From Cristatella mucedo (Eukaryota > Bryozoa > Phylactolaemata > Cristatellidae), in contig WPIO01000037.1 in assembly GCA_009760855.2 (NCBI GenBank), positions 852,501-916,500 on the forward strand: 64,000 nucleotides of DNA, read 5' to 3'. The notes beneath the pieces were generated by a model. That model was given only the letters and a program-made list of their open reading frames with translations, was not told the origin of the DNA and searched no databases. This document shows positions 1-64,000 of the stretch, in pieces (position 1 is the first letter of the stretch; the number at the start of each line of letters is the position of its first letter). The position numbers and the translations under genes are program-made.

Positions 1-94
1 GAAACATTCAAAATCACCGGGATTCGCTGCATGGAGGACCTCTCCTACCTCCACAACAAAAACAACTTTCATAGGATCACTCAATGGATTGAGT

Positions 95-710
95 ATGTAT
101 GCATGCATGTATCTCCGCCTGCAGCCCCACAAACCCATAGAGACAAGGCGGCTGTTACACATGAGAGTTTTCTGTAGCCTCACACTCGGAGCCTAAGCGG
201 CTGTCGGTACGCATTCGGTGGCCAACAGACTTCGTCTCACGAAACAAAGAGAAAATGAAAGCATAGTTGAGTCAGGACAGCAATTGAGGTAGTGAGTAGC
301 AAAGAATTGGCAGCTCAGGACGATTGAAAGGGATGTGCAATAATCGGCAGCAGGAGAGTAGATGTCGCTGCGTAAAAATTGTGGAAGTGAGTTCTACAGT
401 CTTAAACCTGCAGAGAAAAAGCTTCTGTCGCCAACCGTCTTTAAGAGAAGGAATGGAATGGCTGATGATGTGTTGTCCATACGGGACCTGAGGGCACGCG
501 GAAGCTGGAACTGGTACAGCAGTTCAGCTAGGTATGAAGAAACCAAGCCATGGTGGGTCTTGTGGGTCAGTGTAAGAATTTGACTCTGTAGCCGTTGATC
601 AACCAAAATTTATCGCAGCTCGTTCAGAAAAAGAGACCCATCGCTGAACCTCTGCAGCCATATTCATCGGCAGCTGCACTGGCCTAATCGCTTTCTCGAT
701 AGCCTAGCCA
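95..710 (-). mobile_element. LINE B, 3' fragment (L2/CR1-like)
   Basis: Read on the minus strand this is the RT C-terminal region and 3' UTR of the family called LINE B here. A reading frame at 606-394 carries the family signature VDQRLQSQILTLTHKTHHGL, then a YLAELL motif and LKTVGDRSFFSAG. The plus strand begins at the LINE 3' end with a GTAT/CATG-rich simple repeat followed by TATCTCCGCCTGCAGCCCCAC, the diverged form of the ending shared with the copies at 15660, 25846, 41298 and 55475. It is 5'-truncated: no catalytic YADD region is present. Stops and indels make it a dead copy. The 5' boundary near 710 is approximate. Confidence 0.85.
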
Positions 711-1067
711 AATTGATCATCCGGCAGCCATACTGGAGCCATCACGAAGCTAGTGGGTAGCTAAAAGGAGGCAAGACGAAATGCGAATCGGCACTTTCAA
801 ACTTCGTGCAAGACGCAGGACCGGAGATGGTCCGTAAGCGGGATCGAAGCAAGACGGACCGTGTTTGAACGCGACTTACAGGACTTTCGTCGAGAATGGA
901 GCTTGATAAGCTGTGGCAGCCGGCCCTTTCAATTCAGCCAGATACGTTCACAACTTCATGCCGACCCATTGGCACGAGGTACATTATTGGAGCGTACAGA
1001 ACTCGAGCCGACAGACAGCAGCTCGAAGGCAGCTGAACAGTGCAATCAGTCTGTATGGGCGGCTCTG

Positions 1068-1210
1068 AGAGAGACCTCTAATGCACAAGGATGTGGGAGA
1101 CCAGTATAGCACAAGAATTTGAGAGACCTGTACAACACGGGGATCTGAGTAACCACTCCAGCATAAGGATCCGAGAGACCTATGCAGTACAAGGGTCTGG
1201 GAGACCTAGC
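1068..1210. repeat. Degenerate tandem repeat, about 26-33 bp unit
   Basis: Five diverged units follow each other, each starting with a form of GAGAGACCT or GGGAGACC and containing a CACAAGGAT-like block. Unit length drifts, so this is an old minisatellite. It sits just upstream of the SINE 1 copy. No coding role is visible. Confidence 0.6.
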
Positions 1211-1244
1211 TCACTTGCAGCAATAATAAAAATAAATACTAGCT

Positions 1245-1407
1245 GATTTGACAGCCTCTTCTTTATGGCGGCGGAAGAGCCTTTACGGCTATTATCACCG
1301 CTTGCAGCGGCAAAAAAGGATCGCCCACAGCAGGATTCGAACCCACGACCTCGGGACCGAAGTCGTGAAAAGCAACCGCCTTACCAAGTGTGCCATCACG
1401 GCTCACC
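1245..1407 (-). mobile_element. SINE 1 (tRNA-derived), copy 1
   Basis: On the minus strand the element starts with GGTGAGCCGTGATGGCAC, a tRNA-like head. An A-box (TGGCACACTTGG) and a perfect B-box (GGTTCGAATCC) form an internal RNA polymerase III promoter. The stretch between the boxes is long enough for an extra arm, which suggests a tRNA-Leu or tRNA-Ser ancestor (inference). A non-tRNA body follows with CCGCTGCAAGCGGTGATAAT and AAGGCTCTTC, and it ends near an A/T-rich tail. The same head and body occur at 37395, 37820, 49705, 53225 and 56600. It cannot be a functional tRNA because the acceptor stem does not close. Confidence 0.85.
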
Positions 1408-1663
1408 TAATACAATCTTGGAAAGCTAGGTAGGACGTGATTCCGGAGAGTTCCAATCAGAGCGAAGTCTGCTTAGTTGAGAGGTCCTGAAGACTGTCCA
1501 CCTCTTCAGGGAGATGTCCGCCGCAGCTTGGATCGATTACATTCCTGACGTCGCAGCTCGCCCGGTCGACTTTCCGCACGTCTGCTGCGCTCAATTTCTG
1601 CACTGCTTGAAATCAAAAGCGTACACGCCAAGAAAATTATTCACCTACGAGTCGAGACGCGCA

Positions 1664-1700
1664 TATTGATCGATGTTGATCGATCGATTGATCGATCGGC
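1664..1700. repeat. GATC/CGAT-rich palindromic patch
   Basis: Several overlapping ATTGATCGAT and GATCGATCG words make a short self-complementary stretch. No known function is implied. Confidence 0.5.
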
Positions 1701-2037
1701 AGGGGGGATTGAGACTTTAAATCGATCAATCAATACAGAGGTCGCCAAACTTTTCGGACTATTAAGCCATTTTAGAATGTTAAGAATGCCCACTAGGACG
1801 TATGAAACAAGGTCCCACTCCGCCAGCCCGGCGGAGTCGGGCGTGACCAGACGAACGGGCAAACAGTCACAACAGATGCGAACAGCAATAATACGGGTAG
1901 ACTTGTATCATCTCGCCCCGGTCGGGCGCTTCTGTTTCATACAAGCGCCTGACATCGGTTATAAAAATAAACACGGGCCACAGCCTGAGCTGCAACCAGC
2001 AGTAATGAAGGAGAAAAACCCGTGACAATTCATTCAA

Positions 2038-2116
2038 TTAGGCCAGATCTAACAATAAATAACTAGATGGGGCGTTAGGCCAGACTGGCGTGCTAGATAG
2101 GTCGTATCTGGCCTAA
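2038..2116. repeat. 11-bp perfect inverted repeat with an inner half-copy
   Basis: TTAGGCCAGAT at 2038-2048 is the exact reverse complement of ATCTGGCCTAA at 2106-2116. Another GTTAGGCCAGA lies between them near 2075. It may be the core of a small fold-back element, but no target duplication was recognised. Confidence 0.45.
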
Positions 2117-2534
2117 AAGCCGGAATCGGCCGACGTCTGACCTAAAGGAACACGCGGCTACTAAAGGCGCGGGACGATGGCCGAAACTTTAAGCCTATAG
2201 AAATATAAATGTCCCGCTCAGTATTTCGCTGAACATGGACTGCGTATTTTCACATTTTTTTCATGTGCCATCGACCTCAAATTTTCTAGATATTACGATT
2301 GAAAGTAGCTCACTTAAGATGTGTACTTCGTTTGCTACGGTGAAACAGCTGCTTCAGCGTATTAGGCAAGAGAGAAGCTTGCAATTGGTTAAGGTTTTCC
2401 TAGCTTTTACTCGCTGCTTTCCGATGCTGGATCGTCGGCCAGTTGCACCAGTCCCAATACGCAAGGTTATTTTGGTGACGTTACATGTTGCTCAACCCTC
2501 CGAACGTACTTCTTGGGCTCACTCACTTTGCTGA

Positions 2535-2928
2535 CCCCGGGAGCACGTGATCCTTCAAGCTTAATTTATGCGAAAGTTATCCAATGCTTAGTTTGATATG
2601 ACCACGGAAGTGGCCAGTTTTTTTTAAATTTCAGGCGGCGCTGTTTTGTGTGACGATGGTCTTACTTACGCATATTTGATTGTTGTAGGGTTTGACGAGC
2701 CTTCATGGCGATGGAAGAAGACGCCATAAGCGTCGATGAAAGCAAGGTGATAGAAGAGCACATTAACCCGATGCCTGTTTATTACAAAACGGAATTCCTC
2801 CAATTTACCCAGAATACCCTACCGGCAGTCTTATTTGACTAATGCACACTAATCTTGAGCACTCATGTCTTCCCAATAAAGTGCATGTCTGGATGTGCTA
2901 TTCATCTTTTGCTGCTCATCAAAGAGCG

Positions 2929-3015
<87 letters not shown>

Positions 3016-3325
3016 AGTCACAATTTAGACTCTCACTTACTACCCATCTCCACCGTGCGTGTCGCATGTTTCCCGCTGCGTGCGTAATACATCGCAGTGC
3101 TTCAAAACTAGTCACGAGCCCCTGCCCTAAAATAAGGTAGGATATTGTAGGGAAAATGATTGTGTACTTTTATTATTTGTAGCTCCAATTATATGAAGCA
3201 TAATTTTGAGTCAAGACCAGTTGGACACACTCGCATAAGGCAATGCGGCTAATTTATGCTTATCACTTTCCGCCTCAGGCTAATCGTCTAAACATGTGGA
3301 AAGAGCCACACGTCAATCAATTCGT
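2535..3325. other. No gene seen; contains a CT microsatellite
   Basis: Apart from the CT tract this stretch shows no recognisable element or credible ORF. The apparent ORFs here are serine-leucine or arginine-glutamate read-through of the microsatellite. Confidence 0.5.
2929..3011. repeat. (CT)n microsatellite
   Basis: An almost uninterrupted CT dinucleotide run of about 80 bp. It creates spurious open frames on both strands. Confidence 0.98.
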
Positions 3326-3329
3326 ATGG

Positions 3330-3460
3330 TTACTGTGCTCGCCCAGACCAAGGTCAAGGCAGATGTAGTAGGATCGAGCCCCGTGGCGTAGTATGAAGCG
3401 CCGGAATAGAGATTGTAGGTTCTCTTAGGGCGCTATACAAATGAATTATATATATACTAT
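3330..3460 (+). mobile_element. SINE 2 (tRNA head, LINE-like tail), copy 1
   Basis: A diverged tRNA-like head with a B-box-like GGATCGAGCCCCG is followed directly by GAAGCGCCGGAATAGAGATT and TCTCTTAGGGCGCTATACAA, the 3' tail found on LINE C and related LINEs in this window. It ends in a short TA-rich simple repeat. The same layout occurs at 21478 and 27408. Confidence 0.7.
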
Positions 3461-4759
3461 TGATAGCTTTCTCCTTGCTTCAATAGCACTGCCTCGTGCA
3501 CAGCGATATTCATCATTTAATTTTCAATACTCAGGACTAAATACCACGTTCTAGTGCAACGGATTAAGGCAGTTCACCTTAAAAAAGTCTCCCAGAACGC
3601 GGCACCGCCAGCCTCATCTTTAGAAGATATAGGATGCTGCATTTGCAGGCATGCACGCGTCTTCGCATATGCACCAAAGTACGGTCGCCGTAAACTCAGA
3701 TGCACACACGTTTGGACGCTCGGAGGCTATCTAGGAGAACGATCAAGACATTCTAATGTGAAAAGTTCAAGGTTGACAACTTTGTCCGGAATTTTTAGTT
3801 GACTACCGATTGCGGCATTCCTTTCTAGCTGCTCTTTTCTGCCGCTACTTCGTTTCACACGCTCTCTCCATTTTCCTCCTACTTCCGTCCGAAGTCTATT
3901 GGCGTCTGTCCGGCTGCTGGGATTATCGCTTCATCTCTCGGCGGCCAGCAACGCCACTGCTGCTCTCTCGTGGAGAGGCAAAACATGTTTCCTTCTTACA
4001 GACAAACAGCTGAACGGCTCTTGCTGCGAAGTCGTATGTGCAATCGACTCCGTGCGCATGCGCAACTACTCTAGCTAGTCTTAGAGACCTGCTGTCAATG
4101 GCTCGGGTGGTGCATGAAGCTACTCCATTTAGACTTGCGTTTCAGGATTGACCCTGTTGCTAGCAACTTAGTCCTACATGAACCACATTTGTATGTATTA
4201 ATTAGGCCGACATGTCTTACGTAGGTGTGCATTGGTTTAAGAACCCCCACTCCCGATTGTATGCCGAAGTGGAAATGCACTTCAAGTGCTTGCTTATGAA
4301 GGCTCACAAATATTACATGTTAATAAATAGAAATACATCACGTCCTCTCTATGTTGTAGTGCGACTCCTTCATCTCTAAAGTAGTGACAGCGGAGGCACA
4401 GACGGCCGTTTCTTACCAGAGAAAAATCACGTTGAGGAACATGTTGCAGTGCGTAGCAAAGGTTCTATTTCCGAGTAAGCGTGCATATATGCAATGTGAC
4501 TTCCTGGTCAGCTAGATGTTTGATCGTAGAATGACAGAATACACGTTGTGCGCACGAGCCCTCGTTCGTCAGAACCTGGATGTCGAATGCAGTCAGATGC
4601 TTCTGTAGCGACCACTCCGCTGCGGCTTGCTCTAAACGGCCTTCACCTTGCCGCTACCGACGGTGCTCTTCTGTTCAGAGCTCGGTCTTAGGCTATTACT
4701 CGATGGTCGTCGGTACTTTCAGTCCGGGCGATGTTGGCACCAAGTGCAAGCCACGCTTT

Positions 4760-6240
4760 CGTTTCTACGCCGACGATACTCAGCTCTGTCTATCCTTTGA
4801 CCTTTGACACTTCCCAGTATTGCTCAGCTTTGCATCCGGTACTCGATCACCCACCCCCCTTGCAGCCACCTCACCATCGACGACGCTTGCACTTGCCAAA
4901 GCCACTTCCTTCCTTAAGCTGCCTACGAAATCCATAAGACTTACCCAATATTTATTGGCAATCTTAGTGTCACCCTAAAATTGGAAGACCTCGCCCTCAA
5001 GATTGATTCTTCTAGCTCTTCACTCCGGCCACGGTCTACCCGTAATCTGGGCGTGATATTCCGAAGAGAGTGGATATTGGATGATTGCATAGCTTCGCCA
5101 TCAATTCAGCCTATTTCCAGCTGAGGCCAGTAGATGCCAAAATGGGGTCTTCTTGGGTAAGAGTAAGGACAGCAAAACTTGTTCAAGTGCTTGTGACACA
5201 GCGCCCAGATTAACAAATTTCTCTTCACTCTCGAATGCCGACCTTTGCCCTTAACTGTCTGCAACTGGTCCCAAACTCAGCAGAGCTCGTTTGGTCTGTC
5301 GTCAAAAGCGTAGCAGCCGCACTACATTTTTATTTCTGGGCTTCTCTGGCTCCCTATCAAGCAGTAAATCGACCTTTAAGCTCCCCTCTCTGGCTTAGAG
5401 GTCCATTCGTTTTCACTAGCCTTGACCTATCCGACATGCTTGCTCGTCCAGTGTTTTGCTTGGTTCTCACGGCACACAGAACGCCAGCCAATGACCAGCC
5501 GTGAGAACCAAGCAACAGTTTATTGTACGATGCACGGAGCAGAGGGAATCACGATTCCCTTCGCCCCTCTATCCCACTCGAGTTCCCCGCTCCTTGACCA
5601 CGGCTGTGCACTGGCCGACCCTAATGGTGAGTCCACAATCTGTTCACGAGCGGGTTACCAGCCTTTGTCCAACCACATGAGAGGCGGACCGCAGTTTTGC
5701 AACGGCCCCTCTCGACGATGCTCCCAAAAGCTGTTCGCCAGCGACTTAGCCGAAAAGCAGTACAGGCCTGCGTATAATCAAACTACTCAGTGTACTCTCG
5801 CACCATCCAGCCCCAGGCTTCCAGTTGTCACTCAAATCTGCTAACGAAATGAAAATCTCTTTATTAAAAAATCGAGCCTTCAGCTCGTATGCAACGAATG
5901 TCTGGAAATCGCTTCCTGTTTCTCTGACCACCTGCAATGATGTTGAATCCTTTAAGTCTCGTCTGAAGATGCATCTGTTCCACTCAGCTTTTCCTTCACC
6001 GTAGTGCGCGCTTGGCGTACTCACCTGTGCATGTTTCAGAGCAATTTACTAACCAGAGGTCCTGGTAATCGGCGGCCCTGAATGTCTTTTTATAGATGCT
6101 TGCTTTAAGTATGAAACCGTGCATGTCATTTGCTTTTGGTCTTGCTTTCTTTCAGCGAGTTTTAAAGAGCATGAATAGAGATTTAGTTGTCTAGGTGCTA
6201 TGCAAGTGACCTTTAATTACTATTATTATTACCATTCCTA
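4760..6240 (+). mobile_element. LINE C, 5'-truncated, split by an LTR
   Basis: An L2-like retrotransposon on the plus strand. The RT motif C region reads FRFYADDTQLCLSFD (about 4757-4803), so the catalytic YADD is kept. RSTRNLGVIF follows near 5035, then a broken stretch, and the C-terminal block RAFSSYATNVWKSLPVSL with FKSRLKMHLFHSAF at about 5873-6000. The 3' UTR ends with ATAGAGATTTAGTTGTCTAGGTGC-like tail sequence and ATT repeats near 6240. The coding frame is broken by several indels and stops. A solo LTR (5452-5785) interrupts the region encoding YLSDMLARPV. Confidence 0.85.
5452..5785 (-). mobile_element. Solo LTR-like element, copy 1, nested in LINE C
   Basis: The element shares GCACTGGCCGACCCTAATGG and surrounding blocks with the LTRs at 39264 and 58257. 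It begins TGTTTTGCTTGG and ends near ATCAAACTA, flanked by an imperfect duplication (TCCAG before, CTCAG after). Removing it restores continuity of the host LINE C frame across LARPVYSRTI. On the minus strand an AATAAA signal (5524-5519) lies about 70 bp from the end, as in an LTR R/U5 region. A perfect 18-bp inverted repeat (5456-5473 with 5498-5515) lies at its plus-strand start. Confidence 0.65.
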
Positions 6241-6275
6241 TTATTATTATTTTTTATTATTATTGCTGTCAGTAT

Positions 6276-6854
6276 CATTATTGCTACTAGCGCTGCTGTC
6301 TCGGTCTCACAGCTGGCAAAATTGCCTTGACAATGCCGCTCCTGCTGCTGTCAACCACTGCCGTGAGAGTAAAATGTTCCAGCTCATCTGTTGGCAGAAA
6401 GTTGCCTCTACATACAAGGATCGACGGTCAATGGATTCGGCACGAGACAAGCAGCTGCTGATATGGTCTTAATCTTATGCGAGAAAATAACTGTAAGTCG
6501 CGTGGTATTAGCACAGCTGAGCTTGGAGCGAGTGCATATAATGCAATTCACATTAATTAAATAGATTATTTTTCTTAGCAAACTAATAGCTTATTGCTAC
6601 TGAGTTTTAATCACGAACAATGCAAAGCACAATTAAATAGATTACTTTCTTCGCAAACTAACAGCATTTTGACTGTCAATATCGCTTGAACACTCACCCA
6701 TAAACTCGATTGCACAAACGGCCGCTCTTGGAAAACTTGTTCAGCAACCTTCGCACGTGCTTCTTCGTCTGCGTCGAGGCCATTGAATTGGCCCTTGCGT
6801 TGAGGGCGATGGAAGTTTAGTTTGGAGGAAACGCTCAAACCGTTCATGCCATAC
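6276..6854. other. No gene seen
   Basis: AT-rich DNA with an approximate local duplication (TTAAATAGATTA with CAAACTAACAGC, near 6555 and 6632). No coding signal or recognised element was found. Confidence 0.4.
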
Positions 6855-7060
6855 ATTCATTAAACAGAAACTAAAACCGCACCTGTTCCTCGCAGCATTT
6901 GCTGCGTCCGTGTGAATTGTCCCTTGTTTGAGGACGCTGTGCATTTTCTCACTAACTAATTATCGACGCGCTTCATTTACAGCATGGGTAAAGTTTCCAG
7001 CACGATATTAAGCTCTCTGAAGGCGCTCTACAAAAACCTCGATAGCATAAGTATTATTAC
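6855..7060 (+). mobile_element. LINE E, 3' end fragment
   Basis: A short frame FIKQKLKPHLFLAAFAASV ending in a stop matches the conserved C-terminus of L2-like LINE ORF2 proteins. A 3' UTR follows with GTGTGAATTGTCCCTTGTTTG, also seen in the copy at 37195, and the tail CTCTCTGAAGGCGCTCTACA. It is heavily 5'-truncated. Confidence 0.7.
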
Positions 7061-7340
7061 TTTTCGCTCGGACGTCTATATGCCTATCAGCGTTCTTACT
7101 GTGCCGGTGGGCCGTCGATGACAAAATCAGATTGTAGTCTAATGCAGAGCTAAAAGGTCGGACGTTTGATATAATTAGATCCTACTTGCAGAGATGAGGG
7201 TTGCTAAAAGTTCCTTAGACTATACTGACAGAAATAAAGCAAAACCAGGGAAAGCAGTTTCATTGCGGCCCAGTTTGAGAGTTCCACGACTGCCAAAGAC
7301 CTTGACCTTTCCTTGCCTCCCGGGCTCTTGACTACTGTAT

Positions 7341-7380
7341 GCTCACCGAAAGCCACCGTAAGTCACCGTAAGCCACCGGA
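7341..7380. repeat. 10-bp tandem repeat, four copies
   Basis: Four consecutive decamers of the form AGCCACCGTA occur with a few substitutions. Confidence 0.8.
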
Positions 7381-8334
7381 AAGCTTGGGTGCGCTGTAGA
7401 GAGCACCCTCCAGAGGAACGCCCACCGAGTCTTAGTGGCACAGAGTTACAGTGGTATGGACACACATTCGAATGGACATTAATATAAGCTAATAAATCCG
7501 ATTTACTCAAATTGCATTAAACTAGTCTTCCCGAGTGAAGCAGCTCAATACATCTCCGATTTTTCCGCGTTTGTTTTCGTTAAGGCTCGTCTACTCGCTA
7601 GCAGAGAGCTGTTACGCTGTCAAGAAACCCTATACTGCAAAGTTTGAAGCTTTCATGATAATTGCCATACAAAGAGTGGGCAGTAAAAACATTGTCAATA
7701 AGCCCAACTGTAGCTTTCAACTTGAGCTTGCTTTACAGTTACAAAAAACCTTAGAGACCTCTGATTACCTCTGATAATTTTCATTATTTAACCGAACTCT
7801 ATTTTTTTCGAATAATCAGGCGAATTTGAGTGGCTGACCATACGCAGCTGATAGGAAGATCTTGAGCAAACATTGAGTAGCCTCGACTGTGCTGTAAACA
7901 TGATACGCGAGCACAGCACTGGAAACTAGGGCACGGAGCAACAACATACAACAGCACGGTCTGAAGTGCGAAGACTGGTCGGTTAGAAGACTGGCGCCCC
8001 AAGAAAGCGCCAGTCTCAAGCCTCGTATAGTAGCAAGGTCTTAGTCGTGCGTAAATCTAGATTCTTAGATAATTATAAATCTCGCTGCTCGTGGGCCTTA
8101 GCCTATAGTGGCTATTCGATAAGCAGTTAGTCTCGTTGAGCCGCCAGGTTAATAGTTCGTAATCTTGGACGACTGCAGTGTAGCCTCTGATTCAAAACTC
8201 GTGTCCTTCCTCGGAAAGACGGCATCTTATAGCTTCGTTCCGCCCTGGAGCCATCGACGGAGACCATTGAGCTTTTGTCCTCCGGACGCCTTTGCGGATC
8301 GGATCGCTGATTCCGATTCGCCGATCTGACGGGG

Positions 8335-8388
8335 TTCTGATTGGGTTGGCGTCGTGCTCGTTTCTGATTGGGTCGGTATCGTGGTGTA
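8335..8388. repeat. 27-bp tandem duplication
   Basis: Two adjacent diverged units contain TTCTGATTGGGT followed by GG(C/T)(G/A)TCGTG. Confidence 0.6.
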
Positions 8389-8626
8389 ACAGCCGCTCGC
8401 CTCGTGAAGGCTGCTACGTCACCACGCCTCTAGCGACCTGCCTCTAGCCGTCGCGTAGAGTCGTCGACAGGTCTTGGCCTGCTGTCCGTCTCCCTCCTGC
8501 GATCAGATATCGGCTACTGGATGCTGCTGCCTGAGCGCCTCTGTCAAGATTGCCTGCATCGACAGGCCTTCTCAAGCTATCTATTTATTGATTCCCCTGA
8601 AAAGGTCCGAATGCGACCACCTAACC

Positions 8627-8809
8627 TATTGGTTCTCAACCTTCCTAATGCCACGACCCTTTAATACAGTTCCTCCTGTTGTGGTGACCCCAACCATAAA
8701 ATGATTATGTGCAAAATGTGGAAATGCGTGTTTTCGGATGGTAGGCGACCCCTGTGAAAGGGTCAATCGACCCTAAAAGGGGTCGCGACCCACCGGTTGA
8801 GAACCGCTG
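8627..8809 (+). mobile_element. SPIN-like hAT MITE ('Space Invader' type)
   Basis: A 183-bp non-autonomous DNA transposon. The left end reads GGTTCTCAACCTTCCTAATG, then GACCCTTTAATACAGTTCCT and TTGTGGTGACCCCAACCATA. The right end contains GGCGACCCCTGTGAAAGGGT and GGGGTCGCGACCCAC, then GGTTGAGAACCGCTG. From memory, this order and wording match the SPIN hAT family, known for horizontal transfer among tetrapods and some invertebrates. The right terminus CCGCTG is intact. The left terminus is TATT where CAGC is expected. The flanks ACCTAACC and ATATAACC match at 6 of 8 positions, consistent with an 8-bp hAT target duplication. No transposase is present; the centre is shorter than I recall for SPIN MITEs. 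Confidence 0.85.
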
Positions 8810-8892
8810 ATATAACCCATAGTGAGAAGAAAAGCAGACATTTAACCGGGTGACTGGCCGATGGCCTAGCTGAGAAAGCAGAGGAACTTTAC

Positions 8893-8929
8893 TTGTGACT
8901 GGTTCTCACTGTGGTACGACCCAGTCACG
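8893..8929. repeat. Hairpin resembling a hAT terminal repeat
   Basis: GTGACTGG and CCAGTCAC form an 8-bp stem. The loop side reads GGTTCTCACTGTGGTACGAC, which resembles the SPIN-type terminus GGTTCTCAACCTGTGGGTCG. It lies about 85 bp from the SPIN-like copy. It could be a second decayed end or coincidence. Confidence 0.35.
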
Positions 8930-8959
8930 CAATATCGACAATCGACACTATGCAAAGCG

Positions 8960-9682
8960 CATGTGCACTTTCTTTTCAATCAAGTGACACACGACGGCAG
9001 AAACAAGATAGAGGGACGAACTCAGTTTACAACAGACGAGAAACAGGGCTCGTCAACCTTTTCAAACGATACCGCCGTTCAGCCCTTCTGAGTCTTGTGC
9101 ATCGTACTCATAAAAAGGTATCTTGGCCAAGGACTTTCGCTTTGCAAGTACGATTGCAAGATCGACTGAATGTTGCGGTCTCTGATCGTATGCTATTTCG
9201 TCACTTGAAAATCGCCCGAAGATATCTGCTGATGCGAAAGCGTGCTTGCCATTAGGCCAGCCATCATTACGAGTTGCCGTCGTTTTTTCACTCAACCTTG
9301 CACGTCGCGATCGTGTTTCCAAGGTTTTTCCGTAGCATGTCGCACCACCCTGGTTACCACAGACCTTTTTATCTTAAGCTTGCTTCCCGAGAAATCGCGT
9401 ATGCCATCCAGTTATAACTCTGGATAAGCTGGCTCGCTTTAGCTCGCGGGTTATCAAGACCAGCTCCGTGAAACACACGAAGCAATGCATTTACATGCAG
9501 GCAAACGCACTCGCGCACAAGCGTAAACGCGAAAATATGGCCTAATAAAAATCCAGTGAACTTAATACCATGGCACAGCAAGCCCTTCTCAAAGAATGCC
9601 ACATGCCACTGCAGACGGCATTGTCTGTAGCAACGTACAGCATTTACTCTAGTAGGCATGCTATTCAATCATTCTGTCTGAC
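8960..9682. other. No gene seen
   Basis: ORFs of up to 114 codons on both strands overlap and show no motif. CAGGGCTCGTCAACCTTTTC near 9046 looks like the end of another hAT-type element, but no partner end was found. Confidence 0.35.
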
Positions 9683-10665
9683 TCATCCCCATCTAAGATT
9701 AGGAGGTCTTCCACAATGGCTTGCAAAAAAATGGATCTAGCTGCTTAGTTCTGCCTCGGCTAGATGAATGTAGTTTCCTTTTGGCTGGGCCACCGAAAAA
9801 AGCCACTAGGCCACTGCAGCTGGTGATGAATATGGGTGCAAGGCTAGTTTACAAAGCCCAGAGATTTGACTGTGTCTCCTTAGCTGAAAGAGATTGGATG
9901 GCTGTCGGCAGCTCCACAATCAAGTCTGCCTATTTTCAGCTGCATAACATTGCTAAAATTCGGGCTTATTTAGATAAGGATACTACATCTAAGTTGGTCC
10001 ATGCATTCGTGACATCCCGTCTCGACTTCTGCAACTCACTGCTTACTGGCCCACCGACATGTGCGATCAGGCGATTGCAGCTGGTGCAAAACTCAGTAGC
10101 TAGGCTTGTCTGTCGTGAGCGTCGTCATAGTTGCCGCATCACACCACTTCTTCTCGCCGCCCTGCACTGGCTCTCCAGTCAAGCCAAGGATCGACTTCAA
10201 GGTTTTGTCGCTCACTTTTAGGTCACTTCAATCTTTGTCTCCAGCCTATCTCTCAGATCTACTCCTCCACCAGGCCAAGCATCGTACCACCCGATTTTCG
10301 GAATCCAACAGTTTACCAATACCTCGTACAAACCTAAAATCCTTTGGAGACCATGCATTTAGTTCGTATGCTCCCAAAGCCTGTAACTCACTCCCGACTT
10401 GCGTCAGAACATCCCCTGACTTGACCGCATTAAAAAAGAACTTGAAAACACACCTATTTAGGACAGCATTCAGGGGTGTGCATGCTGCCACTAACCACAC
10501 TTGCATGCTGACCCTGTGCATGTCAGCCCTAACCAAGTTATTCATGTTGTTTATCAAGCATGATACTACTCACCATTCAATCACGTTTCCCTTTGCAGCA
10601 AATGTAGAACGCCTAGAAAAAGAATGAGTTCTCTGGTGGCGCTTTATCAAGTGTATTGTTATTAT
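9683..10665 (+). mobile_element. Chimeric LINE B / LINE A fragment
   Basis: From 9683 to about 9906 the sequence follows LINE B (CCATCTAAGATTAGGAGGTC, then the C-terminal block encoding PPKKATRPLQLVMNMGARLV). At about 9907-9912 it switches, still in frame, to LINE A (SSTIKSAYFQLHNIAKIRAY) and continues through HAFVTSRLDFCNSLL and the LINE A 3' UTR to the tail GGCGCTTTATCAAGTG. A 166-codon frame (9721-10221) crosses the joint. LINE B does not resume after the LINE A tail, so simple nesting does not explain it. The LINE A part is shifted to other frames downstream (10106-10627), so the copy is non-functional. Confidence 0.8.
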
Positions 10666-10861
10666 ACGTTCCGCTGAACGACACACGATCAGCAATGGCT
10701 GCCAAAAACTAATCCGAATCGTCGTGCCTTTTTGCAGTGCTCTGCAATTCCCTTTGCCAGCGTGCTACCCTATTGCTCTACAGCTGAATCACAGTTTCGC
10801 TGCCTGGATTACATTGCAATTCGTCAGGCTCGCCAAAATACGAACGAAATCGTGTGCAACA

Positions 10862-10892
10862 CTGGCAGCGGAGGCATCGCTTCCGCTGCCAG
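10862..10892. repeat. Hairpin, 10-bp perfect stem
   Basis: CTGGCAGCGG pairs with CCGCTGCCAG across an 11-nt centre, and two more bases nearly extend the stem. Confidence 0.7.
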
Positions 10893-11120
10893 CGTTGCGC
10901 ATCGCGGTCTTCGCCGTCGATCACTCTCACCTACCACAGGCGGGCCGTGCAAATGAGTGCGAGGCGGACCGCTCTGTCGCCGCTCGGCCATTGGGAGCCA
11001 GCCAGCACCCGCGCGAGTGGCCTGCTAGTTTGGAATCCGGCGTAGGCTTCGGGCTACTTCGTAAAGTTCTCAACTAGAAGCGAGTGTACTTGCTGTCATG
11101 CCCAGTAGCAGTTAGATGGC

Positions 11121-11145
11121 GAGAGCTATATACACAATAGCTCTC
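11121..11145. repeat. Hairpin, 9-bp perfect stem
   Basis: GAGAGCTAT pairs with ATAGCTCTC across a 7-nt loop. Confidence 0.7.
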
Positions 11146-13661
11146 TCCATCGAAGTCCCGACCTGGTAAGCGTTGTAATGGCGCCCTCGGATGCTTCCTG
11201 TGCTCCTTCTGTGCCCGCTCGATTCGCACCACTTGTCTATGCCCCTACGCATTAAGCCGAGCAGATCCGCCTCCTCAGACGACTCAGCTTGTTCTTAACC
11301 ACGAAATAACCCGCTGTAGGGCTGCGTTCACTTCTGTAAGCTATGCGGGCCCTTACCTTGCTAGACACTACGGTTAGCCAGGTTGCGATCAGACCATTTG
11401 CACATACCCACCTCCGCTCGCTGAAGCAGACGCCAATGGATTCCAGCCAAGCAAGTCCCACTATGGCGTGTACTACTTTGTTGTGGCTCCACTGTGGATG
11501 GATAACTAGCGAAGAGCACTATCTGCTTAGGCGTATCCACTGCATCAAATGCCGCAGGTTCTTGCCCTCCTTCTGCTTCTGGGCCGTATTCATAATCTTT
11601 GATCCTACTCTGCCAGCATACAGCGAGTCCCTGACCTCTTTCCTTACTGACATAACGTCTGCACTCAACAGAGGACGGAGTCTGCAACATTGGCTTTCTG
11701 TATTTCCACAGGTCGCTCGAGCTCTATGCTGTGTCTAGTAACTATATTGGTCAAACTTTTCAACCCAAGTTACTCGCTATGTCTACGAGTGTGCGAAGTC
11801 ATTCAAGAGCACTGAGGATCTTGAAGCTAGCCCCAAACTGATAGTAATGGAAATTACCCCGGCTCTTACGATATCTTGCAATTTTTCTTCCTAGTCATAC
11901 AGTAATTCCTATCTGGACCACTTTGACATTTACTTAGAACTTTACTGAAATAAATCACTAGCTACTAATTTTCTTACACCGGTACATAATTCCACCATCC
12001 CAAGATTCCTAAACGTCACTGCCCAGATCTCCAGAATATAAAATACAGTACAGAATTTTCCGTAAAGCCTAGACCAGGCGAAGTTGCTAACGTTTGTTCT
12101 CAGTCTTTGAATTCGATATCGGCTTCAGCAGATCATTGAAACTTAAAGCTGTTCAGCGTAATTTTGTATAGATTAGAACTCTTTCCCAAAACGCCGGTAG
12201 CATGTACTTAAACCCAGAAAACTACTCGCTTGTCCGTCATCTCTTGGTGTGTGCCAGTCTATGACAGCTGCTATTTTTTCTGGGATCTGTCAGTAGCCCT
12301 ATTCTCTCAAAACTCTCGCTCCAAGTGTTTCACTTCCCTTGGCAGCAGGTAAACAATCCTAAGGATGCATTTTCAATCTATCATACTAGAGACCGTTCAG
12401 TACTTCAGCTAACCTCTCTAGCTCACGCTTAACGATCGGTCAAATACTATCACGCCGGCAGAATAAACCAGAGCCTTCTTCGAATGGAGACCTTCTAAAG
12501 CTCTCTCCGTCACACGCTCACATGTCGCAAGTGCATTGCACAGACCTAAACTTATCGCCTTAAATTTTCAGAGCCCTTGTCGATACGAGAGAGCCGTTTT
12601 GCTTAATCTTCTTCTGCCATTTGCATTTGATGATACCCATAGACTTACAAAGCGTGTAGAAAAGCGCCCGATAACTCAGTTAGGGTATCGTCAATACGTG
12701 GCAATGTATAGGAATCTTTCTCTGCTACGTTTAACAGCTCTAGACGACAGGAGAGGATCGAGGGCAGAATAGCTTTACTACACACTTTTTGCATAATAAT
12801 TAATGACTTTTCTAGAGTTCACCTACGTATTTTCGTACGACGCGTCCTGAGCGCTGCGTAATGGGTGCATGCTTGCCTGTATTAATTTTGTGCATGACCA
12901 AATTAGGGCATCCCAAGTCGCGGTAGCCTGAAGGAAACGCATGTGCGTAATGCAGGAAAGAATTCCCAATCCCTCTGAGCATTCTTCAACGGTCACGTGA
13001 ACCGTGCTTCTACCGTGTAAATCCTCGAGGTAATCCGGCTATTTGTCACTGCTTCCAAGTATGGCATCATCTGCCGCATAGGCTTCCGCGCATGTCCCTT
13101 AGATTACCCCAACTCCGAGAGTCTGTGGTCCATTAGAAACATTTCCCGGAATGACTGGCACCATCTCCTGTCTCGTATCTGCCGAACTCGGCAGCGCTAT
13201 TGAATTGTGTGCTGATTCTGATATCCTAGCACGCTCTATTAATCTGCAAAGATCGTCTAACAGTTGCTCCACTTAGCACCGCGACACTTGCTCCGATAGG
13301 GCCGGTACAACTACTGATTGCCAATGTCTGGCGCTACAGCATTATGTCCGTCTCATCTCTTGATCGACTAGACGCCCATGCGCTTGCATTCGTATCTTGA
13401 TGATATTTACTTTACGCTCGCCTTGGGAGTTATTAATCTAAACCCAGGTCGCATGTGTCGTTCACATTGACTACAAAGACCATGTGGCATTCGGTCTTGC
13501 AACCGATAAGCAACTTGACCTCCTTGGGATTCCACATCTTGGTGCAGTGTCCTGCGATATCACACGGATACTCGGAGGTCTCTATCATACCGTCAGGACT
13601 CATAAAATTAGAGCTAATAGACGACAGCTCTGAGTCAGTGTCCATTATTATCCGGCACTCT

Positions 13662-13702
13662 AATATCTAATAATAAATAATATCTAATAATAACTAATAT
13701 CC
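13662..13702. repeat. AT-rich short tandem repeat
   Basis: Repeats of TAATATCTAATAATAA with small variations. Confidence 0.7.
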
Positions 13703-13984
13703 GGAACTCTTGCCGTACCAGCAGGACCTTGGATCTAACATACCTGCTCACTATTGATGGTGGGAATAATGCACCCTCAGTAGTTGTCTGTCTCCGATAT
13801 CTCTAGTCTCTAATCTTTTCCGAAACTGTATTGCTTCTATCTCTTTGGCGTGGATTGGGAAGCGGACATTTCATCTTAAAAAACTTGTAACTTGTCCTTG
13901 GCGTTGCCGTCACCGGCTGAGCAAGTACCTGAATTTCAGGTGTCTCGGGAGGCGCTGAAGAAGTTGAAGTTGGCTTCTACACCA

Positions 13985-14119
13985 CTACAAGAGCTGTCTT
14001 CTGATTTCGGTTCGATAAGTTTGCTATGCATGTCATCATAACCCTTGAATTGCATTATCTGCAATCATTTATATGTACAAGAAAACTTATCCAACCGAAA
14101 TCAGCCAAGAACTCTCTTG
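13985..14119. repeat. Inverted repeat, about 36-bp arms
   Basis: CTGATTTCGGTTCGATAAGT (14001-14020) and the matching arm at 14083-14104 pair over 22 bp with one mismatch. Weaker pairing extends outward to about 13985 and 14119 (ACAAGAG with CTCTTGC). The loop is about 60 nt. It may be a small fold-back or MITE, and it lies next to an R1 repeat copy. Confidence 0.6.
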
Positions 14120-14139
14120 CAGTGGCGTACAAGTCGATC

Positions 14140-14510
14140 TAAACTCGCATTTAAAATTTCACGTTGATCCGTCAAGTATTGGTCGAGTTGTGTAATTTAC
14201 AAGGTGCGAAGCTACACTGTAAACGATGTTGTTTCAAGTCACAACAGATGTACCTCCATGTACCAAGGTTCATTAACTTGGGACACAAGTCGTATAAGAT
14301 GCAGAAATTGGGAAATTTTCATTTGTAGATAGGTCACTTCCGGTTAAATTTAGGGTTAGACACGGTTTGCCTAGTTTTATTGCTTGCCTTTTGTGTAAAA
14401 ATTGTCGAAAACTCAGATCTCGCGTCTGTCTTTTGAAGGGTATCCTAAACAATTGTTCGACTGTTGAATCAATCTTTTCATCACGTCACGACATTTACCC
14501 TTAAAAAGCA
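14140..14510 (+). repeat. Dispersed repeat R1, copy 1
   Basis: An unclassified repeat recognised only by comparison within the window. Shared blocks are ATTTCACGTTGATCC, GGTCGAGTTGTGTAATTTAC, GAAGCTACACTGTAAA and a distal AATTGTTCGACTGTTGAATC region. Diverged relatives lie at 26235-26540 (minus), 26540-26935 (plus) and 33545-33990 (minus). No long ORF is present. Confidence 0.55.
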
Positions 14511-15309
14511 CACACATGGTATAGATAAAACAAGGACTGGACGGACGGGTTTCTACAGCGAGAACAGAACACTCTCAGCTTTTTTCGACAGAAGATGTCC
14601 AATAGATTAAAGGACCTCAACCAGCCAAAACCTTTTTGGTCTTAGCCGAGATCGTTCGCTCCTGGCACATCCCAAGCAAGACTCTGAGATCTCGAAGCCT
14701 ATTTTAGCATGTCAGCAAATGGTCTGGGATCTAAAAGAGGAGGCAAGACCAGTTCTTTCAAGTTATTCTGGGTTATTCTCTTGAAGAAAAAAGCCCTCAA
14801 AGAGTCAAGTACCAGAAAGCCCCACCCCCACCCCACCACCTACCCACCAACGGGCACCCCAACAATGAACCTAGTGTCGAAAGACCACACGTCTTGGCCT
14901 TATTTGATTAAACCACAAGCAGATTGCCATTCGCGTAATCAGAACTCATTCGTAAAGTATGTTCGTAGGCGACGGAAGAAAGGAAGGAGGTGGGATTTTG
15001 ACGTCCCCCCTCCCCCTTTCGACCGACCGGAAGATCTTAGCCGGCAAGCTCGGTGATCTGACACGCCCACTCAGCATGCTCACGATTGGCCGCCTCTCCT
15101 CTGGCCAGGTCAAAGTATGTCTCCTTTCGAGGCTTACAGTCAGTCTTGCACGTGTCCACAGGGCGAAGCCATAACTCTGCGAAACTGGGGGAAAAGATGA
15201 ATGAATCTTTACCTCTAAAGGATCGACCATAAAAAGTGCTTCAGCGTTTTCTGCACTAAAGACCCGAGGCCGAAAGCGCAGCGCTGAGAACGGTACCAGT
15301 CCTTGCCAA
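14511..15309. other. No confident gene
   Basis: Frames at 14709-15056 (plus) and 15230-14946 (minus) overlap. The first carries a low-complexity HPHPTTYPPTGTP run. Nothing is recognised. The 3' part may be upstream DNA of the 53-codon ORF. Confidence 0.35.
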
Positions 15310-15311
15310 CG

Positions 15312-15330
15312 CGAACCTATATAATACCCG
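15312..15330 (+). promoter_or_regulatory. TATA-like box
   Basis: CCTATATAATACCC stands in otherwise GC-rich sequence, about 95-100 bp before the ATG at 15415. The spacing suits a core promoter with a short 5' leader. This is inference from sequence alone. Confidence 0.35.
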
Positions 15331-15414
15331 CGAGCCTCCTCTCGCCGACCCGCCTTGCATCACGGCTAGTGACTTGCACGTGCCACACCAGCACACACAG
15401 GTTTGCCGACGACG

Positions 15415-15576
15415 ATGGAGGAACAACACGGTCTCAAAGAAGAGCGCCTCTTAATACGAGTCCGCATCCATAACATAGAAGAGCAGTCGCTTCAAGAGCC
15501 ACAGAGGGTCCGGCAGGAATCCGGACCCGGCCGCCATTACGCGAAACAATTCTCTGAGGACTTGTATGCCGCTTAA
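15415..15576 (+). CDS. Small hypothetical ORF, 53 codons
   Basis: The frame opens MEEQHGLKEERLLIRV and ends EDLYAA followed by TAA. It is charged, rich in E, Q and R, and lacks a signal peptide or membrane segment. I do not recognise a family. The reason to list it is its position: a TATA-like box about 100 bp upstream, a GC-rich leader between them, and a balanced amino acid composition unlike the repeat-derived frames nearby. A TA microsatellite and a minus-strand LINE B lie immediately downstream, so a longer gene or exon could have been cut here. It may equally be a chance ORF or a first exon. Confidence 0.3.
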   Translation: MEEQHGLKEERLLIRVRIHNIEEQSLQEPQRVRQESGPGRHYAKQFSEDLYAA

Positions 15577-15585
15577 CCATAGATT

Positions 15586-15591
15586 AATATA

Positions 15592-15627
<36 letters not shown>

Positions 15628-15655
15628 CTATATATATATATATATATCATATATA
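15586..15655. repeat. (TA)n microsatellite
   Basis: An interrupted TA run that abuts the 3' end of a minus-strand LINE B. Confidence 0.95.
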
Positions 15656-15659
15656 TGTG

Positions 15660-16775
15660 TGTGTTTTATTTGTATCTCCGTCTGTAACTCCACGAAGCCA
15701 CAAAAACTATGTGGGCGTTACGCAGGAGAGTTTTGTACAGCGAACTCACAGCCTAAGTGGCTTTCGGTACGCATTCGGTAGCTAACTGACTTCATCTCTC
15801 GCGATAATGAGAAAGTGAGAAGCATGGCAGAGTCAGGAGAGCAGTTGAGGTAGTGAGTAACATGGAAGTAGCAGCTCAGGACGGCTGGAAAGGATGTGCC
15901 ACAGTCGGCAGCAGGAGAGTAGTTGTCTTTTCGTAAGAATAGTGGAAGCGAGTTCCACAGGCTAGGACCTGCAGAGGAACAGCTTCAGTTGTCAACAGTC
16001 TTTAAGCGGAGGAATGGAACAGCCAATATATTGTCCATTCAGGACCTGAGGGCACGAGAAGGCTGAAAATGGTGCAGCAGTTCAGCTGGGTATAGAAGAG
16101 CCAAGCCGTGGCGGGCCTTGTGGGTCAGCGTAAGAATTTTGCTCTGTAACTGTTGATAAACCGGCAGCCATCCCAGGTCTTTTAGCAAAGGAGACGCATG
16201 GTCAAACCTCTGGGATTTTCAAACTAGCCTTGCAGCCATATTCATGTCCATCTGCAGTAGCCTAGTTGCTTTTTTCATAATTTAGCCGAAACAAAACTAA
16301 GGAGCTAGTTAAATTGTTTGCAAGCGACCGTGGAAGACGGTTCCTAATCTTAGATATGGATCAAACGTGATGGCGTGATGGCTAGCTATAGAAGCAGTCT
16401 TCTGAACGAAGCTTTTAAATTTTAGGCAGTTGTTTTCGAAAACTGCACCTAAATTCCGAGCTCGTGGTGATTGTCGCAAACCAGCATCACCTATTAGAAC
16501 AACAAAACCTTCTAATCCAGCCATACGTTTAGGGTGTCTTATGAGCAGCAGTTCAGTTTTATCGTCGTTTAGTTTCAAGAAACTTTCCGTCATCCAGGAT
16601 AGAATGTCGACAAGGCAAGCATTCAGTTTATTAGTTGCTGCAGCAGATTCCGGCGGTTTGAATGACAAATACATCTGAGTATCGTCAGCAAAAGAGTGAT
16701 ATGTTATTCCATGAGCCTTAATCACTTTTCCCACAGGTTGAGTATAAATGGAGAACAGTAACGGACCGAGGACCG
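15660..16775 (-). mobile_element. LINE B, RT to 3' end
   Basis: A minus-strand LINE B copy. The frame 16734-16309 (141 codons) starts near [20 protein letters not shown], so the motif C tyrosine is replaced (FADD rather than YADD). [15 protein letters not shown] and [11 protein letters not shown] follow. The rest of the C-terminus and the 3' UTR run to TATCTCCGTCTGTAACTCC at the plus-strand left edge. The N-terminal endonuclease and RT motifs A and B are missing, and stops break the C-terminal part. Confidence 0.88.
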
Positions 16776-17154
16776 CCTATTCATAAGGATTCATACTGTG
16801 CGAATAACGTTTTAGCAGTCATAGTCTGGCTAATCTAGCACGCCACCATTCACCATTTCAGAACTGTTTTCCGGGTCCTTCTCATGTCACTTCAACAGTA
16901 TTTCTATGACGCATGATACGAGCTAGTATCAAAGTATCTCCGAGCTCTCAGCGTATTTTTACTTATCTCTGAGCTTCTTGGGTGCACCATCATTCAAAGT
17001 GGTCAATAGGCGATTGTACGGAAACTCGCGTGCACAAACAGTCTATTGGCGCTGCTCTGTAAGCTAGTGATGAACAAGGCTGCTAAAGACTTCTCATGCT
17101 AATAACAGCTTTTTTTGGTACGTCGATGGTGTCCGATTGTTAGATCAGTTGAAT
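16776..17154. other. No gene seen
   Basis: Unassigned sequence between two minus-strand LINE copies. Confidence 0.4.
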
Positions 17155-17815
17155 ATCATAATAACAGTAATAAAAATGCATTCGAATAAAGTCATCCAAT
17201 AACTAAATCTCTTTCTAAGCACTTCATACATACCGTGAAGAAAGCACGATCATATGATTAGTGATAGCACAACGTCAAAAACCATAACATGGTCAAAGGT
17301 GACATTCACAGTGTCAACATGCAAAAACGGTTAGTGGCATCATGTACAGTGTCAGCACGCATGAGCACACAGAGGATGAATAAAAAAAAATGACCCTCAA
17401 AATGCTGCGATACATTAATGCATTTTAGCTTCTTTGTCAATTTTGTCAAGTCAGGGGATGTCGTCACTTCAGTCGGGAGTAAGTTCTAGGCTTTGGGAAC
17501 ATACGAACTAAAGGCACAGTCTCCAAAGGATTTGTGCTTCGTTCAAAGTGTAGCCCAACTATTTGATTTAGAAAAGCGGGTGGTACGATGTCTAGCCTGG
17601 TGGGGAGGGGCAGCTATGGTAGGTAGACTGGAGCCAGAGAATTAAGGGACCTAAAGTGAGTGACAGAATCTTGAAGTCGATTCGCTGCTGGACTAGTAGC
17701 AAGTGCAGCTTGGCATGAAGAGGCACGTTGTGGCAACTTCGACGCTCACGACAGACAAGTCTGGCCGCAGAGTTTTCCATCAGTCTTGAATTACTCCTAT
17801 GAGGCTGCTGCATTA
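17155..17815 (-). mobile_element. LINE A, 3' fragment
   Basis: A minus-strand copy spanning the RT C-terminus (NSRLMENSAARLVCRERRSC at 17813 downward) and the 3' UTR. The tail appears at the plus-strand left end as AAATCTCTTTCTAAGCACTT, preceded by ATT-type repeats. It is 5'-truncated and frame-broken. Confidence 0.85.
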
Positions 17816-17819
17816 TGCA

Positions 17820-18670
17820 ATCACTCCTCTTTGGTACTTGTGCAATAGCGTATGAGAGCTCGGCACGCGTGAGTCCAGCAGTGGCGAGTTGAGGCTTCGA
17901 AATGCCAGCACCAGCGCAAGCTGCGCTTATGCTACCATCAGAGTGGATTCAGCACCGTATTCGCACCGTACGATTACAAGTTTTGTCCTCGGCGAGCTTC
18001 CGATTCGCCGCGGCTCATGAGTCAGTAATCCGTAACGACGTTATAATGCCGCTTTGTCAAGTAAGCCTCGCTACGACAAAGCCATGCGAGGCTGTCAGCT
18101 GAGACAGCTTCATTCTCCAGTAGCAACAGAGACTCCGCCTTGACAGCGCTCGAGATGAATAAGGCTGACATGTCAGCCTGCGCCCGCCAGCTTTAGTCGC
18201 CCGAGCCGACGCCCGCTGTTCACCTCTCAGGTGGCATCTGCGGCTCGGCTTGAATGGGTGAAACATGCGTCAGCAGGTGCGTCTTCGCAATGCGAAGCAC
18301 GCCGCTTGTGTGCCCAGCTGCCAGCTGTCACAACGCCCCATGTCAGCTGTTCAAATCCCACCATGCCGGACAACGCGCCCCAATCTGAAGGAGTTTCTCA
18401 GTGCATGCGTCAATCGTGAGGTCGCGGACGTATTCGGACGTCAACGTGAGGTCGCGGACGTTGAGGTCGGCAGCCCGCGAGCCTTAGATTGGAATTGTCA
18501 TGCCCCGGTTAAAAAGGACGACAGTCGATTAGCTGTTCGCTCCTTGTCGCTCTTGTTTGAGCAAGCGAACGAGTACTCAACGCACTGTTAGCCCGAGAAT
18601 CTGTCTGCACGCGGAGGCATCATGACAGCTGCGGCTCGTGAGTTTCCGAATCCACCCGAGAGCAAAGAGG
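17820..18670. other. GC-rich stretch, no supported gene
   Basis: Several overlapping frames (for example 18265-18591) lack motifs. A 31-bp tandem duplication built on CGTGAGGTCGCGGACGT occurs at about 18413-18466. Confidence 0.4.
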
Positions 18671-18674
18671 GTCC

Positions 18675-18710
18675 TGCGATTACCCGGCATTCAGTTGCCG
18701 GTTAATCGCA
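18675..18710. repeat. Strong hairpin beside a LINE truncation point
   Basis: TGCGATTA-CCCGGCA pairs with TGCCGGT-TAATCGCA across a short TTCAGT centre, giving about 15 paired bases. It lies about 48 bp from where the neighbouring LINE A copy stops. Confidence 0.75.
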
Positions 18711-18736
18711 GTGGCACGTGGCCAAATTCCGTCATT

Positions 18737-20480
18737 TCACTTCGCAAACATTAAACACGAGTTTTGCACCAACTGCAATCGCCTGATCGCACATGCCGTT
18801 ACGCCAGTAAGCAGCGAGTCGCAGAAGTCGAGACGAGATGTAACGAATGCATGGACAAACTCAGACTTGGTATCCTTATCTAAGCAGGCCCAAATTTTAG
18901 CAATATTATGTAGCTGAAAGTAGGCTGACTTTACTGTGGAGCTGATGTGGTCGTCTAACGAGAGGTCACTTTGGAACATGACACCTAGATTTCGAGCTGA
19001 TTCAACAGGAGATATGCTAGCAGAGCCAATTTTGGGCGTCAGCATTTCCAATTCCTGGATCACACTGGGTTTGCCCATAACTAGTGAGTTAGTTTTATCA
19101 TCGTTTAGTTTTAGAAAATTTGCTACCATCCGTGTGCGGATGTCATCAATGCATGCAGCAAGTGAGTTGAGAGAATTTGAGGTGCTCGAAGGCTGGGAGG
19201 GATCAAAGCAAAGGCAAAACTGAGTGTCATCCGCATAGAAGTGAAAGCCGAGATTGTGTTTGGCAATCACATCAGCAAGAGGGAGAGTATAAACCGTGAA
19301 AAGAGCCGGACCTAGCACGGAGCCCTGAGGTACCCCATATTTCACAGGTACCTCGGATGATCTTTGTCCATTCACGTCAATACTCTGGAGTCTCCCACTG
19401 AGATAGGACCTGAACCATTGCAGAGCAGTGCCAGTGATGCCCAGGCAAGATGAGAGGCACTCTAGAAGAACTTTGTGATCGTTAGTATCAAAAGCTGCCA
19501 AAAGATCGAGCAAAACAAGCAGAGACACTCTACCCATGTCTGCATTCCTAAGTAGGTCGTTGTACATCCTAAGCAAGGCTGACTCTGTGGAGTGATTAGC
19601 TCTAAAGCCAGACTGGAACTTACTAGCAAGGTGTGAGGTTTCGATATATGAGTTCAGCTGGTCTGCCACGACCCGTTCCAGTGTCTTTGATAGGAATGGT
19701 AGAAGGGAAACTGGGCGGTAGTTGCTCAAGTTCTCTTGGTCTTGTGTCGCTTTCTTGAGAAGTGGCCTGACTACAGCTTTTTTGAAAGGTGCTGGGACAT
19801 GACCTGAGGCTAATGACATACTAATGATGTTAGTTATGCAGGGCAGCAGCAGATCAATGCAACGTAGGAGCAGGACAGTGGGAATAGGGCCCAGTGGACT
19901 TGTTGTCTTCTTTGATTGGAATCCGAACTTCGGCACTAGATCACTGGTGACCTGCTTAAATGTAGACATTGAGGTGCAGCCAGGAATCGGGGAACGGCAT
20001 TCTAGTGGGGATGCTGTCATCACAGGGTTGGACTCCCTGATCTTGTCTATCTTCTGCACAAAGAATCGAGAGAAGCGATCGGCTAAATCATCACAAGGAT
20101 CATCAGGTAAGGAGCTAATCTGGGAGCGGTTGAGGAGATGGTTGATCGTCGACATCAGCATTTTTGGATTGTGCATGCGTGATTAAGCAATGTTTTTATA
20201 GAAGTTAGATTCGGTCTTTGCTAGGATCGATTGGTACGACCTACAGTAATCTTCATATGCCTGTCGATGGACAGTCAGTCCAGATCTTTTGTATGCTTTT
20301 CAAGCTTTCGCTTAGTAGACCTGGCTAGTTTCATGTCTGTGGTAAACCATAGGCCGTCTGGGCGAGGGCGCACAGTGTGCATTGTCAGAGGTGCAAACTC
20401 GTTGAACGTGTCAGCTAGTGTCGTGTTGTAGCGATCTACCAATGATGACAGATCGGAAGGAGGACTGAGCAGCAGAGGTG
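18737..20480 (-). pseudogene. LINE A reverse transcriptase, longest copy
   Basis: The longest coding remnant in the window: a 479-codon frame (20176-18737) on the minus strand, with LINE homology from about 18758. In order it shows the pre-RT linker (DDLADRFSRFFVQKIDKIRE), RT fingers (KKAVVRPLLKKA, NYRPVSLLPFLSKTLERVVA), GFRANHSTESALLRMYNDLL, motif A as LLDLLAAFDTNDH (the usual S is L), motif B VPQGSVLGP, motif C FHFYADDTQ and [11 protein letters not shown]. The catalytic aspartates remain. A GAA-to-TAA change just before 20176 and a one-base deletion near 20300, relative to the copy at 46838, separate it from the upstream linker frame (20547-20275). Endonuclease and 3' UTR are absent: both ends are truncated. 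Confidence 0.92.
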
Positions 20481-20492
20481 AAGGAGTGTAAT

Positions 20493-20520
20493 GTATCTCC
20501 GTCTGTGACTCCACAAACAA
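20493..20520 (-). mobile_element. LINE B terminal 3' fragment
   Basis: Only the last bases of LINE B remain (TGTATCTCCGTCTGTGACTC on the plus strand), directly abutting the 5' edge of the LINE A copy. This could be a severely truncated insertion or the remains of a LINE B into which LINE A inserted. Confidence 0.6.
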
Positions 20521-20724
20521 TAAAATGTAGCACCATATTTTGGGCACAAGTATGCATCTTCCTGAAAGCCAGCGTTAATCAGAAACGGAAGTGGAGAGGC
20601 AAAACGTCTAATCGACAAGTTCGACGATCTGGCTCGCAACGGAATCCGTTCTTCCGGAAGTACTGATCGCCATCTTGACGAGTGTCGGACGGACTTTCTC
20701 GCTTTAATTGGTTGGGATAATACA

Positions 20725-21190
<466 letters not shown>

Positions 21191-21477
21191 TATTATCACT
21201 GGATGCGGTAACTTCATAATCTACGGTTGACGGAATGAAAGTCGAAGTCACATTTGAATCTTTTTGATGTGCCTGGGGCTTTGAGCCAGACCGTTGAAAT
21301 GCACTCTGGGTGTCGAACGCGAGTCGCACCGTACGCTAGGGCTGAAGTGCTGAACGCTTCTCGTCCTTCGCGGTTGTGGAATATACGCTCCGAATATGCG
21401 CTCCTGTGGTCTTGTTATCGAAAGGTACGGGCGCCGCTCCTTACTACTCTCGCTGCCTTCGGCCGCGCAGGCCGCGC

Positions 21478-21620
21478 CGGTTTGGCCCGCTGGTTGAGGT
21501 GCTCGCCTGACCTAGGTTAATGCATTTCGACGACCGAGTTCGCGCGCTCGAGCACCGAGGCACATGTGAAGCGCCTGAAACGAGATTAAGTTCTCTTAGG
21601 TCGCTATGTAAATGAATTGC
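21478..21620 (+). mobile_element. SINE 2, copy 2
   Basis: The tRNA-like head contains TTTGGCCCGCTGGTTGAGG (A-box region) and a diverged B-box (CGCTCGAGCACC). GAAGCGCCTGAAACGAGATT and TCTCTTAGGTCGCTATGTAA follow, the LINE-type tail. Confidence 0.75.
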
Positions 21621-22021
21621 ATTTATTCGTGCATTCGTTCGCCTGAGCGCATATCGATGCGGCCAACATTGGTCGCTGGCCACGATGCGCGCCCAGGGGG
21701 GCGGGGCCGAGCTCGCGCTCCGTCGGTTTGGGCGAGCGCGCGTCTACAAGGAGGAGCAGCGCTACTAAGCAGCGCTGAGCTGAGCTTAGCTTTCGTGGCC
21801 TGAAGCGAGAAGCTGCTGCTGCAGCGGCATTTGCAAATAGGCGGCCAAGCCGCCGCAATGCCTACCCGACAGCATAGATAGCGTCCGCCCTTTGGCGGCC
21901 AAGAGGTCGCTAGAAGCGCGCCGACCGCTACGCAGCTGGTTAGAGGCCACGCGGGTGCGGGCTGTAGTGTAGTCGGGCGCTCACTGACCAAATTCAGAAT
22001 CGCTAGAAAGCAAGCCCTCAA

Positions 22022-22075
22022 GCGTGACCCGGACGCGCGACCCGGACGCGTGACCTGCGCATGCGACCTGCACCG
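22022..22075. repeat. GC-rich 13-15 bp tandem repeat
   Basis: About four units of the type GCGTGACCCGGAC, becoming GCGACCTGC in the distal units. Confidence 0.65.
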
Positions 22076-22579
22076 CAGCGAAAACGTCGGAAGAGATTCG
22101 CTTAGTCGGTATTAGAAGCTCGTCCCTATTGGTCTTCTCTTTACTTATTTCGTTTGTTGCGGTTCCCGGTTTCAATAATATTAAGCTCGCCCACTGCGGC
22201 GTTGGACAGACGAGTCTCGAAGAAAAGACGGTGCATACCTTTGCGTTTCAAGTGAGATGCGATGCTAAATAAACAAGGGACATAGCTATGGCGGGAGATC
22301 GTATTAATCTTAACCATTTACTTTTCCAAGACTTACTGACTGTATTTTGTGTATGTAAGCCCTTTCGCCACTCTTTGTGGGTATTTATTTCGACACGTAA
22401 CATAAACGTATCAGAAAGCCCTAAACAAGAAGTAAGCTCTATGGAGTTTTTTAAGTACACAATGAGACACCCGGGGCCATTGGCTTAGTACCTCTGTGTA
22501 GTAACAAGCTCTGAGTCATGCAGAGGTACGCACGCAAAGCCCTCAACTGAATGAAAAGGAAAAGTTCAAAGGTGATAGC

Positions 22580-22640
22580 TAGAAATAGATCAAGCTCTCT
22601 GGTGGCGCCATACAAATGTACTATTGTTATTAAAGCTGCC
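22580..22640 (+). mobile_element. LINE 3' tail fragment
   Basis: GATCAAGCTCTCTGGTGGCG with CCATACAAATGTACTATTG and TTATT is a LINE A/C-type terminal tail without the upstream element. Confidence 0.6.
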
Positions 22641-22649
22641 CGCCGCAAC

Positions 22650-22960
22650 AGATGCAACGTCTTCAGCGGAGCCTTAAAAGATGTAAGGCCATTGCTAGTG
22701 GTGACCGAAGCAGGAAGAGATTTACAGAATATTCTTTCCCTTCCAACTAAAGGCCCTATCGCCAAAAGATTTCAACTTAGTGAGAATAACGGTGAGACGA
22801 CTGAGAGCTTTTCTTATGGCTTGACTCTGTCGGACATCATATGCATCCTACTTGTATGCTCGCATTTTTCCGGAGAATATTTAGGAACAGTCAATTTCTG
22901 CGACTTTCGTTGCAGCCAATTAGGCTAGGGAGTAAAAGTAATTCGCAAAAAGTGGGTACG
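22650..22960 (-). mobile_element. LINE D, C-terminal fragment
   Basis: The block CGCCAAAAGATTTCAACTTA corresponds to CGCCAAAGGATTTTAATTTA in the copy at 45595, both reading in antisense the LKSFGDLA-like C-terminus of L2-type ORF2. The plus-strand 125-codon frame here is antisense and not a gene. Confidence 0.5.
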
Positions 22961-23094
22961 AAAAAATCCATAGGTAAGAATGGCACACAAAAATACTAGC
23001 ACGTTAATGTCAGGTCAATACATTAATTCGCCTTTTAATGGAGAGGCAATAAATTCCTCATTCTATTAGCTAAAAATGCACTTCCCTTGATTAT

Positions 23095-24425
23095 GTAATT
23101 ATAGTAATATCTTTATATAGTATTCTCAGAGAACTTGATCTCTTTCTAGGCATTCTAAATTCTGCTGTAAAGAAAGCGCGATCAAATATTTACTGGTGAA
23201 ATGCGCAATTTCAACAAGCATGGCATGGTTAGAGGTGAAATGCATAGTTTCAACATGTAAATTATGGTTAGTGGTAGCATGCACATTGTTGGCACGTTTA
23301 AGCACACACCGGACGAATCGCGTGGACCCACTAAATGTTACGATCAAAAGTTGCGTTTTGAGCTCCTTTTTTTAAATGTCGTCAAATCAGGGGATATAGT
23401 GACGTCAGTCGAGATTGAGTTCCAGGCTTTGGGAGCATACGAACAAAAGACGGGGTCTCCAAGAGATTTGAGGTTCGTATGTATGTATGTAGGTCCATCT
23501 GTAACTCCACAAAGCCGCAAGTGGTGCGATGTCCAGCCTGGTGGGGTAGTTCTGATAGGTAGGCTGGAGCAAGAAAATTAATGGACCTAAAAGTGAGAGT
23601 GGCACAACCTTCTAGTAGATACGCTGCTTAATTGAAGGCCAGTGCAGGTCAGCGAGAATTGGTATGGTGTTGCGACTGCGACGCTCATGACATACAATTC
23701 TAGTTGCCGAGTTTTGCACCAACTGTAAGCGCCTGATTGCACAGGCCGAGGTAGACCAGCAAGTAGTGAGTTACAGAAGTCGAGATGGGATGTCACAAAG
23801 GCAGGACCGATTGGGATGTAGTATTACTGTCTAAGCAAGCCCAAATTTTAGCGATCTTGTTCGGCTGAACGTAGGTAGACTTTACTGTGGAGCTGATGTA
23901 GTCGTTTATTGACAGATCACTTTTGAACAGGACACCTATGTATCGTGCAGACGCAGCAGGAGATGTGCTGGAAGAGCCGATTTTGAGCGTTTAGCTTTCC
24001 TATTTCTGAGTCATGCCTCATTTTCTCATAACTAATAATTTTTTATCGTCATTTAATATGAGAAAGTGTGCGGTCATCCAAGTGCTGATATCAGTAATAC
24101 GTGCAGCAAGGGAATTGAGAGAATTCGATGTGCTGGAAGGTTTGGATGGATCAAAACGAAGATACAACCGAGTGGCATCTGCATAGAAATTAAAGCCTAG
24201 ATTGTGCTTGGCGATCACATCGTCAAGAGGGAGAGTATAAACTGCGAAAAGAAGGGGACCGAGCGCAGGGCCCTGAGATCGGGCCGTACTTCAGCGGTTC
24301 CTCTGATGATTCGCTTCCGCTCGCATCACTCGCATCAATGCTCCCGAGTCTGTCACTGAGATAGGACCTGAACCATTGTAGTGCTGTACCAGTGATGCCC
24401 ACGCGAGATGAGAAGCGCTTGAGAA
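23095..24425 (-). mobile_element. LINE A, RT to 3' end, decayed
   Basis: A minus-strand copy. At 24218-24018 it reads [20 protein letters not shown], so the YADD catalytic pair is altered to YADA. Then [20 protein letters not shown], the C-terminal blocks near 23796, and the 3' UTR with the tail at 23125-23160. Many frameshifts are present. A short LINE B tail insertion lies inside (23472-23516). Confidence 0.87.
23472..23516 (-). mobile_element. Tiny LINE B 3'-end insertion inside LINE A
   Basis: GTATGTATGTATGTAGG, then CCATCTGTAACTCCACAAAG, is the terminal sequence of LINE B with its simple-repeat tail. The LINE A sequence continues on both sides. Only about 45 bp were inserted. Confidence 0.7.
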
Positions 24426-25129
24426 GCTAAATATTGATTAAATAATTCATTTCATACAGGCGAGCTCAGCTTGCACGTGCAGTGGGGCGTTTCAAGAACT
24501 TCGCTTACGCATGCATGTCCAGTAACCGACCAGCATACTAACGCTGTCATACCCTTCGGGGCGGGGCTGGAGCAGAATACGCCGCTCGCTGATGCAGAAT
24601 CTGCCGCTCAGGTAACATAATCGCATCAAAGACACTATTTTGATTAGTTCTTTGCATGCAAGGTTTGATTAAATAAGAGGCAAACAGAGTTTTGGTAGTA
24701 TCCACACAGAAATATACCCAGCCCTTGACTTAAAGCGCATCCAATGCTTCTTCAGCAACACTAGTAGGTTTGGCTGAGCCCGCTTGAGGAAGAAATCGAG
24801 CCTTCTGCACGAGTTTTTAAGCATGCAAGATGGCATCGCTAAAAAGCATGTAACGAAATTCAATCATCAACATTATGCAGAATGTGTATTGATCTAATGC
24901 AGAAGAATTCTGAGCAACGGAGACTTCGTGAAGAAGGTATTGTTGATATCCTACAACACACGACCAACTTGACCACCAAACAATGACCAATTGTGGGTAG
25001 ATTATTTTGTTTTAATTAGTATTCTGGTCCTTGCGCTAATACCCAGCTGTTTTGTGCCTTGAGAATAAAAAGTAGAGCCTATATCAAGGATCGGCATATA
25101 TAAAACTGTGTTTTGGAGAGCTCGGCATC
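24426..25129. other. No gene seen
   Basis: Unassigned sequence; no domain in the short frame at 24863-24669. Confidence 0.4.
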
Positions 25130-25206
25130 GGCAGAGTGGCTCTGAGCCTGAGTCTATGCGCGGCTATATCTGCAGAGCGACTGTGCCTGAGTCTGACTGA
25201 GCGGCT
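25130..25206. repeat. Minisatellite-like units, left of LINE B
   Basis: Units built on GCAGAGCGACTGTGCCTGAG with GTCTGACTGAGCGGCT. They recur at 25847-25950 on the other side of the LINE. Confidence 0.75.
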
Positions 25207-25846
25207 ACTCCCTTTTGGCTGGGCTGCCAAAGAAAGCTATTATGCCACTACAGCTGACTATGAATATGGCTGCAAGGCTGGTCTTCAAGTCCCAGCGGTT
25301 TGAGCACGTGTCATCTCTGCTGAAAGAGCTAGGATGGATGCCGGTTGAGCAAAGGATACAGAGCAAAGTTCTTACGCTGACCCACAAGGCCCGCCACGGC
25401 TTAGCTCCTTCGTACCTAGCTGAACTGCTGCATCAGTTTCAGCCTGTTCGCGCCCTCAGGTCCTGCGTGGACAATAAATTAGCTGTCCCATTCCTCTGCT
25501 TAAAGACAGTTGGCGACAGAAGCTTTAGCTCTGCAGGTCCTAGACTGTGGAACTCGCTTCCACAATTCTTACGCAACGACAACTACTCTCCAACTGCTGA
25601 CTATGGCACATCTTTTTCAGCGGTCCTGAACTGCTACTTCTATGCTACTCACTACCTCAACTGCTCTCCTGACTCTGCTATGCTTCCCACTTTCTCTTTG
25701 TTGCGTGAGATGAAGTCTGTTGGCTACCGAATGCGTACCGAAAGCCGCTTAGGCTGTGAGTTCGCTATACAAAACTCTCCTGCGTAACACCCACATGGTC
25801 TTTATGACTTTGTGGAGTTACAGACGGAGATACATTACATTAAATT
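25207..25846 (+). mobile_element. LINE B, best preserved 3' portion
   Basis: A plus-strand, 5'-truncated LINE B with an uninterrupted 190-codon frame (25215-25787): AGLPKKAIMPLQLTMNMAARL, FKSQRFEHVSSLLKELGW, VEQRIQSKVLTLTHKARHGL and SSAGPRLWNSLPQFLRN. It contains the RT C-terminal region only. The 3' UTR ends GTGGAGTTACAGACGGAGAT followed by ACATT-type repeats. It is flanked by near-identical 39-bp direct repeats, and its open frame suggests it is among the younger insertions here. Confidence 0.9.
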
Positions 25847-25950
25847 ACATCTGCAGAGCGACTGTGTCTGAGTCTGACTGAGCGGCTCTACCCGCAGAGC
25901 GACTGTACCTGAGTCAAAAGTCTGAGTATCCATAACCGCAGAGCGACTCA
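25847..25950. repeat. Minisatellite-like units, right of LINE B
   Basis: The first unit differs from the left-hand unit (25158-25204) at about one position in 39. Later units are more diverged (CCGCAGAGCGACTGTACCTG, then CCGCAGAGCGACTCAGAG). Confidence 0.75.
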
Positions 25951-26234
25951 GAGTCAGTTTTTTGGTTCTCATCTGAGGTGCTATGCTCTTTCGCAGACCA
26001 ACACTAGGACGACGAAAATCAAAGAAAAGACAGTGCTAGTGCGGTCGAGGCTGTTTTATCTGTAGCTAGACTCACCTTATCCTTTCCATCGTCACGTGAC
26101 GTAGGCGGCTTGTATGGCTCATTCTGTGCGTCTGCAATGCTCACGATGATGGTAGGGATCAATCAAAACATTTGACGGCTCACGTGAATTTTCCGACAAC
26201 ATCCGCACCTGGCGATGTATTAAAAAACCGGATC

Positions 26235-26935
26235 TGATTTTATATTTACTTATAAGGTTTAGCTTAAGGGTAAACGTTGAGAAAATACTGAGAAGATTGG
26301 TCTAGTAATTGGATAATTGCTTGTGCCGTCTTTCAAAATAAAAGCATTTTAGAAATAAGATCGGATGTTTTAATGATTTACAAATAAAAGGAAAGCTATA
26401 AAAAATTATTGTGCAAACTTCGTCTTACCAGGACGTAAACACAAAGCAACCCAATACAAATAAAAAATTTACCGCTTTCTACATAGTATACGACTAGCGT
26501 CTCAACTTGCTGAACCTTGTTATATTGAGGTACATGTTTGCCGCTTGAACTCACACTTGAAATTTCATATTAATCCATGCGGTATTGGCGGAGTTATAGA
26601 ATTTGCAGGGCACTAAGCTACACTGTAAAGAAGCTTTTTAAGGTTAAAAGTCACATATATTTACCCCAGCAAGCCGAAAATATAAACCTTGATGTACTAA
26701 GATTCAAAAATTGAGACACAATTCAAATATAATGAGGACATTGGTATTTCATTTTTATAAATGCTGCTTTTTGTTTACTTCCGATTTGAAACGGTTTGAA
26801 AAATCATTTGCTTTCCTTTTCTGTGAAACTATTAAAACTCCACATCCCATTTCTGAAATGTTTCTTTTTAATGGTACCCTAAAAAGGTATTCAATAATTG
26901 AACCAATATTCTCAGTATTTTTTTAATATCTTTCT
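26235..26935. repeat. R1 fold-back: two R1 copies head to head
   Basis: The left arm (26235-26540) is R1 on the minus strand, beginning GAGAAAATACTGAGAAGATT. The right arm (26540-26935) is R1 on the plus strand, ending CCAATATTCTCAGTATTTTT. The outer ends therefore mirror each other. Inner blocks (AGCTACACTGTAAAGAAGC, ATTAATCCATGCGG) match the copies at 14140 and 33545. The 71-codon frame at 26711-26926 shows no motif. Confidence 0.6.
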
Positions 26936-26939
26936 TTAA

Positions 26940-27405
26940 AAATTAATTACAGCTATTTCCAGCCGGTCTTTCCAATCCGGTTCAAAGCGAAACGCCCAAA
27001 TGCACAACTTAGCACAAGTTCACGTCTATGACCGTGGTACTGAAAAAGATAACCAAGTATCTATTAGTGGCGCTTTACTGAGATCTGCGTTTGGAATTGC
27101 AGGCATCAGCCTTTTCATCAGCAACAGCGAGCGTCTCTAGCATATAACAGTCGTGTTTCGGACCTTCCCGAGGAGCAACAAAACGCAATCGAGTTAGACG
27201 CCGGAGTTTGGAAGCAAGTCAAATCATTTAACTCGGCCAAGCTTGTATGTCATACTTGGACGCTCATGCTATGTATGAGCTGGCAGCTCTGCTTGGCTTA
27301 CTAACGATAGCAATAATAATAATAGGTCGTTGGCATAGTGCCTTAAGATAACTGTATCTATATTCAGGCGTTTCACAGCTTCCAGTAAGATACTGAGAGC
27401 TTCAC
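26940..27405. other. No gene seen
   Basis: Unassigned sequence. Confidence 0.4.
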
Positions 27406-27407
27406 TC

Positions 27408-27575
27408 ATGCCATGCTGGTTTGGCCCAGAGGTGCTCACCCTCACCGAGCTCAAGGTGAGCGTATCCGACGACCGAGGTCGTGGGCTCGAGCCCCGTGGC
27501 ATATGCGAGGCGCCTGAATAGAGATTAAGTTCTCTTAGGGAGCTATATCAATGAATTATTATTATAATTATTATA
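27408..27575 (+). mobile_element. SINE 2, copy 3 (best preserved)
   Basis: TTTGGCCCAGAGGTGCTCAC (A-box region), GACCGAGGTCGTGGGCTCGA with GCCCCGTGGC (B-box region with two changes), then GAGGCGCCTGAATAGAGATT, AAGTTCTCTTAGGGAGCTAT and ATT repeats. It is inserted beside a minus-strand LINE A fragment. Confidence 0.85.
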
Positions 27576-27589
27576 TAAAAGCTCAGAGT

Positions 27590-27990
27590 AAGCAGTTTAA
27601 GGGAGCATTTTTTGAGAAACTTTGTCCTAGCGGCGACACGTGACAAGTGAGCGAAAAACCTTGAAGTCAATCCTTTACTTGACTGGTAGCCAGTGCAGGT
27701 CGGCGAGAACTGGTGTGCTGTGGCAACTGCACCAGCTGTATAAAGTAAAGCTGTATAAAGTGTAAGCGCCTGATTGCACAAGTCGGTCGGCCAGCAAGCA
27801 GTGAGTTACAGAAGCCAAGTCGGGATGTCACGAATGCATGGGCCAACTTAGATGTGGTATCCTTATCTAAACAAGCCAAAATTTTAGCAATGTTGTATAG
27901 CTGAAAGTAGGCAGACTTGACTGTGGAGCTGATGTGGTCGTCTAACGAGAGGTCACTTTGGAACTCGACACCTAGATTTCGTGTCGAGTA
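27590..27990 (-). mobile_element. LINE A, C-terminal fragment
   Basis: Minus-strand RT C-terminus: ACLDKDTTSKLAHAFVTSRL, GFCNSLLAGRPTCAIRRL. A small internal duplication of GCTGTATAAAG interrupts it near 27745. It ends at a hairpin (ACTCGACAC/GTGTCGAGT, 27965-27991). Confidence 0.85.
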
Positions 27991-28029
27991 TCTTCTTTTA
28001 TTCTTGACACATGGGCGTAATCGGCAGGG

Positions 28030-29555
28030 GTCGTGGCGGACCAGCTGAACTCATATATCGAAACATCAAAAGCTGCTAGTAAGTTCCAGTCTGACTTTAG
28101 ATCTAATCACTCTACAGAATCAGCCTTGCTTAGGATGTACAACGACCTACTTAGGAATGCAGACATGGGTAGAGTGTCTCTGCTTGTTTTGCTCGATCTT
28201 CGGCAGCTTTTGATACTAACGATCACAAAGTTCTTCTAGAGCGCCCCTCATCTCGCCTGGGCATCACTGGCACTGCTCTGCAATGGTTCAGGTCCTATCT
28301 CAGTGGGAGACTCCGGAGTATTGACGTGAATGGACAAAGATCATCTGAGGTACCTCTGAAATTTGGGGTACCTCAGGGCTCCGTGCTAGGTCCGGCTCTT
28401 TTCACGGTTTATACTCCCCCTTTTTCCAATGTGATTGCCAAGCACAATCTAGGCTTTCACTTCTATGCGGATGACACTCAGTTGTGCCTTTGCTTTGATC
28501 CCTCCCAGCCTTCGAGCACCTCGAATTCTCTCAATTCTGCATGTATTTATGACATCTGCACATGGATGGCAGCAAATTTTTTTAAACTAAAAGATGATAT
28601 ATAAATAACTTACTAGTTATGGGCAAACCCAGTGTGATTCAGAGATTGGAAATGCCGACGCTCAAAATTGGCTCTGTCAGCATATCTCCTGTTGAATCAG
28701 CTCGAAATCTATGTGTCATGCTCCAAAGTGACCTCTCGTTAGACGACCACATCAGCTCCACAATCAAGTCCTGCCTACTTTCAGCTACATAAAATTGCTA
28801 AAACTTGGGCTTGTTACATAAGGATACCACGTCTAAGTTGGTCCATGCATTTGTGACATCCCGTCTCGACTTCTGCAACTCACTGCTTGCTGGCCTACCG
28901 GCATGAGCAACCAGGTGATTACTGCTGGTGCAAAACTCCACAGCTAGGCTTGACTGTCGTGAGCGTCATCACAGTTGCCGCATCACACCACTTCTCGCCG
29001 ACCTGCACTGGCTGCCAGTCAAGCCAAGGATCGACTTCAAGGTTTTGTCGCTCACTTTTAGGTCACTTCATTCTTTGGCTCCAGCCTATCTTTCAGTTCT
29101 ACTCCTCCACCAGGCCAAGCATCGTACCACCCGCTTTTCGGAATCCAACAGTTTACCAATACCTCGTACAAATCTCAAATCCTTTGGAGACCGTGCATTA
29201 GTTTGTATGCTCCCAAAGCCTGGAACTCGCTCCCGACTTGCGTCACAGCATCCCCTGACTTGACCACATTTAAAAAAAAATAAAACCCAACCTATTTAGG
29301 ACAGCATTTAGTGGAGCCCTGTGATTCGTCCTTCATGGGCTTATGCAGGCAGACACTGTGCATGCTGCCTTTAACCACACTTGCATGCTGACCCTGTGCA
29401 TGTCACCCCTAAACATGTTATTCATGTTGTTTATCAAGCATGATATTAATCACCATTCAATCGCGTTTCTCTTTGCAGCAAATGTAGAGCACCTAGAAAG
29501 GGATTGAGTTCTCTGAGGGCGCTTTATCAAGTACATTATTAATAATATTGTTATG
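28030..29555 (+). mobile_element. LINE A, RT to 3' end
   Basis: A plus-strand copy starting at VADQLNSYIETS. Motif A is lost to a frameshift (LLDL then RQLLILTITK). Motif B (VPQGSVLGPALF) and motif C (FHFYADDTQLCLCF) sit in a 92-codon frame at 28326-28604. The C-terminus (LLADLHWLPVKPRIDFKVLS) and 3' UTR end GGGCGCTTTATCAAGTACAT near 29540. It stands head to head with the minus fragment at 27590, and both contain the same C-terminal part, so they are separate insertions or an inverted duplication rather than one twin-primed copy. Confidence 0.9.
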
Positions 29556-29559
29556 TTTA

Positions 29560-30411
29560 AATGCCAGCTTACATGCGAGCGAGTGCCAAATTCTGGCGCA
29601 CAGCTTGCGAATGTAAGCTTGTTTATGACTCCTAATTGACAATTGGCTGTCGAGCTGCAACCATTACGTCTACTGCAATCCGCGATCAGAGACCATACCA
29701 ACTGCTTAACATAGTAGCTCAGGCAGTTGGTCATAGCTCACCACGCAGCAAGCAATTGATCTGCACCAGCTGGCCTGCCAGCCACGCGTATCAGCAACAA
29801 GCTCGCCAGAAATGAACCGTGCGGAAAATACGAGGGGTGAAAATGAGCATGCAAAGGAGCGAGTTTGTCCAATATATTAGTAGAATCGTCACTACTCGAC
29901 ACGCCCATATTCAGCATTCTATGCTCGGCGTTTTCCTCACGCTCGTGTGTGTACTGGCCCGCAGCGAGCACTCAGCTACTTCAATACTGGTCGATGCGCA
30001 GAGAGGCCGCCTAGTTCTCGTTCATTTGCTCGCAGAGAAAGCGAGCGGTCACGTGCGACCACAGTGCTCTTCGAGAATGCAGACATGTCGGCAGAGTGGC
30101 AGCCTCGGATGCGCAGCCGCATAGAACTGTCACGGCGGGTGTCCACAGTGAAAAACCTCCCAGATATCAGTTGGCGGCCATAAGTCAGATGGAAATCGTG
30201 ACAAGACGTCAATGGAACCTACTGTAAGACGATAAGTTAACGACAACGGTGGCGTTCTCGTTTAACTTCGAAGCTAATGATCGTCATTCGTACATTCGTA
30301 CCTCCCAGATCGGCCGCTTCGACGAGCGTGCATGTCGCCTGCAGCTCAGAAAATTGAGTTAACTGAGAGAATCTTTCTCAACAGAATCTAGCATCTCGGA
30401 AGCTGACACTG
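29560..30411. other. No gene seen
   Basis: Overlapping frames around 29819-30212 on both strands carry no motif. Confidence 0.4.
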
Positions 30412-30450
30412 CCCGCCGTCTGCAGCTACGGTCCAACTGCAGACGGCCGG
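30412..30450. repeat. Hairpin, 11-bp perfect stem
   Basis: GCCGTCTGCAG (30415-30425) pairs perfectly with CTGCAGACGGC (30437-30447) across 11 nt. It lies just ahead of the 48-bp minisatellite. Confidence 0.75.
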
Positions 30451-30489
30451 CGGAGGTCGCTAGCAGATGTGAGCCACGAAGCGCGGTGA

Positions 30490-31072
30490 AGAGCAGTGAG
30501 CGAGCGGCCGTATATCGCTGCTGATACAGAGTGTGAAAGAACAGGGAGCGAGCGGCCATATGTCGCTGCTGATACAGAGTTTGAAAGAACAGCGAGCGAG
30601 CGGCCGTATGTCGCTGCTGATACAGAGTTTGAAAGAACAGCGAGCGAGCGGCCGTATGTCGCTGCTGATACAGAGTGTGAAAGAACAGCGAGCGAGCGGC
30701 CGTATGTCGCTGCTGATACAGAGTTTGAAAGAATAGCGAGCGAGCGGCCGTATGTCGCTGCTGATACAGAGTTTGAAAGAATAGCGAGCGAGCGAGCGGC
30801 CGTATGTCGCTGCTGATACAGAGTTTGAAAGAACAGCGAGCGAGCGGCCGTATGTCGCTGCTGATACAGAGTGTGAAAAAACAGCGAGCGAGCGGCCGTA
30901 TGTCGCTGCTGATACAGAGTTTGAAAGAATAGCGAGCGAGCGGCCGTATGTCGCTGCTGATACAGAGTGTGAAAGAACAGCGAGCGAGCGGCCGTATGTC
31001 GCTGCTGATACAGAGTGTGACAGAACAGCGAGCGAGCGGCCGTATGCTGCTGATACAGAGTGTGAAAGAATG
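30490..31072. repeat. 48-bp minisatellite, about 12 copies
   Basis: Each unit contains AGCGAGCGAGCGGCCGTATG, TCGCTGCTGATACAGAG and T(T/G)TGAAAGAAC. Because 48 is a multiple of three and the unit lacks stops, both strands stay open: plus reads SERPYVAADTEFERTA, minus reads LYQQRHTAARSLFFHT (221 codons, 31091-30426). One unit near 30785 carries four extra bases (an additional GCGA) that shift the frame, yet the minus frame stays open because a second frame is also stop-free. Unit-to-unit identity is high. No start, promoter or flanking coding context supports a real protein. Confidence 0.93.
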
Positions 31073-31079
31073 GCGCAGA

Positions 31080-32280
31080 GGAAAGAGGCAAACGCAGCGA
31101 AGGCCTATAGAGGCTCGAAGGCGTCTCCCGGTGTTCTGCAGAGCTCAGATGCGCTCAGTTGGATTCTTGACAGATGGCAGCATGCAGGCGGCTCGTGCGA
31201 CGACGCCATCGTGCAACGGCTGGCGACGGCATATTGCAACGATCCCACATTTGGCGTCGGGAAAACCTCTGAATGGCACTAACGCGACCTTTTAGCAGAT
31301 CCTCTCACCACTTCGGCAGACTTGGTGAGAGTTTGCTCGTGTCAGACCCCCTCAGCCTTGACATTTGACTCGTACCTTATAGCGTATGGCTGTAATTGCA
31401 GCTGGCTGCTCTCCTTCCACTACTGAGAGAAGACATCTAACTTGGGTGCGCCGAGAGCCTCTTGCCGCCTCACCCCGTCCAGACAAGCTAGGAATTAAGG
31501 ACATCGTAAAGAAGTCATGCCGGTTAAATATGCCTTGAAATGCTGCTTGAACATCACTTTCAAGTGATTGGCTACAGTTAGGCGGTCATTCAGAATGTAT
31601 CGCTTTTCGGAGCAATTTTTCATCAGTGCTGGACAGCCATAAAGCTCCGCATCTCATGGTAAATTACGGACATTTTGTTTGGATCTGGAACATAGCAAAA
31701 CGTCGTTAATTCGTGTTCGTTCGGTGAACGAAGAGACAGCGGCGACGAATTCTTCTCTCTGGCCAGCAGTCGCTAGGGCCGAAAAGCTCCAGCGGGTTGC
31801 TAAGCTTGTCATTTCTCGCCAAAGGAGCGAGCTGCCAAGGGATTCGATCGGCTGTCCCTTCTGCCCAACCAAGCGTGGCCAGTGAAACTTCTGTGGTGAC
31901 ATTCCGGGATTTAAGGCTTTCTAAGGTAAGGTAAGGTTTTTAAAGATTTAAGGCTGATTTAAGGCTCATAGGCAATTGAAATGTTGGGGCCTCTAGCAAA
32001 TTATATCATTTGCGTGGAACACTATCTCATAAAGTTTAAAGGATTCACCAAGCAACATTAGTAGTTGCTTGAGTAGTCAGTCTGCCAATACCGCCAAAAT
32101 CTTGAGATAACAAACTTCATGGCTCTCTTTTCTTTCTTCTACGAGCCTGTAACCAAAGCAATCAAAAAAATTAAAAACTGATATTTCGCACGTAACCTAA
32201 TACCGAGCAATAAATTCCATCTAGTGAGCAACTATTGTTCACCTCACCTTCAAGATTTCTCTTGCATTTTTTCAGGTAAT
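31080..32280. other. 1.2 kb without recognised gene or element
   Basis: Short overlapping frames only. A local AAGGTAAGGTAAGGTTTT repeat lies near 31923. Confidence 0.4.
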
Positions 32281-32284
32281 AAAT

Positions 32285-32530
32285 TATAATAATAAATGGA
32301 TATAGTGCCTTCAGATTACTTAATCTCTTTCTATGCACTTTACGTGCTGTGAAGGAAGCGTCATTAAATGGTTACTGGTAGCATGCTCAATATAAACAAG
32401 CATAACATGGTTAGAGGTGTATGCACAGGTTCAGCATGCAAATATGGTTAGTGGCAGCATGCACACTGTCAGCAAGCATAAGCACACACAGGAAGAATCA
32501 CATGGACCCCACTAAATGCTGTGATAAATA
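32285..32530 (-). mobile_element. LINE A 3' UTR, left arm of inverted pair
   Basis: On the plus strand this begins with ATAATAAATGGATATAGTGC and continues through AATCTCTTTCTATGCACTTT and GGTTAGTGGCAGCATGCACA, the reverse complement of the LINE A 3' UTR. It meets an opposite-strand copy at about 32535. Confidence 0.85.
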
Positions 32531-32540
32531 GATAAGAAAA

Positions 32541-32935
32541 TCTCAAATCCTTCGGAGACCGTGCCTTTAGTTCGCGTGCTCCTAAAGCCTGGAACTCACT
32601 CCCGCCTAGCGTAACGATAGCTCCTGACTTGTCCACGTTAAAAAGAAACTAAAAATGCATCTATTTATGACAGCATTTAGTGGGCCCCGGTGATTTTCCC
32701 TTTATGTGCTTATGCGTGCTGACACTGTGCATACTGCCACTAACCAAACTTGTATACTGGCCCTGTGCATGTCACCCCTAAACATGTTGTTGTTTATTAA
32801 GCATATGCTACGACTAACCATTCGATCGTGCTTCCTTTGAAGCAAATGTAAAGTGCCTAGAAAGAGATTGAGTTCTCAGAGGGTGCAATATCAAATGCAT
32901 TATTACTATTATTATTGTTATTATTATATGAGATG
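32541..32935 (+). mobile_element. LINE A 3' end, right arm of inverted pair
   Basis: AAATCCTTCGGAGACCGTGC and CCTAAAGCCTGGAACTCACT encode the C-terminal KSFGDRAF and PKAWNSLP blocks. The full 3' UTR, AAGTGCCTAGAAAGAGATTG and an ATT-repeat end follow. With the left arm it makes a 650-bp imperfect inverted repeat with ATT-rich outer ends. Confidence 0.87.
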
Positions 32936-33544
32936 ATGAATATAATAGAATAGTTTGAGCATCTTTAATGCTTGCATGTGAAATGAGGTACCCTGATTCT
33001 GTCTTGATACCGGCAGGCATGCCGAAGGATACTTTGTTGGCCTTGCAAATTTTAACAGAATCTCACAGACTACTTATTCATTCCTATCTTGTAAAATTTT
33101 TCACTCACACATAGCAAAATGCAGCTGCTGGGTGGAAGCAATTCCTAAATGCCATGCTGATCGAATATGGTTTTTCATTATTCTCTTACTCTGCAATCAC
33201 AAAGATTAAACTTTTGCTTATGGTGCCTGTATTTTTACACATCTATGGATACTACTTTATAGTCTTATGTGTGACCATCACTACTGTACATTGTATGCTC
33301 AAATTTTTTGTCGAATTTTTTACAGAAATGAGTGTGCAAGATGCTAAGCTTTAAAGAGGCCGGCTGTTACGTGAATCTGAATACTATGGTTTTTATATAC
33401 TTTAAGTTAGTAATCTGTACATTACAGTGATGCATCATATTCTCTTAAGAATCTTCTATGAAAGTATTTCGTTTATTTTCCTTCATTAATTTTTCCATTT
33501 CTTACAGCAAAAATTAAAGAAATCTGCATTGTAATTATTTTCAA
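32936..33544. other. No gene seen
   Basis: AT-rich; the 66-codon frame at 33154-33354 is hydrophobic but has no recognisable motif or start context. Confidence 0.4.
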
Positions 33545-33990
33545 GAACAAGTCAATTTTTATTTTTATTGTATATTGCCAGACCTGTTAGAGTTAATTTC
33601 GAGAAAATACTTAGAATATTGATCTAAAAATTGAATGGTTGTTTATGGTGCCATTCAAAAGACATGCATATTAGAAATGGGATCTTAAACTTTAACGATT
33701 TCCACTAAAAAGAAAAGCATTAAAAATCGATTAGTCAAACCATATTTAACCCGAAAGTAAACCAGAAGCAACATATCTAAAAGTGCCAAGTTTATCAATC
33801 CCTGCACCATATGCGACTTGTTTCCCAATTCATTGAGCCTTTCTAGATTGAGGTACATGTGTGAAGCTTGTTTCGCTGTATGCTTGTGAAATTTTAAAAG
33901 CTTCATTTGCAGTGTAGCTTCGTACCATGTAAATTTAATAACTCTGCAAATACTAGACGGATCAATGCACAATTTTTCAAGTATGAGTTC
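33545..33990 (-). repeat. Dispersed repeat R1, copy 4
   Basis: Minus-strand blocks GATCCGTCTAGTATTTGCAG, GAAGCTACACTGCAAATGAA and AATATTCTAAGTATTTTCTC match the copies at 14140 and 26235-26935. A 95-codon frame (33972-33685) is not shared by the other copies. Confidence 0.55.
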
Positions 33991-35280
33991 ACCTCTACCT
34001 TTAAATCACTGCATTAGTTCATTATTTATCTCTGTTGGATAGGTTTTTTCTATACATGGCATCCAAAATCCATTTAACTTTATCATGGGCATAGCGGTGA
34101 CGTACTGAAATATGGTTACACAAGCAGCTGACTTCCGTGTCTGCTAGTTCGTTTCCAATACACACGTATCGGATACTTTTGAATACCTGAATTAGGGTGA
34201 CGCATCGGGATATGTGATGCGTCCGGAACTCACTAAACTAAAATTGCTACTTCTCAAAAAATCTTAAGCACAGTTCCCACACGGCCTAACTCAGCCGGTC
34301 TGCCGTGCGTGACCACCAATATCGCTTGACCATATCGCTTGACGCGGTTGCATTGCATCCGCTTCTGTTTGCGCATTTCTATTTTCTCTGAGAATGCATG
34401 GCAACAGTCAATCTCTGCGACTTTCAAATTATAATCTGCTCTACAATCTGACATCTTGGCCGACTGAGCATGCGTAGCAAGCATCTTTTAGCGGTAAATA
34501 AAGGCAAGGAGAAAGGGTTGATTTGTTGTGCATGCGTAATTACCGAAATCATTTTGGATCCGTACATCTACGTAGGCTTTAAAGGATCGGAGAGGGAGAA
34601 GGTATAATTAATCCCAAGCAGGAAAATAAAGTAACCTGCATAATAGGCAATGATGGCACGCAGAATATTACAACGCATTGTGACTCACTAAGCTCATTCG
34701 CTTATAAATTAATATTATTTCGCACCTTAATTTCAATGGAGAAAGGATAAGTCTTCATTTTTATGAACGAAAAAATGCAATCTCCTTGATAATTAGGAAA
34801 CGCGATCTTATAAAACACGTCATTTTGACTAGTTTTTTCTAGAATTGTTTGCTTTTGACGCAAATAGATTTCAGGTAAAACCCACGAAAACATTTTCCAT
34901 CCCTGACTTTGCATCATAGAAACCCTAGTGTGTGATTTATCTGAGCCAGCACGCAGAGATGATCGGGCCGTCTGCACTGGCGATAGTAAGATTTGTGACC
35001 ATCGTGATAATTCCATTACGACACGAATAGTGAACACCTATTTTTGGCCAGCGCAGTCGGAGTGACTGGCGACTTCAAGACGAATTGGAGTGCCTGCCGA
35101 GCCTAGATCAACTAGCAGCGACCGAGTCAGAGTGCAGCAACGATATTTCATGGACCTTAGCCAATTAAAATTATATTATGATACCGTAAAGTACCACCAG
35201 AGTAAAGTAAAGTATCTCCAAGCTAAATAGTTTCCGACCCTTTCCTAAGCGGCGCCAGGATGAGAACGAAAAGTGTCTGG
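33991..35280. other. 1.3 kb without recognised gene
   Basis: The 111-codon minus frame at 35037-34702 shows no motif. Confidence 0.4.
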
Positions 35281-35285
35281 GTGCT

Positions 35286-35445
35286 CAGTGGCGGAGCCAG
35301 GGGGGCAATTGTCCTCCCCGTAGACAGAGGGAAGTACCTATATCCTGGGGAAATTTTCCCCAGCCTTGGGGAGGGCAAGGGTTCCTTGCCCTCCCCGGCC
35401 TTGAACCCTTGCGCCAACCTGAAAATCCTGGCTCCTCTCATGTGA
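35286..35445. mobile_element. MITE-like element with internal hairpins
   Basis: It starts CAGTGGCGGAGCCAGG and ends CCTGGCTCCTCTCATGTGA, giving a clear 9-bp inverted match (GGAGCCAGG/CCTGGCTCC) and weaker outer pairing. GTGCT flanks both sides (35281-35285, 35446-35450), a possible 5-bp target duplication. Inside are a perfect palindrome (35345-35363, CTGGGGAAA/TTTCCCCAG) and a 13-bp stem with a 3-nt loop (35368-35396). No transposase is present. Confidence 0.65.
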
Positions 35446-35689
35446 GTGCTCTAATTGCCAGAATTAAAGTTTCGTAGCGCTGACGGAAAAATTTGGCAGA
35501 GAGAGCAAGCAACATGGCTACGCGGGTCAATAGTCATCCGGTGAGATTTTTCAAGAATATCTTTAAAGAGCCTAGACGGAGATTTTCCCTCTTTTGGTGC
35601 TAGAAAAACGTCTTATTATTATTATTCCTATTTGTATCTATTTTCGTCATCCCGGGGTTACCCAGAGATCCGTGCGATGGGCTCACATC

Positions 35690-35860
35690 CGTTCACAGCC
35701 TATGCTCTGCCTCTTTCCGATGTGATTGCCTGGAACGATCTTCTAGGCTTTCATTTCCATGCAGGCTACACTCGGCTGCGCTTCGAGTCCTCCTCGTGGC
35801 CTGACATATTTAACCCGAAGTCTCTTAACTTCCTTGCGCAGCTTGAGATTCCTTCATTCT
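35690..35860 (+). mobile_element. LINE RT fragment (motif C region)
   Basis: The frame reads HPFTAYALPLSDVIAWNDLL then GFHFHAGYTRLRF, a decayed YADDTQL motif C in which the catalytic aspartates are lost. It resembles LINE A/C. Ends are unclear. Confidence 0.7.
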
Positions 35861-35904
35861 CTCTGACACACACTCTCTCTAGCTGTATGGCGAGACAAAA
35901 GTAG

Positions 35905-36580
35905 CAGCTATTGGCAAACTTGTCCCTCCGAAACGGCCAGCAAATCCCCTGTCGCTTCTGCGTGGAACCTGGCTGCCCCATTCTAAAATGACCCGTCGCT
36001 AAATGAACACATCGGCTTCGCAGTTAAGTCTATACTTATTTTCCAACACGTAGCCTTACGAAAGGCGGGCATGCGTAGACAAGTGTACCAGTGTACCATA
36101 TGCTATGCAGTTGTGTTTTAAGACATCCTCTTAGACTTTCGTAGCTCTTTCTTCGCCAGTCTGGCGACCTGGGTCCAGCGTGACGCTCTGAACCATGCGC
36201 AAAGTGGACTGAGTGAGCGTTTTTCAAGACGACGAATCGTGCGTAATTCGGAAGAAATCTGCCGAAAGTTACTCAATCAAGGTCTCGTTTATTTTGCGCC
36301 AGCGTACAGATTTGCCTTCGACGAAAAAACCAAGAAAAGGCCTTGAGACTTTGGCTTACTGTCGCTGACCGAAATTCAAGGCATTTCTGTCTGCAAAAAG
36401 CAAGATCTGGTGTCGGCATTCTACATCCTTGTATAGATCGCTCAGAGTCAGCCAATATCTTCAAGCGTGTAGTAGGCGAACACTGTCGCGAAACGTTACG
36501 TCTGTTTCAACAGAAAAAGGTCATCCAAAAAATTCCAGAAGAAACAGCGTTTCCGATAATTTTGTGGACTCATCATAGCT
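35905..36580. other. No gene seen
   Basis: The 136-codon frame from 36343 owes most of its length to the CT tract. Confidence 0.45.
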
Positions 36581-36750
<170 letters not shown>

Positions 36751-37003
36751 TAAGCAATCCGAGTATCCATGCAACATCGCAAATGGTGAGGCCTGGGCGA
36801 GTCTTTACATATTGTATGCATGTGCAGATATCAAGTGCATTTCGTGAATTACATCTGCATTTATGGATATCTTTCATTTCTCTTGGTGTGCATCCAACGT
36901 ACATACTTCATGTATGCGCATGTATCAATCGACGTATAGCCATAGCAACTTTTCAGCTTGTAATAGGATAATGCCCGTTGAGGTTTCTCAGGGGATTCAT
37001 TTA

Positions 37004-37005
37004 AG

Positions 37006-37039
<34 letters not shown>

Positions 37040-37059
37040 TATATATATATATATATAAT

Positions 37060-37106
<47 letters not shown>
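37004..37106. repeat. Composite TA-GA-TA-GT microsatellite
   Basis: TA, then GA, then TA, then GT dinucleotide blocks in direct succession. Confidence 0.97.
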
Positions 37107-37107
<1 letters not shown>

Positions 37108-37194
37108 TTGTGAGTGCGTGAGTGATTATGTTCTTTATAACCTGGTCTATCTGAGAGGTCGAGCGTACTTTACAGCTCAATAATATGAACTAGT

Positions 37195-37625
37195 GATCTT
37201 TACAGCTATCCCCACATACCCAAAGCCTGGAACTCTCCACCAACTGAAATCGTGACTCGATGATATTTAAAGCGAAGTTTAAAAGTCTACTCGTTCATCG
37301 CGGCATTGGCTCCGTCCTTGTGAATTGTTTATTGTTTGCTTGCACGTGCTGAAATAGAGCATGCTGCTGCTAAAGTTAAAGTTAGCTCATGGAATAGCCT
37401 CATTACATAGCGGCAGAAGAACTTTACCAGTTATCACCGACGCTTGCAGTGGGAAATAAAAGATGGTGCCCATTGCGTGACTCGAACACACGGCCTGGTA
37501 GTAAAGAGAGAGCACCTCACCCCTCCCTGGGCTGAAACCCACAATTCCTTTTCAACACATGTCAAGTGCCTCGAAAGAGGTTGAGTCCTCTTAATGGCGC
37601 TATACGAATTTTTTTATTATCGTCG
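37195..37625 (+). mobile_element. LINE E 3' end, split by SINE 1
   Basis: CCCAAAGCCTGGAACTCTCC gives the PKAWNSP block. A C-terminal remnant and GTGAATTGTTTATTGTTTG match the copy at 6855. A SINE 1 interrupts, then AAGTGCCTCGAAAGAGGTTG and GGCGCTATACGAATT finish the tail. Confidence 0.75.
37395..37541 (-). mobile_element. SINE 1, copy 2, nested in LINE E
   Basis: The plus strand shows AGCCTCATTACATAGCGGC, ATCACCGACGCTTGCAGTGG and a degraded B-box complement (TGACTCGAACACACGGCC). The order equals that of copy 1. Confidence 0.8.
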
Positions 37626-37819
37626 ACCCATATAATTTTGAAAGTACGTAAGCTCTGTAAAAAAAAAGTAAGAACAGTAAGACACTGAACAGAACGTCAA
37701 TAGGGCTAGGTCAATGGGGCGGGCTCAAAAGCTAGGTCTACGGACACGGAAGGCCAACCTTCTAAGGCGAATTTAGAGCTTAACGCGATTTTCACGAGCG
37801 TAGGCTAGCTGTTATTATA

Positions 37820-37985
37820 ATCAACAACTGCGGGGGGGGGTGGCGGCTTCAGGTGGCTGTCACCCGCTTGCAATGGGCAGCGAAGAATTGCTTGCAACAG
37901 GGCTCGAATCAACGACCTGAGCTGTGCAGTGCGAGCATTTTTCCGATGAACCAAGACCTGACTGCACTAGCAAACGCGACTGCGG
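37820..37985 (-). mobile_element. SINE 1, decayed copy 3
   Basis: GTCACCCGCTTGCAATGGGC and GGGCTCGAATCAACGACCTG match the SINE 1 body and B-box complement. The head beyond the B-box is poorly conserved. Confidence 0.55.
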
Positions 37986-38459
37986 CATGGCCGACGCTGC
38001 TTGCAATTGAGCGCGTGAGGTTCTCCAGTTCGGAGCAGCCGCTCCAACCAGCGCCGGTGTGGAGCGTCAATGGCTCCGAAGATAACCACATGCCCATGCG
38101 CAGCGACGTTCCAACTTCAAATCCTAGATTTTTCTCGCGAGCCTTGAATTTTTCAAAAGTCAACCTTTTTTGTGCGCCTTTAGCTGAGCGACAAGGAGAC
38201 AGTGTCAATCCTCGGCCTGCTCTGCCGCATCGTCAGGCGTCTCGGTGAGTTCGGCACGCGAAGCAGCGGCGGCCGCTGCTGCAATTTCCCCTGCAGCCCC
38301 CTATTGTCGAACGTGTCCCGCTAGGCTACGGCACCGCTGAGCAACGCAGAGTCTACGTCGCGGATTATTTGGCCAGCCTCGTTGTAGCAGCACGTGACTC
38401 GTGTAACTTCTACAGCTGACCCTTGACAAAAGTCGCTCGAGAAGGCTTAACGGCGAACT

Positions 38460-38590
38460 TTGTGTTCCTATGCGTGCTAAAATTTTGCACGTCATTGTAA
38501 TCAGCCGACGAGCCTCTTTTGAAGCACGTATAAAATGCCTGGAAATACTATATTTAATTCTCTTGCGGCCCTATATATGCGCGAGTTTCG
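38460..38590 (+). mobile_element. LINE 3' tail fragment
   Basis: TGAAGCACGTATAAAATGCC, TTTAATTCTCTTGCGGCCCT and TATAT match the common tail, diverged. Confidence 0.5.
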
Positions 38591-38594
38591 TTAC

Positions 38595-39258
38595 TATTCG
38601 TTTATTTATGCTATAGGTTAGTTACTCGTATATAATTTGCCGAGTAGATCCACTGTGGTGTTACTCGGAATGCAAACCGCAGTAGTCCGGCGATCGGTGC
38701 GCTTTACTTTGGTCGTCCGATCGCTGCACACTCTCAACGCTTTTGGAGATCTACCTGCAGTGGCGACGCTGCCGCCACCCGTCCATAGCCGCTCACGCTT
38801 GAGCGTAGCCGGAACACCTTTTCCCTTACACCTTTACCGTAGCACCTTTGCTCTGACGGAAGCGTTCAAAGTGTTGGCCCCAGCAGCATCGAGCAGCATC
38901 ACGCTGCCGCCCCTGCTGCCGCCGCCGCATCAATTACGGCATACGCTCAGGGGCTCTAAGGCTCGGCGCTAAAGTCCCGTTGGCCGCCGGGCTCACTGAA
39001 GTCACGGAACACCTTTCTTGAGTTCAACGGGTGACTTTCAGCGACAATCTGGAAGAAAAAAGTGTCGTCGCCTCTCCTAGCTGCGGCGGCGTCACTCTTA
39101 GTGGTGGCATTTCGTTGCCTGGGCAGCCACGGCGACTAGTAGTGCTAGTAGTGGCTCTCTCACTATTAGCGGCGACTGTTGTGACAGAGGTTGCCGCGGC
39201 ACTCGGTAGCGCCTCCGAGCCGCCGCCGCCGCCTCGCGCTCTCTCTGAGCTCTCTGGC
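38595..39258. other. GC-rich DNA, no supported gene
   Basis: Open frames on both strands reflect composition. A plus frame from 39031 runs on through the LTR and is rejected as a gene. Confidence 0.45.
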
Positions 39259-39263
39259 CGGGC

Positions 39264-39668
39264 TGTTGTTTGGTCGCACAGTAGAGAACCAGCCGATGCC
39301 CAACACCGACAGTTTATTCCCAACACACGGAGCCCTAGAGCGCACGGCTCCCCTCAGCCCCTACTCTCACGCGACTCCCCTCCCCTGGTCGACTCCGATG
39401 ACTCATCGACCACAACGGTGCACCGGCCGACCCTGATGGTGAATCCACCATCTGGCCACCAGCTGGTCCATGCCGCATCAAAGGCGGACCACAGCAGTGC
39501 ACTGGCCGACCCTGACGGTGAATCCACCATCTGGCCACCAGCTGGTTACCGGCCTGTGTCCATACCACATCACAGGCGGACCACAGCTGTGCACCGGCCC
39601 CTCTCGGTGGTGTTTCTAACAGCTCACCAGTGGCTTATCAGACATACAATACATACATACGAACTACA
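39264..39668 (-). mobile_element. Solo LTR, copy 2, with perfect 5-bp TSD
   Basis: A 405-bp element beginning TGTTGTTTGG and ending GAACTACA, with short inverted ends and the TG...CA boundaries typical of LTRs. CGGGC flanks it exactly on both sides (39259-39263, 39669-39673), the 5-bp duplication expected from a retroviral-type integrase. On the minus strand an AATAAA signal (39318-39313) lies about 50 bp from the 3' end, which fits R/U5 orientation. Internally a block of roughly 90 bp carrying GGCCGACCCTGATGGTGAAT and CATCTGGCCACCAGCTGGT is tandemly duplicated. No gag or pol was found. Confidence 0.85.
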
Positions 39669-39679
39669 CGGGCCACGAC

Positions 39680-41290
39680 TGCTGCCGCCTCGTCGACGTC
39701 GAGGTGGCGTTCGCTGATGACTCACGGCGCTTTACTTTGCAGCCTTCGTTCAGGACTGCCACGTGATCCCGGCCGGCGTGCCTATTCTAAGCTGCACGGA
39801 TAAAGAGTTAAGAGCGTGCTGGCTCGAATAAGGCATCGGAAATCACGCGGCGAGCGAGCGAGCGAGCTTGCGTTCGCTTTCGGGCAACGGTTCGCAAGCA
39901 AGCGAGCTAGTGAGACGTCGGCGCCGGGCTCTGTTTGCAGAGGGCAGCGCTTCGACCTCGCCGTCAATCAGCGAGTCGGCCTCAGAAATACGATTCTTAT
40001 GAGCTTCTACTCTCGACGTGAGTGATCAGGCTCCCGCAGCGGCTGCACGCACAACTTCCTCGACGCTACCCCGGCAGCCCAGAGTGAACGCTTCCGCCGA
40101 CGGCAAATGAGTTGCAGCCGCACAGCGCCGACGAAAGTGCCGACTCGCACACACTAGTGGCAGCCTCGATGCAGTTGCGAAATTGCAAGCGAACACACCC
40201 GTCGGGGCGCAGCCAGGAGTTTGCTGCGAGGGCAGAGTGTTTTTAGTAGGAGGCCCGCCCACTCTGACACGTGCAGCCCGACTGAAATGGAGGTGCAGCC
40301 CGGAAGCTCTGCTCTGTAAGCCCCCGAGCAAAAGGAAAAACAAACAGCGCATGTCCGTAGTGTACAAATCGTGGTAGACTCGCAGATTTTACATGCCGAG
40401 GTCCTGATTTAGAACGCGACCGTTAGTTAGTCACGTCATTGTATTATGTCAGCCCTCTTAGGAGTAGCTCCACGTGACTCTCACGCTACGGTCACGCTGT
40501 TCAGATCCTTCAGTGACTACGGTTCGCCAGGGCACCTTCGGTAATTCGGATCAAGGGTGTCCTAGGACTTTGTCTCGACTTCTGAAAAGTAAATCTTCTC
40601 GCGTGCGGTTGAAATCCCAAAAAAAATGTATGCTCGCGCGAAATTTAGTAGACAAGTTCGTGCGGCGTTCACTTCACTGCCCACTGTCGAGATTTCTGAA
40701 AAGAACGAGTATACCTGAATTGGCATTAGTAAGCTAGATTGTATGCCACAATAACAAGAGATGAAAATGTATGCAAACTTTTTATAATCAATGCAGTTTT
40801 AGGTAGATATTTTCAGGTCATGCGGCCTTTCGTCCAAGAGGTTCCTTAGGCGCTTTTAGAATCTTTAGTTCATCCGTTAACTGTTGGTATGGAAAGCAGC
40901 AATCTTATTATCGTTCACAGATACAGCTAGAACGACTGCCGCAGCTTCAGATGCATGGTTTGCTGCAAGTGTGGCGTGGCCTTGACTCGAAACTAAGAAT
41001 TGCATGGATTTCAGCCCGATCTTTCTAACTATGTCTCCACCCAATGCAATGCACGCCTTTGGTGCTAGCGACCGCCTTTTTTGCAGTCGACGATAGGGTG
41101 TCCAAACTGGTAATCTTCGCGAAGCTGTGGCTAAAAGCTAATAAAATCAATCAACCGTTGGAAGGAACTCTAGGAAGCTATGGACTGACGTGCATGGTGA
41201 TCAACTATTTACAGAGCAAGTACAGAGAATGGTGCTGCGCGCGAGCTGCGTTTCGCAAGGGACACTGCTCATTCTCCATACCGCGCCACA
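39680..41290. other. 1.6 kb without recognised gene
   Basis: GC-rich to about 40350, with a GCGA short repeat near 39850, then AT-richer. The frames at 40026-40367 overlap on opposite strands and show no motif. Confidence 0.4.
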
Positions 41291-41294
41291 CGGC

Positions 41295-42900
41295 CAATGT
41301 ATGTATGTATGTACGTATCGCTGTCTGTAACTCTACACAGCCACAAAACCGTTACGCAAAAGAGTTTTCTATTGCTCACACAGAGCCTAGGCGGCTTTTG
41401 GTTCGCGATCGGTAGCCAACAGACTTCATCTCAAGAAACTACGAGAACGTGATAAGCATAGCTGAATTTGGAGGACAGTTGACGTAGTGAGCAGCATGAA
41501 AGTAGTAGCTAAAGACAGCTGGACAGGATTGCCATGGTCGGCAGCAGAGTAGATGCTGTTGCATAGGAATTGTGGAACATAGTTCCACGATCTAGGACCT
41601 GCAGAGCAGTCACTTGTGCCGCCAACGGTTTTTAAGCAGATGAATGGAACAGTTAATTTATTGTCCACGGAGGGCCTGAGGTAATGAGGAGGCTGAAACA
41701 GGTACAGCAGTTCAGCTACGTAAGAAGGAGCAAAATCGTGGCGGGCTTGTGGGTCAGTGTAAGAACTTTTCGGTATTGTTGATCAATCGGGAGCCTCAGA
41801 AGCTCCTTCGGCAAGGAAGACAAATGGTCACACCTCTGAAACTTTTTAACTAGCCTTGCAGCCAAATTCGTCACCAGTTTGCAGTGGCCTCTTGGCTTTA
41901 CGGTAGCCCAGCCAAAAGAGAACTGCAGTAATCTAGCCGATACAGGATCAGGTATATATTTAAATTTTTTGCCAGCTACCTCGATAGACAGTTCCTAATC
42001 ATAGATAGGGATCGGACATGACGGCTAGTTCCGCTTCATCGTCATTAAGTTTAAGGAAATTTGATGACATCGAGGATCAAATATTTGCAAGGCAAGCATT
42101 CAGTTTATCAGTCGCTGATATAGATTCCGAAGGTTTGAAGGACAAACACGGTGGATTATCGTCAGCATAGAAGTGATAGCAGAAGGGCCCGAATCACTTT
42201 GTCCAGAGGTACAGAAAAAATTGAGAACAACAAAGGGCCGTGGACTTACCCTTGTGGGACTCAACATGTACATGTTCTTAGCGACAATATTTCAAGAATT
42301 CTTTGCCAAAAAGGAAGAAGGGAAACTGGCCGATAGTTTGCTAGGACATCTGAATATAATCCAGGCTTTTTAAGTATCGGTCGAACGATGGACAATTTGA
42401 GTGACTTTGGTACAACCCCGTTATCCAGAGAAGCATTAAAAAATCTCAGTTATGGCTGAACTAGGTTTGTCTGCCAGTGAAGACCACTGAGAGAATGGTA
42501 CAGAGTCTTCAGAAGACTACTTTATTTTGCAAGGCTTTACTAAGATAGACATATAGCATACAAAAACTTCGGATTATCTTTCAACGAAGTTCGCAGGTGC
42601 GACTCAATAATTTCTTTAGTCGGAGGGGGCTTTGTGGATTCACGAATATGAGCACCTTTTTAGGTGAAGCGGGCCGAAAACTTGTCGGCTGATGAGCCGT
42701 CAATATCTGAGAAAGGAGACCCTTTGAGTTGGCTGGCAAATCAAATTGTTCACCGTCTTATTAATCTTTTTGGGTTCGACTGGCAGGACTTCGGTTTTCG
42801 AGTAAAAAGAAAAGAAAGACGTCCCTCCCGGCTTTCCCAAACTTCCACGTGTAGACTCGTTGGACTTTTTTGAAATCGTCTAGATCGTCATCAGACCCAG
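41295..42900 (-). mobile_element. LINE B, long decayed copy
   Basis: Minus strand. The 3' end is at the left (GTATGTATGTATGTACG, then CTGTCTGTAACTCTACAC). C-terminal frame 41668-41426 reads MDNKLTVPFICLKTVGG. RT motif remnants lie at 42010-42480, including an antisense LSNYRPVS-like block around 42310-42340. The pre-RT linker DGSSADKFSARFT appears near 42670-42710, so this is the LINE B copy reaching furthest 5'. No catalytic motif survives intact. Plus-strand frames at 42151-42373 are antisense. Confidence 0.8.
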
Positions 42901-43037
42901 ACACCTCTTAAGGTGGAGTTCAAGCCTGAGCCTAACATGGCGAACTTTTGGAAATTTTTTGGATTATTGGGCGGAATCTCCACGACCCTGTACACGGGCA
43001 GAATGTGCGGCAGCATGCTAGTCAAGAGCACTCCTAA

Positions 43038-43070
43038 GTTTCGCGTTCACTGATGCAGTGAACGCGAAAC
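43038..43070. repeat. Perfect 15-bp hairpin, 3-nt loop
   Basis: GTTTCGCGTTCACTG pairs fully with CAGTGAACGCGAAAC around ATG. No poly-T follows, so it is not a bacterial-type terminator. Confidence 0.9.
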
Positions 43071-43424
43071 GAGGCTGAGTTGGCTGATCAAGGAGACCTG
43101 CAGCCCAAAATAATTAAAGGGCGCTGAAATTCTATAAGTGCGGATAAGGAAGTCCGAACACCAAAGAACGAACGGCAGAGCCACACCGTGGATAGGCATT
43201 GCCTGCGCGTCGACATTGATCCGCTATGCTTCCTATGATATCCATAACCAGCGAAGACAGTGAATGAGCCTGTGGAGTTATTCTAGCGAAATCTTGTGAC
43301 TCTAGAAATTAGGTCGCCGCCAGCGTTCAAACCTGGGATCTTAGACTATAGATTTTGAGCTAATAGTTATAGAGTAAATCGAGTGACACCGCGATGACGC
43401 TTAAAAAGAATGTAGCTTTTTCTT

Positions 43425-43530
43425 CATTCCTTTCAGCCCATGTAAAATAATTTAGTGGAAGTGATTTAGTTCTGTCAGTGCACTAAACGAATTTATTATC
43501 ATCTTTATCATTACTTTTATCTTTTTTATT
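43425..43530 (+). mobile_element. LINE 3' tail fragment
   Basis: CATGTAAAATAATTTAGTGG, AAGTGATTTAGTTCTGTCAG and an ATC/ATT-rich end match the common LINE tail. Confidence 0.5.
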
Positions 43531-44091
43531 ACCTACTGTAATGGCTGGAATGCAGTGTGAAATTCTCGATTCGGTCCTTGATGTCAGGTGCCGACACCCA
43601 AAATGGCGTCGTCTCTTTGTAGTTCTCAAAAATCCTCTCCTTCCAGCGGCTCAGGGACTTTCCGACGTAAGTGTCGCACGCCTACGTTAACTCTACCGGC
43701 TGCAGCAGTATGATTCTGCCATGATCGGAGAGGTTTAGCTGCGTGCATGCCACATACCGCTCTTACGAAAATAAGAAAGAGTTTTTGATGTGCATAGTCG
43801 AAGCAGCACTAACCCACTGAAGATTATAGTTACTTAACGAGCATTCAAAGTGATATCATGTAGCCCATGACCAAAAAAATGTTATTAAATAGGCCGATTT
43901 TGAGAGTCAAAATGGACCACCATTAAGCTATACAACAAGAAAAAAACGTCTAGCCTGAAAGCAAGCATCAGCGATTGATCTGTGGATAGCAAGGTAGGTG
44001 ATGATGGAAAGCTTGCACAGAGCTTAGATAGAAGTTTCAGACACTGGTTCTAGAAACGCTGACCAGCTGAAGCGGGAAGCTGAAACAGCGG

Positions 44092-44320
44092 AAAAGTGGA
44101 GAGAAAGAGAGCGAGGGAGCAACTGAGGAAGGCGGGAGAAAGAGGGAGGAAGAAAGGAGAGAAAGAGAGAGAGAGAGAGAGAGATGGGAGAGGCAGAGAG
44201 AGAGAATGAGAAGCAGAAATAATGAGAGGCAGGGATATGAGAGAATGAATGAATGAAGGAGAGAAAGAGATACAGAGAGAGGGGGAGAGAGAGAGAGTGA
44301 GAGATAGAGAGGAAAGGCTG
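44092..44320. repeat. Purine-rich imperfect (GA)n tract
   Basis: GA runs mixed with GGGA and AATG words. The opposite-strand serine-leucine frames are artefacts. Confidence 0.92.
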
Positions 44321-44754
44321 TGCACAAAATAAACGGACGGTATGTCGAATATGGAGGAGGATCACAAAACAGCGGGCCTTTTAAATCGGTTGCCATACTG
44401 GAAACAACGGGGACTCCTCGAGCTGCTGCAACCAATCATCGTGCTCAATCAGTTGCTCGATAAGATCATGACATGTCTGAGTAAATCTTCAGTCTCTGCT
44501 TACTGGAGAGCCGTCAGTACAGGCCTGTGGCCAGAATTCTTCCGTGAATTGGCTAAACCTTAACCTTGAGAAAGCGTAGCCGAGTGAAACCAAAAATGTG
44601 ACGTCAATCAAGGTATTTCATCGACCTGCTACGTGAAAAGTCGAGAACGGTCCTGCCGTCCAAATGTGCTGCTCAATATCAGAAGGCTTGTAGCTTTGTG
44701 ATGCCTAAGGAACTAATAATCGCTACTTACTCGTAGTGCTTAAATTATTTACAG
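44321..44754. other. No confident gene
   Basis: A 73-codon plus frame (44342-44563, beginning MSNMEEDHKTAGLLNRLPYW) has balanced composition but no recognised domain, promoter or homologous copy in the window. Confidence 0.25.
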
Positions 44755-45590
44755 TCATTTTAGTCGACCATATCAGCTCCACAGTCAAATCTGCCTATTT
44801 TCAGCTCCATAAGATTGCTACAATTCGGGCTTGTTTAAATAAGGATACCACGTCCAAGTTGGTCCATGCATTCGTGACATCCCGTCTCGACTTCAGCAAC
44901 TCACTGCTTACTGGCCTACCAGCATGTGCGATCAGGCGATTGCAGCTGGTGCAAAACTCTGCAGCTAGGCTTGTCTGTCGTGAGCGTCGCAGTTGCCACA
45001 TTACTCCACTTCTCGCCGACCTGCATTCGCTACCAGTCAAGCAACGGATTGACTAAGGTTTTCTCGCTCACTTTTAGGTCCCTTCATTCTATGGCTCCAG
45101 CCTATCTCTCAGATATACTACCCCATTAGGCCAAGCATCGTACCACCCGCTTTTTGGAATCCAACAGTCTACAAATACCTCGTACAAACCTCAAATCCTT
45201 TGGAGACCGTGCATTTAGTTCATATGCTCCCAAAGCCTGGAACTCCCTCCCGACCTGCGTCAGAACATCCCCTGACCTGACCACATTTAAAAGGAACTTA
45301 AAAACATACCTATTTAGGACAGCATTTAGTGGGTCCCTGTGATTCGTCCTTGATGTGCTTATGCGTGCTGACACTGTGCATGCTGCCACTAACCACATTT
45401 GCATGCTGACCCTGTGCATGTCACCCCTAACCATGTTATTCATTTTGTTTGTTTTTGAAGCATGATTTTACTTACCATTCAATTGCATTTCCCTTTGCAG
45501 CGAATGTAAAGCGCCTAGAAAGAGATTAAGTTCTCTGAGGGCGCTTTATCAAGTGTATTATTATTGTTATTATTATTATGCCTCTTTTGT
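44755..45590 (+). mobile_element. LINE A, C-terminus to 3' end
   Basis: Begins at DHISSTVKSAYFQLHKIATI, continues through HAFVTSRLDFSNSLLTGLPA and RLVCRERRSCHITPLLADLH. After a frame break it gives NLKSFGDRAFSSYAPKAWNS, then the full 3' UTR ending AAGTTCTCTGAGGGCGCTTT and ATT repeats. It serves as the best 3' UTR reference for family A in this window. Confidence 0.9.
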
Positions 45591-45594
45591 ACGT

Positions 45595-46010
45595 GACTTA
45601 AATATAGAAGGTGGCGATCGCAGCTGGAAGCGAATTCCAGACTTCCGGTGAGCGCGAGTCGAAGGCGAGATCGCCAAAGGATTTTAATTTAGTGCGAGGG
45701 ATGGTGAAATGACTAAATGCGGAGGAGTGATTGGTGCGAGAGCGAACAGCAAGGAGTAAGTACTAAGCGAACCGCACGGCAGAGAGACGAATCGGTTTTT
45801 TAATCGATTCGATCCCAAGTCGGGAGCCAGTATAAGTCTGACAGAAGTGGTGTCATACAGCTACCCCATTGACGGCAGGCAGGATGAGCTAACGAGATTT
45901 GCACCAGTCACTGACGGAATCAAGGTCACAGGCCGGCAGTCACGAATAAAGACAGTTGCAGCAATCTAGAAGCGGAGTCAACACAGCTTGTGAACTAGTT
46001 TGGTCAAAGT
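45595..46010 (-). mobile_element. LINE D, C-terminal fragment
   Basis: Minus-strand reading gives LLSDLYWLPTWDRI (the conserved L2-type LHWLPVxxRI block) near 45840 and a KSFGDLAFDSR-like block near 45660. It is frame-broken and begins where the plus-strand LINE A tail ends. It is related to the fragment at 22650. Confidence 0.65.
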
Positions 46011-46837
46011 TTCATCTTTCACGGGTCTAAATTCATCTGCAAGATGGCGAACGCTCGGCGCGACGCTGCTTCAGAATAAGCAAAAATAAGGGCCACTTGT
46101 CTTCGGAGAACTTGCTTCTTCAGTTGAGGCGATGAATTTCTGTACAATGAGCACTCAATAAATCTGTGGGACAGCGAGCCTTCAGCGTCCAGCTTCAGTC
46201 ATCGAAATGACGTTGGGGAGCGCTCTACTCCCGCCGTAATAGAGAAAAATACGCGGCGAATTCGAAGGAGTGCTATGGGCTCGATACAGGCTGTGCACAT
46301 TTCAATGAGCTAGAGAGCGCTACCGGGCGGGGGTGGGGCATCGAGCCTTCCTCGGAATGATTCGGCGTCCACTGTTAGAGGAATCTGCCGTTCCTTATCA
46401 GACTGGTGGCTGCCATATTTGTGTTCCGGGGGTCTAAAAGCGTCGGCGGGCTCGAAGCTTCCGAGTATGCGGCCCGTTGGGGAGGGTCACGATTAAAGTT
46501 ACCGAAGGGTAAGCTCGGACAATTACGCCTCCGGCGCTCCTGCTCGGTGAGAGTAGGCGATTTGAGGGGGGGACTAAAGTCTTTCTGGAGCTTCAAAGAA
46601 ACGCAATTACCCTAGTGCTTGCCTTTTAAACGCCGCTTTATATCCTTCGACTCAGGCACGCTGTACAGGTGCCGTACGGTAGAAAGTGGCCACGGGAATG
46701 TCAAAATTCAGCAGCGTCTCTATTTTTTTAGCCTGGCGACTTGGATAGCGAACAGAGGAGCAGATTCTTCTCAATAAACTGCAGCATTCAAGTGATTATA
46801 CAACCACATTTCCCAGTGATCAATGCTTGCTTTCATT
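46011..46837. other. No supported gene
   Basis: A 73-codon minus frame (46596-46375) overlaps a plus frame of similar length. Neither has a motif. Confidence 0.4.
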
Positions 46838-47060
46838 AATAATAATAATAACAATAATGATGCACTTGATAAAGCGCCCTCAGAGAACTGAATCTCTGTC
46901 TAGGCGCTTTACATTTGCTGCAAAGGGAAATGCAATTGAATGGTAAGTAAAATCATGCTTGAAAAACAAACAAAATGAATAATATGGTTAGGGGTGACAT
47001 GCACAGGGTCAGCATGCAAATGTGGTTAGTGGCAGCATGGCACTTGGATTTCGAGCTGAT

Positions 47061-48406
47061 TCAACAGGAGAAATGCTGGCAGCCAATTTTGAGTCTCAGC
47101 CTTTCCAATCTCTGAATCACACTGGGTTTGCCCATAACTAGTGAGTTAGTTTTATCATCGTTTAGTTTTAGAAAATTTGCTACCATCCGTGTGCGGATGT
47201 CATCAATGCATGCAGCTAGTGAGTTGAGAGAATTTGAGGTGCTCGAAGGCTGGGAGGGATCAAAGCAAAGGCACAACTGAGTGTCATCCGCATAGAAGTG
47301 AAAGCCTAGATTGTGCTTGGCAATCACATCAGCTAGAGGGAGAATATAAACCGTGAAAATAATCGGACCTAGCACGGAGCCCTGAGGTACTCCATATTTC
47401 AGAGGTACTTCAGATGATCTTTGTCCATTCACGTCAATACTCTGGAGTCTCCCACTGAGATAGGACCTGAACCATTGCAGAGCAGTGCCAGTGATGCCCA
47501 GGCGAGATAAGAGGCGCTCTAGAAGAACTTTGAAAGATCAAGCAAAACAAGCAGAGACACTCTACCCGTGTCTGCATTCCTAAGTAGCTCGTTGTATACC
47601 CTAAACAATGCTGACTCTGTAGAGTGATTAGCTCTAAAGCCAGACTGGAACTTACTAGCAAGGTGTGCGGTTTCGATATATGAGTTCAGCTGGTCTGCCA
47701 CGACCCGTTCCAGTGTCTTTGATAGGAATGGTAGAAAGGAGACTGGGCGGTAGTTGCTCAAGTTCTCTTGGTCAAGTGTAGCTTTCTTGAGAAGTGGCCT
47801 GACTACAGCTTTTTTGAAAGGTGCTGGGACATGACCTGAGGCTAATGACATATTGATGATGTTAGTTATGCATGGCAGCAGCAGATCAATGCAACGTAGG
47901 AGCAGGACAGTGGGAATAGGGTCCAGAGGGCTTGCTGTCTTCTTTGATTGAGATACGAACTTTAGGACGAGATCACTAGTGACCTGCTTAAATGCAGACA
48001 TTGAGGTGCAGCCAGGAACCGAGGAACAGCATTCTAGTGGGGAGGTTGTCATCGCAGGGATGGATTCCCTGATCTTGTCAATCTTCTGCACAAAGAATCG
48101 AGAGGAGCGATCGGCTAGATCATCACAAGGATCATCAGGTAAGGAGCTAATCTGGGAACGGTTGATGAGATGGTTTATTGTCGACATCAGCATTTTTGGA
48201 TTGTGCATCTGTGATTCAACAATGTTTCTATAGAAGCTAGACTTGGCCTTTGCTAGGATCGATTGGTACGACCTACAGTAGTCTTCAAATGCCTGTCGAT
48301 GGACAGTTAGTCCGGATCTTTTGTATGCTTTTTCAAGCTTTCGCTTAGTAGACCTGGCTAGTTTAATGTCTGTGGAAAACCATAGGCCGTCTGGGCGGGG
48401 GCGCAC
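47061..48406 (-). pseudogene. LINE A reverse transcriptase, frameshifted
   Basis: Three frames together cover the RT. 48406-47519 (295 codons): linker LARSTKRKLEKAYKRSG, then KKAVVRPLLKKATLDQENL, NYRPVSFLPFLSKTLERVVA, FRANHSTESALFRVYNELLR and LLVLLDLSKFF, where motif A is broken off by a deletion. 47661-47434 continues out of frame through ISPGHHWHCSAMVQVLSQWE. 47432-47061 (123 codons): motif B VPQGSVLGPIIF, motif C FHFYADDTQLCLCF and [19 protein letters not shown]. The loss of the AAFDT segment near 47530 removes the first catalytic aspartate, so it cannot be active. Confidence 0.9.
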
Positions 48407-48646
48407 AGTGCGCTTTGTCAGAGGTGCAAACTTGTCGAGCGTGTCTTGAGGTTTCGCGATTCACAGGTTATTTTAGAGGAGGATGTGGGCACTCACTGTA
48501 GATTAAATGAGATCTGCATGTGGTCAGATCAGCAGGATTTGGTAATAATTGGTTATGACAAAGTGCAGTTGTATGAGAAAATCTGGTCGAGTGTTTGACC
48601 CTTGATGTGGGTAGGGCCATGCACATGAGCCACAAGAGACAATCAG

Positions 48647-49253
48647 TCAGTCAATGCACAAAATATTCGGTGCTGAAAGCGTCAAATAATTTATCAAAGT
48701 GAACATTGAAATCACCCATAACCAGGAAGGATCGATTTCTTGCACACAGAATCGAAATGAGATCAAAGAAATCTGAGATAAAGGAGGATTGGTACCTGGT
48801 GGGCTACGATAGACTACTGTCACTATCGGTAGCTTGTTTTCGGGTGAGACCAAGACAATTGATTCAAAAGACTGCTTTGAGAGTACTGCAAATGGCTTGA
48901 AGTTGAATTTCGAGCACACGATAATAGCAACTCCACCTCCAGTTTTGATCGATCTAGGAGCGTGAAAGAACGAGAAACTAGATGGGGTGGCATCTTTAAT
49001 TGTCGGGCAGTTTATCGATTTCAGCTTAAGTTTCAGTTGGGGCGAGCAGGTCGATACCATTTCTAGAAATAAGGTCGCTTATTACTAGAGGTTTATTGCA
49101 CATTGAGCGAGGATTCCAAAGGCAAGCGTTAAGTCCGATGGAGTTACAACAGGCCTGATGACCACTAAGTTGGAGAGATTTACAATAACGCATGCTGGGG
49201 AGCGTGCAGAGTGGTTCGAGACAGTGCGCTAGGAATACCAAACGAGCGGGCAC
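48647..49253 (-). pseudogene. LINE A APE-type endonuclease, frameshifted
   Basis: The N-terminal block LNACLWNPRSMCNKPLVISD with DLLAPTET (normally TETW, containing the catalytic Glu) is at 49253-49026. The next frame (49060-48647) carries SIKTGGGVAIIVCSKFNF, FESIVLVSPENK and VTVVYRSPPG. The GDFNVHFD block (Asp/Asn active site) survives at about 48717-48694 but in another frame. This is the apurinic-like endonuclease that nicks target DNA in L2/CR1-type LINEs. It is dead through indels. Confidence 0.88.
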
Positions 49254-49255
49254 TC

Positions 49256-49470
49256 AGCTCGATGTACTGCGGTCAGCTGTCCCTTTGCTCCAATTTGCTC
49301 GTCACTTTTTTTTTTTTGTTTCGCTGTGCTTCGCGTGCACACATGTGCACGATTCAGTGTTCTGGCCGCTAGCCAGAAGTCTTACAAACCAATGGCTCTG
49401 CGTTTCATTGTGGTTTTCGTCAGCTTGCTAGTCTAAGCAGGATACCTGCTTGCTTTTGCGTGCTTGTCCA
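49256..49470. other. No gene seen
   Basis: Unassigned, with an 8-10 nt poly-T run near 49309. No LINE ORF1 was found here, directly upstream of the endonuclease. Confidence 0.4.
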
Positions 49471-49600
49471 GCCAGGCACGGTGCCGTGCATGTCACCAAT
49501 CTTCGATTATTAATTCGATTGCCAAGAGTTGTAAAGCGCCTAAATACATGTTTGGCTTACGGTGCCATACAAACGACTTATAGTAGTAGCAGTAGCCGTA
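49471..49600 (+). mobile_element. LINE 3' tail fragment
   Basis: CCGTGCATGTCACCAATCTT, GTAAAGCGCCTAAATACATG and GGTGCCATACAAACGACTTA followed by TAG-rich repeats match the LINE A/C tail. Confidence 0.6.
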
Positions 49601-49704
49601 GTACCCAAATTTGAAGCACCAGAACAGGCTTTCGGCCTCTTTAGACGTTTGTAAAAAAATTACAGCCTCTCTAAAAGTATTGTCATCTGTCTGGAAAAGA
49701 TTAG

Positions 49705-49870
49705 CATATTTAACAGCCTCGTTTATATAGCGGTTTAAGAGCCTTAACAGCTATCGCTACCGCTTGCAGTTGACAATAAACTATCACACCCGGCAGGACT
49801 CGAACCCACGACCTCGGTCGTGAAAATCGAGCACCTTACCTCCTGGGCAAATGCGAACCCAAATCGTGCC
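49705..49870 (-). mobile_element. SINE 1, copy 4
   Basis: TTTAACAGCCTCGTTTATAT, CTATCGCTACCGCTTGCAG and the B-box complement GGACTCGAACCCACGACCTC. The tRNA head ends near CTTACCTCCTGGGCAAAT. Confidence 0.85.
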
Positions 49871-50960
49871 GCCCAGAAGACGTTTTCGTTCCACCAAAAA
49901 TAAAACGCATAGCCTCTCTTTCTTGGAAAGCGTTTTTAAGTTGCCAAGCCTCAATTAATCTTCGCGTATCTGGATTTCGTCCAGAGACTACTTGCTTCAA
50001 CTTACTTTATGTGTCCGGTTTCGTGCACATCTAGGACGCAGGCCCAATTGAGGGCGGCCCGTTTCTTCAAGCAAGTATAAGCACCTCAAATGCTCTACCG
50101 CTGCGATTTTTTTCAAGATAGGCATCCCGTTCTGTAGTCAATTTCACGAAGAACTCGCGAATACTTTTTTTTTTATCTTCGCAGCCTCGAGCATTTAGCA
50201 CACTTTTCTGCGGCACGCGTCCGCCCGTTTGGAGTAAAGTGAAGTCGGCACACTTCAGGTAGACACGTACGCTGGGCCACATCGAAGTCTACCAATGCGG
50301 ATGTCGCTATACTGGCGACGCTGCTCTTCCAAGCGTTCGTGTCATTCGTGAACATTCGGTTACGGCGGCTGCCCAGCTCACTCCGTTCCATTTTTGCTGC
50401 TGCGCAGGACCTCCTCGCCGCACGACTACCGCAGGGCCCGCCGGCGACTTGCCCGCCTGACGGCGACGCTTTGCCTGCAGGCTACCGCCGGGAATCGGTG
50501 GCTTGGCTCTTCAAGGGGTTCCTCAGCTACTACGCTCAATTCGAGTGAGCGGATGTGCGCACCGCCCCCCCCCCCCTTGGCGAGCCAGCGTTCCGTTTGA
50601 CGAGCCGAGCACCAGCGTGCGTGGCTCTGACGTACGATCTATGTACGCTCCTATTACCGACTGCATTTTCCCCACAGCTACCGGGACGTCATTTCGGTGA
50701 GGCTTGGAAAAGTAGTCCCATCACTGACGACGGAAGGATTGGCCGCCTACAGGACCGATTTCAAAGCGCCTTTAATAATCGAAGGTGCGTAAGCATGTCC
50801 GTCGTCGTCCAGCGTCGGCGCCCCATCTCAGTGCAGCTACGATAGGCGAGCCTACTAATCCACTGCCGCTACAAACGAAGCTCAAATTGCAGTGGTTTTG
50901 TGAGGAAGCTCTTACTTAGATAACAATACCCATAAGACCAGTGCACTGGATATACTGTAT
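49871..50960. other. About 1.1 kb without supported gene
   Basis: GC-rich from 50280 with overlapping frames (50339-50548, 50394-50600, 50555-50845) in different phases; none has a motif. An 8-9 C run lies near 50568. Confidence 0.4.
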
Positions 50961-50964
50961 GATA

Positions 50965-51006
50965 TATGTATGTACTGTATATGCATGTGTACTCGTGTGT
51001 TCTTGC

Positions 51007-51039
<33 letters not shown>

Positions 51040-51073
51040 TGTATGTTTATATATATATATATATTCATGTATA

Positions 51074-51104
<31 letters not shown>

Positions 51105-51167
51105 GCGTGTATAAAAATATGTACACGCATATATATCTCTACGTGTGCGTCCATACACACGCATACG

Positions 51168-51207
<40 letters not shown>
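50965..51207. repeat. TA and TG microsatellite cluster
   Basis: TA blocks at about 51008-51040, 51049-51065 and 51079-51105, then (GT)n at about 51171-51207. Long tyrosine-isoleucine and cysteine-valine frames are artefacts. Confidence 0.95.
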
Positions 51208-51209
<2 letters not shown>

Positions 51210-51232
51210 CGCGCGTGTTTACAGGTACCTGC

Positions 51233-52730
<1,498 letters not shown>

Positions 52731-52779
52731 GTGTGACCATTAATATGTATATACATACACATATTTACATGCATCTACA

Positions 52780-52813
52780 TACAGTATATATATATATACA
52801 TATATATATATAT

Positions 52814-52855
<42 letters not shown>
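52780..52855. repeat. (TA)n microsatellite
   Basis: Interrupted TA run at the upstream border of the next LINE A copy. Confidence 0.95.
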
Positions 52856-52907
52856 TGTGTTTGTGGGGTTTTTGTGTGTGTGCGCGCTCGCGAGTACATG
52901 CGAGCAT

Positions 52908-53930
52908 GTTAGTTCCTTACCTAGTGATCTTTGTGATGATCTAGCTGATCGCTTCTCTAACTTCCCTGTCAGAAAGATTAGACGACACGATCAAAGAATC
53001 AATCACTGGGGTAGCAGAATACCCTCTGGACTCCTGTCCGTCAATTCCGTGCCGCACCTCAATGTCTAGATTCGCAGCATCGCAATTTCTACATTCAAGG
53101 AGGACACGAGTGACCTCATACTGAAATGTATTGCCCAATCAAAGAAAACCACTAGTCCTATAAACCCTGTTCCCACTGTCCTGCTTCTACGATGTATAGA
53201 TCAGCTGTTACACTAAATAAAAAACTCTAGCGCATTTAGCAGCTTCTTTTGTATAGTGACAAAAGAGCCTTTACTGGTAACACCACCGCTTGCAGCGACA
53301 ATAAAGGATTGCCCACCACAGGATTCGAACCCACGACCTCGGTCCCGACATCATGAAAGACAACCACACTACCTAATGAACCATAACGGCTCACCATGCC
53401 TAGCTAACATTATAAATATGTCCTTAGCCTCAGGTCATGTCCCAGTACCTTTCAAAAAGGCTGTAGTCAGGCAGATAATTAAGAACACAAGACCGAGAGA
53501 ACTGATGCAACCTCCTCCCAGTCTCACTTCTACCGTTCCTATCAAAGACACTCGAATGAGTTGTGGCAGTTTATAACTACCTCATTAGTAATGTAGACTT
53601 GGGTAAGGCCACTGCTTGTCTTGCTCGATCTGTCGGCAGCTTTTGATACTATTGATCACCAAATCCTTCTTAAGCATCTCTCATCTCGCCTAGGCATCAT
53701 TGGCACAGCACTGCAATGGTTCGGGTACCATCTCAATGGGAAACTCCAGACCATTGATGTGAACGGACAAAGATCATCCGAAAAACCTCTGAAGTGTGGG
53801 GTATCTCAAGGCTCTGTGCTTGCACCGCGTCTTTTCACAGCTCATACTCTCCGTCTTGCTCGCTATCGCCAAGCACAACTTAGACTTTCACTTCTATGCA
53901 GATGTGCGAATGATCAATGTTTGAGACATC
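52908..53930 (+). mobile_element. LINE A, pre-RT to motif C, split by SINE 1
   Basis: Starts at LPSDLCDDLADRFSNFPVRK. After a SINE 1 insertion it continues with MSLASGHVPVPFKKAVVRQI, then LLDLSAAFDTIDHQILLKHL (motif A with the correct SAAFDT) and GVSQGSVLAPRLF (motif B). Motif C is frameshifted near 53885 (TTCTATGCAGATG gives FYAD, then breaks). The region between the fingers and motif A is shortened, so the GFRANHSTES segment is missing. Confidence 0.88.
53225..53396 (-). mobile_element. SINE 1, copy 5, nested in LINE A
   Basis: On the plus strand: AGCAGCTTCTTTTGTATAGT, AACACCACCGCTTGCAGCG, GGATTCGAACCCACGACCTC (B-box complement) and CATAACGGCTCACC (head start). LINE A protein homology resumes directly afterwards (CLANIINMSLAS). 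Confidence 0.88.
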
Positions 53931-54049
53931 CGAATCTCCTCGTGCGCAAATTTATGCTAAACCGAATTCGTGACTTTGCAAAAAATCGAGACTAAAAAAA
54001 TATAAACAATACCTTAGGGCGGTCAGTGTCACGCTTGCCATAAAAGTTT

Positions 54050-55475
54050 CAATAGGGGTTCAAGCGGTAGCACTTCACTGAAGCTGCTCCCCTCCACGTA
54101 ACCAATGCCATACTATGCAGCAATGATGATGGGAATATGCCACCACTCATCGTGCATCTATCAGCTGCCTTCGATACCATCGATCGTGATATCCTTATTG
54201 AACGATTGAGAACATTGATCGGTCTGACACACGAGGCAATGGCGTGGTTTAAATCGTACTTGTCCGATCATGTTCAATCCGTGTCGTGCGGGGTCAGGTC
54301 TCACCCACGAGACCAGTCACCTGTTGAGTCCCTCAAGGGTCCGTCCATGGTCCCTTGCTGTTTTGCATTTGTACTCAACCTCTGGAAAAAGTGATTAAGA
54401 CCCATGGAATAGGATATCACTGTTATGCTGACAATACTCAGCTGTGTTTGTCCGTTAAACCGTCGGAATCTGCAGCAGCGACTAATAAATTAAATGCTTG
54501 CCTTGCAGATATTCGATCCTGGATGTCGGCCAATTTCCTTAAACTGAACGTCGATAAAACGGAACAACTGCTCATAGGTAACCCCAAGCGTGTGACTGGA
54601 CTATAAAGATTTGCTATTCTAATAGGCGATGCTCAAATGCGACCATCCCTAAGTGCTCGGAATTTAGGTGTCGTCTTTGAAAGCTGCCTAAATTTTGAAA
54701 GCTTCGTTAAGAAGACTGCTTTTACAGCTAGCCATCACGTCCTATCCCTATCCAAGATTAGGAACGTCTTCCACGGTAAGTTGCAAACAATTTAACTAGC
54801 TCCTTAGCTCTGTCTCGGCTAGATTATTGTAATTCTCTTATGATTGGGCTACAGAAAAACCATTAGGCCACTGCAGGTGGCAAATGAACATGGTTGCAAG
54901 GCTAGTTTACAAATCCCAGAGGTTTGATCATGTGTCTCTTTTGCTGAAAGAGCTTAGATGGCTGCCGGTCGATCAACGGACCTGAGCAAAGTTCTTCCAC
55001 TGACCCATAAGGCCTGCCACGGCTTGGTTTCTGCATACCTAGCTGAACTACTGCACCCGTTTCAGCCTTCTCGTGCTCTCGGGTCCTCTTTGGACAATAA
55101 AGTAGTAGGACAATAAAGTCGTATTCTCGGCTTAAAGACCGTTCGTTGGCAATAGAAGCTTTTGCTTTGCAGGTCCTAGCCTGTAGAACTCGCTTCCACG
55201 ATTCTTACGCAACGACAACTCTCCTGCTGCCGTCTGTGGCACATTCTTTCCAGCCGTCCAGAGCTGCTACTTCTCTGTTACTCACGAACTCAACTGCTCT
55301 TCTGACTGAGATATGCTTCTTACTTTCTCTTTGTTTCGAGAGATGAAGTCTGTTGGCTATCGTCTGCGTACCAAAAGCCACTAGGCTGTGAGTTCGCTGT
55401 ACGAAACTGTCCTGCGTAACACCCGCAAAGTCTTTGCAGCTTTGCGGAGTCACAGATGGAGATGCATTGCATTGC
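54050..55475 (+). mobile_element. LINE B, RT motif A to 3' end
   Basis: Motif A is preserved (HLSAAFDTIDRDILIERL) in frame 54137-54394. The next frame, 54355-54606, has [20 protein letters not shown], where motif C YADD is changed to [24 protein letters not shown] follows. The C-terminus is broken (SRLDYCNSL-like near 54815, ELLHPFQPSRALGSS-like near 55050). The 3' end GGAGTCACAGATGGAGATGC is followed by GCATT repeats. Confidence 0.9.
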
Positions 55476-55479
55476 ATTT

Positions 55480-56598
55480 TCGCTCTACAATTTTTGTCGT
55501 CTGTCCTCACAAAGTCGCTTCTGCTGACTTTCTTCGTAGTAACTGCAAGTTCAATCGGAACAGCGATGCAGCGAGTTTCCCATGTCGTCGGGGTCACTTG
55601 GATTGCAAGCGGCGGTGGCGGCGGCTGAAACTGTCCGCCGAGCTGTGTGAACGACTTTCGGAAAATATTTGATTTCCTATTGTGTGAGGACAAACTGGAT
55701 ATTAAAGGAATGCTGATGATCCATTCGCTTCCCCAACAAATGTTAAGCCATAAAACAGGCTCCTCTTAATCTGTTGCATGCCTAATCGAAGAAATGTTTA
55801 AAGTTAACAGGAATAGTGCGTCAATTTATGTATGATGTGATTCGACGACTCTTGCCGATTGTATTTGCATCCCACTAATCCTAAATTAGATTTCATTAGT
55901 TGTCTGCAAATGGCCAATCATCTCTTGCAGAACCATACAGCCGAGAGAATTGCACGGCCTATGTGACCCGATTTGGACTGGCAAAAATCGTCACCCAATT
56001 TTGTAGCAGCAGCAAAGCGATGGCGAGCTGGAATTGGCGAGGTCTGCTGTAATGCACGATCTACGATCTAAGGAGCCTAACCGGAAGCTGACGAGTCCAC
56101 GACGTTGGAGCTGATGGCTTCAATAGACCGTGGTTGGTCGGTCTCACAGGTATTCAGTCTCGTCCAAGAAATTACTTCCACAAACAATCTCATTCTCACC
56201 GTGGCTTCGCTGATAAAAAATACAAATCTGCCTGCATTAGCAATGGATAGCCAGATCCTTTTTGGCTGCACTTTTTTGGGATATAAGCCGTAAACAGTAG
56301 AGGCGGCCGCTTAGCTGAATTAACAGAATTGAGACAGGGTGATGTCGAAAAACTCACGAGTCACCACTCATCTACACATGTACTGACTTTGGAAAGAGCA
56401 TTGTGTATGTAATTCGCGTTGATAAGATACAAGTGCGCCTCGCCCAGCCTGATCACAGGCTGTAAGCAACACAGTTCAAATTTAGCAACCGAGAATAACA
56501 GGGGAGACAATTACTGTATGCGTTCTTAGTCCAGGCATTCGCAGTTAATCAGATAATCACGATAGCCGCAAGCTAAGGAAGAGACGGGGCCTGACCTT
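55480..56598. other. About 1.1 kb without recognised gene
   Basis: The minus frame 55693-55205 (162 codons) is largely antisense to the LINE B 3' end and is not a gene. The remainder is unassigned. Confidence 0.45.
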
Positions 56599-56599
56599 C

Positions 56600-56765
56600 C
56601 TTTTAGGGCCGTGATAGGCGAGGAGGTAAGGTGCTCGCTCCTCACGATCGTGATCGCGGGTTCGAGTCCTGCCGTGGGCGATCTTTTATTTCCAACTGCA
56701 AGTGGTGGTGATAGCCGTTAAGGCTCTTCTACTTCGACATAAATGAGGCTGCTAAATCAGCTACT
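56600..56765 (+). mobile_element. SINE 1, copy 6, plus orientation
   Basis: The tRNA-like head GGGCCGTGATAGGCGAGGAG contains an A-box (TAGGCGAGGAGG); the B-box is GGTTCGAGTCC. The body has CCAACTGCAAGTGGTGGTGA and TAGCCGTTAAGGCTCTTCTA, ending AATGAGGCTGCTAAAT. It is the only plus-strand copy of SINE 1 here and shows the full order clearly. Confidence 0.9.
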
Positions 56766-56769
56766 AATT

Positions 56770-58250
56770 AGACACGCTGAAGACACGAGAACACGAGACG
56801 AGAAACGCTGGAATGATCGCGAAGTTTCTCTGATCACCGACAGGACGAAGCTAAAAGGTGCTTCCAAGCTGTGCCCCGGCGATCTAAACGGGAGCCGCCG
56901 CTCAGCTGCGAAGCTCAGTAAACCAAGAAATCTGGCAGCGGCACTTGTATCGCTTTGTAAGCGATCATGTTGAGCGGGCGTCGGCCTCTAGTGGCGCGTT
57001 AGTGGTTGCATTGATTATTTAACAATGACGGCATCACGTACAAGTTCATGAATTACGGTATCGTGTAATACGTTATTTGTTATTAGCACGGTTCACAATG
57101 CACAGCCAAAGTTGAGGTCGTCCGTTGATGCAAAGCATTTTCAATCATATGCGAAGTTCTATTACCTCAGTGGCAAGAAACTTGCTATCTGGCTATATGT
57201 ACAGGCATTATTATATCGCAATACTACCAGAGAATTTGTTTCATTCGGAACATATAGAGGCATTATTATTTATTCCGATGACACATCTACGAGACTTTTA
57301 ATATGGAGTGTATATCAAAGCACTAATCTTTATCGAAATCACGAGAAACAATAAACTTTTTATATTGGGCATGTAAAGAGGGATTAGCGTCAGTTACGGT
57401 ACCATACATACCAACCCAGTTTCTCCAACTCAATCGCAAGAACCCTGCCTTGACCTCGATCGCAAACCCTGCCTGGCTGTCTCCGGACACCAGAGAAAGG
57501 CGTCGCGTCTGCACACTGGCTGCAGTGTGCAGAATGACCAGCCGGTACTTTGGAACTATCAACCGGCCGCCGGGCACATGCTCATTCCAAGATCCGCATA
57601 GCCGAGGCTGGCAGGGCGTGCTGCTCGAGCATGTGCACTTCGTTTTACAGCCCCGACGCTTCTCTAAGGAGCGCTCGTTGGCTTTAGGAGAGTCGGTCGG
57701 CGCTGCCCGAGTCGGACAGCGCTGCGCGTCGATTGCGCTCGATTGCCCACGCGGATTTCCATTGCCTCGAAGCCCTGGCGAAACGATCTTTGCTGAACAA
57801 GTTGCCCGAGGCCATTTCGTGGCCGACACAGATTAGCCTTCATAGTCACACTGCGACCCCTCACTGTCACTGTCGCGTATGCCTTCGCACAGCTGCCAGC
57901 AGAACTTTCTTCTTCCTTCTGCAGCCGATTCTGCCACCTCCTCGAGCTGTCGCTGTCGCCTCTGCTGTTGCTTCCGTGCAACTCGTGAGGCGACGCAGCT
58001 CGTGCTGCCGTGAAGCCATTCACCGGTCAACAGTGGTCGAGAATATTACGGTATAGTTTATTACCGCAGCCGACAAACAGAACGTGGACCGTATCCAAAT
58101 ACGGAAATGCGGACCAAGAACTAGTAACAAACGGGTCCAATATAGAGTCCAATATAAGTGCCACTCACTTGGTTCGTAGCCACTTTTCTTGGTCTCCCTC
58201 TCGAAGTTCAGCAGCCTGCTTACACGGGCCACAGTCGCTCCCGCCGAGAC
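56770..58250. other. GC-rich DNA with overlapping frames, no supported gene
   Basis: Opposite-strand frames of 168 codons (57829-57323) and 128 codons (57450-57836), plus others to 58056, overlap fully. None shows a domain, and their openness fits GC-rich sequence. Confidence 0.4.
57509..57532. repeat. 24-bp near-perfect palindrome
   Basis: CTGCACACTG pairs with CAGTGTGCAG around GCTG. Confidence 0.8.
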
Positions 58251-58256
58251 ATAGCT

Positions 58257-58948
58257 TGTAGTTTGGTCGCACAGCAGATAGCCAGCCGATGCCCAACACC
58301 GACAGTCTATTCGCTTTGAGGCTGGCTTACCTGTTGTCATTGCCCTGGTCAATTGCCGGCGCTTCTCGGCAGTGGGCATCCATGGCCGAGAGGTTATCCT
58401 TGGGCGCCTGCAATAGAATGCCGCTGGCGTAGGTCGGGTATTTCGCTCGCAAGAAGTTCCAGTTTATAATGACTGCAATAAGCAGGTTCCACTGTCGTAC
58501 AACGAGAGCTTAGCGCTGGAGCAGAAAAGGAAGCACGAATACAAGACACAGACACGCCACGCCTGCGGGCGCGCGGGCGGGCGGATGAGAGCTAGGCAAG
58601 ACTAGGGATGGGGCAAAGGCCACAGCCAGAGCCGCTCTGGCTATTGCCGGCGGAGAGCCATTCAGAAGATGACGACACGAGTGCTGCGACCCGATGCGCC
58701 CGGTGCGAAATAGCTCGGACCGGCGCATGGAGCTGAAGAGCGCACGGCTCCCCTCGGCCCCTACTCTCGCTAGACTCCCCTTCCACTCCTCCTGTCCCCT
58801 GGTTGACCCCGATGATTCATCGAGGACCACAACTGTGCAGCGGCCGACCCTGATGGTGAATCCACCAACTGGCCACCAGCTGGTTACGGGCCTGTGCCCA
58901 TGCCACATCACAGGCTCATCAGAGGAGCCGGCATACACTCAAACTACA
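58257..58948 (-). mobile_element. Solo LTR-like element, copy 3, enlarged
   Basis: It begins TGTAGTTTGGTCGCACAG and ends CAAACTACA, so the ends are a perfect 9-bp inverted repeat (TGTAGTTTG/CAAACTACA). The first 55 bp and the last 215 bp match the LTR at 39264 (CCAGCCGATGCCCAACACCG; GGCCGACCCTGATGGTGAAT). About 415 bp between them (58312-58728) are absent there: either an insertion here or a longer LTR variant. Flanks TAGCT and GGTTC do not match, so no target duplication is visible. Confidence 0.72.
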
Positions 58949-58949
58949 G

Positions 58950-61900
58950 GTTCCTTTGCGGCAGCAGTAGCTGTAGTACTGATAGAGCAGACTGCTATAA
59001 AATGACTTGCTGCAAAATAAGACCTTTGGGCCGGCAGCCTCCCGTGGAAAAACAATCCAGTAATAGTAGTGGATTTTCTGAGTATATGCGAGGCCTGAGT
59101 ATCGTCTAGGTTAGCAAACGGCAGTTCAGAATGAACGAGTTATGTGGATAGTACCATTCCCAGAACGAATAGCAGACATGCGAAGCAAAGCTGCTTACTC
59201 GGCCTGACAGACATGCATCAACGCAGAATTAGCCACTGCAAGCCACAACTTACAGATTTTGTAGGAATTTTCTTTCCCCCTTAAGAAAGAAGGAAGTGCA
59301 TTCCAAGAAGCGGGCGAAGGGAGAGGTAACTTACATTCGCTGGCAAACGAAAGAATACCTTATGAGCCACGTGCATCCGGCCACGAGCTAATATGTCCTG
59401 CCATCACCGGTGCTTGCGAAGAGGCAACCGCCTGCAGACCGACATCGGGCACATGCGCACGCACATACCAGACCAGCATGTACACTGGCTTGACGAAATC
59501 GAGTTCACGAAGTGCCAATTTTTCTTCCCCGAGAAGCTGTCCTGTCCTGATGTCAACTAGCCACTGTCATCAGCCGACACGCGAGCACGGTGGTTCTCGA
59601 GCGTGGCGATAAGAGAATGCTTCGGCGAAATCTCGCGCGCTAATACATCGGGAGCCTATGGCGAAGATAAGCTACGCGGGCACTCCAGACTCGGGCTTAG
59701 CATTAGCTGGCGTGCTCTGCTGTCGCTGAGCACGTGGGGGGGAGCTAACGCTCAGACAGGTAAGCATCCGTGAAACAACGCATTTGCAAGCCGCAGCAGC
59801 TTCCCAGCCAGCCCTGCGAGGCACGACGTGCGTGCAAGGGCATGTCGTGCCTAATTTACATCGACTAGCACCCTCCAGTGGGCACTTCCGCTCCACACGC
59901 TGCCAATCTATTGCAATTGATGTGCTCCCGAGTGGCCCGTCAAAGCATAGGGTATAAGCCACCACCCTTTTCTGGAGCTCTTCTGATCTGTCCTGCGGCA
60001 CTTATTCGAGTCGGCCGAGAAAGTAGATTAGCTTTGCACAAAATGTAGGACCTGACGAGCTGGTTGCTCTATCTGCGATAGGCTACTTTTATTTCGCTTT
60101 ATGACATCGCGAAACAAAAGAAAATATCAAACCCTGCTAGATTGGGATTAATCAATTTAACTAAGTTTATCTGAACATCCAGACAGTTAAGACTGGTTTT
60201 CTCGCGAATTAAACGTTAAATAGACAGTACAGTGTATTTTAGCTGCGACCGCACAATACAATTGACACGTGAAAATGTTAAAATAGCGAGACAGGACGTA
60301 TTTGTGAGCGAATCAGTGCCGTGTAAGTCGCGTTCGCACCATGAGTTGATCTAGTGCCTTTTACTGTTCCTCGGCGATTTCGGAGGCTATGTCATCACTG
60401 ATAAGCACAGGACATGGTAAATCCAAGACGCTTGAAATGACGTCCAAAACGAAAGCTATGCCTCAGCCTTCGGCAGTTTGTCAAGTCCTCGGAAAACCAA
60501 TCACGGCATCGAGGCAGGTGAGAAATACTCGAAAGCGAAACGACGGTCCGTCCGCAGTACGACAGGTGCCCTCGAGACTTGCACACTACACCGACCGTCA
60601 GCTGCGAACGACTGGACGACCGTAACGAGGCGTCGAAGCGTCGTTCGTAGCAATCAGACTGCAATTCGGCTTGCTCGTCAGAGCTCAACAGAGAAGCGAG
60701 CGAACCGTCTCAGCAGCAGTCGAGCGTCCGGCGGCGAGCCTTCCGGCGAAATTCCCACGTTGCTCGTCTTCCTAGCACATCACTCTTGAAGTGCCACTGC
60801 ACTTTGATACAAATAGTAACGGGGCACAAACGTGCCTTGATCAACGAGAGGCCACTGCTCAGGTCTTTTCCCGTTTCCGACCAGCTTGCTGCAGATTCCC
60901 TATCAGGATTTGTTGTCTGATCATACTGTCTGTGTCTGTGGCATCTGCTGTTGTGATTATCGGAGCGCCTTGAAACATATGTACATGCCTCCCCTGTGGC
61001 CACTAGTTAAGCCATTGACGCGCAGCATCATGCCCCTAATGCATGTTGTATTTCGTGCCGTCTGCTGCGATTGATCGAGCTCTCATATATGTACACTTTG
61101 ATAGTAATAAAGCAAGAGTCTCGTTTACCGTTCACGTTCACGCCCCGCCCCCTATCCGCTGTATCTCCGTGAGACTCCCACAAGAGCTGCCACCACCTGA
61201 GCCACTGCTATTTAACAGTCGCAGATACGAGAATTGCCGGCAACTTTGGCGGCCTCATTCAGATCGGAGATTGCCACCTGTCGAGAGAAGCAGACAGCTC
61301 CAGCAGCTTCAGAAACCAACACCAGCAAGCACCGGAGCAGATACGCCAGCCCATCCCCCCACGCACTAGTACACTCCAAGACTGACAACACAGCGGTCTC
61401 TCAAATTTAATGCTCAAGTAAACAAGATGAAATTAACATGCAGGCAGTAATTTTTTTATTGAAGCACAGGACAAACAAAACCTGATGACTGCCGCGGGAT
61501 TGAGAACGAAAAAAGGATTTTCTTTTTTTTTCGAACGGAAGCGATCGCTCAACGTTTGGCTTGCTGGGCCAACAGTCTGTCAATCGACCTAATTCGAGCA
61601 ACTGAAGCACTCTGTATGAGGATAATATCGGGTACACAGCAACGAACTTAAAACGCAAGCTACCATTCTCGTTGGAATTTTAACTGCTTTGTCTTGCTAC
61701 ACTGCAACAGTGGATTTCGGTCAGACGAACATAGTCCGCACGTGCACGCCAGCTACGATGCATGCATGCACGCACTTTCGATGCACGGTTATGATGGTGC
61801 AATAGAATGCAGATTGTAAAGTTTCGCCACCGTGGTCTGTTGGTGAGACAAGTAAAACAAGCACTTTTGCCCAACCGCTGGCGCAGACTTCCTAACAAGG

Positions 61901-62580
61901 CACCAATGCACTAGAAATTGCTTAACTTTCGCCCCACCTGATATGATCAAGCAGCCGAGTTTGACCACATTATATCCGACAAGTACGAGCGGGAGGCGGT
62001 TGGAAGGGAGCGAGCCATCGCGGCCACCGACGATAGAGAATTTGGTCCTGGTTCATTTTGCTAAGTAAAGTTAAGGCCGAAGAATTGAAAAAGCGTACGT
62101 AGACGACATTCGGTCGCGTTTAGTCAAACGTCGCATAGTTTAATACTATCTTAACCTAAGCGACAACACATAGAACACTGAAGCGGGTTCAAAGAGACCA
62201 TCTCATTAAACCATCAAACGCCATACGTCGAAATGACCCATAAACCGGCAGTAGCATCGTAAACTTCGCTGGGCCATAAACTGGCCTCAGCGGGCATAAC
62301 AAGGCCATAAACGTCATCCGCGAATAAATTACCAATATCATAAATCAGCCAAACGGCTCACTTTCCTGTCACTGGAGTCTATCCGGGGCTCGCTTTTTAC
62401 TGATACGTAAAATTTTCTTAATGGCGCGGTTTTCGTAATTGTGCCGCCACAATTTAAAATAATACGCTTTTTTGGCTCATGTAAATTGGCGTCGATGCGA
62501 GAAATCTTCGGATAAATAGTTGTTGCTAACATGTGCTTTATGCGGATACGTACTGCTAATGCATTGCACATTACAAAAAA
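58950..62580. other. 3.6 kb without a recognised gene or element
   Basis: Frames such as 60389-60625, 60478-60789 and 61043-61369 (proline/arginine-rich end) have no identifiable domain. No LINE, SINE or LTR similarity to the rest of the window was noticed. Confidence 0.4.
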
Positions 62581-62660
62581 TGCATTGGCGGAGCAAGGGG
62601 GTGTGCTCAGGCGGCAGTTGGCCCCCTGAGCAGAGTTATGGACCTGGGAAACCCGTATAT
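62581..62660 (+). mobile_element. Possible MITE end
   Basis: CATTGGCGGAGCAAGGGGG resembles the start of the MITE at 35286 (CAGTGGCGGAGCCAGGGGGG). The other end was not found. Confidence 0.3.
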
Positions 62661-64000
62661 CTATGCCCTCCGACCGGCACTTACGATGAAATTACGTCCC
62701 ACTTCCCACTTCCGGCAGATGACCATTCGCACAGAGTGCATGTCGTATATAAACACTACCATTGTTCGCTATAATTTATGCTAGCTTGCAGATCTTGCCC
62801 CCTCCGTGAATATTCCGGCTCCGTCCCAGCGAAAATGTATCGCTGCTTCCGAACCGAGAATAGTTTGCTTCTTATCTTTCGAATATCTGCGCTCTGGTTG
62901 TCAGAAACAATTGGCCTGCTTGAGGCCAATTGCTATAGGGTTCGGGTCGAGTCTCAACTCGACGAGTGGCGAATCTTCGAGCAATTAATCTGTTCGACCA
63001 CTGCATTGACAGATCTAGAGAGGATATAGCTGCAGCTCGTACGCTATAATGACACTCGCTGCTTTAATGCCGCTCTGCTCACCAATAACAGTAACAGCTC
63101 TTCCATTTTTGTTAGCAAGTACAGCAGAAAAAAGCTGGAAAATCTAGTACCATCGGAGTAGCAGCGACTTGCATGAAGGTCACACAGCGAGTCGGTGCAG
63201 CACAGCTCTCCAGCAAAGCCCGGGCGGGGCCCGAGACATGGCGTCAATGCCAGGTGCAGCATACCGCAGTCTCCGAAAGCTTGACCCCGGGAAGATATAT
63301 CCTGTTCTCGTGCTCCGTGTTGGTAATCTCCGGTAGCTTCCACTCCTCGAACATCTCCGTAAGCGTGAAATGGCGAGCGTCTTTTGAAATGCCGACCGTT
63401 CGCCTCCCGTTCGCAGCCTGTCACTTTCGATACGGAGGAGGCCCTAAAGAAGTCGGCAGTTAGGAAGCACGACGCTGGCAAAATCGGACAAACGCCGGTG
63501 GCAGCTCGGTGAGCATCGCGGTGACCAACCTGTCTTGCCAAGTCCGTGCCAGCGGCAGCATCAGCACTGCAGCAGATACTAGCGCGAAACGAGGCCGCCG
63601 TTAGGCGCCGAATAAGAAATGAGAAGCCTGAAAAAAATCACCGATGTAGCCTTAAATTTAGATATCAGCTGAACTTTGACCTTGCTAAGGTCAGTCAATC
63701 TTCGGGGCGCCCCTTGCAGGGCAGGCCTGTCTCTGCGGAAGCTGTACTTTGGTAGTCGGTTACTTCCTGCTCACGCTGGAAATAAAAGCTCTTACAATGC
63801 TTAACTGGATCATAGAAAATCAAACTCTTTGTGTGGCCTATCTAGTATCATTCTCGATGCCAAAATCGTGTGCTCTTAGTGCTCTGCACTGCCACAATTA
63901 TTTCCACCATCGTCACGAGCGACCGAAATAAACTGCAAAACTCTTGTGGCTTCTGAGCTAGTCGCATGGCGAATATAATAGCTCCCAGAATACCGTGAAT
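62661..64000. other. No supported gene
   Basis: The 165-codon minus frame 63541-63044 overlaps a 96-codon plus frame and neither has a motif. Unassigned to the end of the window. Confidence 0.4.

Follow-up and report, generated by a model that had tools for sequence, protein, structure and literature searches.

A SPIN-type hAT MITE in the genome of a freshwater bryozoan, a candidate for horizontal transfer

SPIN (SPACE INVADERS) elements are a standard example of transposons that have passed horizontally between animal phyla, and they also occur in a snail and a planarian. The rodent element URR1 presumably belongs to the same family. In published accounts, SPIN hosts are given as galago, murine rodents, opossum, tenrec and vespertilionid bats (PMC5857283), squamates (PMC11008031) and, in a cross-phylum occurrence, Rhodnius prolixus (PMC11614815). 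Two other described systems come close. The Buster1 and Buster2 MITEs, which are Buster-group hAT elements, are reported to have spread horizontally among insects, a planarian and bats, and a subterminal motif, TGGGTCGCG, is given for Buster1 (PMC4298943). The element hAT-6_XT, described as having an 8-bp target-site duplication (TSD) and a 15-bp terminal inverted repeat, has been passed on horizontally more than once, with turtles, fishes and a frog as hosts (PMC11008031).

The element described here lies in a stretch of 64,000 nucleotides (the window), which forms part of contig C310. All four blocks named in an earlier sequence-only reading of this DNA are present, the element is real, and its borders at 8627-8809 are exact (see table). 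A perfect 11-bp inverted repeat (8631-8641 and 8795-8805) sits inside 15-bp ends that agree at 12 of 15 positions, and the consensus ends, CAGTGGTTCTCAACC and CAGCGGTTCTCAACC, are terminal inverted repeats of the approximately 15 bp typical of hAT elements. The window holds no second copy. Compared with an uncurated SPIN consensus (tetrapods, Rhodnius and URR1), the host element is alike in its 15-bp ends, both subterminal blocks and MITE form; it differs in its host phylum, Bryozoa, in its 187-bp form, which contains a distinct internal segment, and in that no transposase was found. Its occurrence in a bryozoan parallels the cross-phylum case of Rhodnius (PMC11614815). It shares membership of the Buster group with Buster1 and Buster2, for which the TGGGTCGCG motif of Buster1 provided the only letters compared (PMC4298943). 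The likeness to hAT-6_XT, compared by description, lies in the lengths of the TSD and inverted repeats, whereas hAT-6_XT has a transposase and vertebrate hosts (PMC11008031).

Table. Features of the SPIN-type element and of one uninterrupted insertion-site counterpart, in window coordinates
Feature	Position	Strand	Basis or remark
Non-autonomous hAT MITE, SPIN-type, 183 bp	8627..8809	+	7.1% (K2P 0.075) from 187-bp family consensus
Left terminal inverted repeat TATTGGTTCTCAACC; family consensus CAGTGGTTCTCAACC	8627..8641	+	Inverted-repeat match and alignment
Right terminal inverted repeat, reverse complement CAGCGGTTCTCAACC	8795..8809	-	Inverted-repeat match and alignment
Left target-site duplicate ACCTAACC, central TA	8619..8626	.	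Fits family pattern nnnTAnnn
Right target-site duplicate ATATAACC, central TA	8810..8817	.	6/8 match to left duplicate
Left subterminal block CTTCCTAATGC..GACCCTTTAATACAGTTCCTC..GTGACCCC	8642..8706	+	Conserved in 39 fetched copies
Short internal segment, GTGTGCAAAATGTGGAAATGC type	8707..8728	+	In host consensus; absent from uncurated rodent version
Right subterminal block, repeated GACCC/GGGTC	8729..8794	+	Carries TGGGTCGCG on minus strand, 8784-8792
Uninterrupted counterpart of L005/L044 site, part of L2-like LINE	47368..47517	.	150 bp, 86%, no gaps

The assembly searched comprises 572 Mb in 688 contigs (G000). A search with the element yielded the window copy and 39 others at 85-91% identity, 40 places having been scored out of 2,198 first-look candidates. 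All 39 further copies, which are spread over many contigs, several of them longer than 5 Mb, were fetched and aligned with the window copy to give the 187-bp consensus. Their K2P distance to this consensus averaged 0.059 (range 0.033-0.080, against 0.075 for the window copy), values that are biased low because the 39 copies were selected by their likeness to a single copy. Across the 40 rows of the alignment, differences were more frequent at CpG (107 of 880 cells, 12.2%) than elsewhere (4.8%). A 22-base core, allowing at most two mismatches, was found at 1,001 places in the assembly (479 and 522 by strand), these being core matches rather than a count of full-length copies; the reversed control gave 0. 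Twenty 10-kb stretches (200 kb), sampled at round coordinates along six long contigs that were all already known to carry the element, contained two copies, L057 at 93% and L053 at 90% (not full length) to the consensus; the resulting density is about 10 copies per Mb, from two copies only. In the 348 kb read (the window, L001-L008 and L048-L077), each one-end match was adjoined by its partner end, and only MITE-sized copies were seen. The sequence-only reading had named a lack of other copies as grounds for giving up its proposal; with 39 further copies and 1,001 core places against a control of 0, the family is plainly multi-copy. Its suggestion that a MITE still recognizable amid decayed LINEs had arrived late did not hold up: the window copy has diverged from the consensus to the extent given in the table, its TSD is decayed, and some LINEs are equally young, with LINE repeat pairs in the window up to 95-97% identical and one LINE retaining a 481-aa open frame. 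The transfer can be called late when set against the age of the animal phyla, but in no other sense.

The flanks of the copies have the character of hAT target sites. The 8-mers on either side of the window copy, ACCTAACC and ATATAACC, match at six of eight positions and have TA in the centre on both sides; among window 8-mer pairs at the same distance, 359 of 63,801 (0.56%) match at six or more. Over the 40 copies, the paired flanks agree at all eight positions in 9, at seven in 13, at six in 6 (the window's included) and at five or fewer in 12, so that 22 of the 40 pairs show the 8-bp TSD of hAT elements at 7-8 of 8 positions. The fourth position is T in 69 of 80 flank 8-mers, and the fifth is A, also in 69 of 80. 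The SPIN-like family thereby fits the pattern nnnTAnnn of Buster-group hAT elements.

In an empty-site test, the flanks of each copy were joined, eight bases were removed, and the product was compared with the window and the sample. For five of the 39 distinct copies (L044, which is the same as L005, and L016, L018, L020 and L025) the joined flanks span uninterrupted repeats. Four of these five matches lie in the window, those of L044/L005 and L020 within the L2-like LINE of 18740-20182. The clearest case is the L005/L044 copy at C99:3627186-3627369, which has a perfect CTCTAGAG duplication; besides the counterpart listed in the table, its site occurs uninterrupted in the window at 19311-19458 and 28241-28390. 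Over 592 bp, the L005 flanks match window positions 19092-19686, and they also run through 47149-47718 and other copies. Because the insertions interrupt repeats whose uninterrupted form is present in host DNA, the element integrated there by transposition, and contamination is excluded.

The identity of the host was approached through its mitochondrial contig, C688. The nad5 protein is 74% identical to that of Pectinatella magnifica (Bryozoa, Phylactolaemata), 67% to one further sequence and, among the best 120 matches, at most 53% to other named proteins. In a tree of the best 120 matches and the host, these three sequences form a clade with support of 1.0, inside which the host-Pectinatella pairing has support of 0.257. 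For COX1, the named best matches (77-82%) come from several spiralian phyla, and one sequence reaches 95%; the best named value, 82%, is reached by gastropods, octopods and a nemertean alike, the COX1 tree is unresolved, and no named bryozoan COX1 occurs among the best 120 matches. Judged by nad5, and not by COX1, the host belongs to the Phylactolaemata, the freshwater bryozoans. A lamprey, which the GC content and the L2-like LINE (best named protein matches in teleosts, at about 45%) had suggested as host, was ruled out by the mitochondrial genes. The concern that the DNA flanking the element might be vertebrate contamination is answered twice, by a bryozoan nad5 and by insertions that interrupt host repeats. 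The split between Cristatella and Pectinatella is placed near 247 Ma (PMC9653232). On C688 itself, a contig of 21 kb (L068, L072-L074), genes were named by eye: one strand carries nad2 and cox2, the opposite strand cox3-atp6-cox1-nad3 and nad1-nad6-cob-nad4L-nad4-nad5. Fragments of COX1 were also seen off this contig, at C166:4375626, C83:3121 and 2826, C549:2641741 and C299:634220; these are probably mitochondrial DNA inserted in the nucleus.

The proposed affinity to SPIN was examined through an uncurated and imperfect version of the rodent URR1/SPIN consensus, fixed before further copies had been seen. It equals the host consensus ends at 155 of 157 positions (79/81 at the 5' end and 76/76 at the 3' end), agreement falling further inward to 77 of the last 84. 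Against the window copy, the end blocks of this version show 11 substitutions and two indels; at 12 of these 13 differences the host consensus has the same reading as the uncurated version. A second uncurated version, which counts for less since it was made after the consensus had been seen, gives 79/81 and 84/84 and likewise differs from the host consensus at two 5' positions. Rodent DNA provided a further comparison: a mouse Fem1b genotyping primer (PMC12319709) matches the consensus at 20 of 23 positions, the best of 2,000 shuffles reaching 16, and a mouse Il1b primer (PMC10570371) matches at 17 of 20, the best of 2,000 shuffles reaching 15. These are the fitting matches to two of 13 element words looked for in papers, and neither primer passage names the repeat; on these two primers, both above the shuffle maxima, the end sequences agree with rodent DNA. 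Matches to a mouse Vps18 primer and to antibody primers from guinea pig were dropped, as the words matched are not part of the element, and the 15-base end gave no match as a word in open-licence papers. The TGGGTCGCG-type subterminal motif is present in both the window copy and the 187-bp consensus. Exact SPIN-end words were absent from the viral and prokaryote contigs searched, and the element found no blastn partner among phages or plasmids, so that no outside copy for reference came from these collections; Rfam gave nothing at the gathering threshold, its 27 low-threshold rows all falling below the gathering score and lying largely on microsatellites. The matching ends and blocks seen in the sequence-only reading are thus borne out at the level of a SPIN-type hAT MITE. 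SPIN membership proper is a lead, drawn from an uncurated consensus and from two primers published without mention of SPIN, and from these we infer that the element would also fall with SPIN against a curated reference.

A profile search with PF05699 found 138 places (150 of 766 candidates scored), and a search with the SPIN 3' end gave, as the best 40 of 1,989 candidates, matches that are 96-99% identical to the query, none of them 100%. By eye, no hAT domain among the PF05699 places lies within 10 kb of these best 40 ends. Neither a SPIN transposase nor an autonomous SPIN copy was found by these partial searches (PF05699 places, 3' ends and 348 kb). By our count, one and the same score recurs at 55 of the 138 PF05699 places, many of which have open frames of approximately 640 aa. 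The high-scoring hAT family was rejected as a SPIN partner on the one copy read (L077, C62:104187-104423), which is without SPIN ends; this L077-type family, unrelated to SPIN on that copy, is apparently young.

We consider it very probable that the element is a SPIN-family, Buster-group hAT MITE in a freshwater bryozoan genome, and that it entered horizontally, spread by trans-mobilization and then decayed. SPIN DNA would have entered the phylactolaemate lineage horizontally, long after the phyla separated, and a SPIN-type (Buster-group) transposase would have been supplied in trans by full-length copies that have since disappeared or escaped the searches. This transposase would have recognized the MITEs by their 15-bp ends and their subterminal GACCC/GGGTC repeats, bound there and excised them; they would then have inserted at 8-bp sites centred on TA, and the resulting 1,000 or more copies would have decayed by point mutation. 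We infer the identity of the transposase, as we do the route, direction and date of the transfer. Horizontal transfer is our best reading of the cross-phylum identity, which itself depends on the element being SPIN, and it does not come from a tree.

The element might instead be a different Buster-group hAT, endogenous to the bryozoan, with SPIN-like ends that are convergent or anciently shared. Its internal segment is unlike the uncurated rodent version, Buster transposases may read similar subterminal repeats, and it carries TGGGTCGCG, which is reported for Buster1, another family (PMC4298943). We nevertheless regard such an origin as quite improbable: the agreement at 155/157 end positions is with an uncurated sequence fixed before further copies were seen, it covers motif-free blocks (CTTCCTAATGC, TTTAATACAGTTCCTCATGTTGTGG) in which convergence on binding sites would not be expected to produce it, and the two mouse primers agree with the consensus. 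Vertebrate contamination of the assembly, for example through rodent material or human handling, might be thought of in view of SPIN/URR1 copies being common in rodents. Its probability is negligible given 1,001 core matches, 39 copies on many contigs (several >5 Mb) and a 187-bp form that has a distinct internal segment, and we read the insertions inside host LINEs, with the empty site elsewhere in host DNA, as refuting it.

For vertical inheritance from a bilaterian ancestor under sequence constraint we found no point in favour, and we hold it to be extremely improbable. The 39 copies are non-coding and lie at a K2P distance of 0.033-0.080 from the consensus; bryozoans originated near 603 Ma by one estimate (PMC9653232) and the known SPIN hosts are patchy (PMC5857283, PMC11614815). 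Non-coding sequence as alike as that of the mammal and bryozoan elements could not have been retained vertically over about 600 million years without constraint, and the host copies decay in the ordinary way. The remaining alternative concerns direction: other animals may have received the MITE from the bryozoan lineage, or via a freshwater intermediary common to both, instead of the bryozoan receiving it from vertebrates. Direction is not readable from the data, and other hosts include freshwater animals (a snail, a planarian and a frog). We think this course of events unlikely, however, given that partial searches of the genome found no autonomous copy and that the Rhodnius case is read as a passage from vertebrate to invertebrate (PMC11614815).

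Under the preferred reading, that of horizontal entry into the bryozoan, the proposal of the sequence-only reading stands: this is a multi-copy SPIN-type MITE, integrated in a non-vertebrate genome, and as such a candidate for horizontal transfer to a new lineage of hosts. As bryozoans are sessile and filter-feeding, and neither feed on blood nor prey on vertebrates, SPIN in such a host argues for routes beyond blood parasitism. Freshwater bryozoans might be part of a SPIN exchange network, a phylactolaemate having taken up or passed on SPIN within the span of the tetrapod, triatomine and freshwater-snail invasions; we regard this as rather doubtful. If true, life in the same fresh waters, or a parasite that vertebrates have in common with bryozoans (such as myxozoans, which alternate between bryozoans and fish), may be a path for DNA between sessile invertebrates and vertebrates. 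The parts of the open-licence literature searched held no record of SPIN in Bryozoa; PMC7618685, which contains 'Cristatella' and 'spin', was rejected as such a report since in the text matched the latter word comes from 'spined' or 'spines'. Bryozoa appears to be new as a SPIN host phylum, which would widen the host list by one phylum. About 1,000 dispersed copies, together with several chromosome-level bryozoan assemblies that include a genome of Cristatella mucedo, plausibly the host species (PMC13326412), make the timing and number of entries directly testable.

The window contains other repeats. Recent copies of an L2-like LINE family lie at 18740-20182 (-) and 47061-49078 (-), together with fragments, with pairs 95% identical; the closest match to its protein is at 72%, and the best-ranked named ones are from teleost fish, at approximately 45%. 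A repeat starting with a tRNA-Arg-like sequence is present at 56602-56763 (+) and 49702-49863 (-), the two copies being 77% alike, and is probably a tRNA-derived SINE. A tandem array at 30489-31070 consists of 12 copies of a 48-bp unit and is open in several reading frames.
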